Below, one piece after another: positions 1-64,000 of a stretch of DNA of 64,000 nucleotides. The DNA is from Candidatus Woesearchaeota archaeon (lineage in GTDB: Archaea > Nanobdellota > Nanobdellia > Woesearchaeales > GCA-2686295), in contig JABMPT010000003.1 of the NCBI GenBank assembly GCA_013202845.1, forward strand, positions 1-64,000, written 5' to 3'. The notes under the pieces were generated by a model that made no database searches, had not been told where the DNA came from, and saw only the letters and a list, made by a program, of their open reading frames with translations. The position numbers and the translations under genes are program-made. Within the stretch, counting starts at the first letter, position 1. The number at the start of each line of letters is the position of its first letter.

Positions 1-44
1 GCCTTCTAAGCTGTAGATCGGGGGTTCGAATCCCTCCAGGTCCA
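1..44 (+). tRNA. 3' part of tRNA-Arg(TCT), truncated by the window start
   Basis: Anticodon loop CTTCTAA, stem GC/GC.., T-arm GGGGGTTCGAATCCCTC, acceptor 3' strand CAGGTCC + A73. Confidence 0.85.
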
Positions 45-61
45 TGTTTTTCTTTTTAGAA

Positions 62-532
62 TCATGCAAACCCATAATCATCTGTAATCATTGGATGAGG
101 ATTCAATGTAAGAAACAAAGTTGTTGCATAAGTCTCCAGATTAGCTCTCACCCTGGTTACATGCTCATGTAAATTATTATTCCTTAATTCAGCGGATAAT
201 TTCTGTGCTTCCAAAAAACAGGTGTCTGCAATTGAAAGAAGACCTCTGTCATCATTATAAGCTGCTTTTACCAATGCAAGGTTTCCAACGCCATAAAACA
301 ATTCCATAGCAAACTTGTCATCTAAGTCATTATTATTTGCCATTTCAAATCCTATGCCAGGACTGACATCCTTCAAATCATACTTGTTATACCATGCCAA
401 GATATCTGCTAAATATGCCATGTCATTATCATTGATATCATGATCAAGCTGCAATGACCTTTGCGCTATCGCAGTTAGAAAAACCGTATCATATGATACA
501 TCACCAATCCCTGCAAAAATATCTCTATCCAT
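62..532 (-). CDS. hypothetical protein (156 aa)
   Basis: Intact ORF between two tRNA genes; no family recognised. Confidence 0.6.
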   Translation of the reverse strand: MDRDIFAGIGDVSYDTVFLTAIAQRSLQLDHDINDNDMAYLADILAWYNKYDLKDVSPGIGFEMANNNDLDDKFAMELFYGVGNLALVKAAYNDDRGLLSIADTCFLEAQKLSAELRNNNLHEHVTRVRANLETYATTLFLTLNPHPMITDDYGFA

Positions 533-615
533 GAGTGGTTAAGGAATTAGACACCAGTATTTAAAGCTTTACCAGGATAAGATTTATAAAACGCTGTGTT
601 TTCATTTCATCTATC

Positions 616-688
616 GCAGGAGTGGCCAAGCGGCTAAGGCGAGCGCCTGCAGAGCGCTAGATCGGGGGTTCGAGTCCCTCCTCCTGCT
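616..688 (+). tRNA. tRNA-Cys(GCA)
   Basis: Acceptor GCAGGAG/CTCCTGC, anticodon stem AGCGC/GCGCT with loop CTGCAGA, T-arm GGGGGTTCGAGTCCCTC, U73. Confidence 0.93.
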
Positions 689-695
689 TCTAACA

Positions 696-1457
696 ATGGC
701 AAAAAAGCTTCTTATCAAGAAAGAGAGAAAAGTTGATGCAGAAGGCAGAAAAGTATTAGTTTCTAAATTCGAGAAGCATCTAGTTGACAACGATAAAGAC
801 TTTTCAAGCCAATTCGGCTTAATAAGGAAAACTGATTTCAAAAAAGATTCAATAAAGGTTGGAAAAGAAGAATTCTTTATTCTAGAGCCTTCTTTCATAG
901 ATTATTACAAGCGTCTCAAAAGATTGGCTCAGATAATAACTTTAAAAGATATCGGAGCAATAATCACCAGCACAGGCATCACAAAGGACTCTGTTGTCAT
1001 GGATGCAGGCACTGGTTCAGCAGGACTTGCATGCTTCTTGGCAAAAGTTGCTAAGAAAGTTATTAGCTATGATATCAACGCAGAACATCAGAAGACGGCA
1101 AAAAAGAACATAAGTGAACTAGGTATAAAAAACATTGAAGTCAAAAAAGGAGATATTTTTGATGAAAAGAAGATAAAAGAAAAAAACATTGATGTCTTCA
1201 TTCTCGACGTGGCAGAGCCTTGGAAAGCTGTCAATACAGCTGAAAAAGTATTAAAGAAAGGAGGTTTTTTGGTTTCTTACAATCCAAACATTAATCAGGT
1301 TGAAAGATTTGTCAAAGCATTGACAGATAATTTCTTGTTTGAAAAAGCAATTGAAGTCATTGAAAGGGAATGGACTGTAAAAGACAGGATTCTAAGACCG
1401 AGAATGAAAGACTTAGGACATACTGGCTTCTTGACATTTGCAAGAAAGCTTAAATAA
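696..1457 (+). CDS. trmI: tRNA (adenine-N1)-methyltransferase, TrmI/GCD14-like
   Basis: SAM motif VVMDAGTGSAGLACFLA, YDINAEHQKTAKKN, LDVAEPW; N-terminal GCD14-like region. Confidence 0.85.
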   Translation: MAKKLLIKKERKVDAEGRKVLVSKFEKHLVDNDKDFSSQFGLIRKTDFKKDSIKVGKEEFFILEPSFIDYYKRLKRLAQIITLKDIGAIITSTGITKDSVVMDAGTGSAGLACFLAKVAKKVISYDINAEHQKTAKKNISELGIKNIEVKKGDIFDEKKIKEKNIDVFILDVAEPWKAVNTAEKVLKKGGFLVSYNPNINQVERFVKALTDNFLFEKAIEVIEREWTVKDRILRPRMKDLGHTGFLTFARKLK

Positions 1458-1508
1458 AACAAAACCTTTTAAAATAAAAAACTTGTTCTAAGCTCAGAGG
1501 TAAATAAA

Positions 1509-1736
1509 ATGTTAGCATATGTATTAGTTGCTTTGTTAGAGTGCGATGAACAACAAGTGCTGGATTCACTGCTATCCTTCAAACAGATTAAGGAAGCACA
1601 CATCCTATTTGGAGAATGGGATATCCTGGCAAAGATAGAAGCAAAGACTCCTGAAGAAGCAGGAACCTTTGTTATGGAGAAGATTAGATCCATGCCAGAT
1701 GTAAAGATTACCAGCACATTGATAGTTGCTCGTTAA
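1509..1736 (+). CDS. stand-alone Lrp/AsnC ligand-binding (RAM) domain protein
   Basis: 75 aa with HILFGEWDILAKIEAKTPEEAGTFVMEKIRSMPDVKITSTLIV; no HTH. Confidence 0.75.
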   Translation: MLAYVLVALLECDEQQVLDSLLSFKQIKEAHILFGEWDILAKIEAKTPEEAGTFVMEKIRSMPDVKITSTLIVAR

Positions 1737-2291
1737 TCAATAAAGCCACTTGATACTGCAGCCCATAGAGGGTTGCTCTTCAAGGCTAATATTTTCTTTT
1801 TCTAAGAATTCTCCTATAGCTTCATGAAGTTCATGCCTAGTCGGAGTTTCATCACCATGAGTATCATCTATCCTGCTATGAAACACTAGCTTGAAGTCTT
1901 CATCGAACAAGAAGGGGTCAGGTGTGCATACAGCACCATAAGCTTTTGCAACTTCTTGGCTTTCGTCTCTCGAGTAGATAAAATTGATATTCTCTTTTTC
2001 AACTATTCGCCGCATATTCTCAAAACTGTCTTCTGGATAATTCTTATCTTCGTTTGGGTTTATTCCAACAACAACAAGTCCTTTGTCTTTGTAATCTGTA
2101 GTTATCCTTTTTAACTCAGATATCTTTGGAATGACATATGGACAATGATTGCACATAAAGACAACGAGCAATGCTCTTGCACCTTTGAAATCCTGCAAAG
2201 AGTATGTTTTTCCGTCCGTTGCTGACAAAGAAAATTCTGGAGCAGAATCTCCAGTTTTTAGAGCTTCATAGTTTGATCCTATTAAAACCAT
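1737..2291 (-). CDS. redoxin / AhpC-TSA-like thioredoxin-fold protein
   Basis: GDSAPEFSLSATDGKTYSLQDFKG and CNHCPYV; start set at the internal ATG (2291) because the longer ORF overlaps the divergent gene. Confidence 0.85.
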   Translation of the reverse strand: MVLIGSNYEALKTGDSAPEFSLSATDGKTYSLQDFKGARALLVVFMCNHCPYVIPKISELKRITTDYKDKGLVVVGINPNEDKNYPEDSFENMRRIVEKENINFIYSRDESQEVAKAYGAVCTPDPFLFDEDFKLVFHSRIDDTHGDETPTRHELHEAIGEFLEKENISLEEQPSMGCSIKWLY

Positions 2292-2354
2292 TGAAAACCA
2301 CCTCAATATCCAGAATTGATAAACCTTTAAAAATCTTAAGGTGTTAATATAAAC

Positions 2355-2915
2355 ATGAAAGACCATATAAGAGTCATCGGCATTGATGATGGTCCTTTTG
2401 TGAAAGGAAAAAAAGAAAAAGTTCTTGTTGTGGGTACTATTTTCAGAGGCGGTGATTTCATGGATGGACTTGTCTCTTGCCATGTTAAACAGGACGGTGA
2501 TGACGCAACTGACAAGATAATCGATATAATAAATAAATGCAAGTTCAAACCTCAACTACAGATAATTTTCACTGATGGAGTTGCTGTCGGTGGTTTTAAT
2601 ATCCTTGACATAAGGAAGCTTTCTGAAAAAACAGGTTTGCCTGTTATAAATATCATAAGGGATTATCCAGATTATGAAAAATTCTTTGAGGCAATGGAGA
2701 AAGCAGGCAAGACCAACCATAAAAAAATAATTGATAATTTGGAGAAACCTGTAAAGATAAAGGATGTCTATGTACAATTTGTCAATATTCCGCTAGAAGA
2801 TGTTAAAGAGGTTCTCAGAATTACTTGTACCCGTTCATACGTTCCTGAAGCATTGAGAATCGCCCATCTAATAGCTTCTGGTGTTGTTGACGGAGAGAGC
2901 AGGGGACGAGCTTGA
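2355..2915 (+). CDS. DUF99 family protein
   Basis: VIGIDDGPF, TDGVAVGGFNILD, conserved C-terminus ..PEALRIAHLIASGVVDGESRGRA. Confidence 0.85.
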   Translation: MKDHIRVIGIDDGPFVKGKKEKVLVVGTIFRGGDFMDGLVSCHVKQDGDDATDKIIDIINKCKFKPQLQIIFTDGVAVGGFNILDIRKLSEKTGLPVINIIRDYPDYEKFFEAMEKAGKTNHKKIIDNLEKPVKIKDVYVQFVNIPLEDVKEVLRITCTRSYVPEALRIAHLIASGVVDGESRGRA

Positions 2916-3536
2916 TTATTTTCTCATTCTGTTTAGAGCCAATTGTGGCACCATGAATATGATTGACAATATCAAAGAATTAAATATCATTCTGAGGAAA
3001 AATGATTTGAAAAAACTTTCCGAAAATAAAGATATCAATAAAGAAGTTGATGAAAAGGAATAATTTCCTTGTGAAAAAAACAATTTATGAAATCCATCAA
3101 AAGTCACAGAGAAATTAAAAGAGGCAAGTAACAAGAGAATTATAACTGTGAAAGAAGATAACCCTCCTAAAAACAGTATCTTCGGAAGGTTTTCTTTAAA
3201 GTTTTTCTTGTTAATAAAGAATAATGTTGTTAGAGAAACTATGAATAAAAATAGAGTAAAATAGAATAAAAAGAAGAATTTATCCAGCAAAATTTTTACA
3301 TCCTCTAGATGAGACTTTTCGTTTTCAGAAAAATACTCTAAGTCCTCTTCTCCTCTGAAAAAATTAAGAAGGTTAACCAATACTTCTTCCTTGTTTTCAA
3401 TCTGAACATTGTTCCTCGCAAACTGTGAATGATAATAAGACTCATTGAAAAGAGTCAATCTTAAAGGAAATATTATAATTACAAACAATAAGCATGTTAT
3501 TGCCAAAGCAAAGATTAGCTTTTCTTGTTTTTTCAT
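2916..3536 (-). CDS. multi-pass membrane protein of unknown function
   Basis: 206 aa with several hydrophobic segments. Confidence 0.65.
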   Translation of the reverse strand: MKKQEKLIFALAITCLLFVIIIFPLRLTLFNESYYHSQFARNNVQIENKEEVLVNLLNFFRGEEDLEYFSENEKSHLEDVKILLDKFFFLFYFTLFLFIVSLTTLFFINKKNFKENLPKILFLGGLSSFTVIILLLLASFNFSVTFDGFHKLFFSQGNYSFSSTSLLISLFSESFFKSFFLRMIFNSLILSIIFMVPQLALNRMRK

Positions 3537-3642
3537 TCGAAACCTCTTCGGAAGCTACAAAATCTTTCCGAAAAATCCTGGAAAACTCTTATTAAAGACA
3601 TCTTCTACTAAAAAAATGTTTTGATTTAAAGGGTGATGAGAA

Positions 3643-4890
3643 ATGAATAAAAAACTGTTATTGCTTACTTTGATATTATTCTGCCAACCAGTATTTGCAG
3701 AAGTAATGATTTGGGAAGTACTGTATAACCCAATCAACAGTGAAAACGGTGGAGAAGCTGTTCTTCTCTACAACAATGATTCTGAAGCAGTTGATGTTTC
3801 TGGATGGTTTTTGGCTACGGAATCTTCATCAATTGACGCTACTCTACCCCCTAACTCCATCATCTCGTCAGGAGGATACTTGTTGATAGCTGATAACGGA
3901 TTTAGTCTAGACAAGGACTATACCTCCTGGCCTGATGCTCACTATGAAGAAGCCATAACTTTGGCGAATACAGATGCAGGTGTTGCTTTAGTAGGCGGAA
4001 ACACAACTATCGATGCAGTTGGTTGGGGAAATATCTTAAACATTGATGAAGGATTATATGAAGGAACTCCACACACAAGTGTAAATGAAGGACAGAGCTT
4101 GAGAAGAATACATGATAGCAATGATAATTCCATGGATTTTGTTGGAGGTTCACCAATTTTCTATAATCCTGATCCAGACCCTTTAGAATTGATAATTGAT
4201 GTCGAAGTTAATATCACAAATAATAACCCTGAAGTGTTAAGCATTGAAATATTAAGTGACGATAACTCTTCAAAACCAGGAGTACAGATAGAACCTGTCG
4301 CTGGAAGTGAAAAAAAGTTTGAGGTATTAGTTGAGGCTTATGACAAAGACAACAGCAGCGAGTTAGAAAGTGCAAAAGCTGTTATTGGCTCAAATGAATT
4401 CAACTTAGTGAAAATTAGCAGCAATGAAACGCATGCTTTTTTCAGAGGCAATGTTTCAATGGAATACTATGAGGAAGCCAGAAACTATACTTTGCAAGCA
4501 GTTATCACAAGTAATGGACAAGAGTTTTCAAAAAGTACGGAATTCGAATACAACTCTGTTGAAGCCATAAGTGCAGAGACGAATCTTGGATTCAAGTTAG
4601 CTGCGGGCAATAGCTCTGTGCAAACACTCACTGTGAGAAATCTTGGAAACAAAGATATTTCATTGAAAGTCAAAGGGACAAATCTTGTCAATGGTGATAA
4701 AAGTATAACTATTGACAGTATTGAATATTCAACTGACAACTTTGAAACAAGTAAAACATTGACAGCTGTATATCAACAAGTGACCACCTTAACAAGAGGA
4801 GAAAACCTAGAAATTGATTTTAAAGTGACCACAAACGACGACCAGAAGTCAGGAAGTTACAAAGGCCAGATAAGGATATCTGGCAAATAA
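3643..4890 (+). CDS. secreted lamin-tail-domain (LTD) protein
   Basis: Signal peptide MNKKLLLLTLILFCQPVFA; VMIWEVLYNP..GGEAVLLYNNDSEAVDVSGWFLATES, GGYLLIAD. Confidence 0.8.
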   Translation: MNKKLLLLTLILFCQPVFAEVMIWEVLYNPINSENGGEAVLLYNNDSEAVDVSGWFLATESSSIDATLPPNSIISSGGYLLIADNGFSLDKDYTSWPDAHYEEAITLANTDAGVALVGGNTTIDAVGWGNILNIDEGLYEGTPHTSVNEGQSLRRIHDSNDNSMDFVGGSPIFYNPDPDPLELIIDVEVNITNNNPEVLSIEILSDDNSSKPGVQIEPVAGSEKKFEVLVEAYDKDNSSELESAKAVIGSNEFNLVKISSNETHAFFRGNVSMEYYEEARNYTLQAVITSNGQEFSKSTEFEYNSVEAISAETNLGFKLAAGNSSVQTLTVRNLGNKDISLKVKGTNLVNGDKSITIDSIEYSTDNFETSKTLTAVYQQVTTLTRGENLEIDFKVTTNDDQKSGSYKGQIRISGK

Positions 4891-4902
4891 TTTTTTTATT
4901 TT

Positions 4903-5697
4903 TTACAAAACATCAACAACAACAGGATAATCTTTGTATCCTTCTTTTGGAGAAATTCTTAATGTGCTAAAGCGATCTACTAACTCGTAACTAGACCAAG
5001 CACAATCAGAGTTTGCATTTTTCTCAATCTCGGGTAGATATTTCATTGGTGTCAAAGAATGACCTGCATGTCTAGTATCCACTAAATCCAAAAAAGGATT
5101 ATCACCAGTAGCATATTTCATTGAAAGAGTTAAACCAATAAAAGTTATAAAATCTTCTTTATCTAAAAGATTTCCTATTCCTAAAAAGAAATAATTTCTT
5201 TTTGGACTTGACTTTAGTATAACTCCTTGTTCTAGCTCAACTACTTCTCGTATGTTTGTTTTAATTAGATTCAATAATTCATCTTCCTCCATAAATGCAA
5301 AGGTTTCATGAGTATCAAAGTCAATCATAGGAATATTCGCAAAGGCTGTAGAAGTACATTTTGTATCTGAATCATATTCTGCTTTTGAAATAAAACCAAC
5401 CAATCTATTTGACTGAGTTTTTTGAACATCTTCAATAAAAGAAATATCATCTAATGAAAGACCATTTGAGACATCTACTGGCCAATACATATCAATCTCA
5501 TCCCTTGGTTTCAGATTATCATAGTTTACAAACATTAATGTCTTTAAAGAAATGTTAACTGGGTTAAACTTAGCATTCATTAACCTCCATTCAAACTTTG
5601 GAAGTTCTACTATTAATTCAGGAAAAGTTTTACCTACTAAATAATCCAAGCGCATTTTAAAAAAGAAATCAAAATAAGTATATAAGTCTATAGTCAC
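4903..5697 (-). CDS. putative archaeo-eukaryotic primase (AEP)-like orphan protein
   Basis: MIDFDTHE (DxD-like), SSPKRNYFFLG, LVDTRHAGHSL, FSTLRIS in the AEP order; inferred fold. Confidence 0.4.
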   Translation of the reverse strand: MTIDLYTYFDFFFKMRLDYLVGKTFPELIVELPKFEWRLMNAKFNPVNISLKTLMFVNYDNLKPRDEIDMYWPVDVSNGLSLDDISFIEDVQKTQSNRLVGFISKAEYDSDTKCTSTAFANIPMIDFDTHETFAFMEEDELLNLIKTNIREVVELEQGVILKSSPKRNYFFLGIGNLLDKEDFITFIGLTLSMKYATGDNPFLDLVDTRHAGHSLTPMKYLPEIEKNANSDCAWSSYELVDRFSTLRISPKEGYKDYPVVVDVL

Positions 5698-5706
5698 AAA
5701 CGCTTT

Positions 5707-7470
5707 TTACACATAATACAACTTGCCCTTAGATTTTTGCTCTCTGTCCAACTGAGAGCCAACTTTGTTTGCTCTTGGTCGATTATTCTCTTCATCCCTT
5801 CTGAATGTTAATTGTAAATCATCTAGGAAGGTGTTCATGCCTTCTTCCATTTCAAAGGGACCATTGACAACTCCATTCACTGCAGGTTCACCATCAAAAA
5901 CAATCAAGTTGTCAGAAAGATAATCAACAAACAATAAGTCATGGTCAACTATCAAAGCAGATTTTCCAGTGTGTTCCATTATATCTTTGATAACTTTAGA
6001 TATCTCAAGTCTTTGCTCAACATCCAGATAAGCAGAAGGTTCGTCCATCAATATAATGTTAGAATCCTCTGCCAAGCATTTGGCAATCATGACTCTCTGC
6101 AACTCTCCCCCACTCAGCTCATTCAATTTTCGAGTCATAAAATCCTTAAGGTTTAAAGGATTAATAATCATACTGCCAAATTTTTCATTAGCTCTTTTCA
6201 AGGTGACTGCGACTAGTTCATCATTGACTTCCAAGTACTGTGGTTTGTAAGCCACCTTTAACTCCTTAATTTTATCCTTTGTTTTGATTTCTCCTGCTAG
6301 AATTCTTACAAAAGTTGTTTTTCCAATGCCATTTTCTCCTAATATTCCAACTGTCTCGCTTTTGTATAGTGTGCCTTTATTGATTTTCAGATTAAAGATT
6401 CCCTGTTTGTGTTTTAGTGCTTGCCAATCAGTCATCTTGAAATTAGATTTTTTTTTGATAGGAGCTTTTTTCATGAATTTTATCTTATTACCTCTAAATC
6501 TAACATTTTCTTCTTTCAGATATCCAGAAAGATAGACATTGATACCTGCTTTAGTAGTTTTTATCATGGAAACAACTCCGAAAGCCCCTTCTTTACCATA
6601 CATCAAATGAACGAAGTCAGTCATATAATCCAATATTATCAAGTCGTGTTCTATAACCATGACAGCAGTGTTTTCATCTGCTAATTCCCTGATGAATTTT
6701 GAAATCTTCAATCTCTGCTTTATATCAAGGTATGATGTTGGCTCATCAAAGAAATAGACATTCGCTTTCTTCAAGACTGTTGCTGCTATTGCAACTCTCT
6801 GCAACTCACCACCAGAAATATCTTTTATATTGTGGTCCAGTATTTTTTTCAGTTCAAGCTTTTCAGCAATTTCATCAATCATTCCTTTCTCATCTATTTT
6901 CTGCAATAATTCCTTGACAGTTCCTGAGAACTGCTTAGGTATCATATCAACCTGTTGCGGTTTGTAAGCAATTTTTATCTCTCCTTTTTTTCTTTTTTCA
7001 AAGAATGCTTGTGCCTCTGTGCCTTTGAAATAATCTATGAGCTCTTCATGAGATGCTTCATAATTTTCCTCTTCAATTTTTCCAAGGTTTGGCTTTAGAA
7101 CATCAGCCAGAACCTTTATTGCGGTTGTTTTTCCTATTCCGTTCATTCCAATAATTCCAACAACTTTCCCAAACAAGGGTGTTGGCAGGTTAAACAGAGC
7201 AAATCCATTCTTTCCATAGCGATGAATAGGATCTTTATCAAGCTCTTCCGGCAGATTGACCATTTCCAAAGCATGAAATGGACATTTATTTGCTGCAATC
7301 CTATCACCGTCTGTAATAATCTCTTCATTGACCATGACTTTTCCATCAGAACTCTTGACAATAGCGTCTTTTCCAGCACGATTAGTAGGGCTAACTCTAA
7401 TGCAAAGATAGCCTCCACAACCTTCTGGGTTGCATTTCTCTTTCTTAACTATCATTATTCGCTTTGTCAT
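5707..7470 (-). CDS. ABCE1/RLI ribosome-recycling ATPase with reduced N-terminal Fe-S domain
   Basis: Two ABC domains (GMNGIGKTT, ISGGELQRV; GENGIGKTT, LSGGELQRV) after a degenerate ferredoxin-like domain. Confidence 0.93.
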   Translation of the reverse strand: MTKRIMIVKKEKCNPEGCGGYLCIRVSPTNRAGKDAIVKSSDGKVMVNEEIITDGDRIAANKCPFHALEMVNLPEELDKDPIHRYGKNGFALFNLPTPLFGKVVGIIGMNGIGKTTAIKVLADVLKPNLGKIEEENYEASHEELIDYFKGTEAQAFFEKRKKGEIKIAYKPQQVDMIPKQFSGTVKELLQKIDEKGMIDEIAEKLELKKILDHNIKDISGGELQRVAIAATVLKKANVYFFDEPTSYLDIKQRLKISKFIRELADENTAVMVIEHDLIILDYMTDFVHLMYGKEGAFGVVSMIKTTKAGINVYLSGYLKEENVRFRGNKIKFMKKAPIKKKSNFKMTDWQALKHKQGIFNLKINKGTLYKSETVGILGENGIGKTTFVRILAGEIKTKDKIKELKVAYKPQYLEVNDELVAVTLKRANEKFGSMIINPLNLKDFMTRKLNELSGGELQRVMIAKCLAEDSNIILMDEPSAYLDVEQRLEISKVIKDIMEHTGKSALIVDHDLLFVDYLSDNLIVFDGEPAVNGVVNGPFEMEEGMNTFLDDLQLTFRRDEENNRPRANKVGSQLDREQKSKGKLYYV

Positions 7471-7543
7471 GGTTTATGTTAGAAATGTAATATATATAAA
7501 GCTATCCACTAACTTTAAATATCCTTTACTCTTTTTCTAAAAC

Positions 7544-9844
7544 ATGAAAGGATATGTTGTTTACCCGACTTACAGGATTGTTGATGAGAAGGCTTATGTT
7601 CATCTTTTTGGCAGACTTGAGAATGGAGAATCATTCCAAACTATCAATTATTTCAGACCATATTTCTATATTAAAGAGAAGAATTTGAAGAAAGCATTAA
7701 AGACTGTTAATTTTGAATATGAAAAAACAACTCTGAAGAACTTTGGTGGAAAAAAAGTTATCAAAGTAATCCTCGACGTCCCTAGAAAAGTTCCTGAGCT
7801 GAGGAAGAAGTTGGAGGACAAGGAGATTGAGTGCTTTGAAGCAGATATAAGGTTTGCTTATCGGTTCATGATGGACAAGGATTTTAAAGGAACTTTGGAG
7901 ATAAACGGTGATTTCAAGAAAGGTGAGCTTGTCAACAGAATTTATGAAGAACCTGAATTGAAACCAGTTGAATGGGAGCCAGAGCTAAAAGTTTTATCTA
8001 TAGATATAGAAACTGACAGGCATGCGAGAGAACTGTACTCAATATCAATGCATACAGAGAATTTTTCTAAAGCAATAATCATATCTGACAAAAATCTAAA
8101 AAATGCTATTTCTGTGAAAAATGAAAGCCAATTGCTTGAAAAATTTAGGGAAAAGCTGTTGGAGTTGGACCCTGATATTATAACCGGTTGGAACGTAATA
8201 GATTTTGACCTTATAAAACTAGAAGAAAAGTTCAGGCAGTACGGCATGGATTTCAAGCTGGGAAGGGATGATGTTAAATGTTTTATTAGAAAACAGGAAT
8301 CTTTTTTCAGGGATTCATCTGCAAACTTTCCAGGGAGAATGGTCCTTGACGGAATACATCTGTTGAAAACCTCTTTTATCAGATTACAGGATTACAAACT
8401 AGACACTGCTGCTAGTGAATTTTTGGGAGAAAAAAAGCTTATAGGAGCTCAAAACAAGGGCGCAGAAATAGAAGACGCTTTCAAGAACAATCCACAGAAA
8501 TTAGCAAATTATAACCTAAAAGATTCTGAACTGGTAACTGGAATCCTTGATAAGACAGGCGTACTAGGATTAACATTGCAAAGATCATTGTTAACAGGAA
8601 TACAGCTTGACAGGGTCAAGGGAAGCATTTCAGCTTTTGACTCATTGTACTTGAGAGATCTGAGAAAAAAAGGCTATGTCGCTCCTTCTGCAAAATTTGG
8701 AAACCGGGAAGAGAGAATCAAAGGCGGCTACGTCATGAAACCAAAACCAGGAATATATGATTATGTTATTGTGTGCGACTTCAAAAGCCTGTACCCAAGT
8801 ATAATAAGGACTTTCAACATAGATCCATTCACATATGTAAAAGACGGTAAAGGCAAAAACCTGATAAAAGCGCCTAACGGAGCTTGTTTCAGAAGAGAAC
8901 ATGGTATACTTTCAGATATGATCCAACATCTATGGGATGCAAGAGATGTTATTAAGAAGAAAAAAGATGCAACTGGCAGTTATGCTATCAAGGTTGTTAT
9001 GAATTCTATGTTTGGAGTTATGGCCAATCCTGTGTTTAGGTTCCATAGCATAGATATGGCAAATGCCATAACATATTTTGCTCAGCATTTCATAAAACTC
9101 GCTGCAAAAAAGATTGAAGAAATGGGTTATGAAGTGATATACGGCGACACTGACAGTGTATTTGTAAATCTGAATGTTAAGAACGAGAAAGAAGCTGACA
9201 AGATAGGATTAGATATTCAAAATAAGATGAATGAATTCTTCGCAAAGCACATTGACAAGGAATATGATGTGAAAAGCTTTCTAGAACTGGAATTCGAAAA
9301 AATATACAAACGTTTCCTAATGCCAAAAGCCCGTGGCTCTGAAGAAGGCAGCAAGAAAAGATACGCAGGCCTCATAGTTAAGGACAGCAAAGAGAAGATG
9401 GACTTTGTAGGTCTGGAGTTTGTCAGAAGGGATTGGACAGAGCTAGCCAAGAAATTCCAATTAGAGTTATTGGATAAGATATTCCACAAAAAAGAAGTCG
9501 CTAAATATGTAAAGAAATTTGTTGATGACTTGAAAAAAGGCAAACATAACGAATTATTGATTTACAGGAAAGCAATAAGAAAAAGTCTTGATGCATATGT
9601 AAAGACAACTCCGCCCCATGTAAAAGCAGCTCGCATGCTGAAAGAGTTGAAAAGCAACATAATCGAGTATGTCATGACTGTAAATGGTCCTGAACCATTA
9701 GAACTGCAGAAAAGCAGGATTGATTATGAACATTACATTGAGAAACAAATAAAACCATTGGCAGATACAGTTCTTAGTTTCTTTGACACAAACTTTGATG
9801 ATATTATCAAAAATAGTTCTCAGAAAACATTGTTCGGATACTAA
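7544..9844 (+). CDS. polB: family B DNA polymerase
   Basis: Exo SIDIETD, DFKSLYPSII, KVVMNSMFGV, YGDTDSVF. Confidence 0.95.
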   Translation: MKGYVVYPTYRIVDEKAYVHLFGRLENGESFQTINYFRPYFYIKEKNLKKALKTVNFEYEKTTLKNFGGKKVIKVILDVPRKVPELRKKLEDKEIECFEADIRFAYRFMMDKDFKGTLEINGDFKKGELVNRIYEEPELKPVEWEPELKVLSIDIETDRHARELYSISMHTENFSKAIIISDKNLKNAISVKNESQLLEKFREKLLELDPDIITGWNVIDFDLIKLEEKFRQYGMDFKLGRDDVKCFIRKQESFFRDSSANFPGRMVLDGIHLLKTSFIRLQDYKLDTAASEFLGEKKLIGAQNKGAEIEDAFKNNPQKLANYNLKDSELVTGILDKTGVLGLTLQRSLLTGIQLDRVKGSISAFDSLYLRDLRKKGYVAPSAKFGNREERIKGGYVMKPKPGIYDYVIVCDFKSLYPSIIRTFNIDPFTYVKDGKGKNLIKAPNGACFRREHGILSDMIQHLWDARDVIKKKKDATGSYAIKVVMNSMFGVMANPVFRFHSIDMANAITYFAQHFIKLAAKKIEEMGYEVIYGDTDSVFVNLNVKNEKEADKIGLDIQNKMNEFFAKHIDKEYDVKSFLELEFEKIYKRFLMPKARGSEEGSKKRYAGLIVKDSKEKMDFVGLEFVRRDWTELAKKFQLELLDKIFHKKEVAKYVKKFVDDLKKGKHNELLIYRKAIRKSLDAYVKTTPPHVKAARMLKELKSNIIEYVMTVNGPEPLELQKSRIDYEHYIEKQIKPLADTVLSFFDTNFDDIIKNSSQKTLFGY

Positions 9845-10113
9845 GTCAACTGCACATACCCTGGTTCTGGCTCTTTGACCGTTCCATCTGATTTTAGAGC
9901 ATCTAAAGTAGTCATGACTTCGCTTTCAGCAAGTCCTTGAATACCTGCTTCTATAATTACTGCTTCAACTAGAATCTTTTTCCCTTTTGAGGCAGTGAAT
10001 TCATTCAGGATGTCAAGAATCTTTATTTTATTGTCTACCTCAGATTCCTGCCTGATACTTGAAGCAGTCATCCTTTGAATTTCCATTAACCTATCGAAAT
10101 CTGAGTCATCCAT
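9841..10113 (-). CDS. stand-alone MCM C-terminal-type winged-helix protein
   Basis: 90 aa; FDRLMEIQRM..KIKILDILNEF..GLAESEVMTTLDALKSDGTVKEPEPGYVQL resembles archaeal MCM C-termini (..LKRLKSEGIIYEPRPGYVK..). Confidence 0.65.
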   Translation of the reverse strand: MDDSDFDRLMEIQRMTASSIRQESEVDNKIKILDILNEFTASKGKKILVEAVIIEAGIQGLAESEVMTTLDALKSDGTVKEPEPGYVQLT

Positions 10114-10265
10114 TTTCAGAATTAATATACATTTATCAATCCCCCTCTAGCTGTATAGGATTCTGTATATAAAAAGGTTTTGGAAAATGGGAGGAAAATT
10201 GTATATTAATAGCAAAATCCCGAAAACTTTATATGTTCTAAGGAATTATTGAGCAAAGAGGGGTC

Positions 10266-11432
10266 ATGTCAATACTAAAACTGCTAATACCTTTATCTAG
10301 GAAGAGTAAAAAGGATCTTGTGAAGATAAAGAAATACCTTGATTACAGCGATTTTAAGAAGATTAAGAAGTTTTTAAAGCTTGGAAAGATAGGAATAGCA
10401 TACTCTTCTCTAAAAGTCTCTGATAAACTGATAGAAGATGAATCATTCCCAATACTCAATCCGGGAGTTGAAGACAAAGACATAGTAAAAATCACAGAAG
10501 AGTGGAATGACATCATCGGCCAGAAGGTAAGAGAGAAGAAATACGAAGAATTCTCATTAATGGCCGAAGAGAGGATAAAGAAGTTCATAGCGTCGCACAT
10601 AGTTGGTTTGGATTCTGTGAAAGAAGCTGCTTTGCTATTATTATTCTCACTCGACAAAGTGCATGTTTTGCTTTTAGGAGACCCCGGAACTGGAAAAACA
10701 GATATCTTAAGAGCTATTGATGAAATAGCGCCTATATCCTCATTTGGCCTTGGCTCAGGAACAAGTGCAGCAGGACTAACAGCCGCAGCAAGAGGAAATG
10801 ACATAATAAAAGGCCTATTGCCTATGGCAGACAAGGGAATCTGTTGTGTCGACGAACTGAACTTGATGAGGGGCAGAGAACGTGGCTCATTGTTGAATGC
10901 TATGGAGAAAGGCTTTGTAACCTATGATAAAGGAACCAAGCATGTAAAGCTGGATGCCAGAATCAGCTTATTGGCAACAGCTAATCCAAAAGGAGACAAA
11001 TTTGTGGGAAGAACTCCAGAGACTTGGCTTAAACAGATACCTTTTGACCCTGCATTGATGTCAAGATTCCACTTAGTGTTCTTTGTTAGAAGACCAAGCA
11101 CAGAACAATTCATTAATATTGCTGAAAAAATCGTTAGTGAAACTGAGAAGAATTTGGAGATAAATGATGCTTTGTTCTTAAGAGACTATGTCGAGTTCTC
11201 ACATATGATGGACGTGGGATTTGATGAAAAACTGAAGAAACAAATTGTTGACTTCTCTGCAAAACTAAAGAAAGATGAGAAAAACTTCTTAGTAGAAGTA
11301 AGCCCAAGACTAATCCTCGGAATAATGAGACTTGCCAAGGCATCTGCAAGAATAGAACTCAGGAACCTGGTCGAGCAGAAAGATTTGGACAAAGTATTTA
11401 AACTCTATGAGAAGAGTCTATATGTAAAATGA
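10266..11432 (+). CDS. MCM-like AAA+ ATPase core lacking the N-terminal OB domain
   Basis: GDPGTGKTD, GSGTSAAGLTAAA, GICCVDELNLM, LLATANPKG, LMSRFHLVFF, SPRLILGIMRLAKASARIELRNLV. Confidence 0.85.
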   Translation: MSILKLLIPLSRKSKKDLVKIKKYLDYSDFKKIKKFLKLGKIGIAYSSLKVSDKLIEDESFPILNPGVEDKDIVKITEEWNDIIGQKVREKKYEEFSLMAEERIKKFIASHIVGLDSVKEAALLLLFSLDKVHVLLLGDPGTGKTDILRAIDEIAPISSFGLGSGTSAAGLTAAARGNDIIKGLLPMADKGICCVDELNLMRGRERGSLLNAMEKGFVTYDKGTKHVKLDARISLLATANPKGDKFVGRTPETWLKQIPFDPALMSRFHLVFFVRRPSTEQFINIAEKIVSETEKNLEINDALFLRDYVEFSHMMDVGFDEKLKKQIVDFSAKLKKDEKNFLVEVSPRLILGIMRLAKASARIELRNLVEQKDLDKVFKLYEKSLYVK

Positions 11433-11983
11433 TTAACCTGAAAAAAGCAGCAATAATAGCCGTAATAGCAATATTGTTTGCATCATTCATATTCAGCTTA
11501 ATACTGGCAATCTATGAAAGACCGGAATATTCTGACTATTGTGAGGAGGTTTATCCATATAAAACTCCTGTCGCAAGAGAACTGGATTGTCCATCTACGA
11601 CCTTTCCTGAGACTCGAGCAAGAGAATGTGAGGATAAAGGACATGAATTTACTCCTATTTACAGCGATGGTTGTGTTGAAGGTTATGAATGCAGGGCTTG
11701 CAGAGTAGAATATGATGAAGCCAGAAAGGATTATCAATTATTCAAGTTTATAATGTCTACTGCACTCGGATTAATAGCTGTCATCCTGAGCATATATTTG
11801 CCTTTCGAAAGCGATTCTTTGAAAGAATGGCTACTAGCAGGATTCTTGATAGGAGGATTAGCAGCCATATTCATAGGGACAATAGAATACTTTAATGACG
11901 CACACAGAATTCTAAGGCCAATAATTATTTTAATAGAGTTATTTTTAGTGGTATTTGTCTCTTATAAGAAAATCAAAAGATGA
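11429..11983 (+). CDS. membrane protein of unknown function
   Basis: N-terminal TM, Cys-containing extracytoplasmic segment and several C-terminal TMs. Confidence 0.6.
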   Translation: MINLKKAAIIAVIAILFASFIFSLILAIYERPEYSDYCEEVYPYKTPVARELDCPSTTFPETRARECEDKGHEFTPIYSDGCVEGYECRACRVEYDEARKDYQLFKFIMSTALGLIAVILSIYLPFESDSLKEWLLAGFLIGGLAAIFIGTIEYFNDAHRILRPIIILIELFLVVFVSYKKIKR

Positions 11984-12291
11984 TACTCTACTATGTGCCT
12001 TGCAAGGACAAGAAAGAAGCTAAAAAAATAGCTAAAGAACTTCTAAAAGAGAAACTAATAGCCTGTGCAAATATTGTGGATTCAGATTCGATATATGAAT
12101 GGGAAGGGAAACTTAAGGAAGAAAAAGAAGCAATCATGTTCATCAAAACACTTGACCGCTGTGAAGAAGAAGTAAAGGACAAAATCAGAGAACTTCATTC
12201 TTACGACATTCCAGCCATAATAAAGATCACGGGCAGAGCAAACAAAGAATATCTTTCTTGGATGGAAGGCTGCGTCAAGGAAATACCATAA
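11980..12291 (+). CDS. cutA: CutA1 divalent-cation tolerance protein
   Basis: LIACANIVDSDSIYEWEGKLKEEKEAIMFIKT, IRELHSYDIPAI. Confidence 0.93.
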   Translation: MILYYVPCKDKKEAKKIAKELLKEKLIACANIVDSDSIYEWEGKLKEEKEAIMFIKTLDRCEEEVKDKIRELHSYDIPAIIKITGRANKEYLSWMEGCVKEIP

Positions 12292-12323
12292 AAAATATAA
12301 AGCGCTTCTCATAAAAACAGTTT

Positions 12324-13376
12324 ATGGCTGCTATTTTAGGATTTGAATATTTTGGCAACACAACATATAATTACTTGATATTTTTTGGTATAATAATAGT
12401 TTCAATAATCATTGGAAGAATAGTATTCTATGTGAGCAGTGGTTTCCTGAAACAAAAAGCAGAGAAAACTAAGAGCAAAATCGATGATATAATCATAGCT
12501 GTGATGGAGAAACCCTTGGTTTTTCTCATCTTTGTTATAGGTTTTATTGTAGCTCTTCAGACTCTCAACTTATCTCCAGGCGCAGATAAATTTTTCTCGA
12601 ATGTCGTACATATAATACTAATAATCAACATATTTTGGTTTGTAATATACTTTGTAGATGCCTTGATTGTAAATTACATCAAACCATTGGCCTCAAAGAC
12701 AAAATCTGAGTTGGATGATGTATTGCTGCCAATTATCAGAAGAATCGTCAAGATTACTTTGATAGTCATGGCTGCTATTATCATAATCGATAAATTTGGC
12801 TACGATGTAACTTCTCTGATTGCAGGACTTGGTATTGGAGGCCTGGCTTTTGCATTAGCTGCCAAAGACATGCTGGCAAACCTATTCGGGGGAGTTGCCA
12901 TACTAACAGACAAGCCTTTCAAGCTTGGCGACAGGATAAAAATCGAAGATTATGACGGATGGGTTAGAGAAATAGGATTGAGATCAACCAGGATTGAAAC
13001 ACTTGATGGATTCCAATTAATAGTTCCAAACTCAAAGATTTCTGATACTATATTGCAGAACGTCTCAAGAGAAAAATCTAGAAAAGTAAAAGCAACAATA
13101 GGCGTTGAGTACAATACTTCCATGAAAAAGATGGAGGAAGCAAAGAAAATACTGGAAGATGTCATACTAAAGAACAAAGACACAGAAAACAGATCAATAG
13201 TAAGTTTTACAGAATTTGCAGATAGCTCATTGAACTTCTTGGTTATTTACTGGATTAAAAACTTGGATGAGATTTTAGAAGCACGACATAATGTGAACAT
13301 GGAGATTAAAAAGAGGTTTGAAAAAGCCAAGATAGAGATGGCTTTCCCGACAAGAACTGTTTATATGAAAAAATGA
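12324..13376 (+). CDS. MscS-family mechanosensitive ion channel
   Basis: IAGLGIGGLAFALAAKDMLANLFGGVAILTDKPFKLGDRIKIEDYDGWVREIGLRSTRIETLDG. Confidence 0.93.
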   Translation: MAAILGFEYFGNTTYNYLIFFGIIIVSIIIGRIVFYVSSGFLKQKAEKTKSKIDDIIIAVMEKPLVFLIFVIGFIVALQTLNLSPGADKFFSNVVHIILIINIFWFVIYFVDALIVNYIKPLASKTKSELDDVLLPIIRRIVKITLIVMAAIIIIDKFGYDVTSLIAGLGIGGLAFALAAKDMLANLFGGVAILTDKPFKLGDRIKIEDYDGWVREIGLRSTRIETLDGFQLIVPNSKISDTILQNVSREKSRKVKATIGVEYNTSMKKMEEAKKILEDVILKNKDTENRSIVSFTEFADSSLNFLVIYWIKNLDEILEARHNVNMEIKKRFEKAKIEMAFPTRTVYMKK

Positions 13377-14014
13377 ATTACTCTGAGCCAAGAAAAAGTA
13401 TGGTTGATAACCAACTCAGAGGTCGGGACATAAAAGACGAACTTGTTCTAAAAGCAATGGAGAAAGTTCCTAGACATGAATTTGTTCCAGAAGAGCACAA
13501 AGAAAGAGCTTATGGAGATTTTCCAGTGCCAATAGGTCTGGGACAAACTATTTCACAGCCATATGTTGTTGCTGCAATGACAGAAGCACTGACTCTTAAA
13601 GGTGGTGAAAAAATCTTGGAAATAGGAACTGGTTCAGGTTATCAGGCGGCAGTACTTGCAGAGATAGCAAAGAAAGTCTACACAATCGAAAGAATAAAGG
13701 AATTAACAGAAAAAAGCAGAGAGACCCTGAAGAAACTCAACTATAACAATGTGAAAGTAGTTGAAGGCGACGGACATGAAGGCTATAAGGAAGGATTCCC
13801 ATATGATGGCATTCTAGTAACTGCAGCTTGCCAGAAGATTCCCGAACAATTAAATGAACAATTAAATGAAGGTGGCAGAATTGTCATACCTATTGGTGAC
13901 CGTTCATTCCAAGAACTATTTGTTTTCACGAAAAACAAAGGTAAGTTGGAGGAGAAATTCTTATTTGACTGCAGATTCGTGCCCATGATAGGAGCTTCTG
14001 GCTGGAATTATTGA
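13373..14014 (+). CDS. pcm: protein-L-isoaspartate O-methyltransferase
   Basis: VPRHEFVPEEHKERAYGDFPVPIGLGQTISQPYVVAAM, ILEIGTGSGYQAAVLAE. Confidence 0.95.
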   Translation: MNYSEPRKSMVDNQLRGRDIKDELVLKAMEKVPRHEFVPEEHKERAYGDFPVPIGLGQTISQPYVVAAMTEALTLKGGEKILEIGTGSGYQAAVLAEIAKKVYTIERIKELTEKSRETLKKLNYNNVKVVEGDGHEGYKEGFPYDGILVTAACQKIPEQLNEQLNEGGRIVIPIGDRSFQELFVFTKNKGKLEEKFLFDCRFVPMIGASGWNY

Positions 14015-14183
14015 TAATCTTTATAAACCAGATTACAACTAGTACTGGCAGGAATAATGCCTGGGGGAAAGAGGTGAGTCTTTTTTTCTTAGGGTTATTC
14101 CCATTTATCTATATTAACATATTCTTTTGTGCACGGAAAAGCAAAAGATTTTTATATATACAAGCACCATTTTATAGCAAGGG

Positions 14184-15435
<1,252 letters not shown>

Positions 15436-15470
15436 TTAATTTTTTATACTCCTTTTCTTTTTTTAACAAT

Positions 15471-16604
15471 ATGAGAACATTAACACAGGTTGATATCACT
15501 GGTTTGAGAGTTCTTTTGAGAGTTGACTACAATGTTCCTTTAGATGAGCGTGGAGAAATAATTGATGACTTCAAGATAAAGCAGAGTCTTCCAACATTGA
15601 AATATGTTCTAAAAAGAGCCAAACAAGTCATAATAATGAGTCATCTTGGCAGACCAGAAGGCAAACATGTGAAAGAACTTAAGATGGATAAAGTTGCTCT
15701 TCGCTTGATGAAGCATGTTGGAAAGAATGTTACCAAGCTTGATGATTGTGTGAATGTCGTCATTCCTGATGAAAAGGTTGTATTGCTTGAAAACCTTCGA
15801 TTCCATAAAGAAGAGAAAGAAAACAATTCTGAATTTGCAAAAAAACTTGCTTCACACGGAGATGTGTTTGTGAACGATGCCTTCGGTGTTTCTCACAGAG
15901 CACATGCATCAACCGTTGGTGTGACAAAGTTTCTTCCTTCATGCGCTGGTCTATTGATTCAGAAAGAGGTTGAAAACCTGGATTTTTCAAAAGCTGAGAG
16001 ACCCTTAATTGTTATCGTGGGTGGCTCTAAACTTTCTACGAAATTTCCTGTAATGAACTCATTGCTTCCTGAAGTTGATGAGCTTTTAGTTGGAGGTGCC
16101 ATGATATTCACATTCTACAAAAGTCTTGGCTTGGAGATTGGTGGCTCAATGTGTGAAGACAACCAAATTGTGACTGCTAAGCTCTTATTGAACAATGAGA
16201 AATTAATCTTACCAAGCGATGTAGTGGTTGCTTCTGAAGTTAGTGAAAAAGCCAAGTCTAAAACTGTTGAAACTGACAAGATTCCAAAGAAATGGATTGG
16301 TTTAGATCTTGGTGAAAAAACTATTGAAGATTTCAAAAAGAGATTAAAGAAAGCCAAGACTGTTTTCTGGAATGGACCCCTTGGCGTTTATGAAATTGAG
16401 AAATATGCCAAAGCAAGTTATGATTTGACAAAGTTTTTAGCAGGTCTAAAAGCAAAGGTCATCATTGGTGGTGGTGACAGCGCCGCCATTGTTGAAAAAC
16501 TTGGTTTGAGAGATGAATTCTCGCATGTCTCCACTGGTGGTGGTGCTTCTTTGGAATTTATCCAGAAAGGAACTCTGCCTGCTTTAGAAGTATTGAAGAA
16601 CTAG
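15471..16604 (+). CDS. pgk: phosphoglycerate kinase
   Basis: RVDYNVPLDERG, MSHLGRPEG, VVLLENLRFHKEE, FVNDAFGVSHRAHAST, GGGDSAA..STGGGASLEF. Confidence 0.95.
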   Translation: MRTLTQVDITGLRVLLRVDYNVPLDERGEIIDDFKIKQSLPTLKYVLKRAKQVIIMSHLGRPEGKHVKELKMDKVALRLMKHVGKNVTKLDDCVNVVIPDEKVVLLENLRFHKEEKENNSEFAKKLASHGDVFVNDAFGVSHRAHASTVGVTKFLPSCAGLLIQKEVENLDFSKAERPLIVIVGGSKLSTKFPVMNSLLPEVDELLVGGAMIFTFYKSLGLEIGGSMCEDNQIVTAKLLLNNEKLILPSDVVVASEVSEKAKSKTVETDKIPKKWIGLDLGEKTIEDFKKRLKKAKTVFWNGPLGVYEIEKYAKASYDLTKFLAGLKAKVIIGGGDSAAIVEKLGLRDEFSHVSTGGGASLEFIQKGTLPALEVLKN

Positions 16605-17026
16605 TTTTCTCTTCTCAAATAATTTCCTTTATCTAGGATGTTCTTTACTCCTTTATTAGTTAGTTTTCCATATCCAAGGTTTTCATTCTTCTCATTCTGT
16701 ACTAGAACTAATCCTGAATCAGTATTCTTCTTGACAATACTGTCCATGAACACATCCCTCCCGCATAGAAACAACCATTCTGCCTTTTTTGAAATAAAAA
16801 CTTTTTTGTCAGAAAGCTTTGCAATCATATCAATGAGTGCAGGACTTGGTTCAAAAATCTTTTTCTTCTCTCCAAGAAAAATTCCCATTGAAAAAACTTC
16901 CTTGCCTATCTTCTCACGTAGTTTTTTTTGTTCATCCTGCACAAAAAAGTACTCTCTGCCAATCTTCACTATTCCATTAATTTTCTTATCTGTGAATTTG
17001 GATATGAATTCATTTATGCTATCCAT
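16601..17026 (-). CDS. PUA-domain protein, NIP7-like
   Basis: AEWLFLCGRDVF..SGLVLVQNEKNENLGYGKL..ILDKGNYLRRE resembles C-terminal PUA of NIP7-type proteins. Confidence 0.55.
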   Translation of the reverse strand: MDSINEFISKFTDKKINGIVKIGREYFFVQDEQKKLREKIGKEVFSMGIFLGEKKKIFEPSPALIDMIAKLSDKKVFISKKAEWLFLCGRDVFMDSIVKKNTDSGLVLVQNEKNENLGYGKLTNKGVKNILDKGNYLRREN

Positions 17027-18239
17027 TTTTCATTATAACTGAGAATTCTTTCAACATATCTCTCACTTGCTGCTTTACGAGTTTTGGATTGATTCTTTCT
17101 ATCTTGTGACCTGAGTCTTCTATCTCTCGTTCTTTCTCTTTGACATTAAGTTTAGCATTTTCAAGAAACGATTCCTGCTCTGATATGTTCATGACGGATG
17201 TATTAGACAGTAAGTTTTTCTTGTTTTCTTTTTCTTTATCAAAAAGTTCTTGGAATTTTTCCCTTAACTTTGTTAACATTTCTTTACTGAGGTTATCTAT
17301 TTCCTCTTTTGTCTTTTCTTCTTTTTTATCTTTTAAGCCCAGATCTGCTAATGATTGCTTCATCTTACTAAGGACTTCAAGTATCTTCAGTGGTTCGTCT
17401 TCAAGCAATGCCTTTGTTGGATCATCCAAGTATTTCTCTATCAGTGCTTCATTCAATGACATCCTCTTGTATTTTTTGAAAGCTTTTTCCAGCGTCGAGA
17501 AATGAGCAATTAACTCTGTTTTTTTCTTCTGTATTTCTCCTTCTGCTTTTTCCTTCTCAGATTTCAACCTTTCATAATCCTTATAACTACTACTGTTTCT
17601 GAGTTTGGATATTTTCTTCTCAGTTGAATTCTCCTTTTTCTTTAACTCTTTAAGTTCTTCTTCTTGCTCCTGCTTTAAAGTTTCTAGATTTGCCAATGCC
17701 TCCTTGGAGTTCTTGAACTCCTCTAGTTTTTCTTTTAATTTCTCTACCTTGTGCAAGTTCTCTTTTTCTATCTCCTGCCTGAAATCGATTGCCAAGTCTT
17801 CAATTTCTTTTATTTTCTTGACAACTGCTACAAGCTCTGACTCTAAAAACTCCTTCAGAACAAAATAGCTCTTCTGCGTTTCTTCACTTAAGCTGTCAAG
17901 GTCTTCTGTGAACTTTTTTGAGAATTCTCTAATCTTCAAATAGTCTCCCGGAATCCTTAGATCATCTAAGAACTGGTTTATCTTCCTTAAATAATTCTTC
18001 CTGTTGCCTTCCATTATATGCTTTACTCTTTCAGGTATGTTCTCGTTTAGCAATGATGCTTGCTCTAGTTTTTCCAAAAGCTCTCTTGCCTCTGAAATTC
18101 TGGATTCTATATGATTTTTTAGGCTCTTTACTTTTGTGTCTAATCCTTTATCTTCAAGATGTCTCTCTATCCAAGCATCCACTTCACTAAATTTTACTTC
18201 CTCTTCTTTTTTCTTTTTTAGAAAATCAAAAAACCCCAT
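17019..18239 (-). CDS. long coiled-coil protein
   Basis: 406 aa, heptad-like K/E/L-rich throughout. Confidence 0.7.
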   Translation of the reverse strand: MGFFDFLKKKKEEEVKFSEVDAWIERHLEDKGLDTKVKSLKNHIESRISEARELLEKLEQASLLNENIPERVKHIMEGNRKNYLRKINQFLDDLRIPGDYLKIREFSKKFTEDLDSLSEETQKSYFVLKEFLESELVAVVKKIKEIEDLAIDFRQEIEKENLHKVEKLKEKLEEFKNSKEALANLETLKQEQEEELKELKKKENSTEKKISKLRNSSSYKDYERLKSEKEKAEGEIQKKKTELIAHFSTLEKAFKKYKRMSLNEALIEKYLDDPTKALLEDEPLKILEVLSKMKQSLADLGLKDKKEEKTKEEIDNLSKEMLTKLREKFQELFDKEKENKKNLLSNTSVMNISEQESFLENAKLNVKEKEREIEDSGHKIERINPKLVKQQVRDMLKEFSVIMKNG

Positions 18240-18312
18240 AGGCGGTTAGAACTATTAGTTATTTATAATGCTTTTGCTAAAATTTTTATAATAAGAACTC
18301 TTTTATAGCTTC

Positions 18313-18624
18313 ATGGTAAGGAAATACTCTAAAAAAACAGCTGACCATCTAAACATTGCAAGAGAGCGTATCGATAAGCTTTTCTCTCAAGCAGATGAAG
18401 TTTTTAGTGAAAATCCTGAGCTGGCAGACAGGTATGTTGATCTTGCTAGAAAGATCGCTATGAAATTTAAAGTCAGACTAAAGTCCGAGTATAAGAGGAA
18501 GTTCTGCAAGCATTGCTATAAATACCTTAGATCGGGTGTAAATGCTAGAGTGAGAACTCAGAGTGGCAAACTTGTTTATTCCTGTTTCTCGTGTAAAAAA
18601 TTCTCTCGTTTCACACTGAAATAA
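18313..18624 (+). CDS. rnp4: RNase P protein component 4 (Rpr2/Rpp21)
   Basis: ARKIAMKFKVRLKSEYKRKFCKHCYKYL..CFSCKKFSRF zinc ribbon. Confidence 0.88.
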   Translation: MVRKYSKKTADHLNIARERIDKLFSQADEVFSENPELADRYVDLARKIAMKFKVRLKSEYKRKFCKHCYKYLRSGVNARVRTQSGKLVYSCFSCKKFSRFTLK

Positions 18625-18709
18625 TATTGTAACTACTAAAAAATAGTTAAAAAACGAAAGATTTAAATATTAGTTCTAACATTTTGACTACTATTCAGAG
18701 GTGAAAAAA

Positions 18710-18811
18710 TTGAGTCTGACTGATGTGGTTGATAAAGAAGAGGTTTCAGGAGAGCTTAAAAAAGAAGCTCGAAAAACAAATTATCAGGAAGAATTGAGGA
18801 CTTACGAATAA
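18710..18811 (+). CDS. 33-aa small acidic protein (candidate)
   Basis: TTG start after CAGAGGTGA SD; MSLTDVVDKEEVSGELKKEARKTNYQEELRTYE; TATA-like TTTAAATAT upstream; below ORF-track cutoff. Confidence 0.45.
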   Translation: MSLTDVVDKEEVSGELKKEARKTNYQEELRTYE

Positions 18812-18812
18812 A

Positions 18813-18950
18813 ATGCAAGACCAACTATTAATGGAAGAGGAAGAGGAGATAAAACGAATAAGAGACAATAATCATAGAAAAGATATAAACGACCTTAATA
18901 GAAAAAACCTTTCCCAAGACGAGATGGACGAGATATTCTGCGAGTATTAG
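18813..18950 (+). CDS. 45-aa small charged protein (candidate)
   Basis: ATG 1 nt after the preceding stop; MQDQLLMEEEEEIKRIRDNNHRKDINDLNRKNLSQDEMDEIFCEY. Confidence 0.45.
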   Translation: MQDQLLMEEEEEIKRIRDNNHRKDINDLNRKNLSQDEMDEIFCEY

Positions 18951-18988
18951 CAAAACCCTTTTAAATTTCTAATTTTTCTACAAATTCT

Positions 18989-19567
18989 ATGAAAAGAATA
19001 GGCGACGGTGCAGAAGCTATTATTTACCTTGATAAAGACAAGGTAATAAAGAAAAGAATAAAAAAGAGCTACAGAATAAAAGAAATAGACGAAGTTCTAA
19101 GAAAAAGCAGGACAAGAGCAGAAGCCAAGATTCTAGAAAAAGTTCCTGTCAAAGCTCCGAGATTGAAAAAAACCGACAGAAAGGAAACCTTAGAGATGAG
19201 CTTCATAGAAGGAGATAAGATTCGCGATATACTAGATAAAAAGCCTTCTTTAGCAAAAGAAATAGGAAAGAAAGTTGCAGCGATGCACAACTCCGGCATA
19301 ATCCATGGAGACCTAACAACTTCAAACATGATTCTGAAAGAGGAGATTTACTTCATAGATTTTGGGCTGTCGTTTTTTTCAGAAAAAATAGAAGACAAAG
19401 CAGTAGACATCCATCTATTCAAGCAAGCATTAAAGAGCAAACACTACAAGGTTTGGGAAAAAGCATTCAAGGAATTCCTAAAAGGATACAAGGATGCAAA
19501 GGATTACAACAGAGTTATAGAAAGATTCAAAATAGTTGAAGAAAGAGGAAGGTATAAGAAAAAATGA
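18989..19567 (+). CDS. bud32: Bud32 (KEOPS) Kae1-associated kinase
   Basis: GAEAIIYLDKDKVIKKRIKKSYR, GIIHGDLTTSNMIL, IDFGLSF, KDYNRVIERFKIVEERGRYKK. Confidence 0.93.
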   Translation: MKRIGDGAEAIIYLDKDKVIKKRIKKSYRIKEIDEVLRKSRTRAEAKILEKVPVKAPRLKKTDRKETLEMSFIEGDKIRDILDKKPSLAKEIGKKVAAMHNSGIIHGDLTTSNMILKEEIYFIDFGLSFFSEKIEDKAVDIHLFKQALKSKHYKVWEKAFKEFLKGYKDAKDYNRVIERFKIVEERGRYKKK

Positions 19568-21240
19568 AATTATTGAAAATCCTAATACTGATGATTCTTC
19601 TAGTTCCTTTTGCTCATGCAAAGACCGGACATATGAACCTTTTAACAGTAGGAGGTCCTGATGAAAAAGGAGGAGTGGCTGATCTTTATCTTGAAGTCAA
19701 GCCAGGAAGAGGAACCATATTCATTGATTCATTTCCTCTTACAAAACTTGACACACAGATATCAACCAGATTTGCAAACGAAGTTGCTTGTGATTTTTTA
19801 GACAAGGATTGTTCAAGATATGACTTCTTCTACACAATCAGGGCAAAAGCTAGTATTGTTGGAGGACCAAGTGCTGGCGCTGCAATTTCAGTCCTAACCA
19901 TCAGTGTTTTATCAGATCTCGAATTAGATGAACAAACAATTATGACAGGAACCATAAACTCCGGCGGATTGATAGGGCCAATCGCAGGCATAAATGAAAA
20001 GATAAATGCAGCTATAGATAATGGTTTTACAAAAATAATAATACCTAAGTGGCAATCAGAAGTAAACATATCCAAGATACAAGAGAAAAACCTTACTGAG
20101 AAAATCACAGTTGTTAAAGTAAAGAATCTAGAAGAGATATTGTACCATTTCACTGGAAAAGATTTTTCAAAGAACAGTGAAGAAGTATTGGTTTCAAAAG
20201 AATACTCCAACAAAATGACTGAAGTTGCAGATATTCTCTGTTTAAGAAGCAAAAACATTCTTGAAAAGGTAGAGAAATCGAACAGCAGCATTTACATCAC
20301 TGCAGAAGATTTCTTAAACAAATCAGAAGACGCAAAAATTGAAGGTTATTATTATGCAAGAGCGAGTTATTGTTTCTCAGCAAACCTAAGACTCCGAGAA
20401 ATAGAATTCTCTGATAAAAGTATTGAAGGGTTACAAATAATATTCAACGAAACCAACAACGATTGGAAAACAATCAACGATGAAACCAATGAAAAAGAGC
20501 TGATTAGTTTATCAAATCTAGAAACATATATGATAGTAAAAGAGAGATTATCTGAGTCAAGTCAATATCTTGGTGAAATAGAATACCACAATATTTCTTA
20601 TCCTCTTCTTGCCTATGCAAAAGAAAGACTTTTTAGTGCTGTTGCTTGGTCAGAGTTCTTTGCTTTACAAGGTAAGAAAATACAGCTGGATGAAACATAT
20701 TTAAAACAAGGTTGTTTAAAGAAAATTGCAGAAGCAGAAGAGAGAATCAATTATGCTGAACTTTATCTGCCAGGATTCCTTGAAACTTCAAAAGACGATG
20801 TTGAGTCTGCTCTCAGCAGACACGATGAAGGAGAGTTTGCAGTATGCATGTTTAAAGCAAGCAAGGCAAAGGCAGAAGCAAATATTCTGTTAACTGCTCT
20901 TATGATCGGCGAAAATGAAACAGAGAACATTGTGAGGGAAAAACTTGAAGCGATAAAGAAAATAATAAATGAACAAGAAGCAAAAAGCATATTTCCAATA
21001 CTTGGTTATAGCTACTTTGAATATGCCAACTCATTGATAGATTATGATGTTGTTTTAAGTTTGACTTTTGCAGAGTATTCTTTAGAGCTAAGCAAACTAG
21101 ACATGTACTTTCCAAGCAAAAGAAAATTTGATTTAAACATTGATTTTATCGGACTTAAAATATTCGCATTTGGATTCATAATTGGAGCATCTGTTGTCCT
21201 GCTCTTCAACCTTAGAAAGAGAAAGAAATCACGATTTTAA
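19564..21240 (+). CDS. secreted/membrane Lon-type (S16) serine protease without an AAA+ module
   Basis: Signal peptide; GGPSAGAAISVLTISVLSDLELDEQTIMTGTINSGGLIGPIAGINEKINAAIDNGFTKIIIP; C-terminal TM. Confidence 0.85.
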   Translation: MKLLKILILMILLVPFAHAKTGHMNLLTVGGPDEKGGVADLYLEVKPGRGTIFIDSFPLTKLDTQISTRFANEVACDFLDKDCSRYDFFYTIRAKASIVGGPSAGAAISVLTISVLSDLELDEQTIMTGTINSGGLIGPIAGINEKINAAIDNGFTKIIIPKWQSEVNISKIQEKNLTEKITVVKVKNLEEILYHFTGKDFSKNSEEVLVSKEYSNKMTEVADILCLRSKNILEKVEKSNSSIYITAEDFLNKSEDAKIEGYYYARASYCFSANLRLREIEFSDKSIEGLQIIFNETNNDWKTINDETNEKELISLSNLETYMIVKERLSESSQYLGEIEYHNISYPLLAYAKERLFSAVAWSEFFALQGKKIQLDETYLKQGCLKKIAEAEERINYAELYLPGFLETSKDDVESALSRHDEGEFAVCMFKASKAKAEANILLTALMIGENETENIVREKLEAIKKIINEQEAKSIFPILGYSYFEYANSLIDYDVVLSLTFAEYSLELSKLDMYFPSKRKFDLNIDFIGLKIFAFGFIIGASVVLLFNLRKRKKSRF

Positions 21241-21242
21241 AA

Positions 21243-21279
21243 CCCTGGAAGATTCCAAGAAAAATGGAATCTTCCCGGG
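21243..21279 (+). repeat. strong hairpin (11-bp perfect stem, AGAAAAA loop, flanking CCC/GGG)
   Basis: CCCT-GGAAGATTCCA-AGAAAAA-TGGAATCTTCC-CGGG read directly. Confidence 0.85.
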
Positions 21280-21402
21280 AAAAAGAGGTGAGTATTAATT
21301 GTTGAGAATTGCTTTAGAAATCCATCACCCTCCCTTTGATCTCACCAATATTTAAGATATCAAATAAAATATATAAATGTTTCGATTTATATCCATTCTA
21401 GA

Positions 21403-21924
21403 ATGGTAACAAATCAAAAATGCTTCGGATGTAGACAAAAAGCAAGCATTAAACTGAGCTATACAAAGAGAGAATACTGCGATAAATGCTTCCTTAAGCT
21501 AATTGAAAAAAGAGTTAGGAAAGACATAAGAATTAACAAGAAGATTAAAGAAAAAACTATTGAATTGCTAAATGATAATTCTAAAGAGTTTTTTATTGCA
21601 AAGACTTTATTAAACAATATCTTTGGAAAACATTTAGCAATAAAAGAAGTTAAGAATCCTTCTAAAGAAACCATTATTCCAACAAACCTAGACAGGGAAG
21701 TAAAAAGAAATCTGAAAAACTATTTAGAAAATAAAAATAATAAGAAAGATCATAAAAAAATCTTGGATAACGTATTAGAAGAAGAAATAATCTTTCTTTG
21801 TAAGGTAAAGAAAATAAAAGTTAGCAAGAAAGAAGGGAAAAATTCTCTAATAGAAGAAGTCGAGAAGGAATACCCTGGCACAAAATTCGCTTTAGCTAGA
21901 AGCTTTGAAAAAATATTTCCGTAA
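21403..21924 (+). CDS. TtuA/Ncs6 (CTU1/2)-like protein lacking the PP-loop
   Basis: N-terminal CFGC..YCDKCFLKLIEKRVRKDIR and C-terminal EKEYPGTKFALARSFEKI resemble tRNA 2-thiolation proteins; no SGGKDS. Confidence 0.45.
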   Translation: MVTNQKCFGCRQKASIKLSYTKREYCDKCFLKLIEKRVRKDIRINKKIKEKTIELLNDNSKEFFIAKTLLNNIFGKHLAIKEVKNPSKETIIPTNLDREVKRNLKNYLENKNNKKDHKKILDNVLEEEIIFLCKVKKIKVSKKEGKNSLIEEVEKEYPGTKFALARSFEKIFP

Positions 21925-22025
21925 TTACAAAATTAGAAATTTTGAATTTCGAAATCACGACTATTTCGAAACTCTTCCGGAAAAAGTTGAAAATAACATA
22001 TAAAGAGCTTTAAAGAAATAATTCT

Positions 22026-22922
22026 ATGAAAAAAACGGCATTAATAATTTTACTAATACTAACAGCTTGTTCAAGCATTCCTAAAGAAAAAGGGAGAATA
22101 GAAGTTTATTTCTGCCCATCAGATGACTGTGAAGAAATTCTTATTCAAAACATTTTGAACAGCAAAGAAGTGAAATGCGCGTTCTATGACTTAAACTTGG
22201 AAAACTTAAGTTATGCCCTTAAAAACCATGAAGTGCTAGTTTTTGAAAAAAACTATGATGGCTTTGGAACAAGGGTTAAAAGCAAAGGCTTAATGCACAA
22301 CAAGTTCTGCATTTTTGACAGAACAAGCATAGTTACCGGCTCCTTCAACCCAACATTTAACGGCAACTTCAAGAACAACAACAACCTAATCATAATAGAA
22401 TCAACAACGTTAGCAAACAACTACTTAGAAGAATTCGAAGAACTAAAAAAAGATTATAATAAAAAAACTAAAAATACACGAATATTTTTCAACAATTTCC
22501 GCATAGAGAATTATTTTTGCCCAGAAGATGATTGCCAAAAAAAAGTTCTAGAAGAATTAATGAAAGGAAATGAAAGTGTTTACTTTATGACATTCTCCTT
22601 TACAGATAAAGAAATAGCTAAACTGCTTGTCGAAAAGAGCAAGATTATAAAAGTCGAGGGAATAATGGAAAAGAAAAGAATAAATATGAAGTACAATGTT
22701 TTCAAGTTTTTGAATGATTCGGGAGTGAATGTTTTACCAGACAACAATCCTAGAACTATGCACCACAAAGTGTTCATAATAAACAACCGCACTGTAATAG
22801 TTGGAAGCTATAACCCAACCAAAAGTGCTAATGAAAGAAATGATGAGAATATATTAATAATACACGATAAGAACGTAGCTGATAAGTTTATAGAAGAATT
22901 TTATAAAATAAGAAATTATTAA
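22026..22922 (+). CDS. phospholipase D-like lipoprotein with two HxK motifs
   Basis: Lipobox-like LTACSS; LMHNKFCIFDRTSIVTGSFNPT and TMHHKVFIINNRTVIVGSYNPT. Confidence 0.82.
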   Translation: MKKTALIILLILTACSSIPKEKGRIEVYFCPSDDCEEILIQNILNSKEVKCAFYDLNLENLSYALKNHEVLVFEKNYDGFGTRVKSKGLMHNKFCIFDRTSIVTGSFNPTFNGNFKNNNNLIIIESTTLANNYLEEFEELKKDYNKKTKNTRIFFNNFRIENYFCPEDDCQKKVLEELMKGNESVYFMTFSFTDKEIAKLLVEKSKIIKVEGIMEKKRINMKYNVFKFLNDSGVNVLPDNNPRTMHHKVFIINNRTVIVGSYNPTKSANERNDENILIIHDKNVADKFIEEFYKIRNY

Positions 22923-22937
22923 AAATAATCTACATAC

Positions 22938-23852
22938 TTGAACTTCATGAAGCACACTTTCAATGTCACTGCAATCATTCTCAGCATTTTCTTCTTGACC
23001 CAGATTGTTGGTTTGTACTTGGTTAATGAAGATATATCAAGCGTTCAAAACATAAACGGAACCATTGTTATCGAGCATCAGGATACTTCTATAGGTGCGA
23101 GGCCTGATACAACAGGTGCAGAATCATTTACCTATGTCGCTATAGCGATAGTAATAGGAACTCTTCTTGTCCTTTTGATTATGAAATATAACCAAGTTCT
23201 TTTGTGGAAAACTTGGTTCTTCTTGGCAGTTTTCTTTGCTATCAGCATAGCTCTTGGAGTTGTGATGAGCTTTGGATGGGCATTCTTGATAGCGTTCATC
23301 TTTGCATTGCTGAAGATGTTCAAAAAAAACATCTTAACTCATAACTTAACTGAAGTGCTGATGTATTCTGGGCTTGCAGTTTTGCTTGTCCCTTTGTTTG
23401 ATCTCTTCTGGATGTTTGCATTGTTAATAGTTATCTCATTATATGACATGTACGCTGTTTGGAAGAGCAAACACATGGTCAAGATGGCCAAGTTCCAGGC
23501 AAAAAGCAAATTGTTTGCTGGTTTGATGATACCTTATGAAGAGAAGAAAGGAGTTAAGTTACAAATTCCTGACAAACCTGCTTTACATGGCAAGAAAAAA
23601 GTGAAGAATGCAATACTTGGTGGAGGAGATGTCGCTTTTCCATTGATATTTTCAGGAGTTGTCATGGAGAGTCTTATAAGACAAGGAGTTTCTCAAACAA
23701 TGGCTTTTTTTCAGACAAGCATTATAAGCATTATCGTGACAGTAGCTGTTTTCGGTTTGTTTGTGTTTGCAAAGAAAGATAAGTTTTATCCTGCAATGCC
23801 TGCAATAACTACTGCTTGCATTGTTGGCTATTTGATTGTTCTGATTTTTTAG
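22938..23852 (+). CDS. presenilin/signal-peptide-peptidase-like intramembrane aspartyl protease
   Basis: Multi-TM; SLYDMYAVW, LGGGDVAFP, PAMPAI. Confidence 0.87.
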   Translation: MNFMKHTFNVTAIILSIFFLTQIVGLYLVNEDISSVQNINGTIVIEHQDTSIGARPDTTGAESFTYVAIAIVIGTLLVLLIMKYNQVLLWKTWFFLAVFFAISIALGVVMSFGWAFLIAFIFALLKMFKKNILTHNLTEVLMYSGLAVLLVPLFDLFWMFALLIVISLYDMYAVWKSKHMVKMAKFQAKSKLFAGLMIPYEEKKGVKLQIPDKPALHGKKKVKNAILGGGDVAFPLIFSGVVMESLIRQGVSQTMAFFQTSIISIIVTVAVFGLFVFAKKDKFYPAMPAITTACIVGYLIVLIF

Positions 23853-24658
23853 AAAGAATTGAGCTTTCTCTGTTTTAATGATGCTGTGTAAGAGACAGGA
23901 TTAACCACTAATCCATCTTTTGCAGCAATCACTTGGCTTTTTGTCTTCTTCTGTATCTCTCTTGCTTCATATATTGGATCAGCATCCAGCATTTTGATTC
24001 CGAAATGAGTCAAGATTGCCAGTTTTGGCTTTGTTTTCTCTAGGAATTTGACAACATCTTCTGAATTCATATGCCCCTTTTGCCTAAGTCCAAGAGGATA
24101 TTTGCAGTTTATGATAATGACGTCAGATCCTTTGTGATCTGCAATCAGCTCTTTTGAATACTCTGTGTCAGAAGTGTATGAAACTACGAAATTCTGCGTG
24201 TAGAATTTAAAACCTATTGAAGTTGGAGTATGTTTGGCATGGGTAGCAACTATGTTGACATCGTTTATACCTATTCTCATTTCTGGTTTCATGGCTATGA
24301 ATCTTTCCACAAGACTTTTGTGGTAGTTTGACACTGCAGGTTTCTCCATTTGAGAGCCGTGAAGGGTTTCCTCATCACAAGCCAAGACTCCTCTCTTGTC
24401 AATGCCTGAGTAGGTCATTGCAGAAATCATTGAATTAAGTCCTGCTGTATGATGCAGATGGTTATGAGAAACTAATATAGCTGTGGTCTCTCTTGGATTG
24501 ATATCGAATTGCTTGGCTCTTACAATAGCTCCTGGCCCAGGGTCAACATGGAACTGATTATCTCCAAACTTAAAAACAATTCCTCCTGAAGCCCTAACCT
24601 GTTTTCCAACAACTATTGAATCTCCACCTGTGCCTAGAAAGACTATAGAGTTCTTCAT
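23849..24658 (-). CDS. MBL-fold metallohydrolase
   Basis: VSHNHLHHTAGL, HAKHTPTSIGFKF, SYTSDTEYSKE, LAILTHFG. Confidence 0.87.
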   Translation of the reverse strand: MKNSIVFLGTGGDSIVVGKQVRASGGIVFKFGDNQFHVDPGPGAIVRAKQFDINPRETTAILVSHNHLHHTAGLNSMISAMTYSGIDKRGVLACDEETLHGSQMEKPAVSNYHKSLVERFIAMKPEMRIGINDVNIVATHAKHTPTSIGFKFYTQNFVVSYTSDTEYSKELIADHKGSDVIIINCKYPLGLRQKGHMNSEDVVKFLEKTKPKLAILTHFGIKMLDADPIYEAREIQKKTKSQVIAAKDGLVVNPVSYTASLKQRKLNSF

Positions 24659-24753
24659 AATATTCCCCCAAAGATAAATATTTCTTAAAACTTAATAAAA
24701 TTTTCGGAAAAACAAACAATACCTTTAAAAACGACTTTCTCTTCGCTTTTCTC

Positions 24754-25010
24754 GCTAGACTGGGTGGCCCATCCTCACCTGTTACCGCAAATGGATGTCG
24801 GCGGAGTTGAAGCCTGAAGGGCGGCGTTGCTGGAGCCAAGAGTCTTGGCCGTACCGTCGACGTTTTGTCCTCTAGGATCGTGATTTTTATGAACTGAGTC
24901 AGATCAGGAATGAAGCAGCTCTAAATATTGATTATGGTGCTTAGAGGGTCGCAGGACTGAGGGAAAGTCAAGGTTGCTTTTGATTTTAGTTTGCGTCCAC
25001 CTTCAGGCGC
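24754..25010 (+). ncRNA. signal recognition particle (7S) RNA
   Basis: Helix 8 core GTCAGATCAGGAATGAAGCAGC matches bacterial GTCAGGTCCGGAAGGAAGCAGC with a compensated tetraloop closing pair; archaeal 5' domain CCTGTTACCG; 5'/3' ends partly complementary (GGGTGG / CCACC); TATA-like CCTTTAAAAA upstream. Ends approximate. Confidence 0.93.
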
Positions 25011-25034
25011 GCACCTATAAAAACGAGGTTAAAG

Positions 25035-25157
25035 ATGAGTTTACTACCAAACTGCCCAAAGTGTGATAAAGGAACATTACTGCCTTTTTCTTTCAAAACA
25101 GATGTTTTCGAGTTATGGAAGTGCAGTGAATGCGGATTCAAGATTGAGAAAAGATAA
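25035..25157 (+). CDS. 40-aa zinc-ribbon protein
   Basis: MSLLPNCPKCDKGTLLPFSFKTDVFELWKCSECGFKIEKR; two CxxC; ATG of next gene overlaps its stop. Confidence 0.7.
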   Translation: MSLLPNCPKCDKGTLLPFSFKTDVFELWKCSECGFKIEKR

Positions 25158-25480
25158 TGAATCAATTAACTTTAGAGGTTCTGTCAAGGGTTCTTAGCAT
25201 AGTTTCTATTGTTATAATCATGTATGTGTTCTATGTAGTTACTAAGAAAATGGCTATTAAGAAAGCTGAGAATGCAAAAGACGCGTATATCTGCCCAAAA
25301 TGCGGAAGCTTAAGACTCTCTTTGCATGACAAGCTTCCACCAGCTATTAGATTCATCGGATCTGTGCCTGCTCAGAACTTTGAATGTGCAGACTGCAATT
25401 ATACAGGATTAGCTCCAAAGATTTACACTACACATATTGAGAAGTTCAGGAAAGAGATAAAAAAAACAAAAAGAAATTAA
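25157..25480 (+). CDS. membrane-anchored zinc-ribbon protein
   Basis: N-terminal TM, CPKCGS...CADC. Confidence 0.7.
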   Translation: MNQLTLEVLSRVLSIVSIVIIMYVFYVVTKKMAIKKAENAKDAYICPKCGSLRLSLHDKLPPAIRFIGSVPAQNFECADCNYTGLAPKIYTTHIEKFRKEIKKTKRN

Positions 25481-25788
25481 AGAATAATAATAAGAGATAA
25501 CTATAAAAGCAATAGTATGACCTAATATTAAAAAACAACGGTATCGTCCGTTGATACCTAGTATGGCATAAAGCCACACGAAAAAGAATAAAAAACGAAG
25601 TCTACAAACAGGAGATATTAGCAAATGGGAATGAATTGTTGTATTTAGAGAATGAGCTGGAAGAATGCAGAGTGACGAGAAGGAAGCCTATTCTGTTTAA
25701 ACAATTATACTTACGAGAAGATGGAAAGGTTGTTTGTTGGTGGCGTAAAAAGAAGTAATGTTCGCTCGGGACAGTTTTTTATCTTTTC

Positions 25789-26190
25789 TCAATTTTTGTC
25801 GTGGTTAGATAATATGGTAAGTAAAGCTATAATCATGGCTAATGAAGACAAAAATACTAATAAAGCCATATTGTCAAAGGGTCCTAGAATTCGTGTAAGA
25901 GGGAAATAAACTACAACAAAACCTATTAAACCAAAAACAGTCGCACTTAAGAATTTTTCATTCAGCAATCTATCTTCAAACCAATTATTAACTCGCTTAG
26001 AAGAAAAAAATACTATAAAAAAAATCATTGCAACAAGAATTGCTGTAGGTATTCTTAACTCGCTTAATTTATTAAAAAAATCTTCTCCCAATAGAATTAC
26101 AGATATCATTACAATACCAATTCCAACTAGAAAAAACAAAGTGTATAGAACACACATCTTAACAAGACTTTCATCATGGCTTTGATTCAT
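25789..26190 (-). CDS. four-TM membrane protein of unknown function
   Basis: 133 aa, four hydrophobic segments. Confidence 0.55.
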   Translation of the reverse strand: MNQSHDESLVKMCVLYTLFFLVGIGIVMISVILLGEDFFNKLSELRIPTAILVAMIFFIVFFSSKRVNNWFEDRLLNEKFLSATVFGLIGFVVVYFPLTRILGPFDNMALLVFLSSLAMIIALLTILSNHDKN

Positions 26191-26281
26191 CTTATATGAG
26201 GATATAAACTTATTTTAAAAATATATTCCATTATTAAGCATTAAACTGCTTCTCTACGAGAAGGAAGAAATAGAAAGATTT

Positions 26282-26314
26282 ATATATCTATTAATAGACT
26301 ATTAGTAGATATAT
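26282..26314. promoter_or_regulatory. 9-bp inverted repeat (ATATATCTA-N15-TAGATATAT) at promoter/start of the AbrB-like gene
   Basis: Perfect arms 26282-26290 and 26306-26314, running into the ATG at 26313. Confidence 0.6.
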
Positions 26315-26480
26315 GGCCGGGAATGACATTAAATCAGTTTCTGCAAAGCTTACATTACAAGACATACCTATTAATAGAATTTTAGTGAGGCGAGTGTCTA
26401 AAAATAATGATACTTCAGGAAAATTAACTGTTCCGAGAGAACTTGTGGATAGAGAAGTTTTCATACTTATTCCAAAATGA
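26313..26480 (+). CDS. 55-aa AbrB/DUF2080-like regulator (candidate)
   Basis: MAGNDIKSVSAKLTLQDIPINRILVRRVSKNNDTSGKLTVPRELVDREVFILIPK; stop overlaps the next ATG. Confidence 0.55.
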   Translation: MAGNDIKSVSAKLTLQDIPINRILVRRVSKNNDTSGKLTVPRELVDREVFILIPK

Positions 26481-27184
26481 AGAATAAAGAAAAGAAATTC
26501 AAAAAACTTAAGGATCTTGAAGAAAAAGGAATAGAACTTTCTTCTGTTTGGAATTTTGGTAATCGAGAAAAAGGATACGGTTCTCATATTTTTCATGGAA
26601 ACTGTATTCCGCAAGTTGTCAAACAATGTATTCTTAAGTACAGTGAAGAGGGAGATATAATCTTAGATAGCATGTCTGGGTCAGGTACAACATTGGATGT
26701 AGCTAAATCATTGAATAGAAAATGTTTAGCATTCGATATAAATCCACACAGGGATGACATTAGAAAAGCTGACTCTGCAGAATTGCCGTTAGTAAATAAT
26801 AGAGTTTCTATGATTTTTGTTCACTTACCATATTGGAACATGGTGAAATATTCTAATGAAAAGGAAGATTTAAGTCGAAAAACCTTGGAAAAGTTTTATA
26901 TAAAATTACATTCAGTATTTCTTGAACTAAGGAGAGTCTTAAAAAAAGAAGGACGTATTTGTGTACTTGTAGGTGATAAGATTTTAAACGGAAAAAATAT
27001 TCCTTTATGTTTTGAAACTTACAATATTCTATCAAAATATTTTGAATATAAAGATTATGCAATCAAAATAACAAAACATGCAAACAGTATTCATAATAAA
27101 GGTAAAGTTGTTCAAGCAGAATTGACGTGGAATAACCTTCTTAGACCAACACACGACATGCTTCTTATTTTTCAAAAAATTTAG
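26477..27184 (+). CDS. DNA N4/N6 methyltransferase-like protein
   Basis: DSMSGSGTTLDVAKSLNRKCLAFDINPHR (motif I) and FVHLPYW (motif IV variant). Confidence 0.75.
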   Translation: MKNKEKKFKKLKDLEEKGIELSSVWNFGNREKGYGSHIFHGNCIPQVVKQCILKYSEEGDIILDSMSGSGTTLDVAKSLNRKCLAFDINPHRDDIRKADSAELPLVNNRVSMIFVHLPYWNMVKYSNEKEDLSRKTLEKFYIKLHSVFLELRRVLKKEGRICVLVGDKILNGKNIPLCFETYNILSKYFEYKDYAIKITKHANSIHNKGKVVQAELTWNNLLRPTHDMLLIFQKI

Positions 27185-29691
27185 CTTTCATCTAAGTTAT
27201 TTTTGAAAACTTCACTAAACTTCTCTTTAAACTCTTGTGGTAATTGCTTTTCAACAGTTTCATTTAAAGATTCAAGAATTTTTTCAGGAGGTAGCAAAAT
27301 TCTTACTTTATTATTTTCAATGTTTATTAAATGAGGCATTATCATTTGAAGTGTATTAATCATTTCTTTTAGTTCTTCAGTATTATATTTCTTTAAGTCT
27401 TTGTTTTCGAACCGAATACTTTCCAGACTTGGAGCTTCGCGAGGATCATTCTTGAAAATCTCCCAGATAGCATCTAAAATTTCTCTATATGGTTTCTTTT
27501 TAATCTTTTTTTTACAAAATTTATCAATCCATTCTGATGATTCTTTAACAGATTTACAATCCTTAAGGAATTCTTTAAATCTTAAGAAATTTAATTGGTT
27601 AGGAATAGCATGTATCATTAATGTCCATAAGTCTCTTGCCCTAACTAAAGTAACATGGTCATCTTTGGCGAGTTGATTGACATTACTGTTTTCATTGTTT
27701 GCACCTTCGTAATCTATAGCAACTTCAAGAGCGAAATTTGCTTTATGCTTTTTTCTGTGTAGATTTACAACACCTGTTTTGGCTGCGTCGGCTTTAATCT
27801 TGTCCTTTTTAGTACTTTTTGCTTCATAAGTAAAAGAATAATCTTGTTTTTTACCTTCCCACATTCCTAACCTTGCTGTGGCTTTACCCTCGGCTGTTCC
27901 TTTTAATGCCATTGGTTCAACTTCAAACCCTAAGCAATCAAAACAGTAATGCAGTGCTTCCTCTAATCCTTTTTCATCATTTAAAGAATTTTTTAACATT
28001 GTGACTGCAACAAATATATTAGGCTTGCCTTGTCTACAGAACTCTCTTAGCATTTCATCTCTTCTTTGCAGTATATCTTGAATGCTTACTTGGTCAACAT
28101 CTTTTTCTATCAAAGTTGCTTCTGTAAAAATTTCGTTCGTAGCAATTAGAGTAAAAGGTAAGTTGCTTTTTCCTTTAAGTTCAGAAAGGAAAGCGATGTA
28201 AAATGGGTGGCGTGTGTTAATTTCAATCTTTTTTTCTTTTAGATTAAGTTTAGCGATAGGGTCTTCTACTTTCAAATCATTATCTAAAGAATAATCCTCA
28301 ATTAAATTATCTTCTGGGTTAGTAATGGATGCGTCTAATTCTGCAAGAATCTCTTTCTCTTCCTTTTCCGAGATATTCTCTGGCAGTTTAATCATTGTCG
28401 GACAGTTAATTTCTTTATTGAAACATTTTCTGACAGATTCATATATAGGAATCTTAGAATAGAAAGGAGAGATATTTGATATTTTGTCTGCAAAACTTGG
28501 TGCAGGGTATCGGTTTTTGCACCATTCATCAAATGTTGCTTTTGCTTTAAAGAATTTCTGTTTAATATAAGTTATGAGTTCTTGATATTCAATTGAGTCT
28601 TGAACAGATTCTCTTGGTGAAGTTAAAAACTTATTTAACTCATCAGCATGGATTTCAAACCTGATTCTATTGAAAGTGGCATGATGCAACTCTTCCATAT
28701 TGTTCAATAAAGGATTATCAGTGTTAATAAGTCTATTTCTAATCATAAGAAATATCCCATGACTATGACCCCATTTCTCTGATTTTCCGCCCGTCAAAGT
28801 GTTCTCATATAATGTGAGTTTTCCTTTTACATTCTTTAAGGTAGGCAAGTCAACATAATGTTTACCTTTTTCTTCTCGGCAGATGTGTTTTTCTCTTTTA
28901 GCTATATCATCATTTTCTCCAATAGTCCATTCTTTTATTATCTTACCAGTGAACTTACTTGGTTCTAATTTTCTTCCGTTCATAAGTAAATTGAAACCCG
29001 GATTGATTGGTAAAGCTGTACACAGAATCCATTCTAATCTTCCTTCTTTTATTGATTTGCCTTTTTCCCTTAAGTCAGACATTATGGCCATAGTCCAACT
29101 ATCTTCAGCATTATCTCCCCACAAATTGAAGTCAACTAACTTAACATCTTTCTTTTTGATTATAGGCTCAAGAATTTCTTTAACTTGTGCTTCTGTTAAT
29201 TCTCTCTCATTAAGAAAAATTTGCTTTGTTGCAATTCCATTATTTGAAGAACTGTCTGAAATAACATGGTAATTCATAGTGACTGCGAGATATTTTCCTT
29301 TGTGTTTGCATATGTGAGTTAATTTGTGGGCTAAAACATATGTGGATAACTTGCCTATCCCGAATTGACCTATAGGGTTTCGTTTACCATTGTATTCTGG
29401 TGACGTTTTATTGGTTTCACCTATTTTCCATAATAACTTTAGTCCATCACCATCCATACTAGTTCCATTATCACAAACCCACAGAATAGCATCCTCTGAC
29501 TCTAAGTCTTCTGATAAATATACTGCAACCTTATCAGCATCTGCGTCATAAGAATTTGAAACGAGTTCCTCAAATGCTTTGTTTGGACTGGAATACAATC
29601 CTGCTGAGAATAGTTCGATTATACGATAGTTGATTTCAACAAGGATTTTATCTACTTTTTCTCCTTTCGTTTCAAAGTCTTTATCACCCAT
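27181..29691 (-). CDS. GHKL (Hsp90/MORC-like) ATPase fused to a PD-(D/E)XK-like nuclease domain
   Basis: FEELVSNSYDADAD, CDNGTSMDGDGL, GKRNPIGQFGIGKLS; C-terminal LGFEVE...DYSFTYEAKST. Confidence 0.78.
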   Translation of the reverse strand: MGDKDFETKGEKVDKILVEINYRIIELFSAGLYSSPNKAFEELVSNSYDADADKVAVYLSEDLESEDAILWVCDNGTSMDGDGLKLLWKIGETNKTSPEYNGKRNPIGQFGIGKLSTYVLAHKLTHICKHKGKYLAVTMNYHVISDSSSNNGIATKQIFLNERELTEAQVKEILEPIIKKKDVKLVDFNLWGDNAEDSWTMAIMSDLREKGKSIKEGRLEWILCTALPINPGFNLLMNGRKLEPSKFTGKIIKEWTIGENDDIAKREKHICREEKGKHYVDLPTLKNVKGKLTLYENTLTGGKSEKWGHSHGIFLMIRNRLINTDNPLLNNMEELHHATFNRIRFEIHADELNKFLTSPRESVQDSIEYQELITYIKQKFFKAKATFDEWCKNRYPAPSFADKISNISPFYSKIPIYESVRKCFNKEINCPTMIKLPENISEKEEKEILAELDASITNPEDNLIEDYSLDNDLKVEDPIAKLNLKEKKIEINTRHPFYIAFLSELKGKSNLPFTLIATNEIFTEATLIEKDVDQVSIQDILQRRDEMLREFCRQGKPNIFVAVTMLKNSLNDEKGLEEALHYCFDCLGFEVEPMALKGTAEGKATARLGMWEGKKQDYSFTYEAKSTKKDKIKADAAKTGVVNLHRKKHKANFALEVAIDYEGANNENSNVNQLAKDDHVTLVRARDLWTLMIHAIPNQLNFLRFKEFLKDCKSVKESSEWIDKFCKKKIKKKPYREILDAIWEIFKNDPREAPSLESIRFENKDLKKYNTEELKEMINTLQMIMPHLINIENNKVRILLPPEKILESLNETVEKQLPQEFKEKFSEVFKNNLDES

Positions 29692-29859
29692 ATTAATAAG
29701 AAAATATTAATTTAATTTATATATCTTTAGATTTGATAGAATAAATTTAAATATGTTGGTGACATAATATAAAAATTCTAAATAGATTGGAACAACTCAG
29801 GTTTGACTGAAACAACTTCTGATTTATAAACAGCCATTCCCAATCTATATTTCAATCAT

Positions 29860-30540
29860 TCAAATAATCTCTATAATCTTTATATAGTTTTTATAATAAT
29901 AAAATTTATTGACACTTCTAATCAAAACATCGACTTTATTACCATTTTGCAATTTACCTATTTCAATTTCAAGTTTTTCATTTGATTTTGTTATTTCATT
30001 TTTAAAAACTTGTTTCATCCAAACTAAGGACAGTTCATTTAGAATAACTAATTTATTGTTTAGTATTTTATCTGGAATCGGAAACAGATCATAAAAATGA
30101 TTAAATCTTAAATTACCTACAGTAAAGTCAAGATGTTTCATCCAATCTCTGTTCTTTAAAAGAATTGATTCTGCATTTACAGATAGGAGTATCTTTGCAT
30201 TAAGTGATTCTAACTCATTCTGAAGTGTTTCAGGATTAAAATCTTGTCGTTTTATTCTAACACATTTAATAGTATTATCTTCCAATAATTTTTTAATCAA
30301 AAAATCTCTTTCTCCTAAAGCTATAATTCGACCAACACCCATTAGTTCTGGAACATAATTAGAAGGAACAAGCATATCTTTTTGTATTAATGGTCTAATA
30401 GCAATTTGCGTGAAAGTCCCATCAGTAGAATCTACTTCCGAAACATCACCAATCTTTTCAATAAATAAACTTTTATTATATTCTTCAATAATATACTTAT
30501 TAAATCTTTCAAGTTTTGATGAATCATAAACTGTAGACAT
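29860..30540 (-). CDS. hypothetical protein, operonic with the type IIG-like R-M gene
   Basis: 226-aa ORF starting directly after the upstream gene. Confidence 0.6.
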   Translation of the reverse strand: MSTVYDSSKLERFNKYIIEEYNKSLFIEKIGDVSEVDSTDGTFTQIAIRPLIQKDMLVPSNYVPELMGVGRIIALGERDFLIKKLLEDNTIKCVRIKRQDFNPETLQNELESLNAKILLSVNAESILLKNRDWMKHLDFTVGNLRFNHFYDLFPIPDKILNNKLVILNELSLVWMKQVFKNEITKSNEKLEIEIGKLQNGNKVDVLIRSVNKFYYYKNYIKIIEII

Positions 30541-30541
30541 T

Positions 30542-30862
30542 TCAAATACCCTCCTTAATATCTAACTGCGTATCATACTCTCGACTATACTTCTCTTTCA
30601 AAAGTTCATACTGATTGAAATCAGTTTTTTGTTTTTTAATAGATGCTTGTAACAACTGAAGTTTCAAACTTGTCTTTGAAAACTCTAAAAAATCTAGTTT
30701 ATTATAAAAAAGTGTTATAATCAAAATGCCCAGTAAAAAAATTGTAAGGGGATAAAAATTAGGTTTAGATTGCTCAGAAAATATGACAAAAAATAAAGAA
30801 GTACCAACTACAAAAAATGCTGCCAAAAAATAACTAAAAACAGACTCAAGTTGTGTTTTCAT
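30542..30862 (-). CDS. small two-TM plus coiled-coil protein
   Basis: Two hydrophobic helices then charged helix; start overlaps the stop of the R-M gene. Confidence 0.65.
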   Translation of the reverse strand: MKTQLESVFSYFLAAFFVVGTSLFFVIFSEQSKPNFYPLTIFLLGILIITLFYNKLDFLEFSKTSLKLQLLQASIKKQKTDFNQYELLKEKYSREYDTQLDIKEGI

Positions 30863-33800
30863 TTCAAACTCTCCTCAATAATCTTCTGTTCTTCTTTTGT
30901 TATTCCGTAAAGCTTGTAAACCATTTCATCTATTTCTCTATCTGTTTTATCAACTTCTGATTTTATGTTTAGAATTTTTTTCTTTTCAGTTTCAAATAAA
31001 TCCATAAGTTCGTACTCTTCCTTTTTTGTAAAATTTATGTTTTGTTTTTTTAATTCTTTTATAAAATCATTGTATGAGAGAAAATAAAATTTCTTTAATT
31101 TACTAGATGTTTTTTGTAAATTATATTGAGATTTTATAAATCTAATAAATTTACTTATATTCGTCTGAAGTTTTTTGTTAGTTTCAAGCATAATATCTGC
31201 TTTTTTAATAAAATGCTTTTGTTGAGTGGGAGAGATATTTGCTATAGAGAAGTCTTTAAAGTCTTTTAAACTAAAGGCTGGAAAATCATCTCTTTGAAGT
31301 GATGTATTAAAATTAACTTGACAAAAACTAAATAATTTACTGTTTAAGACAGTTAATATGTATTTTAAATCATAGTTTTTATCATTGTCATAAATAGCGT
31401 ATAGATTTTTTTTAAATGCGAAGCTTTCATTAACATAGGTCAAATTCATTCTAAACTGTCTGCTTATTAATTGCCTTGCTAATATTTTTTCAGATTGAAA
31501 TAGTTTAAGAGGTTTATTCTCTCTCAAAGTATCATAATTAACATAATAGTCAGTCTCATCTTCCTTTATGGTTGTATATCTAAAAATTTGGTCATTAAAC
31601 CACTTAATATTATGATGCTTATCTTTTATTTCAGATATTTCATCAGGTTTAGGAGGCAAGCTGCCTCTATTAATCCTTGCTATTTTATTTAATTTTATAT
31701 TCTTTTTTGAGAACCAAACCTTCTCGCCAGTTTTTAGAATCGAATCATTTAAGAATATTTTGCCATATTCAATCCATGTTTTTTTATTGAACTTCTTAAA
31801 TAAATCAATATCTATCTTACCTTTAGGAGCCTTAATATCGAACTGGTAAGTTTCTACAAAATCATTATACTTTCCATTTTGAATAATAACAATTGAAGTG
31901 TCAATATAAGCTTCAAAAATATCGTAAGGTAGTTGTATTATATGAGTAAGGTTGTAGTGCTTTAACGCTTTATCCCGAAAAATGTTATAATTATCTCCTG
32001 CAAACCAAGTAATTGGAACTATTAATCCTAAATTTGAAGTAGATTTTAGTAATTGAAATGCTCTTTCAAAAAAGGCAATATAGGTATTATAATTTCCTTT
32101 TGTTAGAGCATAATTTTTTAGTACATCAGGAGATAATACTACATATGGCGGATTCCCAATAACTATATCAAACTTGAATGGAAATTCTTTCTCCCAATCA
32201 AAAGCATTTGGATCAACTTGCTCATCATCAATTAAAGAATTTCCACATTTTATCTTATCAGATAAATCTATTAGTTTTTTATTTTTCCTTACAATTTTCA
32301 AAAACAAGCTTAGTTTCGTTATTTCTACTGATTCTTCGTTTATATCTACTCCAAAAATATTTTTTTCAATTATTTCTCTTGCTTCATCTTCTTCATGCCA
32401 TTTAACAAGCATTAGTTGCCCTTCATCTTTCTTAACTTTTCTACCTTTTTTTATAGCAGTATATTCTCCTTTGTTCTGCTTAAATAGTTGTATCTCTTTA
32501 TGTATTTCCAATAAAACATCTACTGCTTTTATTAAGAATGCTCCGCTACCACATGCAGGGTCTATTATCTTCAAGTCTGAAAACTTTTTTTCAAGTTCTT
32601 TGATATTATTTGCATATTCTAAAACCAGTTCTCTGGGTGTTTTTGCATTTTTCTTAGACAAATAAGGAATTATTGTATTTCTACAAATGTAATCAGTTAT
32701 ATATTCTGGCGTGTAAAATATTCCTTCTTTTTTTCTTTTTGAAGTTGTTCCTTCTTTTAACTCTTCTAAATCAGTAAGTGATTGTTCAAATATGTGACCT
32801 AGAATATTCACGCTAACTTCTGTATTAAAATCAAAAGAAGCCATTAACAAAAGATTCTTAATTATTGGACTTAATCTGTTTTTATACTTATTAAATATTT
32901 CTTGTTCTTTTTCATTTAATTTCAGACTGTTATCTTTCAGTTTAGAATATTGATAAACGTCTTTGAAAAAACTTTCATTTCGAAAGTCGTTAAAATATAT
33001 TCTTGGAGGGATTGGATGTTTAAATAGACCTCCATTAAATCCGAATATCTTCACAGGAAAGTTAGTGCCAGTATTCAAATCCCTGAACAATCCTGCAATT
33101 AAATTAGATATATTATTGGAATTAGCTGAGAATGACTCAATATTTTCCAATGAGTTTAGTATTTTCTTTTCTAGTATTCTTTTCTCTAGTTTATCTGTGT
33201 CTTCAGCAAATAGTATAAACATAAGCCTATTAATAAATAATTGGCTAAAATGAAGAGCTGCTTCTTTTGAAATATCATTTTTTTGAAATTCTTTTAGCAA
33301 CATCAACCTTGTTTCATGGAATAACTTATAGAATTCTTTTGTAAAATTCTTTTCTTCTATTGCAGATTCTTCTTCTAGTTTTTCTATGAAGCCTTTATCT
33401 ATTATTTGTTCTTTTGAGAAAATAGCTATAAATTCTTTCAGTTTTTCTTCATTAGATCTTATCTCCTCAAAATCAAAGAAATGATATGCAGAAGTACCTT
33501 TGGAACGCTCTAAGAGAACAAACTCTTTGTAGTTTGTCGCAAAACCATAATCAAGATTTAAATCACCCATATATCTCCAAAGTTGGTGTATAGGCGTTCT
33601 TTGTCCTTCTCTATAACCTTTTTGTTCTGCAAACAAGTCTTTTGTTTTTGTTCCCTTGGCTTCAATTCCTAATACTGTTTTACCTTTTTTATTTTTGAAA
33701 GAGAACTCAATGTTTCCTTCTTCAAAAGACATATTTCTAATATCAAAACCTAGAAGCTCTTTTAATATAATCTCTCCAAATTTAAAGTAATTAAGTTTTT

Positions 33801-33930
33801 CTTGCTTTAATTTTCCTTCATTTAGCAAATATAACCAGTCTTTTGCAGCTCTTTTTTGCAAATGAGATAATTTAATCTTAGAACAAAGCCTTTTTACTGT
33901 TTTTGAGTTGAATAACTCTTTATCCCCCAT
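30859..33930 (-). CDS. type IIG-like (Eco57I-class) restriction-modification protein
   Basis: N-terminal LGIEAKGTK nuclease-like motif; EGIFYTPEYITDYI, IIDPACGSGAFLIKAVD, FDIVIGNPPYVVLS; C-terminal specificity-like region. Confidence 0.87.
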   Translation of the reverse strand: MGDKELFNSKTVKRLCSKIKLSHLQKRAAKDWLYLLNEGKLKQEKLNYFKFGEIILKELLGFDIRNMSFEEGNIEFSFKNKKGKTVLGIEAKGTKTKDLFAEQKGYREGQRTPIHQLWRYMGDLNLDYGFATNYKEFVLLERSKGTSAYHFFDFEEIRSNEEKLKEFIAIFSKEQIIDKGFIEKLEEESAIEEKNFTKEFYKLFHETRLMLLKEFQKNDISKEAALHFSQLFINRLMFILFAEDTDKLEKRILEKKILNSLENIESFSANSNNISNLIAGLFRDLNTGTNFPVKIFGFNGGLFKHPIPPRIYFNDFRNESFFKDVYQYSKLKDNSLKLNEKEQEIFNKYKNRLSPIIKNLLLMASFDFNTEVSVNILGHIFEQSLTDLEELKEGTTSKRKKEGIFYTPEYITDYICRNTIIPYLSKKNAKTPRELVLEYANNIKELEKKFSDLKIIDPACGSGAFLIKAVDVLLEIHKEIQLFKQNKGEYTAIKKGRKVKKDEGQLMLVKWHEEDEAREIIEKNIFGVDINEESVEITKLSLFLKIVRKNKKLIDLSDKIKCGNSLIDDEQVDPNAFDWEKEFPFKFDIVIGNPPYVVLSPDVLKNYALTKGNYNTYIAFFERAFQLLKSTSNLGLIVPITWFAGDNYNIFRDKALKHYNLTHIIQLPYDIFEAYIDTSIVIIQNGKYNDFVETYQFDIKAPKGKIDIDLFKKFNKKTWIEYGKIFLNDSILKTGEKVWFSKKNIKLNKIARINRGSLPPKPDEISEIKDKHHNIKWFNDQIFRYTTIKEDETDYYVNYDTLRENKPLKLFQSEKILARQLISRQFRMNLTYVNESFAFKKNLYAIYDNDKNYDLKYILTVLNSKLFSFCQVNFNTSLQRDDFPAFSLKDFKDFSIANISPTQQKHFIKKADIMLETNKKLQTNISKFIRFIKSQYNLQKTSSKLKKFYFLSYNDFIKELKKQNINFTKKEEYELMDLFETEKKKILNIKSEVDKTDREIDEMVYKLYGITKEEQKIIEESLK

Positions 33931-34030
33931 AGAACAATTGTTTGATTAATTAATTTAAAAATTTTGTTATGAATATACTAACTTTACCTATTCCATCTAT
34001 CCATCAAATAATCAACCCTTAAAGAATTAT

Positions 34031-34486
34031 TTATTCCTTCCTCAAATCATAACCAAATATTATCTCATCTTTTCCGAAATGCAATTTCTTAACAACACCT
34101 AGCTTTTTAAAACCAAACTTGATATGCATTTTAATAGAAGCGTCATTTGTCACATCTGTACTGCTTAATGCAAACCTTTGTTTTTCTGGTTGTTCTTTTC
34201 TACAAACTTCGATAAATTTTTTCATTAGCTGTGTTGCAACCCTTTTTCGTCTATGATTTTTTGAAATAACTATATCAGACATAAAATTTGCATAATGAGA
34301 ATAGTCTCGTCTATAATTCATTAATCCAATAACTTCATCTCCTATTACTGCAATAAAACTCTCTTTTGATTTTATTTTTGCTAGAACATGTTCTTTTGCT
34401 TCATCAGAAGTTTCAAAATAATTATCAGATAGAATTTTTGCTGCTTGGTCAACGTATTCTTCTGTAGTCGGTATAACTTCTACCAT
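34031..34486 (-). CDS. GNAT-family N-acetyltransferase
   Basis: DIVISKNHRRKRVATQLMKKFIEVCRKE...NDASIKMHIKFGFKKLG. Confidence 0.87.
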   Translation of the reverse strand: MVEVIPTTEEYVDQAAKILSDNYFETSDEAKEHVLAKIKSKESFIAVIGDEVIGLMNYRRDYSHYANFMSDIVISKNHRRKRVATQLMKKFIEVCRKEQPEKQRFALSSTDVTNDASIKMHIKFGFKKLGVVKKLHFGKDEIIFGYDLRKE

Positions 34487-34487
34487 T

Positions 34488-37142
34488 TTACTCTATAACT
34501 ATTGCTGGCTTGCCAGGGTTTGCCTGTTTTGCTTTTGCTTCCTTGCTTTTTTCAGCTACTTCGACTTCTACTGCGCATTTGTATTCTTTTTCCAATACGT
34601 TCCTATAATCATTTAACTGCTTAAGCTCGGTTTTCTGGTCCAAAACCACTTCAGGGACTTTTGAAGCGTCTTTCACAAGCACAGGTATCATCTTTGTTAT
34701 GTCCTGACCATATTTTTTCAGAGGACTCTTCATAATTGCTCCAATTATTGCCTTTACATCCCTTGTTTTATCTACTTCTTTCTTGAATTGCTTAAAGAAC
34801 TTATACTTCCAATTTGATGAGACAAATAATCTTATCTTTTTGATCTTCTTGACTTTTATCAGCTTCAACAAAGCATTTATATCAGCATTAAGATTGACTG
34901 TGAGCTGCTCTTCTGCCTCTGCTTTTTCATCAATTTTCTTCTCGTTATGCTTTGGCCATTTAGCCAGCGAAACAAATGGTTTTTTGCCCAGTTTCTTCCA
35001 TAATTCTTCACATGTATGCGGAGCAAACGGACTCATCAACAAGACAAGATTCTCTGCTGATTCTTTTGATATCTTTTCTTTGTTGTGCAGATAATTTGTC
35101 AAGTCCATAATTTTTATTATTGCAAGATTAAATTTGAAGCTCTGTATGCACTCTGTGACTTCTTTGATGGTTTTGTGAAGTTTGCTTGCTTCTCTCCTGT
35201 CGATTTTTGCAACTATTTTCTTGCTAAACAAATTATAGAACTTGTTCAAGAATCTGTATGTGCCTTCTACTCCTTTATCGCTCCACTCCATGTCTTTCTC
35301 TGGTGAGGCTACGAACATCAAGAACAACCTTCCGGTGTCTATGCCGTATTTCTTTGCTACTTCTTCTGGCATGACAACGTTTCCTTTTGATTTTGACATC
35401 ACAACTCCATTCTTATGCAGCATTCCTTGGTTGAATAAATTCAGTGTTGGCTCATCAAACTTCAACAATTTTAAGTCACGCAAGAACTTTGTGAAAAACC
35501 TGAAGTAAATCAGATGCATTGTCGCATGCTCCTTCCCACCAATGTATTGATCTATTGGCATCCAGTAGTTGACTTTTTTTTGGTCAAATATTTTCTTTTT
35601 GTTTGTTGCATCGCAGTATCTTAGGAAATACCATGAGGAATCTACAAAGGTGTCCATTGTATCTGTTTCTCTTCTTGCTTTTCCTTTGCATTTTGGACAT
35701 TTTGTGCTGACAAATTTCTTGCAGTGCTCTAATGGATTCCCTTTTCCAACTGTGAACTTGAAATTCTCTGGCAGTTTTACTGGCAAATCTTTTTCTGGTA
35801 CTGGCACAACTCCGCATTTATCGCAGTAGATTATTGGTATTGGGCAGCCCCAGAATCTCTGTCTTGAAATTAACCAATCCCTTAGTTTGTATTGAACAGT
35901 TGCTTTTCCACATTTGTTTTTTGCCAAAAATTTTGTTATTTTAGGAATCGCTTCTCTGTTGTTCATTCCATCAAATTCTTCTGAGTTAGTCATTATTCCA
36001 TCTCCCATATATGACCTGCTCATCTTTTCAGCATTTAACTCGTAATCCGACGGGTTGATAACAACTTTTATTGGGATCTTGTATTTCTTTGCGAATTCAA
36101 AGTCTCTTTGGTCATGCGCTGGCACTGCTATTATTGCTCCTGTTCCATATTCATAAAGAACAAAGTTTGCTATATAGATGGGTATCTTTTCTTTTGTTAT
36201 TTGGTTTATAGCGTGTTTTCCTATGAACATTCCTTCTTTTTCTTTGTCTTCTGCAGTTCTCATGAACTTGTCTTCTAGAACAACTTTCCTCACAAATTTC
36301 TTGACGTCTTTTTCATATTTGGTTCCTTTAACTAGTTCCATTACGTCAGGGTGTTCTGGCGCATAAACTAAGAATGTGATTCCATAAAAAGTGTCTGGCC
36401 TGGTTGTAAAGACAGATAATTTCTTATTTGATTTTTCTATTTTAAAATCCATTAATGCTCCTTCGCTTCTTCCAATCCAGTTTTCTTGCATTGTCTTGAC
36501 ATCTTCTGCCCATCCTTTCAGTTTTTTGATGTCTTTCAGAAGTTCATCAGCATATTTTGTTATTTTGAAGAACCATTGCTCTAAGTCCTTGACCTCTACC
36601 TCTGTGGTTGTGTGTCTCCAACATTTGCCGCTATGTACCTGCTCATTTGCCAAAACAGTTTTACACTTTGGACACCAATTAACAACAGATTTTCTCTTGT
36701 AAGAAAGTTTTTTCTCATACATCTTCAGGAAAACCCATTGATCCCATTTGTAAAAATCAGGATCGTGTGACGTCACCATGCGACTCCAATCATAACTTAA
36801 GCCAAGCGCTTTCTGCTGCTTGATAAAATTTTTTATAGATGCTTCTGTGAATTTTTTTGGATGTGATTTTGCTTTTATAGCTGCATTCTCAGCTGGTAAA
36901 CCAAATGAGTCATAACCCATTGGATAGAGAACATTATAACCATTCATTCTTTTATAACGAGCATAAGCATCTCCGATACAGTAATTCCTTGCATGACCCA
37001 TGTGCAGTCCTGAAGCGCTTGGGTATGGATACATTTCTAGAACATAGAACTTTTTTTTCTTAGAATCTTCCTTTACTTTGAATATTTTGGCTTTCTCCCA
37101 TTCCTTCTGCCATTTCGCAGCAATTTTGTTGAAATTTGCCAT
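34488..37142 (-). CDS. leuS: leucyl-tRNA synthetase, bacterial-type architecture
   Basis: YPYPSASGLHMGHARNYCIGDAYARYKRMNGYNVLYPMGYDSFGLPAENAAIK; VMSKSKGNVV. Confidence 0.93.
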   Translation of the reverse strand: MANFNKIAAKWQKEWEKAKIFKVKEDSKKKKFYVLEMYPYPSASGLHMGHARNYCIGDAYARYKRMNGYNVLYPMGYDSFGLPAENAAIKAKSHPKKFTEASIKNFIKQQKALGLSYDWSRMVTSHDPDFYKWDQWVFLKMYEKKLSYKRKSVVNWCPKCKTVLANEQVHSGKCWRHTTTEVEVKDLEQWFFKITKYADELLKDIKKLKGWAEDVKTMQENWIGRSEGALMDFKIEKSNKKLSVFTTRPDTFYGITFLVYAPEHPDVMELVKGTKYEKDVKKFVRKVVLEDKFMRTAEDKEKEGMFIGKHAINQITKEKIPIYIANFVLYEYGTGAIIAVPAHDQRDFEFAKKYKIPIKVVINPSDYELNAEKMSRSYMGDGIMTNSEEFDGMNNREAIPKITKFLAKNKCGKATVQYKLRDWLISRQRFWGCPIPIIYCDKCGVVPVPEKDLPVKLPENFKFTVGKGNPLEHCKKFVSTKCPKCKGKARRETDTMDTFVDSSWYFLRYCDATNKKKIFDQKKVNYWMPIDQYIGGKEHATMHLIYFRFFTKFLRDLKLLKFDEPTLNLFNQGMLHKNGVVMSKSKGNVVMPEEVAKKYGIDTGRLFLMFVASPEKDMEWSDKGVEGTYRFLNKFYNLFSKKIVAKIDRREASKLHKTIKEVTECIQSFKFNLAIIKIMDLTNYLHNKEKISKESAENLVLLMSPFAPHTCEELWKKLGKKPFVSLAKWPKHNEKKIDEKAEAEEQLTVNLNADINALLKLIKVKKIKKIRLFVSSNWKYKFFKQFKKEVDKTRDVKAIIGAIMKSPLKKYGQDITKMIPVLVKDASKVPEVVLDQKTELKQLNDYRNVLEKEYKCAVEVEVAEKSKEAKAKQANPGKPAIVIE

Positions 37143-37258
37143 CTTCTTGTTGTGTTAGTCTGCTAATTAATATATTTTTTCTTTAGCCCTCTAGAAATCT
37201 GAGAGCTTTCTCTATAACAGCAACAGACTCAATCCGCTATCTTTGTTACATAACATTT

Positions 37259-37462
37259 TCAAAACTTCTTAAATTTGGCTGCAGTGTCTATTAAATCGAC
37301 GTGTCCTAGGAATAATGCTCTGCAGCAGTATCTTTCTAATCCTAATGAGTCCAGAACCTTTTTTGGCTCTTCTTTCTTTTTCAACTTTTCTTGATATTCT
37401 TCCCATAGGTGTCCTACTGGTTTTCCGCAACTAAAACATCTAACTGGTATTATCATATTCAA
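37259..37462 (-). CDS. rpoN: RNA polymerase subunit N (Rpb10)
   Basis: MIIPVRCFSCGKPVGHLWEEY..LGLERYCCRALFLGHVDLID. Confidence 0.95.
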   Translation of the reverse strand: MNMIIPVRCFSCGKPVGHLWEEYQEKLKKKEEPKKVLDSLGLERYCCRALFLGHVDLIDTAAKFKKF

Positions 37463-37861
37463 TCACCTGTATGATTTCTGTCGTTTGGCTCTAGCTTGTC
37501 CTCTACTATTTGGTTTTGAGACTTCTTTTCTCCTAACATCTGCTACTAGTAACTGTCTGTCATAATCTAAAAACATTTTCTTTAATTCTGGTCTGTGGTT
37601 TGAAAGTGCTCTTCCAATTGCTAGTCTTGCTGCATCTGCTTGACCCATGGATCCACCTCCAGAAACATTTACGCTAATGTCTACTTTTGATGCTATCTCT
37701 TTGGCGAGCAACAATGGCTCTTTTATTCTCATTCTTGCAAGCTTAGGCTCATAATAATCTATATCCATCTTGTTCACTTTTAATCTTCCAGTTCCTGGTT
37801 TAAGGGTTGCTCTTGCAATAGCCCTTTTCCTTTTACCGGATTCATGTACTGTCTTCATCAT
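37463..37861 (-). CDS. rps9: ribosomal protein uS9
   Basis: SGKRKRAIARATLKPGTGRLKVN...RRKEVSKPNSRGQARAKRQKSYR. Confidence 0.96.
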   Translation of the reverse strand: MMKTVHESGKRKRAIARATLKPGTGRLKVNKMDIDYYEPKLARMRIKEPLLLAKEIASKVDISVNVSGGGSMGQADAARLAIGRALSNHRPELKKMFLDYDRQLLVADVRRKEVSKPNSRGQARAKRQKSYR

Positions 37862-38271
37862 TTACCACCTAAAAAAGTGCAAACATTCTTAACTGTTACG
37901 TATTTTGTGTGCGATAGCTTTATGAGGTTTGCTTCCTTTATTGTTTCTGCTTTTTTATCTTGAAAATCTTTTGGCATGCCTTTGTAACACATGATTCTTT
38001 TGAATGCTTCTTTGCCTTTTGGTTGTTTGTATGGTAACATTCCTCTTATGCTTCTTCTGACAAATCTGTCTGCTATTCTTGGAAAGTAAGGCCCAACTAG
38101 TGGAGCTCCTCTTTCTCTTCTGTTTTTGTACTTGGCCAATATTTCTTGCTTTCTTCCAACAATAACTGCTTGCTCACAATTCACTATATCTACTTTCTCT
38201 CCTTGTAATGATTTCTTGGCAGCTACTGTTGCAAATCTTCCAAGTATTAAGTCGGTAGCGTCTAAGATCAT
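37858..38271 (-). CDS. rpl13: ribosomal protein uL13
   Basis: LILGRFATVAAKKSLQGEKVDIVNCE; RRSIRGMLPYKQPKGKEAFKR. Confidence 0.95.
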   Translation of the reverse strand: MILDATDLILGRFATVAAKKSLQGEKVDIVNCEQAVIVGRKQEILAKYKNRRERGAPLVGPYFPRIADRFVRRSIRGMLPYKQPKGKEAFKRIMCYKGMPKDFQDKKAETIKEANLIKLSHTKYVTVKNVCTFLGGK

Positions 38272-38612
38272 CCTAATATCCTCACTTTTTTTCCTTTTGG
38301 ATTATGTTTCAGCAATTCAGGTATTGACAATACCTCTCCTTTCTCTTTTATCTTTTTGAAAGCGGAATCTGAGAAGTTGAATGCTGCAACTGTGACTTTC
38401 TTTGTTAGTTCTCCTGTTCCTAATACTTTTCCAGGAACTACTATTGTTTCGTTTGCTTTTGCATTCTTCTCTATATTGAACAGGTTAACAACTCTTCTAT
38501 TTCTGCTTGGCTTCTCTAGATCAGTAGCTACTCTTTTCCAAATTTTTACATTATTGGCTATGGAATTCTTCTTGAGTTCGCCTATCAGTTCGTTCAATTG
38601 TTGATGTTTCAT
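38268..38612 (-). CDS. rpl18e: ribosomal protein eL18
   Basis: LEKPSRNRRVVNLFNIEKNAKANETIVVPGKVLGTGEL; true start at MKHQQLN (38612), since the longer ORF runs into tRNA-Leu. Confidence 0.9.
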   Translation of the reverse strand: MKHQQLNELIGELKKNSIANNVKIWKRVATDLEKPSRNRRVVNLFNIEKNAKANETIVVPGKVLGTGELTKKVTVAAFNFSDSAFKKIKEKGEVLSIPELLKHNPKGKKVRILG

Positions 38613-38626
38613 TTTTTGTTTTGCAA

Positions 38627-38712
38627 TGCGAGGGACGGGATTCGAACCCGCGCAGCCACTAAGGCCTACGGCCCTCAACCGTAGTCATTTGACCAGACTC
38701 TGACACCCTCGC
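38627..38712 (-). tRNA. tRNA-Leu(GAG)
   Basis: Acceptor GCGAGGG/CCCTCGC, anticodon stem TACGG/CCGTA with loop TTGAGGG, long variable arm, GGGTTCGAATCCC. Confidence 0.95.
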
Positions 38713-38723
38713 ATCTACGAGGA

Positions 38724-39467
38724 TTACTTTTTCTTGAGGAGTTTTGAAAACTCTGTCAGTTGATCGTTGAATATTTCAATTGCTTTGACAACTATATCTT
38801 TACAATCTAGTTGCCCCCATGACTCTACGGTGAATATGAAGCTTGTATTGTTGTATTCAACTTTTAATACATCATCACAAACACCTTCACATGCATCTAC
38901 AAGGTTGTCATCAAGTATTTTTTTCTTATCTAACAATCCTTTCTTGTCAAATGCTTGTTCTGGATATTTGCTTCTAAAAGTTTCTAGTTTTGAGCTTTTA
39001 TTATTGATTATGATTGTTGGTTCCTGGACGTAGTTGATTGCTCCAGGGCTCCATTTCATATGCTGATTTCCATTTCCTAGTTTTGCTGTAGCCATTAATT
39101 GTATTTCTTGCTTTTCTAATAGTTTCACAATAGGAGTTTTTGGATATACTGGCTTGCATTTAGCATCCTTTGATTTCAAGTCTGATGCATACACATATCC
39201 TGGTCCTTTTGCTTTTAATGTAAATTGTATGGCTGTTTTTTCATCAACTCCTTTTATAGGTGTTTTCAATGGTAGAAGTCCTAATCTGTGTGCTACCATC
39301 TCATCATATAATATTGAGTTGTTCTTTTTGAACTCAACATCTTCTATGGCTAGTGTTGGCACTTCCGACATCATTAGCCTTCTGAGGGTGTTTGCATAGG
39401 AGTGCTCTATTCCCTTTACTAAAAAGCTCATCTTGTCTTTTGCTTTGGATAGTTTTTTTATTTCCAT
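38724..39467 (-). CDS. rpoD: RNA polymerase subunit D (Rpb3-like)
   Basis: [46 protein letters not shown]..; start trimmed to 39467. Confidence 0.93.
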   Translation of the reverse strand: MEIKKLSKAKDKMSFLVKGIEHSYANTLRRLMMSEVPTLAIEDVEFKKNNSILYDEMVAHRLGLLPLKTPIKGVDEKTAIQFTLKAKGPGYVYASDLKSKDAKCKPVYPKTPIVKLLEKQEIQLMATAKLGNGNQHMKWSPGAINYVQEPTIIINNKSSKLETFRSKYPEQAFDKKGLLDKKKILDDNLVDACEGVCDDVLKVEYNNTSFIFTVESWGQLDCKDIVVKAIEIFNDQLTEFSKLLKKK

Positions 39468-39862
39468 TATACTCTCCTCCCTCTTCTTCCGCCTTTCTTC
39501 CTGCATCCGCCATGCGGTATCGGTGTTACGTCTTCTATGAATCCTATTTTTAGTCCTCTTCTTGACAATGTTCTTATCGCTGCTTGCGCTCCTGGACCTG
39601 GGTTCATTGGACCATTGTGTCCTCCTGGAGCTTTTATCTTCACGTGTAATCCTCTTATCCCTTTGTCTATGCAAGCGTCTGCTGCTTTTTTTGCTGCGGT
39701 CATTGCTGCTGTTGGGCTTGATTCCAACCTGTGAGCTTTCACTACTTGCCCTCCACTTGTCAAGGTTATTGTTTCTGTTCCTGTAATGTCTGTAATATGA
39801 ATTATTGTATTATTATAAGATGAATATATATGCGCGACTCCCCACCTTGTTGAATCATTCAT
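39467..39862 (-). CDS. rps11: ribosomal protein uS11
   Basis: [26 protein letters not shown]...[21 protein letters not shown]. Confidence 0.96.
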
Positions 39863-40644
39863 TTTTTCTTTTCACCTTTTAATTTTTTGGATTCTTCTTT
39901 TGGTTTAGCATCTTCTTTTTTCACTTCGGGTTTCGCTGTTTCTTTTGTTTCTCCTTTTACTTCTTCCTTTTGAACTTCAGGTTTTGTTTCTTCTTTTTCC
40001 TTAGGTTCTTCTTTTTTACCAATGTCTTTTACTATTGCCTCTTCATCTGCATGTACTTTTTCAAAAGCAGCTATTTCTTCTGTCTCTTCTTTCTTCTTTT
40101 CTTTCTTCTTTTGAACTTTTGTTTTCGATGAATCCTCATATCTCTCTGGATGACTTGGGTCTGAGAATGGTGATGCATTTGTGAATGTTATTTGTGATTC
40201 CTCAATCACACTCACCATGTATGAAGGTGCTGTGACTTTCTTTCCTGCCACAGACACATGTCTGTGAACTATGAATTGTCTTGCTTGGTCAATTGATCTT
40301 GCAAGGTTTTTTCTGAATAGAACTGTCTGAAGCCTTCTTTCCATTATGTCTTTTGCTTCCAGTCCAAGAACTGAATCCAAAGGAGAATCTGAAGTTATAA
40401 GTCCTAATGACAGTAATTTTGTTCTTAACTGCTCTTTCTCTTTTTCTGCCTGTGCTCCACTCATAGCGCTTAGCTTTTTCAATTGACCTTTGAAATTTTT
40501 CAAGACAGAGGTCATACCCCATATCTCTCTTTTATTCCTTAATCCAAATTCTCTTTTCAAAGCTATCTCTTCCTCAATCCTGATTTTCTGCCATGGATGT
40601 GTTGGCGTACTGTATTTCTTCTTTACTTTTTTTGGGTCTCCCAT
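39859..40644 (-). CDS. rps4: ribosomal protein uS4 with K/E-rich C-terminal extension
   Basis: [18 protein letters not shown].., [24 protein letters not shown]; about 90-aa charged low-complexity tail. Confidence 0.94.
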
Positions 40645-40645
40645 T

Positions 40646-41125
40646 TTATACCTTTCCTGCTTTAGTTCCTGATTTTCTCTTGACTCCTAGTGAGCCTTTT
40701 CCTTTGTTTCTTCTGAAATTTGATTTTGTTCTTTGTCCTCTTACTGGAACTCCCCATTGATGTCTTAGTCCTCTGTAAGATTTGACTTTCTTGAGCATTT
40801 TGACATCATTATCTTGTGTGAATTGTAGGTCTGGTCCGTGTAAGTGTTTGTCTTTTCCTGTTTCAGGATCTTTTCTTCTGTTCATCAACCATTCTGGGGT
40901 GCCAATAGTGGCTAGATCCTTTACTAACTCTGTCAATTTACTTGCATCTTTATCAGAAAGTGTTCCAGCTTTTTTTCTTTTAGGGATATTTGCCAGTCCA
41001 CATAGAGCATTTGCAACCATTATATTGATGCCTTTTATCTTTCTCATGGCGTATAGAATAGATTTATTACCATCTAAATCTGTGTTTGCAATCCTTATTA
41101 AATGTTTGAATTCTTGTTCACTCAT
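40646..41125 (-). CDS. rps13: ribosomal protein uS13
   Basis: LIRIANTDLDGNKSILYAMRKIKGI..; SYRGLRHQWGVPVRGQRTKSNFR; ATG at 41125 preferred to TTG at 41137. Confidence 0.94.
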   Translation of the reverse strand: MSEQEFKHLIRIANTDLDGNKSILYAMRKIKGINIMVANALCGLANIPKRKKAGTLSDKDASKLTELVKDLATIGTPEWLMNRRKDPETGKDKHLHGPDLQFTQDNDVKMLKKVKSYRGLRHQWGVPVRGQRTKSNFRRNKGKGSLGVKRKSGTKAGKV

Positions 41126-41137
41126 TTTTTTATTCAA

Positions 41138-41182
41138 CCGAGGAGAAATAGCTTATTTTAACCCTGTACGCTATCCACTCGG
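41138..41182 (-). promoter_or_regulatory. structured 5' leader of the ribosomal operon (nested stems)
   Basis: Minus strand CCGAG..ATAGC-17 nt-GCTAT..CTCGG upstream of uS13; TATA GGTTTATAAACC at about 41208-41219. Confidence 0.45.
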
Positions 41183-41290
41183 GCCGTTATTTTTCGAAAA
41201 ATAGTTCGGTTTATAAACCTTTTGGAATTTTTTGAGCGAAAACTATTTTAATAAAACCTCTTTTCGATTGGTATTGGGAGGTGCTTTTTT

Positions 41291-41488
41291 ATGAAAAGTG
41301 GAAAAATTATTATGATATTATTGGTTGTTGGACTTTTATTCTTAGTGGGATGTTCTAACAATGATTATGACAAGCCACCTACAGGACCAACTGGTGCGTA
41401 TGTTGGAGGTGGTTGCGGTGTTGCTGGCATCTCTGTAGATGTAGAATCTACGACCGAAACTGCTCGTGAACCAACTATTACTTTGTAG
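41291..41488 (+). CDS. small lipoprotein
   Basis: MKSGKIIMILLVVGLLFLVGCSN lipobox; GGGAGGTG SD. Confidence 0.7.
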   Translation: MKSGKIIMILLVVGLLFLVGCSNNDYDKPPTGPTGAYVGGGCGVAGISVDVESTTETAREPTITL

Positions 41489-41497
41489 GTGATTTAG

Positions 41498-41929
41498 TTG
41501 GCTCTTACAAAAGCTGAGAAACGCAAGCTGAAAAAGCAGAAGAGATTAGAAGAGAAGAAACAAGCAGAATCAGCTAAAAAGAGTAAAAGCACTAAAAGAA
41601 ATATCATTATTATTGCTATTATTGTGCTTGTAGCTGCATATGCCATCTTTTCATTTTTCTCTAACAGTAACAATCCTGCTTATTATGATGACTTTGCTAA
41701 ATGTCTCACTGAAAAAGGACTGGTAGTTTATGGTGCTGAGTGGTGTACTTATACTGCTGGACAGAAAGAGATGTTTGGTAAATCATTCCAATACGTGAAC
41801 TACAAGGATTATGCTGAAACAACAGGTGTCACTACAACTCCTACTTGGGAGCTTGATGGTGAAAGATACCCTAAAGTTCAGACAATTGAGAGATTAAGCG
41901 AGATTTCTGGTTGTTCCTTGCCTGGTTAA
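41498..41929 (+). CDS. membrane-anchored thioredoxin-like protein with CxxT motif
   Basis: N-terminal TM; VVYGAEWCTYTAGQKEMFG, TTTPTWELDG; TTG start. Confidence 0.75.
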   Translation: MALTKAEKRKLKKQKRLEEKKQAESAKKSKSTKRNIIIIAIIVLVAAYAIFSFFSNSNNPAYYDDFAKCLTEKGLVVYGAEWCTYTAGQKEMFGKSFQYVNYKDYAETTGVTTTPTWELDGERYPKVQTIERLSEISGCSLPG

Positions 41930-41967
41930 TAATAATTTTTATATAGTTAATCTGTTATTTTTTCTTC

Positions 41968-44900
41968 ATGGTTGGAAAAAGAGGTCAGTTTACTATTTTC
42001 ATTGTTCTTGGTTTTGTATTGATAGCAGCGTTTGCATTCCTCTTATTCGCCAGAGGATTAGTTGTTCAGGAAAGACTGAAACTTCAGGCAGAGATGGTTG
42101 TTCAAGAAGCTATCAGAAGCAATAATATAAACTTCTATGTTAAGAGCTGTCTTGAGAGAGTGACTGATGACGCTGTTTATTTATTATCCTTACAAGGAGG
42201 AAAACTCTATGAAAACCAAGGAGGTAGCTGGCCTAATCCTGTAGATGTTGGTAAAGATTATTTGATATCTAATCTAAGTGCTTCTTTCTACAATATCAGC
42301 TTCTACAATTATACAAACATTTCGTATGGTATAAAGCCAAATCTCAACAGTTCCTGTGTTTTCCCAAGCCCACCAAATTATCCTCTTGCAAATACCAGTC
42401 TTGACATAATTAAAAGAGAGTATCATAATAAGAGCATATTAGCAAATAGTTGCGATTTCTATACAGGCGCTCTTGGAGTTGTATCCTTGCCAAAACTATG
42501 TGATCCTAATGGAACCAACAGGCTTAATGCCAGTGGTCACAACGCTTCTTTCTACCGCTTTGGAACATGTAAATTTGGGTATGATGAGAATAGTGCTCAA
42601 GAACAGCTTCAGACTTACATTGCTAATGCTTTGGAGATTTGTGTTGACTTCTCTGTATTTGAAAACATTGGATATAACGTGACTGTAATTAATGATCCAG
42701 ATAGTACAGTGACATTCTCAAACAAGTATTTTGTAGCTAATGTCAGCTATCCTTTCAAAGTAAAGCTTGGAAGATCTATGATAACCATAGATCAAGGTTT
42801 TGAACTGAAGAAGAATATAAGGCTGAAACAAGTTTATGAATATGCACAAGCACTTATAGAGCAGGAATACAAAGATATTCATTTTAATATTGAGAATGAC
42901 TTTCGTAATCCGTTTCTTGGATGGGATACAAAGATTTCTTTAGTGAGACAGGTCAATCCGTGCATTGACTGTGAAGCCGGCAAGTTTGATGATATATTCC
43001 AGATAGTTGATAATGAATCTTTGATAAGAGGTCATCCTTTGGTATTCCAATTTGCTGTTAAGAATCGCGCACCTGTTCTTGACTGGATTGATTTCGGACA
43101 ACGTTACAATGTTGTTGTGAAAGAAGGACGAGAGATAGTTATAAACCCTTTTGGAAAGGATCCTGATGAAAACATCGTGTTTTATAATTACAGTGGATGG
43201 ATGGAACATTTCAACAGCACTTTTGATGAGATTGGTTGTTCTCAAGATTATGAAGCATGTGTTGTTAATCCTGCATTGTATGTAGAGAACCAGAATTTCG
43301 TTGTTAGAAACTGGAGTAGTTCAGAATTGTATAGAGAAACAGGTCGAAACGCAAGTTATAGAACTTCAAGAAAAGATATTGGTCTGCATCACACTTTGGT
43401 TCATGTAGTAGATGACCAGGGATTAGAAGATTATCAGAATGTATCGATAATGGTTTATGATGTGCCAATTGCAGTGCCTTCTGGAAGAAACATCTATGAA
43501 AACATTGGTAACAGAAATGCTTCGAAAGAAGATCCTTACATATTAGATGCAAAAGCCCTATCATACTTCACAGGCGTATTAGAATTTGAATGGAGAGATG
43601 AGTGGGAAGGATACCTGAACAGAACAGATAAGAACGAAACACCTATTCCTGATCCTGTGAATATTGAAGATATTAATACAAAAAACTTTACGAAAGTAGG
43701 CACTCATAACATCACTCTTAGTTTAAAATACTTTGACGAATATGATGGTGTGCAATGGACTACTCCAACTATGATGCTTGTAGAAGTACATCAATGCTTA
43801 CCACATAGAAACCCTAACACCGCACCTTATCCGTATCATTACATAGAAACAATAGACTCTTATGATGACCAAATTAAAGTTGAAAATAATCCCTTTCTGG
43901 CAGATCATACTTGCTGCAATGATAATTATGAAATAACAGATGGAAATATTTGCTATTATTTTGAAGAATATGGCAGTTATAAAAGCCTGAATGATTTGAG
44001 TGTTGATGGAAGATTTTCAGAAATTCCCTTTCCAGATGTTAATTATAACATAAACAACCCTAATTACATAGTGGATGAAAGTGATAATGATATTTGGATG
44101 AGAAACTTTACTAGAAGATGTGATGGTACTAGAGGAAATATTTGTCAAGGAGATAGAGCGCAAGAAGTAATAAACATAACTGGTTGTGATGATTTTACTT
44201 TAGATATGCCTGATGAGAGATGCTCTGGACCTCCAATTCAAAATCCTGATTTCTCAATAGAATTTTCAATAAATAATCCTGGTTGTGCTGAATATGATGA
44301 AACAACCTTCGAAGCTGAATTTCAAGGAGGAACTGGTAGTTGTAATTATACTGAAGTTTGTTCAACTCTTGGTAATGGAGGTTTTGGAACTGGAGGAGAT
44401 TACTTCTGCAATGCGACTTGTGATGGGTTTGGGGATTGTGATAAAACAATTTTAGATGTTAATTTTTGCGATGACTGCACCCTTTTAGAAGAAAATGCTA
44501 ATGATGCTGAAGAAAATAGCCAAACATGCAATAATAATGGAGATTGTCCTGAACGTGCAACTCCGTGCTATGGAAGTAAAGAGGGAAGATGTGACATTGG
44601 AGGTTGTTATCAACAAACCCAAACTACTAATATAGAAACCTGCCCTAATGATTGCTCAAGCTTTGATTGTGTTTTCAATGAGTATTACCCAACAAATGTA
44701 CATCCCGATACAAGAAATAGAAAGGAAACATGTTTTTTAAAAGAATATAATCCTGACGTTACACAAAGAACTTGTGAAACTTGCGGACAAATTTGGACAG
44801 CGGGAGGACAAGGAACTATTGGAGGAACTGGAACTGGAAGAGGAGATTTAAACGAGGGATATTGTTGTGGAGATGATGCAAACGAGTACTACTTATCATA

Positions 44901-45033
44901 TGGCGGAACTTCTGCTTGTTGTGACGAAACATCTGACTGTGTTTTCAATGGAATCTGTTACGAAGATGGTGATGGAGAAAATGTGGATGCAGATCCTGCA
45001 GAGGAAAGCTGCAATACTGGTGTCTGGTGGTGA
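41968..45033 (+). CDS. large Cys-rich surface protein with class III (pilin-like) N-terminus
   Basis: MVGKRGQFTIFIVLGFVLIAAFAFLLFARG; many N-glycosylation-like NxS/T and Cys-rich C-terminal third. Confidence 0.72.
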   Translation: MVGKRGQFTIFIVLGFVLIAAFAFLLFARGLVVQERLKLQAEMVVQEAIRSNNINFYVKSCLERVTDDAVYLLSLQGGKLYENQGGSWPNPVDVGKDYLISNLSASFYNISFYNYTNISYGIKPNLNSSCVFPSPPNYPLANTSLDIIKREYHNKSILANSCDFYTGALGVVSLPKLCDPNGTNRLNASGHNASFYRFGTCKFGYDENSAQEQLQTYIANALEICVDFSVFENIGYNVTVINDPDSTVTFSNKYFVANVSYPFKVKLGRSMITIDQGFELKKNIRLKQVYEYAQALIEQEYKDIHFNIENDFRNPFLGWDTKISLVRQVNPCIDCEAGKFDDIFQIVDNESLIRGHPLVFQFAVKNRAPVLDWIDFGQRYNVVVKEGREIVINPFGKDPDENIVFYNYSGWMEHFNSTFDEIGCSQDYEACVVNPALYVENQNFVVRNWSSSELYRETGRNASYRTSRKDIGLHHTLVHVVDDQGLEDYQNVSIMVYDVPIAVPSGRNIYENIGNRNASKEDPYILDAKALSYFTGVLEFEWRDEWEGYLNRTDKNETPIPDPVNIEDINTKNFTKVGTHNITLSLKYFDEYDGVQWTTPTMMLVEVHQCLPHRNPNTAPYPYHYIETIDSYDDQIKVENNPFLADHTCCNDNYEITDGNICYYFEEYGSYKSLNDLSVDGRFSEIPFPDVNYNINNPNYIVDESDNDIWMRNFTRRCDGTRGNICQGDRAQEVINITGCDDFTLDMPDERCSGPPIQNPDFSIEFSINNPGCAEYDETTFEAEFQGGTGSCNYTEVCSTLGNGGFGTGGDYFCNATCDGFGDCDKTILDVNFCDDCTLLEENANDAEENSQTCNNNGDCPERATPCYGSKEGRCDIGGCYQQTQTTNIETCPNDCSSFDCVFNEYYPTNVHPDTRNRKETCFLKEYNPDVTQRTCETCGQIWTAGGQGTIGGTGTGRGDLNEGYCCGDDANEYYLSYGGTSACCDETSDCVFNGICYEDGDGENVDADPAEESCNTGVWW

Positions 45034-45078
45034 TTTGATTTTCAAAAACTATATATAGTAGAAGTATACTAATTTGAT

Positions 45079-48000
45079 TTGAAAAAGATGGTGGTGTTAT
45101 ATTTGAAGAGGTTTTGGTTAGCGATTCTCATATTTACCTTGTTTGTTGTTGTTAGTTCTTTTTCTTCTGCACAGGCACCTGGTTGTTGCTGTGTTGATGA
45201 GCTGGATGCATACTATCATTATGACGAATACACAACTGCTGAAAGCTGTGCTCTACTTCCTGACGGAGTGTTCCATCCTGAAGCTACAACCAGTACTGAA
45301 TGCCAACAAATATGTGCTCCTGCTTGTACTTTTCTTTCTTGCGATGGAGAAAACATTGAGCGCTGTGCTTGTGGAGATGTAATAATAACTCCTGAAAGCA
45401 CAGATAAATTCTGTTGTGCTTCTGATTCTTCTCAACAACTTTATGTTAACAGTAGTTCCTGTGGACTGCTTAGTGATTGTGAAGCAGTTGATTTCCATAC
45501 TCTAACTGGTTTCGTTTATGATCAAGATGGAAATGCAATCCAAGGAGCTACTGTGACTGCTGAGAATATTTACAGTGGAATAAGTGACGCTAATGGAGAG
45601 TATTCAATCCAAGACATTCCTGAATCCAATGCTTTAACAGTAACTGCCGGTGCTCTTGATTGCGTGGAGGCTTCTAACACAACTGAGTTTCTTGGTGATA
45701 AAGTTCTTGATTTTACTTTAAGCTGTGGATTGATAACTGATGCATGTAATAACAATTTACCGGGAAAATGTTGCGCTGCGGATTATGAATGCGTTGGAGG
45801 AACCCCTGCTGGTCCACTAGATTGTAATACTGGCTGGACTTGTTATGAAGGATGTGACTCGACTGATACTTGCACTGAGATTGATATTTCTGGCGGAGTA
45901 TGTAGTGAAGGCGAATGTTCTACACCTGACAATGCTCATTGTGAAGATGGAGCTTGGCATGTTTACGACATTACTAATACTAATCAATTAGATATTTATT
46001 GTAATTATTGTGGAGATGTTGATGGCAACTGTTTGCATAGACCTTGCCAGACAAGTGGTGCTTGTGATGGAGTTTGTCCTCCGAACTGTGACTTTGATGA
46101 TGATTATGATTGTGAGCCTGCTTGTGACATTGACAATAAAGGTTGGTGTGACACTTATGATACTAAACAATGGCTATTTGTCGGACCAGATCTTGGAATA
46201 GATGAATATTGTTCTCATTGCAATGATCCTGTGAATTGTGAAGCAGAGTGTGGTAATGGTGAAGTTGAAGAGTTTGCTGGTGAAGAATGTGATCCTCGTG
46301 ATGTTCAATTGCCAACTAATTACTGTGATGAGAATTGCCAACTAAAAACGCCTGTGACTTGCGGGAATGGCGCTATTGATTCAGGAATAGAGGAGTGCGA
46401 TTTAACAGCGCCTGGTGAACAATGTCGGGGGGCTGCATATGATGGCTGTAATGAACTATGTATGTGCAACAGGGTCTGCAGCACTGGAAAAGATCCTCCA
46501 CAAGCTCTTAGAATAAGCCTTGTTGCTGAAGAACCCGCAATTTTTCTTACTTGGGGCTTGCCTGATACTTGTGAAAGCTTGATTGAAAAAATTGTTGTGA
46601 AACGATGCGATATAGAACTTTGTGGTGTAGATATAGATAACTTTCCAATTAGTATAAAAGAATTATTTATATCGGACTCTCAGAACATAAAAGATGAATA
46701 TTATATTGATCCAGAAAGAACTTATACTTACGCTGTTGGAATTATATACAGTGATGAACCTAATAATCCATATTATTCTTTTGCCAATATAATAACTGGA
46801 CATGGAGATTGCATGAAAGAACACAAAGACCATTTCTGTGTGGGAGATTATTTGTACAGCTGTGATGATGAAGGAGAAAACTTTCCAAACACTTACAATG
46901 ACCCAGAAGAGTGTACTGGTTATTGCTTCCAAAAACCTGGTCAGGATGATGAGTGTTTGGGTGCGGGCGCTTGCGAAGAATGTTCTAGTCTTTATGGCAT
47001 GTACTCAAAGTTCGCATTAAGTCTTGGATATGACTTCCCCAGTGTTTACTATTATGAAGAACCTGGTCAAACAAGCGAAACATTAGATTGTCTTAGCCTT
47101 ACTGAAAGCAAAATTTGTTTTGAACAAAAAACAAATAAAAGCGTTGAAATTCTAAGTGCTTGTGCAAATGTAACATCTTGCTACGATTACAGAACAGAAA
47201 ACACTTGTGATTCTAATCCTTGTGGAAAATTCCTTGATAATACCGACAACTATCAATGTACCTGGGATCCATACACCGCATCTAATAGTGAATTCGAACT
47301 GGGCATTTGTCATCCAATAGAACCAGCTCAGCAGAATTGTAGTTTGTGTAAAACCAATAATCCTATATTCCCTTATTGTAATCGTGACTTATGTAATTTA
47401 TATGGTAACTGCTACTTTGCAGCAAAAAACAACTACGATACGCGAGATCTTTTCTATTCAGAGTGTAAAGGCATTCTTGATGCGAGTTGTAAGGATTATG
47501 ATGATGAAGGAGATTGTATTGGAGGAACTAATTTTTCTCTTAATCAATCCAATCAAAACATTCTAAGCAAAGACTTTTTCGGGTTTGGAAAATGTAAATG
47601 GTACTCTATTACTGAGCGTTGTTATAGAGACGCTGACGATAATGCAGACCACGTCCCTGGTCCAACAGAAGGTGGTTTAAAAGATTGTGACAATGACTTT
47701 GTCTGCGAACGAGACTTTGAATCACCTGTAACTGTGATTGACAATCAAAGATTCCATGATGATGTTGTGTTTGGAAAGAACTTTACTATTCCATTTTTTG
47801 TAACGGATAATGTCTATGACTCAGACAATATAGAAACTTACATGTGCATTGCTAATATAAGTAATCTTGATTATTGTTCTGATGCTAAAGACAGATATGT
47901 TGACGGAAGTTCTTATCAAAAAACTCAAACAACTTCTCTGACTAGAAAATTCTCTGAATCTCTAAATTCTCAGGATAATTACTCCTTATCCTACTTTTCA

Positions 48001-51000
48001 CAAGACTCTGCTAAAAACTTGGAAGTTGTAAACACTTTGAATTTCTCTGTTGATGCAAGAAGTCCTAACTATACATTTACCTATGACTATGATTCTCAAG
48101 AGATATTTGAAGACGATTGGGAATGGATAAACTTCTTGACTGCCAACTTTACCTTTGACGAACTAGTCACTTGCACAATAAGATTAAAAAATAGCGGAGG
48201 CGGAGATGAAGAACCAATCATAGATAATGAACCACCAGAAACCAAATTCCATGAGGAATATAACCTATCAGATGGAACTTACTGGTTCAACATTAACTGC
48301 ACGGATGATTATGGTAACGCTGCAATTGATAACTTACAGGAAGTTAAGGTTGAAGGCGATATAAGCATCACAAATGCCACGCCTTCTTTTGATAAATCCT
48401 ATGAAACAGAAATTGAGTTATCTGTTGACACTATAAATAATGCTACTTGCAGATACAGCACAGAGACTTATAAATATAATAATATGCCAACAACTGAAAG
48501 CCATGATTCTGTAAACCGCGTGTTTGAAGGACCCTTCGACACTAGTGATTCAGTACAACACACAAAAATAATCAACTTCCCGGGTTCTGGAGTTTACAAG
48601 TTCTACACTGCTTGTGAGATAACCTACGAAAGACAGGATGAAACAGTCAAAGAAATAACAGAGGACAGCGATGGTGACTGGATAGTGTTCTCGGTTGACA
48701 GATTAAAGCCAGTCACAGTTGTCAACAGAACTAGCTCTGAACCACCATTACCAAAACAAGAGATGGACTTCAACAGATATTATCAAAACGTGAATTTAGA
48801 ATTCATATGTGTGGACCCAGACTATTATAAAGATGAAAACAACAAGACCTGGGGTTTAGAAGGTTATGGATGGGATGGCTCATTTGGATGTGAAAAAATA
48901 TGGTTCTGTAAAAAAAATGATACAGGAGTTTTCGAATGCAAGTGGGTTGAAGAAAGATGGGAAGTTCCTGTAGGAGGAAACGAAGAAAGAAATTTTGAGT
49001 TCTCTTTCCAATCACTGGATAAAGCTCCACCAAGTATACATAACAAAGAAGATATAAGGACTGTAACAGTCATGATTGATCCTTTCCCTCCAGACTTAAC
49101 ATTAGTTGCAACTCAAAATGGTGAAGTTGTTGAAACATTAACTTATGGAACTTACAACATAGTTGTTAATTCTTCAAAACCAATAGAAGATGTGGTGAGG
49201 TTCTCTTACTACATTGATTATGATAGTGGTGCTAGCTCCCCAACTATCTCTTTGGTATCACAAGTTCAAGGGTTAGCAGAGGATAATAGTTTCTCTGCAA
49301 ATCTAACTCTTGATGTTGCCAGATTCTACGATGAAGAAGGAGAAATAGTGTTTGACATTGAAGTAGAGGACACACATGGAATGGGAAATACAGAAACCTT
49401 CAGAAAAGATTTCGACACACTAGGACCTCCTGCTCCACAATTAAAGCCAATATTCAAACCATCTCTTTACGACGATTACAGGGGCTCCGGACAAAGCTAC
49501 AGGGATGAGCATTTGAACTGGTATCCTTTCATATACTACGACGCTGTAACTGTAAGCGATGGAACTGTATATAACAACACATACTTGATAAGAGACTTGA
49601 ACTTATTCGTAACAGGTTACACCACCGAGATACAGGGCGAGGTATTGTTCTACACTATCAAAGGACTAGGCGATGCATTCACACCAAGCAAAATATATGA
49701 CCAGATATCTCTTGCGGGAGTACAATCATCTATAGAAGACATGCCGTTAAAATTAGCAGCAAACAAAGATGCAGAATTCGTCATAATAGCTTTAGAGTCG
49801 CCAACTCAATCCCTTTCAGGACAATGGGCTCCTGGAAACTACATCCTATTCAATCCATTAGAAGATAGAATAGCAAGAACAGATTATGAAAACTACGGTA
49901 AATTCTATGAAATAACAGCTTCTGAAAATTTAGGAGTATCAGGACATAAAATATCTTTCACACCTAATCTTGAAGAGAACCTTAAACCTGGACAAACAGT
50001 TTATTTGTTTGACAACAATTATTATTACAACTGGTTTGGTCAAAACTTAGACTTTGATTACTCGCCTGCAGGCGATAATTTCTACAAACTAGTTGTTGGA
50101 TTAAACGACACTTTAAACATTGGATACACAGAAGAGTACTTCATATATGTTGACAATGCAGAACCAATCACCACATATTATGCGCCTATAGGCGGAACAA
50201 TGGACAGCAATAAGCAGATAATCATTGAGTTCAAAGAACATATTGGTGGCTCTGGGTTAAAAAATGATTCCATAAGATTTGAAATAAAGAAAGATGGAGA
50301 CTTCTTCGGCTCAAAAATTGATACTGGATTAATACTAACATATCCAGGGGAATCAAGCGGGGAATATAGAATTGAGTATGCACCTTCTGCTGGTTGGGAT
50401 GGAGGGCAATACAATGTAACTATAAACATAGAAGACAATGCAGGAAACAACTTAATTGGAATACCAAATAGTAGAATTGACTTTGTAGTAGATGGAAACA
50501 TACCTGCCCAACCAATACTAACTGTTAACGGAACAACAGAAGATAACATAGATGGATCTGGAAGAACGGTTGTTGATAATGCTCAACCAATATTTGAATT
50601 GGATTTCACAATGGAAGCAGATGGTTCAGTAGAATTCCTAAACATAAATATTACAGAGGTAGTTTTGACAGATTATGAAACAAATACAACCATTACTTGT
50701 AATTCAGATCCTATGAATTTATTCACTTGCAGCTTCAATGATGCTTTGGCAGAGGGGTTATACAGCTTTGTGGTATCTGCCACAAAAGAATTGCCAAATG
50801 GCAGCATAGGTCCTATAGGAGACTATATGCAGGATAGTGAAGGAAAATTATTCACGATAATAGTTGACCAGACAGCTCCATACTTCACTTTAGAAACTGA
50901 AAGATCATACATCAAACCAGACCAAGCATTAGTTATTACTGCAGATGTGACAAACGAGGATTATGATTTACTAGCAGATGTTGTTGTAGATGGAGAAGAA

Positions 51001-51549
51001 GTAATCTTAGAAACAGAGAAATCCGGTAATGAGTATTTATTCATAATTTCAGAAACATTTGATTGGGGAGAAGAAGGACTCAAAATAATAAACGTAACCT
51101 TAAGCGACTACGCAGGACACTACTCAAAGAAGAACACCACTGTCAATGTAGATAATACTCCACCAACAATCAACATAGTCTCTGTAGTTGGAGACAGAAA
51201 TTTCCGTACATCAAACACCAATGCAACAGTTGGAGATTGGGAAGTAACACTAATAGGAGAAGTCTCTAGCGATACAACAGTCCTGTGTTATGAACAAGAA
51301 GGAGGTGAGACAGGCTGCATAAACAAATGCGTCGGAGAAGAACAAGAATGTATAAGGCAGAATAGCACAGACCTTAGTACTTTTTATTTAACACTCTTGG
51401 TTAACGGCGCAAACTCAGCTGAAACACTAAACACAGTGTTTGTTACTCTAACAGACATATCAGGTCATGAAACAACAGGCTCATTATACATACTTCTTGA
51501 CCTAGAACCGCCAAGTGTACCAGAGATAACATTCAGAGATATCAGCTAA
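45079..51549 (+). CDS. giant (about 2156 aa) secreted Cys-rich multidomain surface protein
   Basis: N-terminal hydrophobic signal; CarboxypepD_reg-like LTGFVYDQDGNAIQGATVTAENIYSGISDANGEYSI; DUF4215-like CGNGAIDSGIEECD; Ig-like repeats. Confidence 0.75.
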   Translation: MKKMVVLYLKRFWLAILIFTLFVVVSSFSSAQAPGCCCVDELDAYYHYDEYTTAESCALLPDGVFHPEATTSTECQQICAPACTFLSCDGENIERCACGDVIITPESTDKFCCASDSSQQLYVNSSSCGLLSDCEAVDFHTLTGFVYDQDGNAIQGATVTAENIYSGISDANGEYSIQDIPESNALTVTAGALDCVEASNTTEFLGDKVLDFTLSCGLITDACNNNLPGKCCAADYECVGGTPAGPLDCNTGWTCYEGCDSTDTCTEIDISGGVCSEGECSTPDNAHCEDGAWHVYDITNTNQLDIYCNYCGDVDGNCLHRPCQTSGACDGVCPPNCDFDDDYDCEPACDIDNKGWCDTYDTKQWLFVGPDLGIDEYCSHCNDPVNCEAECGNGEVEEFAGEECDPRDVQLPTNYCDENCQLKTPVTCGNGAIDSGIEECDLTAPGEQCRGAAYDGCNELCMCNRVCSTGKDPPQALRISLVAEEPAIFLTWGLPDTCESLIEKIVVKRCDIELCGVDIDNFPISIKELFISDSQNIKDEYYIDPERTYTYAVGIIYSDEPNNPYYSFANIITGHGDCMKEHKDHFCVGDYLYSCDDEGENFPNTYNDPEECTGYCFQKPGQDDECLGAGACEECSSLYGMYSKFALSLGYDFPSVYYYEEPGQTSETLDCLSLTESKICFEQKTNKSVEILSACANVTSCYDYRTENTCDSNPCGKFLDNTDNYQCTWDPYTASNSEFELGICHPIEPAQQNCSLCKTNNPIFPYCNRDLCNLYGNCYFAAKNNYDTRDLFYSECKGILDASCKDYDDEGDCIGGTNFSLNQSNQNILSKDFFGFGKCKWYSITERCYRDADDNADHVPGPTEGGLKDCDNDFVCERDFESPVTVIDNQRFHDDVVFGKNFTIPFFVTDNVYDSDNIETYMCIANISNLDYCSDAKDRYVDGSSYQKTQTTSLTRKFSESLNSQDNYSLSYFSQDSAKNLEVVNTLNFSVDARSPNYTFTYDYDSQEIFEDDWEWINFLTANFTFDELVTCTIRLKNSGGGDEEPIIDNEPPETKFHEEYNLSDGTYWFNINCTDDYGNAAIDNLQEVKVEGDISITNATPSFDKSYETEIELSVDTINNATCRYSTETYKYNNMPTTESHDSVNRVFEGPFDTSDSVQHTKIINFPGSGVYKFYTACEITYERQDETVKEITEDSDGDWIVFSVDRLKPVTVVNRTSSEPPLPKQEMDFNRYYQNVNLEFICVDPDYYKDENNKTWGLEGYGWDGSFGCEKIWFCKKNDTGVFECKWVEERWEVPVGGNEERNFEFSFQSLDKAPPSIHNKEDIRTVTVMIDPFPPDLTLVATQNGEVVETLTYGTYNIVVNSSKPIEDVVRFSYYIDYDSGASSPTISLVSQVQGLAEDNSFSANLTLDVARFYDEEGEIVFDIEVEDTHGMGNTETFRKDFDTLGPPAPQLKPIFKPSLYDDYRGSGQSYRDEHLNWYPFIYYDAVTVSDGTVYNNTYLIRDLNLFVTGYTTEIQGEVLFYTIKGLGDAFTPSKIYDQISLAGVQSSIEDMPLKLAANKDAEFVIIALESPTQSLSGQWAPGNYILFNPLEDRIARTDYENYGKFYEITASENLGVSGHKISFTPNLEENLKPGQTVYLFDNNYYYNWFGQNLDFDYSPAGDNFYKLVVGLNDTLNIGYTEEYFIYVDNAEPITTYYAPIGGTMDSNKQIIIEFKEHIGGSGLKNDSIRFEIKKDGDFFGSKIDTGLILTYPGESSGEYRIEYAPSAGWDGGQYNVTINIEDNAGNNLIGIPNSRIDFVVDGNIPAQPILTVNGTTEDNIDGSGRTVVDNAQPIFELDFTMEADGSVEFLNINITEVVLTDYETNTTITCNSDPMNLFTCSFNDALAEGLYSFVVSATKELPNGSIGPIGDYMQDSEGKLFTIIVDQTAPYFTLETERSYIKPDQALVITADVTNEDYDLLADVVVDGEEVILETEKSGNEYLFIISETFDWGEEGLKIINVTLSDYAGHYSKKNTTVNVDNTPPTINIVSVVGDRNFRTSNTNATVGDWEVTLIGEVSSDTTVLCYEQEGGETGCINKCVGEEQECIRQNSTDLSTFYLTLLVNGANSAETLNTVFVTLTDISGHETTGSLYILLDLEPPSVPEITFRDIS

Positions 51550-51570
51550 AACCAAAAGCAGCTTGTTAAT

Positions 51571-54500
51571 ATGAAAAGAGGTGTATTGTTTTTACTATTA
51601 TTTCTAATTCCTCTAGCGCAAGCAATAGATATTTCCGTCTACATAAAAGATCATATAAATGTTACAATATCTTATCCTCAAATAGAAGTAGTTTATAACG
51701 AACCTGTAGATATTTTAGACACAGAGATTTTAAGAAGTGATGATGTACGATTTGATGTTAACTACACAACTTCTGATAATGTGAATTATGTTATGTATGC
51801 AGAGGAATATCTTACGAATAATGATTATGAGCTTCACATATTATCTATGGACTCTGTTGGAAATCCAAGTAGAGTAATACAACCTTTCACAGTTGATTCT
51901 CCATTCATGAATATCTGGATTGATTCGCCTGAGTTAGGAGTTTCCTCTGTTGAGGTATTTGACGTTGTTGTTAAAACAGGCGATACATCTGATTGTAAAT
52001 ACTCTCCTGTTCCTCTTCCACCACCACAAATTGATAATTTTAATTTCTTGTTTGATTCAACAGGAGGAACAGAACACACAATAACAGGAATATCCTTGAA
52101 CGATAACTCACCCGATGAAGACGGAAAAGACATGAGACTCTATGTGAAATGCGTTGATGAAAATGATCTCGTTCACCCAACTTCATTATATTTAGGTTAT
52201 GATCCATCACCACCATCTTTGGGAGTTACTATAACTCCCAACCCTATTACTGACACCCAAGAACCCATAGCGGTTCTTCAGGTGTCAAGTAGTGATAGGG
52301 CCATTTGCTCATATAATAAAGATGGTGTTTATTATGAATTTGAGGGATATGATTCTGATAATTTCTCAGCCTACAAAAAAGAACACTATTTGGAACTTGA
52401 CTTCACTGAACTAGCCAGAAGACTTGTACCTCAACTGTTTGAAGAAGTGATTGTTGACTACGATATTACTTGCACAAACCTTGCAGGATTGACTTCTGAT
52501 ACTGTGCAAGCGACAGCAAGAGTTGCTTTTGAAGAAGAATTCTCAATAGAAATGAAAGAGCCAGGAAGATACATTGATGACGGAACCATAATCTTTGAGA
52601 TTGAGACGAGCATCCAAACACCGGGAGGATGTAAATATGGAGAAGATTACCCAGATAATGATTTCACAACTGTGATTGGCAACAAAATCTACACTGAAGA
52701 TTTTGGAGCGCTGGAAGAAGGAGGATATTCTTATGAAGTCTCCTGCATAGCGCTAACACCTAGATCCAAAACTTTTGAGTTCACAGTTGACAGAACAAAG
52801 CCTTACAATGTTTCTGTTGAAGTAAAAGATCCTTCTTGTTCATTATCAGAGGTTTCAGGAACATTCTACGGAGAAGACAACATTAGTGGTATCGACAGAT
52901 ATAATTATAGTATTATGAAAGGAAATGATATCTTGGCTCAGGGCTCAACAATCCAGACATTTTCTGAACAATTAGACTTGGAAGAAGGAGCAAACTATAG
53001 AGTTAGTGTTATTGCGTATGATGAAGCTGGAAACTTTGGAGAGGCTCAAGCAACCTTTGCTGCCAAAGATTCTGACTCAGCAGAATGCGACTCAACATCT
53101 CCATCAACAGCCACAGAAATATTTCCAACAAGAGATGGTGTTTTGGTGCAAGTAAAATGCTTGGATTCGGAATCCGGATGCAAGGATTTGTTTGATTATG
53201 GAATCTCAACTGATTCAGAAGATTGCATAGCAAGCCAATTCAAAACACTTGATGATGGAATACTCTTTACTGAAAGCGCTAACCTTTGCTGGACAGTTTA
53301 TGACCTGAACAATAACAACGCCAGTGGCAGTGAATTCATAGAATACACAACTGCGGAAGATACCTATCCTGCGCATTGCTTCAACGAAATGAAAGATTCG
53401 ATAGAAACTGATGTTGATTGTGGAGGAGAATGTGCTGCTTGTGAAGGAGCCGCTAATTGTCTAAAAAATGAAGACTGTATTTCAAGGTCGTGTAATATGA
53501 TTACTGGGACCTGTGGAAGTCCTGCTTGTGATAATAGCTTCAGAGATGGTTATGAAACAGATATTGACTGCGGAGGAGAATGCTCCAAATGCGAGCTAGG
53601 AATGAATTGTGAGGAAGACAGGGACTGTGTCTCAGACGTTTGCAGAAGCAGTGTTTGTTCTGAAGACCTAAACCAAGATACTGATGGCGATGGAATGCCG
53701 GATTACTGGGAGAACCAATATGGTTTGGATTTAAATGACCCTAGTGATGCTATTGGGGATCCTGATTCCGATGGTTTCACAAACATTGATGAATTCACAG
53801 CAGGGACCAATCCATTTGACTCAACTAGTCATCCACCAAAAGCCGGAACAAAGGATGAACCACCTGTATCAGATTCAAACAAAAAAGTGATTTCATGGAC
53901 TTTCATACTGATAGGTTTGATCTTAATAATTGCTGGAATAGCATTCTTAATGCTTGAAAACCAGAAAAAAAAGAAGAAACTAGAACCAAGACTCATCGAT
54001 GACAAAGGTGAAATGCCTATTGGTGATGAATTAGAGGAAAAGAAAGAAGGTATTACTCTAAAGAAAGCAGAAGAAACTTTCAAGAAAAAATCTGTGGAGA
54101 AAAAGAAGAAAAGAAAGGATTTGTTGAAAGCTTTTGAAACTGATGAGAAAACTGCCAAAATAAAGGAGTTAGAAGAAGAACCCGATAAGGAAGCTGAAAA
54201 AGACGAAACAAAGACAGGTGAAGAGAAAGAAGATGAAGAAAAGAAAGAAGGCTATGTTGATATCTCTGAGTTGAAAAAGGAAAAGGATTTCAAAGAAGAA
54301 GATGTTGGAGAAAACGTTTTCCAGGAATTGGAGATGATAAAGAAAGAAACAGAAGGAGAAAAAGCCAAAGAAAGCACTGAAGAAGAGGAAACAAAGAAAG
54401 AAGAAGAAATTGTTGAAGAAAAGAAAGAAGAATTCCCTTTAGAAGTAGAAACTGAGGATAAAAAAGAGGAAGAAAAAGAAGATTTAGACCAAGACGATAT

Positions 54501-54789
54501 ATTCAAAAAACTTGCAGATCTTGCGGGTCAAAGTCATGAAGATGTTAAAAAAGCTGTTGATAAAGAAGAGGTTTCTAGCAAGGACCTTATGAAAGTGTTT
54601 GCAAACGTTACTTCTAAAAACCATATAGATGCAAATGTTTTTAAAGCAATACTGTCACAATTATTAAAGAGAGGACAGGTCTCTAAACAAACAGTGGCAG
54701 AGATCTTGTTCGAGTTCCTTGATAATAAATTGATGACAAAGAAAGAAGTGTCTGATTTGATTAAGGAGCTCAAACTCACTGCAAGATGA
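51571..54789 (+). CDS. surface protein with Cys-rich repeats, TSP3-like calcium motif, C-terminal TM and long cytoplasmic K/E-rich tail
   Basis: Signal peptide; DTDGDGMPDYWENQYGLDLNDP; TM WTFILIGLILIIAGIAFLML then about 260 aa charged region. Confidence 0.75.
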   Translation: MKRGVLFLLLFLIPLAQAIDISVYIKDHINVTISYPQIEVVYNEPVDILDTEILRSDDVRFDVNYTTSDNVNYVMYAEEYLTNNDYELHILSMDSVGNPSRVIQPFTVDSPFMNIWIDSPELGVSSVEVFDVVVKTGDTSDCKYSPVPLPPPQIDNFNFLFDSTGGTEHTITGISLNDNSPDEDGKDMRLYVKCVDENDLVHPTSLYLGYDPSPPSLGVTITPNPITDTQEPIAVLQVSSSDRAICSYNKDGVYYEFEGYDSDNFSAYKKEHYLELDFTELARRLVPQLFEEVIVDYDITCTNLAGLTSDTVQATARVAFEEEFSIEMKEPGRYIDDGTIIFEIETSIQTPGGCKYGEDYPDNDFTTVIGNKIYTEDFGALEEGGYSYEVSCIALTPRSKTFEFTVDRTKPYNVSVEVKDPSCSLSEVSGTFYGEDNISGIDRYNYSIMKGNDILAQGSTIQTFSEQLDLEEGANYRVSVIAYDEAGNFGEAQATFAAKDSDSAECDSTSPSTATEIFPTRDGVLVQVKCLDSESGCKDLFDYGISTDSEDCIASQFKTLDDGILFTESANLCWTVYDLNNNNASGSEFIEYTTAEDTYPAHCFNEMKDSIETDVDCGGECAACEGAANCLKNEDCISRSCNMITGTCGSPACDNSFRDGYETDIDCGGECSKCELGMNCEEDRDCVSDVCRSSVCSEDLNQDTDGDGMPDYWENQYGLDLNDPSDAIGDPDSDGFTNIDEFTAGTNPFDSTSHPPKAGTKDEPPVSDSNKKVISWTFILIGLILIIAGIAFLMLENQKKKKKLEPRLIDDKGEMPIGDELEEKKEGITLKKAEETFKKKSVEKKKKRKDLLKAFETDEKTAKIKELEEEPDKEAEKDETKTGEEKEDEEKKEGYVDISELKKEKDFKEEDVGENVFQELEMIKKETEGEKAKESTEEEETKKEEEIVEEKKEEFPLEVETEDKKEEEKEDLDQDDIFKKLADLAGQSHEDVKKAVDKEEVSSKDLMKVFANVTSKNHIDANVFKAILSQLLKRGQVSKQTVAEILFEFLDNKLMTKKEVSDLIKELKLTAR

Positions 54790-55268
54790 GAAAGGGTCAA
54801 ATACAGCAGGTTTTCATATATATTGTAGCCATAGTGATTGTTGGTATAATTCTACTGATAGGTTATAGAGCAATAAGTGGTTTGACAGATAAAGCCTGTC
54901 AGGTTGAGAAAACAACTTTCAAAAGCAGTTTAGAATCATACATCACGAAATACAGTTCTTACGGATCACTTCACAGAGAATCATTGAATGCACCATGCTC
55001 ATACGCCAATGTTTGCTTTGTAAACACAACAGCAATAATTGATGAAGAAACACTTACTCAAGGTCCAGACGTAATAAAAAATAGTGTGAAAGATGGCATT
55101 GAACAAAATATATTCCTTGTGAAATCAAACTTCACAGAGCCCTTTGGCTTCATGACAGAAATTGAAGTTGAAAAAAAAATAATATGTATAAATAATACTA
55201 ATGGTAAATTCTACATAAAATTTGAAGGTCTTGGGAAAAAAACCATAATTTCTTCTGGTGTTAGCTGA
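54786..55268 (+). CDS. pilin-like protein (class III signal-type N-terminus)
   Basis: MRKGQIQQVFIYIVAIVIVGIILLIGYRAI; ATGA overlap with preceding gene. Confidence 0.65.
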   Translation: MRKGQIQQVFIYIVAIVIVGIILLIGYRAISGLTDKACQVEKTTFKSSLESYITKYSSYGSLHRESLNAPCSYANVCFVNTTAIIDEETLTQGPDVIKNSVKDGIEQNIFLVKSNFTEPFGFMTEIEVEKKIICINNTNGKFYIKFEGLGKKTIISSGVS

Positions 55269-55323
55269 TGAGACAACAAAAATCAGAGATTTTTGAGTTC
55301 CATAATTTCATGGAGGTGAAATT

Positions 55324-56292
55324 ATGAAAAAAGCTCAGATTGCAATGCAGTTCAACTGGATATTCGTATTCATAGTTGGAGCAGTCATCCTGATATTCTT
55401 CCTCTATATTATTAAATCACAGACAAAAGAAGCAGACACTGAACTGGCAGCCAGCATAATAAAGAATCTTGACACTGTTGTCAAGAGTTCTGAGCAGAAG
55501 GCAGGAACATTGAAACTGATAAAGATTCCAGATGTAACCATTCAATTCGTTTGTGAAGACGGAGTTTCCTTTTACGACTTAGGCAATGGCATAAGGAAAG
55601 ATATCCCTTACGACATTATATTTTCACAAAGCAAACTTTCCGGAAATCAATTGATAAGCTGGACACAGAGCTGGGATTTGCCTTTTAGGATTGGTTTTTT
55701 TCAGTATTTGACAACAAGAAAAGCGCAATTCATAGTTGTAGATGATGGACAATTTGCGCCAGAACTATTGAAGATTCTGCCAAAAAATATTACTGTAAAA
55801 AGTATAGGGCCTAGTGACGATATACCGGATTTCAATTATGATTATTATAAAATAATAGAGTTCTCAACTCATCCTCATACCGGAGATAAACCAGCAGAGA
55901 ATGTTCATAATATAACCATCAACACTACTGACTTAAAATCTCATGGAGAAGTATCTTTTGATGGAGCTCCTGCTGTCAAATACCTTAAAGAAGAAGCTTT
56001 ACTCGGAGCAATTTTTGCAGAGGATGAAGAATTCTATAAATGCACAATGGATAAAGCATTTGATAGATTACAAACCTTAATGGATTTAAACTATAAGAGA
56101 ACTTTGAATATATCACGAGAAATCTCTGATGAAAGGTGCTTGATGTTGTATGGTTTTATTGAAGAAAAAATAAATGAAATAACTTCAAATCCAACACTAG
56201 AAAACTCTGAAAGTATATACCTGCACTCAAAACAAATAGCAAGAGATAACTTAAATTTGATTAGAAGCAAGAACTGTCCAATAATATACTAA
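55324..56292 (+). CDS. pilin-like/single-TM protein
   Basis: MKKAQIAMQFNWIFVFIVGAVILIFFLYII; GGAGGTGA SD. Confidence 0.62.
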   Translation: MKKAQIAMQFNWIFVFIVGAVILIFFLYIIKSQTKEADTELAASIIKNLDTVVKSSEQKAGTLKLIKIPDVTIQFVCEDGVSFYDLGNGIRKDIPYDIIFSQSKLSGNQLISWTQSWDLPFRIGFFQYLTTRKAQFIVVDDGQFAPELLKILPKNITVKSIGPSDDIPDFNYDYYKIIEFSTHPHTGDKPAENVHNITINTTDLKSHGEVSFDGAPAVKYLKEEALLGAIFAEDEEFYKCTMDKAFDRLQTLMDLNYKRTLNISREISDERCLMLYGFIEEKINEITSNPTLENSESIYLHSKQIARDNLNLIRSKNCPIIY

Positions 56293-56293
56293 G

Positions 56294-56794
56294 ATGAGAA
56301 AAAAAGCACAAATACAAATGGGCGAATCGATTGCAATAATAGTAATTCTATTAATACTGATGATATTCAGCTTTGTATTCTACAGCAAGTTTAAAGAAAC
56401 AGATATCCAAGAGAAGAAATCTTTGTTTGAAGAGCTTGATGTTGTGAAACTGTCTCAAATAGCTTATGCATTACCAGAACTACAATGCTCATTTGCAGAA
56501 GTGGCTGATTATGGATGCATAGACATTCTAAAATTTAAATATCTAGCTCAAATAATCACTGACAGTTTTAGTGGTGAAGGCGAATCAGGTAGAAAAGAAT
56601 ACTTCTATTACAGACAATTGTTTGGCACTTCAAAAATCAGCCTTCAAAATGTTATGGATAACAGCATATTAGAATTGTACAGCACAAACAGAACATGGAT
56701 TTCAAAAAGCGTTGTATACATGCCAGTTGTTATTTACAATCCAATAAGCGACACAAACTCATTCGGAGTTTTGGTGGTAGAAAAATATGCATAG
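56294..56794 (+). CDS. pilin-like/single-TM protein
   Basis: MRKKAQIQMGESIAIIVILLILMIFSFVFY. Confidence 0.62.
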   Translation: MRKKAQIQMGESIAIIVILLILMIFSFVFYSKFKETDIQEKKSLFEELDVVKLSQIAYALPELQCSFAEVADYGCIDILKFKYLAQIITDSFSGEGESGRKEYFYYRQLFGTSKISLQNVMDNSILELYSTNRTWISKSVVYMPVVIYNPISDTNSFGVLVVEKYA

Positions 56795-57254
56795 AAAAGC
56801 ACAGATGGAAATCATGGGATTGATCGTGATAGTAATACTTTTAGTTTTAGGAATGGTTTTCATGGTGACATTGCAAACAAATAGACCAAAGAATGAGATA
56901 AAAACTTCTTATGAAGATGATCAACTAGCATCAAACTTTATAATATCCTTTCTGAAAACAAACAGTGAGTGCAGAGGATACACAATGGAAGAGTTGATTC
57001 AGGATTGTGCTACAGGAGATAGACTTGGGTGTGGAGGATCTTGTAAATACCTCAATCAAACACTTCATGATACTATTTCAAAAACACTTGATGTGTGGGG
57101 TAAAAAATACAGATTCGAGATAAACATGCCTAACAGCAATATTGTTTTTAACTCTTCTTGTGATGCTGATGATGAAAAGGATTCTGCATTCCAACCAATC
57201 AGTCTATACCCACAAACGGGAACAGTAGTTCTCAAGTTGGATATTTGTGAGTAA
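56787..57254 (+). CDS. pilin-like/single-TM protein
   Basis: MHRKAQMEIMGLIVIVILLVLGMVFMVTLQ; overlaps upstream gene by 8 nt. Confidence 0.62.
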   Translation: MHRKAQMEIMGLIVIVILLVLGMVFMVTLQTNRPKNEIKTSYEDDQLASNFIISFLKTNSECRGYTMEELIQDCATGDRLGCGGSCKYLNQTLHDTISKTLDVWGKKYRFEINMPNSNIVFNSSCDADDEKDSAFQPISLYPQTGTVVLKLDICE

Positions 57255-57291
57255 CGAAAGTTTTTTATATTCTAAAAACGGGTTTTTCAGT

Positions 57292-57411
57292 ATGCCAGAA
57301 GAAGCAATGCCCTTCATGTTAAGCAATACAGGAAGGCTCATACTATTAATATTCGGATTGATAATCATTTTCTTAATAATAAGGGCTGTAACAGGACCCT
57401 TATTCGCATAA
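57292..57411 (+). CDS. 39-aa single-TM microprotein
   Basis: MPEEAMPFMLSNTGRLILLIFGLIIIFLIIRAVTGPLFA; fits the gap between co-directional genes. Confidence 0.5.
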   Translation: MPEEAMPFMLSNTGRLILLIFGLIIIFLIIRAVTGPLFA

Positions 57412-57415
57412 AAAA

Positions 57416-58300
57416 ATGAAAACCAAAGGACAAGGAGCAACCCATAACACTTTATTTAATATCATTGTTGGAGTGGTTGTGTTGTTAGTTTTGCTTCCTA
57501 TCAGCACAAGACTTTATGCAGGGATTACCAACAGCGTTAGAGATACTGATTGTTATTCAACTGTACTTACAAGAAGTTTTGAAACTTTTGAATATGGATT
57601 CTTGGCTCATAAAAGCGATATAGAGGTTTTCTGCCCTTCATACAAAATAGTTTTCAACGATGAGGATTACACATCACAGAGAGGGGAGGAAAAAACAAAG
57701 ATAAAAAAATATCCGGACAAAGAAATAACAGAAGAATTAGTAAATAAAGTGGTAGCTGAAGAGATGACTCAATGCTGGGCAAAGTTTGGCAGAGATAAAC
57801 TTGATGCATTCTATATACCTAGAGGTTGGAAATATTGGGCTTGGGACTGGGATCCTATATTTTCGAATGAAGATAAAGTTACTGGCTGTAGAACATGTGC
57901 AATAATATCATTCAACCTTGCAAATTACCAAATATTCAGTGGTTTGAAAGATTATATGAAGGACAGAGATATAAGTGGAAAACTAGCAGGAGAATCAGGA
58001 GCAAAAAAAATGTATGACTACATTGCAAAACACGAATCTGCTTGTGCAGACGACTATCTTGGCGGAGAGAATTGCTGGGAAGAATTTGCAAAACACAACG
58101 ATATTGCTTTCATTAATACAGACTTGACACTTGAGAGCAATCCTGTGCTTGGAAATCAAAAAAACTACTTAGTAGTTTTCGTAAGACAAGGTGTTAAAAA
58201 AGGCGGAACATTGAATACTTATTTAATGGACATCGACACAAAAAACGCTTTATGTGCGAAGGACACATTACCATTCACAGCAAACAAAATTTTAGTATGA
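57416..58300 (+). CDS. pilin-like protein with large extracytoplasmic domain
   Basis: MKTKGQGATHNTLFNIIVGVVVLLVLLPIS. Confidence 0.65.
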   Translation: MKTKGQGATHNTLFNIIVGVVVLLVLLPISTRLYAGITNSVRDTDCYSTVLTRSFETFEYGFLAHKSDIEVFCPSYKIVFNDEDYTSQRGEEKTKIKKYPDKEITEELVNKVVAEEMTQCWAKFGRDKLDAFYIPRGWKYWAWDWDPIFSNEDKVTGCRTCAIISFNLANYQIFSGLKDYMKDRDISGKLAGESGAKKMYDYIAKHESACADDYLGGENCWEEFAKHNDIAFINTDLTLESNPVLGNQKNYLVVFVRQGVKKGGTLNTYLMDIDTKNALCAKDTLPFTANKILV

Positions 58301-59142
58301 AAAAAGGAGAGATAAGCCAAAGATATTTGATGGGAATAATTCTTCTAGTAATATTTTTGTTTGGTTCAGCTCTTTTTGCAAATAAAACAGGCAGTTGGAT
58401 GCAATCTTTCTTTGCAGAAAGTGAATGTGAAAGAGAAGTTATTTCACACGCAAAGATGATAAAGCTGAGTCAGGGAAAGAAAGTAATTCCTATACATTGT
58501 CCAACAATTGTAGAAACCTTGGATGGAGAAACAGAGGAAGAGATAAAATCCCAAGTGGCAGAAAGGATGAGACGCACCTGGGATGCCTGGCAGGAAGGAA
58601 AAGAAAACTTGTTTGGAAATGATAGAGCAGTCTATTGTCACACACATTATGTTTTGGATTTTAAAAATGAGGATATAGAAGTCAATAAATTCAATAAATT
58701 CCTTGCAGAAACGTATATACCGGGACAAAAATATAGCTATTTGCAATACTTATCAGGATTTACCAATAATGAAGAATTCAGTGTAGAAACTTTGAAAGGA
58801 AATCCGGAACTGGAAAAAATGACTGATCAGTTTGGAACAGATACAAAAAAAGCTATTCTATTTGTATATGTAAAAGACAGAGATTGGATAAAAGAAACTA
58901 TAGGTATCATAAAAAACGCGGGGGTGGGAGGAGTTTTAATTGGCGGTGCAACTGCAATAATATTTATGAGTACATCACCTGTGATTTTCATCATAGGTGG
59001 AATCGCGGGAGGAATCATAGGAGTTGAAATTTCAGAAGATCAACCTTTATGGGTTGCTTATCCTCAACTGATAGAATACGATGCTGAAGAATTTGAAAAT
59101 CTCGATTGTGAGATTGCACCCACAAAGCAAACAAATAAATAG
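58297..59142 (+). CDS. single-TM N-terminus protein with a second Gly-rich C-terminal hydrophobic segment
   Basis: MKKGEISQRYLMGIILLVIFLFGSALF; GVGGVLIGGATAIIFMSTSPVIFIIGGIAGGIIG; start at 58297 overlaps previous stop (ATGA). Confidence 0.62.
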   Translation: MKKGEISQRYLMGIILLVIFLFGSALFANKTGSWMQSFFAESECEREVISHAKMIKLSQGKKVIPIHCPTIVETLDGETEEEIKSQVAERMRRTWDAWQEGKENLFGNDRAVYCHTHYVLDFKNEDIEVNKFNKFLAETYIPGQKYSYLQYLSGFTNNEEFSVETLKGNPELEKMTDQFGTDTKKAILFVYVKDRDWIKETIGIIKNAGVGGVLIGGATAIIFMSTSPVIFIIGGIAGGIIGVEISEDQPLWVAYPQLIEYDAEEFENLDCEIAPTKQTNK

Positions 59143-59152
59143 TATAAAAAAA

Positions 59153-59320
59153 ATGAAGATAAAGAAGATGAAACTCTTGAAAAAAGGCATGGAGATGCAG
59201 TGGTTGATATCTTGGGTGATAGTACTGATTATATTGGTAATAGTAATCATGTATGGTGTTATGAGTGGAGGCGAGCAATCTGGCAACTTAATCGACAGAA
59301 TACTTGCATATATATCTTGA
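59153..59320 (+). CDS. 55-aa single-TM microprotein
   Basis: MKIKKMKLLKKGMEMQWLISWVIVLIILVIVIMYGVMSGGEQSGNLIDRILAYIS. Confidence 0.6.
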   Translation: MKIKKMKLLKKGMEMQWLISWVIVLIILVIVIMYGVMSGGEQSGNLIDRILAYIS

Positions 59321-59322
59321 AA

Positions 59323-59775
59323 ATGAAGAAAGGACAATCAGATATGACTTGGGGCAAAATACTCTCTGTATCGCTAGGATTATTCTTATTAGTAGTTATA
59401 ATATTAGGTGTGCCACAAACATTGATTGCAAAATACAGAGATGCAGGCGACATCGTAGATAATAGCAAACTGGGAGATGAGATAAGACTGATTGGATTGA
59501 ATCCTCCAGATGCTTTCAGCGATAAAGTCACTATAAAATATGAACTAATAAGTTTACTTGACAAAACAGATTTTTCTTTAAAAGTTTATAATTATAATCA
59601 AGAATTGAAAGTGACAATTGAATTCAAAGACCAGAGACCTGGAGAGCGCACCATAGAATGGGATGGTATGAATGAAAAAGGAGATGAATTGGAACCAGGA
59701 ACCTATTATTTAATATTGGCAGTCGGTTCAAAAGAGACAGATCTTGAAGAAGGAGAAATTCAGAAGCTATCCTAA
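59323..59775 (+). CDS. pilin-like protein with FlgD-like Ig domain
   Basis: MKKGQSDMTWGKILSVSLGLFLLVVIILG; VTIEFKDQRPGERTIEWDGMNEKGDELEPGTYYLILAVG. Confidence 0.65.
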   Translation: MKKGQSDMTWGKILSVSLGLFLLVVIILGVPQTLIAKYRDAGDIVDNSKLGDEIRLIGLNPPDAFSDKVTIKYELISLLDKTDFSLKVYNYNQELKVTIEFKDQRPGERTIEWDGMNEKGDELEPGTYYLILAVGSKETDLEEGEIQKLS

Positions 59776-59789
59776 TAATTGAAATTTAC

Positions 59790-59803
59790 AAAAAATTTAT
59801 ATA
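59790..59803 (+). promoter_or_regulatory. probable TATA box of the mini-pilin transcription unit
   Basis: AAAAAATTTATATAG about 50 nt upstream of the GAGGTGA SD and ATG 59847. Confidence 0.5.
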
Positions 59804-59846
59804 GTCATTATCCTAAGGTAAAATAAGTATAGCGAGGTGAATTAGC

Positions 59847-60095
59847 ATGTTCAAAAATAAGAAAGGACAAGGACTGAGCATAAATGTTATAATAATAGCT
59901 GCAATAGCATTATTAGTGCTTGTTATATTATCTGTTCTATTGTTAAGAAGTGGAGGAGAGCTAGTCGTTGATTGTAACGATGTAAACGGTGTATGCGTTG
60001 GAAACTGCGCAGATGCAGGAGAACTATACACAAGTTATTCAACTGCTAAATGCCCTCTTGAGGAACAAGTTTGTTGCATACCTATCAAAAAATGA
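59847..60095 (+). CDS. Cys-rich mini-pilin 1
   Basis: KKGQGLSINVIIIAAIALLVLVILSVLLLRSG + C-x6-C-x3-C-x14-C-x6-CC. Confidence 0.72.
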   Translation: MFKNKKGQGLSINVIIIAAIALLVLVILSVLLLRSGGELVVDCNDVNGVCVGNCADAGELYTSYSTAKCPLEEQVCCIPIKK

Positions 60096-60334
60096 TTAGA
60101 AGTAGAAAAGGACAAGGACTGAGCATAAACACCATAATTATAGCAGCGATTGGAATACTTGTTCTCGTAATACTAGCATTGCTTGTTGCAAGATCAGGCT
60201 CACATGTTTCTGATAACACAGAATGCATAAAAAAAGCGGCTGTATGTCAAAAAACTTGTGATGAAGATAAACAAGTTAGTACATACGCAGGAGAATTCTG
60301 TACTGGTAGTTTGTGGTGTTGTCGCCCTGTTTAG
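60092..60334 (+). CDS. Cys-rich mini-pilin 2
   Basis: RKGQGLSINTIIIAAIGILVLVILALLVARSG + C-x6-C-x3-C-x13-C-x5-CC; ATGA overlap. Confidence 0.72.
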   Translation: MIRSRKGQGLSINTIIIAAIGILVLVILALLVARSGSHVSDNTECIKKAAVCQKTCDEDKQVSTYAGEFCTGSLWCCRPV

Positions 60335-60338
60335 AAGA

Positions 60339-60686
60339 ATGACTGTCAAAAAGAAAGGACAGGGAAACATGACTTTTCCCCAATTCATAGGCGCATTTAT
60401 ACTTGTGCTGGTAGTTGCTTTTGGAATCGTTCTTGTGATGAAAAGCCTTAAACCTTCTCAGGAACTTAATAATTGCAAACCAACCTATGGAGATTGCATG
60501 ACTGCAGAGGATTGCAAGGATATAGGACAGGAATATCCTGGTAAAGAATGCGAAGAAGAAAGACATGTCTGCTGTTCAACAAGCGAAAACATTGCAGGAG
60601 TTGCTGAAGAACCAGAAGAGCCTGAAGAGGAGGAAACAGAGGAAGACGCACAAAAGTTCAATAACGAAGGAGATCAAAATGCTTAG
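60339..60686 (+). CDS. Cys-rich mini-pilin 3 with acidic C-terminal tail
   Basis: KKKGQGNMTFPQFIGAFILVLVVAFGIVLVMKS + C-x6-C-x5-C-x11-C-x6-CC. Confidence 0.7.
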   Translation: MTVKKKGQGNMTFPQFIGAFILVLVVAFGIVLVMKSLKPSQELNNCKPTYGDCMTAEDCKDIGQEYPGKECEEERHVCCSTSENIAGVAEEPEEPEEEETEEDAQKFNNEGDQNA

Positions 60687-60960
60687 AAAAAAAGGTACTT
60701 GGACATTCATGCAAGGAGCTCTCATGTTTGTTTTTATATTTTTAATAGCAAGCACAATATTTGCAAGACAATACGTGGATAAGACTGATGATGCTACAAG
60801 CTTCAGTGATTGTCAAAACATACCTGGAATAAAGAACGGAACTTGTGTAGCTAATGTCGCTGAATGCGATACCTTAAACGGATACAGTTATTCACCTGAC
60901 TCATTTGGATGTCCTACTAAATTAGAACCTGACAAGAAGATCTGTTGCACAATTTCTTAG
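60679..60960 (+). CDS. Cys-rich mini-pilin 4
   Basis: MLRKKGTWTFMQGALMFVFIFLIASTIFARQ + C-x10-C-x6-C-x14-C-x10-CC. Confidence 0.68.
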   Translation: MLRKKGTWTFMQGALMFVFIFLIASTIFARQYVDKTDDATSFSDCQNIPGIKNGTCVANVAECDTLNGYSYSPDSFGCPTKLEPDKKICCTIS

Positions 60961-60966
60961 CTTAAA

Positions 60967-62280
60967 ATGAAAAAAGGAATTTTTGGTTTTAAAGGTATTA
61001 CTAACTTGATATTAGTGGCCTTATCAATCTTTGTTGTTGTTTCTGCAATGACAAAAGTATTGGCGCCTTATTTAGGCTCTGAGACAAGAACCCCTTCTTA
61101 TGAAAACTTTCAGTTATTGGCAAGTGCGGTAGATGGTCTTGTCAGCTTAAAAAGCCAGTCAGCTATAGGTAGCATAATTTTGGAAATCGAACCCGGATAT
61201 GTAATCATCGGATTTGAGCATGACAAGGACAAAGCTAATTATTTTCATACTGAACTAGACAAGCCTAAAGATGAAAAACTGTGCGGAAATGAAGCCTGTA
61301 TCTGCTTGTTTAAGGTGGAATCCAAGAAATATGGAAAAATAAAAAAAGTTGTTGATTGTGTAAAAACAAGTAAAGCAAGGTTTTACAGTAGGTCATTAAC
61401 TTACAAAAAGATGGGATGTGGACGAGAGGACGAAAGAAATCTCTGCTATTCAACAGAACACGGGATTCCTGTCTGTACAACTGTAGCGCAAAAAACATAC
61501 TTTGTTGGAAACAAAGAATTTGCAGACAGACAACTATGTTTCCTAGGAAAACACTTTCCAGGATATGATGAAGACGACGAAGTTATCTGGAGTACTCAAG
61601 AAATGCTAATCCAAGTTAAAACATCGCCTAATGATGAGAAAGAAGTGTTCATAGACTTAAAAACAGAAGATAACTTGTTAAGATACAAATTCATAAATAT
61701 CTGTCCAACAGAGTCGGACACTCGATGTATAGGCCGACACTATGATTATGTGTTCACAGAAAACATTGTTGGTGAAGATAAAACTTTTGCATGTAAATTT
61801 GATTATCAAAAAAACAAATGCATAAATGAAAACATAGAAGAATGTCCAATAGGACCAATTTCTGAAAAATGTGCTTGTGGAGAAACAGCTTATGAATTTG
61901 GATTCTGCATAAAGGAAAACAACGTACTTAGACATAAAAACAAGGAACTTCCAGAAGGTTACTGCTTTGGTAATAAGATTGATGCCTGTGAAAAATACAA
62001 GACAGATAATGACTATGAAAGCGATAAATATGCCTGCACATTCAACATCTGTGGAGTTGCAGAGATAGGTTGTTACTGGGATACTAAAGGAGCTTTAGTT
62101 GGAGGACTAAAAAAAGACGCATGTGAAACTTGTCCTGCTCCATGTAACTGTAACAATTTGTATGATGAGGAATGGATTAAAGAAGCAAACCCTTGTGGAT
62201 GTGAGTGCAATCCACCAGCGGCTCAGAGCACAAATCTTCTTCCAATTACTGATCCGACAGTGATGCCCCCATATATATAA
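60967..62280 (+). CDS. large Cys-rich extracytoplasmic protein with N-terminal TM
   Basis: MKKGIFGFKGITNLILVALSIFVVVSAM; many Cys pairs in C-terminal half (CETCPAPCNCNNLY..CGCEC). Confidence 0.65.
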   Translation: MKKGIFGFKGITNLILVALSIFVVVSAMTKVLAPYLGSETRTPSYENFQLLASAVDGLVSLKSQSAIGSIILEIEPGYVIIGFEHDKDKANYFHTELDKPKDEKLCGNEACICLFKVESKKYGKIKKVVDCVKTSKARFYSRSLTYKKMGCGREDERNLCYSTEHGIPVCTTVAQKTYFVGNKEFADRQLCFLGKHFPGYDEDDEVIWSTQEMLIQVKTSPNDEKEVFIDLKTEDNLLRYKFINICPTESDTRCIGRHYDYVFTENIVGEDKTFACKFDYQKNKCINENIEECPIGPISEKCACGETAYEFGFCIKENNVLRHKNKELPEGYCFGNKIDACEKYKTDNDYESDKYACTFNICGVAEIGCYWDTKGALVGGLKKDACETCPAPCNCNNLYDEEWIKEANPCGCECNPPAAQSTNLLPITDPTVMPPYI

Positions 62281-62336
62281 AACCGCTTCTTCTCAAATAC
62301 AAAAATTTTTAAACTTTTAAAGCCAAATTTTTTCTT

Positions 62337-63176
62337 ATGAATAAAAGAGGGAATGAGCGAAAGATTATTTTCTTGACTTCAATGATGATGGCTGCCTTAA
62401 TTGTCGGCCTTCTAATGTTTAGAGCTGTCAGCAATTTCTTAGATGATACAACCTACTGGAGACTCTATTATTCAAGAGATCTTGGACTATTAATGGATAT
62501 GGGACAAGCTGGAAGAGGAATAATAGAGTTGAATTATGAATTAGTGAACAGCGCCAAGCCATTAGTGTTCAGACTTACTGAGAATGCAGTTGGATTGTAT
62601 GATTACAATCCAAAAATAAATAATCCTATCCCGACAAGCTTCAGATTCGCAAGAGACAGCAAAATAATCATTGAACCAAACGAAGTATTCAGTTCATACG
62701 TTAAGATATACTTTTCAGAAAGCAAGACAAGAATAAGCGAGGAACCATTAAAAGAGGAAATCTGTCCTGAAATAGACACAACTGCGGATCCTACGCAAAC
62801 AAGCATCTTTGTAAAGTCAGACACCCCTATATTTGAAGCATTGGTAAAAAATGAGTTAGCAGAATTCAACATTGTGGATTCTGAAAAAAATGCAGACTTA
62901 ACTATTATCTTACAAAAAAGTGATGATGAAGGATTGAATTTCTACTATCATAAAAGCGCTAGAAGAAGCGAAAAGCTTAGCTGCTTGATGAAAAACAGCA
63001 TACTACAGGATGATTCAATTACAATAAAAGTGACCAGCTTGCAAAACATAGCTCAAGACTCACAATGGTTTGAGACATTAGAAAACTCGAAATTAGGACT
63101 TGTAGTGGAAGTCAAAGAGCCGTCAAATGATTTACTGAAACTAATAGCAGAAGGGGTGAAGAATTACTATGGATGA
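62337..63176 (+). CDS. single-TM N-terminus protein, surface cluster
   Basis: MNKRGNERKIIFLTSMMMAALIVGLLMFRAV. Confidence 0.6.
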   Translation: MNKRGNERKIIFLTSMMMAALIVGLLMFRAVSNFLDDTTYWRLYYSRDLGLLMDMGQAGRGIIELNYELVNSAKPLVFRLTENAVGLYDYNPKINNPIPTSFRFARDSKIIIEPNEVFSSYVKIYFSESKTRISEEPLKEEICPEIDTTADPTQTSIFVKSDTPIFEALVKNELAEFNIVDSEKNADLTIILQKSDDEGLNFYYHKSARRSEKLSCLMKNSILQDDSITIKVTSLQNIAQDSQWFETLENSKLGLVVEVKEPSNDLLKLIAEGVKNYYG

Positions 63177-63660
63177 ACCCGGTGATGACGAAGAAATTTG
63201 GATAATGCAGATGATACCTAAAATAATATTTTTAGGTGCTGCTGTAACTATCATATTATTCTTCGCTTATTTCTTCACAATCAACACTGTATCAACTGAT
63301 AACATGGAGATGAGCGTTTTCTACAACAGATTACTATACTCCACAAATGCGATGGCATATTATGATGAGGATTTAGGAAGAAGTTATCTAGGATTCATTG
63401 ATTTAGAAAAACTAAACAGCGAAAACCTGGAAAAAGCAATAGACTACTCTGGCAGATATTTCACAGCCAACCTCACACTCCAAGGTAAAGATTCTGTGTA
63501 TTATCAGAAAGATTTGTTCGAACTCTTAAAACCAGTCAGAAAGTTAGAAGGTCCTGGCGGCGCAGATTATAGAGTAAAAGAATTGAGGGTTTCCTACCTT
63601 GAAAATGGCCAACAAAAAACAGGATTATTAAGGATTGAAATATTAAAAGCGAAATCATGA
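63169..63660 (+). CDS. single-TM protein, surface cluster
   Basis: IIFLGAAVTIILFFAYFFTINTV; overlaps upstream gene. Confidence 0.58.
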   Translation: MDEPGDDEEIWIMQMIPKIIFLGAAVTIILFFAYFFTINTVSTDNMEMSVFYNRLLYSTNAMAYYDEDLGRSYLGFIDLEKLNSENLEKAIDYSGRYFTANLTLQGKDSVYYQKDLFELLKPVRKLEGPGGADYRVKELRVSYLENGQQKTGLLRIEILKAKS

Positions 63661-64000
63661 TAATGAACAAAAAAGGATTTGCAGAAGCAGCATCAAACAT
63701 GTTTGGATACTTGTTTCTGTTCTTTCTAACATTGATTTTTTGGATAATAGCAGCATATATACAGGGAGAAATGAATGAAAATCTAAATAAGCAAACATCC
63801 ATTGATGATTCAAAAACAAACCTGTTATTATTCCTAAGAGAGCCAGTGCCAGGAAAAGACTATGCTGTAGCAGAACTGCTAATAGAATCAGAATTCGACT
63901 TCAACAAGAGAAAAGAACTCAGGGAACTAACTGAAAAAAGATTTGATGAAAAATACGGAGAAAACTGGAAACTAAAGATAAAATATCCCAACAAATCAGG
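63657..64000 (+). CDS. partial single-TM protein continuing past window end
   Basis: MIMNKKGFAEAASNMFGYLFLFFLTLIFWIIAAYIQ.. open to base 64000; ATGA overlap. Confidence 0.6.
   Translation, partial: MIMNKKGFAEAASNMFGYLFLFFLTLIFWIIAAYIQGEMNENLNKQTSIDDSKTNLLLFLREPVPGKDYAVAELLIESEFDFNKRKELRELTEKRFDEKYGENWKLKIKYPNKS

Follow-up and report, generated by a model that had tools for sequence, protein, structure and literature searches.

Four tandem genes with a common architecture

The window analyzed here is a stretch of 64,000 nt from a contig of a Candidatus Woesearchaeota archaeon, the genome of which comprises 1.20 Mb on 14 contigs. Toward its end, the window contains four consecutive small genes, designated P1 to P4, which are embedded in a cluster of genes for class III-like surface proteins. 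The following features were assigned.

41968-64000, forward strand: cluster of class III-like surface proteins containing P1 to P4, from the list of open reading frames; it runs on beyond the window
59796-59803, forward strand: TATA box TTTATATA, from the sequence; 44 bases 5' of the P1 start codon
59834-59839, forward strand: Shine-Dalgarno (SD) motif GAGGTG, from the sequence; precedes P1
59847-60095, forward strand: P1, 82 amino acids (aa); helix KKG followed by QGLSINVIIIAAIALLVLVILSVLL, then a six-cysteine head with CC
59973-60077, forward strand: head module of P1, from the first cysteine to CC; C-x6-C-x3-C-x14-C-x6-CC
60092-60334, forward strand: P2, ATG start at 60092, 80 aa; C-x6-C-x3-C-x13-C-x5-CC
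60339-60686, forward strand: P3, 115 aa; C-x6-C-x5-C-x11-C-x6-CC, then an acidic tail of 36 aa
60679-60960, forward strand: P4, ATG start at 60679, not at 60565, 93 aa; C-x10-C-x6-C-x14-C-x10-CC

The four genes touch or overlap, with intergenic distances of -4, +4, and -8, and the start codon of P2 overlaps the stop codon of P1 as ATGA. Each gene encodes a short basic stretch, followed by a hydrophobic helix (KKGQGLSINVIIIAAIALLVLVILSVLL in P1) and a six-cysteine module that ends in CC. P2 is a paralogue of P1 with 44% identity, P3 is a paralogue with an acidic C-terminal tail, and P4 is a divergent paralogue. The cleavage motif is KKGQ or RKGQ in P1 to P3, and KKG without the glutamine in P4. 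An earlier, sequence-only reading had described four small tandem open reading frames with a class III-like helix and a six-cysteine module. The reading frames and the spacings bore this out, and the cysteine pattern given at the time covers all four spacings listed above. It was also correct that the proteins end close to the CC, namely 3-5 aa past it in P1, P2, and P4, with P3 and its tail as the exception. The TATA box and the strong SD motif that it had reported are present as well, specifically ahead of the first gene; both are absent in front of P2, P3, and P4.

The six-cysteine module is conserved and widespread

The cysteine pattern was found six times in the six-frame translation of the window, and four of these occurrences were P1 to P4, whereas each of 20 triplet shuffles contained zero or one occurrence. 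The architecture of the four-gene array is thus not due to chance. When a module profile was built from sequences outside the genus, P1, P3, P4, and P2 were the top four among all six-frame segments of the window, with E-values of 3e-9, 5e-6, 2e-5, and 0.002, respectively, and the next segment followed at 0.09. Because P4 was among these top four with a profile lacking the genus, it is a family member by sequence in spite of its divergence.

With P1 as the sole query, relatives were retrieved from 58 of 61 related genomes, and about 90 related proteins shared the architecture of P1 to P4. All six cysteines were invariant in a module alignment of 61 sequences; however, the rows had been selected with a pattern that demands six cysteines ending in CC, and therefore the independent tests are the genus-free profile and 28 further loci at the level of the order. 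These loci were chosen by the full-length family profile, and a few of them belong to genomes already counted. In 28 of 28 cases, the module directly followed the transmembrane helix. The cysteine spacing, a loss of which in orthologues had been regarded as a possible refutation of the earlier proposal, was conserved. Four further genomes of the genus have the gene order P1 to P4 as well. Across the phylum, 173 of 197 genomes gave a match to the family profile. Within the Woesearchaeales, the order of tiny uncultured archaea to which the window belongs, a hand count gave 117 matching genomes out of at least 126.

The idea that the module is confined to a single order had to be dropped, as 7 of 67 genomes from other orders also contain it, in most cases as part of a long frame (about 500-850 codons). 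Its occurrence inside long proteins indicates that it is a domain in its own right. In one locus of another order (L120) it was present in short pilins on another helix, and among the long proteins (L132-L139) it occurred twice in a single frame of 623 codons in genome G140 (L135, L139). Other orders of the class contain homologous pilins that have the same helix (QGLSMNVIIIAI...), larger heads, and another cysteine pattern, usually with C-x3-C first and no CC. The heads of these pilins (L096-L123) often include a DxDxDG-like stretch reminiscent of calcium-binding loops. As judged from these comparisons, exchanges of the head on a constant helix have played a part.

A probable resemblance of the heads to beta-defensins

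The module profile was compared with all PDB chains. The best match was TCI, a tick carboxypeptidase inhibitor (E 0.00096), which is itself an inhibitor with a beta-defensin fold. Further matches were the platypus defensin-like peptides (DLPs) DLP-1 (0.0066) and DLP-2 (0.009), gallinacin-11 (0.01), and human beta-defensin 3 (0.31). When the 61 members were compared one by one with the two beta-defensin models of Pfam, 9 matched one model and 6 the other, with a best value of 1.7e-5. As a control, the non-cysteine residues were shuffled within each of the 61 sequences (one shuffle set). The profile of these cysteine-preserving shuffles still matched TCI, at 0.0067, and two beta-defensins, at 0.32 and 0.91, more weakly than the real profile, and none of the 61 shuffled sequences matched the Pfam beta-defensin models. 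Therefore, the defensin match is carried partly by the cysteine spacing and for the rest by other residues.

Trans-defensins have a cysteine spacing of approximately C-x(4-8)-C-x(3-5)-C-x(9-13)-C-x(4-7)-CC, and the disulfides of beta-defensins connect C1-C5, C2-C4, and C3-C6. The modal spacing across the order was 6, 3 or 6, 11-12, and 5-6. P2 and P3 fit the trans-defensin spacing, P1 is off by one residue in the third loop, and P4 lies outside. A glycine two positions before the second cysteine (GxC) was present in 71 of 92 modules, 42 of which had GGxC, compared to a background glycine frequency of 14%.

An AlphaFold2 model of P1, calculated with 37 relatives, reached a pLDDT of 84. It contains a helix at residues 12-35 and strands at residues 49-51, 61-63, and 75-79, with the second cysteine in strand 1 and the CC in strand 3, which is the beta-defensin order. 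A Foldseek search of this model against the PDB yielded five matches. Four were small disulfide peptides, three of them of the beta-defensin type, and the top match was 1b8w (probability 0.60, TM 0.58 by target). The E-values were weak throughout, at best 0.9 (1b8w). The proposal of a common fold was thus upheld in part. The P1 model was good and supports a common predicted fold for P1-like heads, but the model of the P4 module was poor: it has three strands in corresponding places at a pLDDT of 68, its fold search gave no match, and neither did a PDB search with the single P4 sequence. Taken together, spacing, GxC motif, PDB profile matches, and predicted P1 fold all suggest a beta-defensin (trans-defensin) fold. 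The label "knottin-like", which the heads had been given at first, was abandoned, because the CC is at the end and not in the middle and because the 15 PDB matches, mostly beta-defensin-fold peptides, included no knottin. Toxin_12 was weakly matched by 4 of 61 members and also by 2 of 61 cysteine-preserving shuffles.

Two DsbA-like proteins are encoded in the genome, and such proteins were found in 18 of 21 genomes. VKOR, which was considered as the disulfide source, was present in 6 of the 21 genomes and missing from that of the window, where the DsbA-like proteins occur instead. The six cysteines might alternatively bind a metal or a cluster rather than form disulfides, as Zn or Fe-S binding is possible for cysteine-rich modules. 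We consider this extremely unlikely: a conserved CxxC pair is absent, the predicted location is extracytoplasmic, both the spacing and the GxC motif match a disulfide fold, the profile matches are disulfide-bonded peptides, and the distribution of DsbA-like proteins also argues for disulfides.

The net charge of the heads was quantified for 80 modules and was found to be negative, with a mean of -2.6 and a median of -3. This makes an antimicrobial role unlikely and bears on the possibility that the heads are defensin-like antimicrobial peptides (archaeocins), either membrane-anchored or released, in which the helix would be the anchor and the head the active part. The resemblance to beta-defensins would fit such peptides, as would small, tandemly duplicated genes with rapidly diverging downstream paralogues. 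However, defensins are typically cationic, the helix of the first genes is highly conserved, the genes belong to a cluster for class III-like surface proteins that recurs among loci, and they are present in nearly all genomes of the order; we therefore regard an antimicrobial function as very unlikely. Given the acidic heads, the deep archaeal distribution, and the fusion to pilins, convergence with animal beta-defensins is, in our view, likelier than common descent.

P1 to P4 resemble type IV pilins

Among the first genes of arrays throughout the order, the residue at position -1 was G or A in 27 of 28 cases, and that at position +1 was Q in 25 of 28. The genome of P1 to P4 encodes an A24 prepilin peptidase and T2SSE ATPases, with two loci that each contain T2SSE and two T2SSF domains. 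An assembly ATPase was not found within the examined cluster, and thus the tie to the pilus machinery is by presence in the genome only. None of the pilin or archaellin models of Pfam and NCBIfam matched P1 to P4, for which only sub-threshold matches, mostly driven by the helix, were obtained, including one weak sub-threshold "AtDEF-like" match of P3 (0.011). This agrees with the earlier reading, which had recognized no described pilin family with this module; because curated models cover only some archaeal pilins, the lack of a match limits the family name, not the class. By leader and machinery, P1 to P4 are type IV pilin-like as far as their sequences tell, and the head sets them apart as a new variant. 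The initial proposal of pilin-like proteins, encoded in tandem and having a disulfide-type head in common, is supported.

Expression signals and extensions suggest different subunit roles

In the arrays of the window and its relatives, a TATA motif was found upstream of 26 of 31 first genes, but only 1 of 61 downstream genes (Fisher p 8e-17), a contrast that is partly positional, since a TATA motif is likelier to occur in the intergenic region ahead of a first gene. AGGTG was found upstream of 26 of 31 first genes and 6 of 61 downstream genes (Fisher p 2e-12). The mean identity of the helices across the order was 60% for first genes and 20% for downstream genes. Because the TATA box and GAGGTG accompany P1-type genes almost exclusively across the order, we infer that P1 is the putative major subunit and that P2 to P4 are candidate minor subunits. 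The P1 type is order-wide and probably highly expressed.

In relatives, module-bearing genes located after P1, frequently the third gene, can reach lengths of 349, 467, 690, or 696 aa through extension. The module is at the N-terminal end in these proteins and the extension is C-terminal; no convincing Pfam domain was found in the long extensions. The acidic tail of P3, which the sequence-only reading had noted correctly, can now be described more precisely as a short form of a slot that holds up to hundreds of residues in relatives. This suggests a display or tip role for the extended slots.

The proteins could also form a non-filamentous, pseudopilin-like complex, that is, a short membrane pseudopilus or an anchor for the large cluster proteins, of a secretion or S-layer type. 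Many different class III-like proteins are encoded in one cluster, this cluster has no assembly ATPase, and long proteins share the helix-plus-head start. Nevertheless, the single uniform, highly conserved P1-type gene with its strong-expression signature fits a major filament subunit, and we judge a pseudopilin-like complex to be unlikely.

Genes in the neighborhood

An all-against-all comparison of 31 loci revealed families of neighboring genes that are shared by as many as 22 of them. The protein at the end of the cluster is encoded shortly beyond the window:

contig 64901-67240 (L023:8902-11241): SLT protein, 779 aa; class III-like N terminus, lytic transglycosylase domain SLT (E 3e-20)

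Homologues of this protein are located at the end of the cluster in many relatives. Eight of them were scanned; five contained SLT, one contained an M23 peptidase domain instead, and two contained neither (one of these has only 330 aa). Murein transglycosylases in Woesearchaeota have been reported previously and were read as predatory (PMC9723730). The filament with trans-defensin-like heads, the surface proteins, and the murein hydrolase (SLT or M23) might together constitute a contact device that attaches to and breaches the envelope of a host or prey cell, a speculative extension to which we assign only a small chance.

Several other genes were noted. The gene directly upstream of P1 (59323-59775) encodes another class III-like protein, which contains a FlgD_ig domain (E 2e-7, above the Pfam cut-off). 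A small open reading frame on the reverse strand (contig 64258-64755), which resembles a TnpA transposase of the IS200/IS605 type, is inserted in the cluster on the opposite strand. Just before the cluster (41498-41929), a membrane-anchored protein has a thioredoxin-like look with WCTYT, not CxxC; its assignment as a thioredoxin was rejected, as it had no thioredoxin Pfam match. A protein of 1023 aa encoded at 30859-33930 on the reverse strand has an NPPY methyltransferase motif and resembles a type IIG restriction-modification enzyme.

A model for filament assembly

In our judgment, P1 to P4 probably make up a surface filament of the archaeal type IV kind (class III signal) in Woesearchaeales, with P1 as the major subunit and with beta-defensin-like disulfide heads. 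Processing, assembly, formation and pairing of the disulfides, the major and minor roles, and adhesion are parts of this model that we infer. The prepilin peptidase would cut after K-G/A and before Q. The T2SSE ATPase and the T2SSF platform, encoded elsewhere, would then pull the hydrophobic N-terminal helices out of the membrane, and these would pack as the filament core. In each short subunit, only the head of about 40 aa would be exposed, and three disulfides would stabilize its beta-defensin-like, three-stranded fold. P1, which has a promoter of its own and a strong SD motif, would be the major subunit, and P2 to P4 would be translated downstream, partly coupled by the overlap, as minor subunits. 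The minor slots, often the third gene, may be C-terminally extended to display large domains, as an adhesin or a tip.

Woesearchaeota are abundant and mostly uncultured, and their means of contacting other cells are largely unknown; the order-wide pilin P1 is a concrete molecule to look for. The literature searched contained no account of comparable pilins in Woesearchaeota. The six-cysteine heads, with their likeness to animal beta-defensins in sequence and predicted fold, suggest a type of disulfide-hardened surface filament that has not been described before.

Comparison with known systems

P1 to P4 share several features with archaeal type IV pilins and archaellins (class III signal peptides, PilA families), namely the K-G/A-before-Q motif, the N-terminal hydrophobic helix, tandem genes located outside the ATPase operon, and a genome that also encodes ATPase, platform, and prepilin peptidase. 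In contrast to archaeal type IV pilins, the head comprises only about 40 aa, is predicted to be disulfide-based and beta-defensin-like, and the proteins match no Pfam pilin model. If true, this would clearly illustrate the small size that a pilin head can reach once disulfides take over from a hydrophobic core. A 2016 census of archaeal pili (Makarova et al., PMC4858521) mentions neither DPANN nor Woesearchaeota; conserved cysteines in some crenarchaeal pilus loci are described there, but, in its accessible part, no six-cysteine CC module.

With the trans-defensins (beta-defensins, big defensins, DLPs, and TCI), the heads share a cysteine spacing of about C-x6-C-x3-5-C-x9-13-C-x4-7-CC, the GxC before the second cysteine, and the order of secondary structure elements in the P1 model; trans-defensins were also the best PDB matches, both in the profile search and in the weaker fold comparison. 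Unlike animal trans-defensins, the archaeal heads are fused to a pilin helix and are acidic, and the likeness is known here from sequence and model. In big defensins, a hydrophobic N-terminal region drives assembly, according to the accessible part of one study (PMC6805989).

The bacterial cis-defensins (PMC11561630) are likewise small prokaryotic peptides with three disulfides that have been named defensins, and the word archaea is absent from that report. They are, however, of the CS-alpha-beta cis type, whereas the Woesearchaeal signature is of the trans type. If true, the beta-defensin-like pilin head would be, as far as the searched literature shows, the first trans-defensin-type module from prokaryotes.
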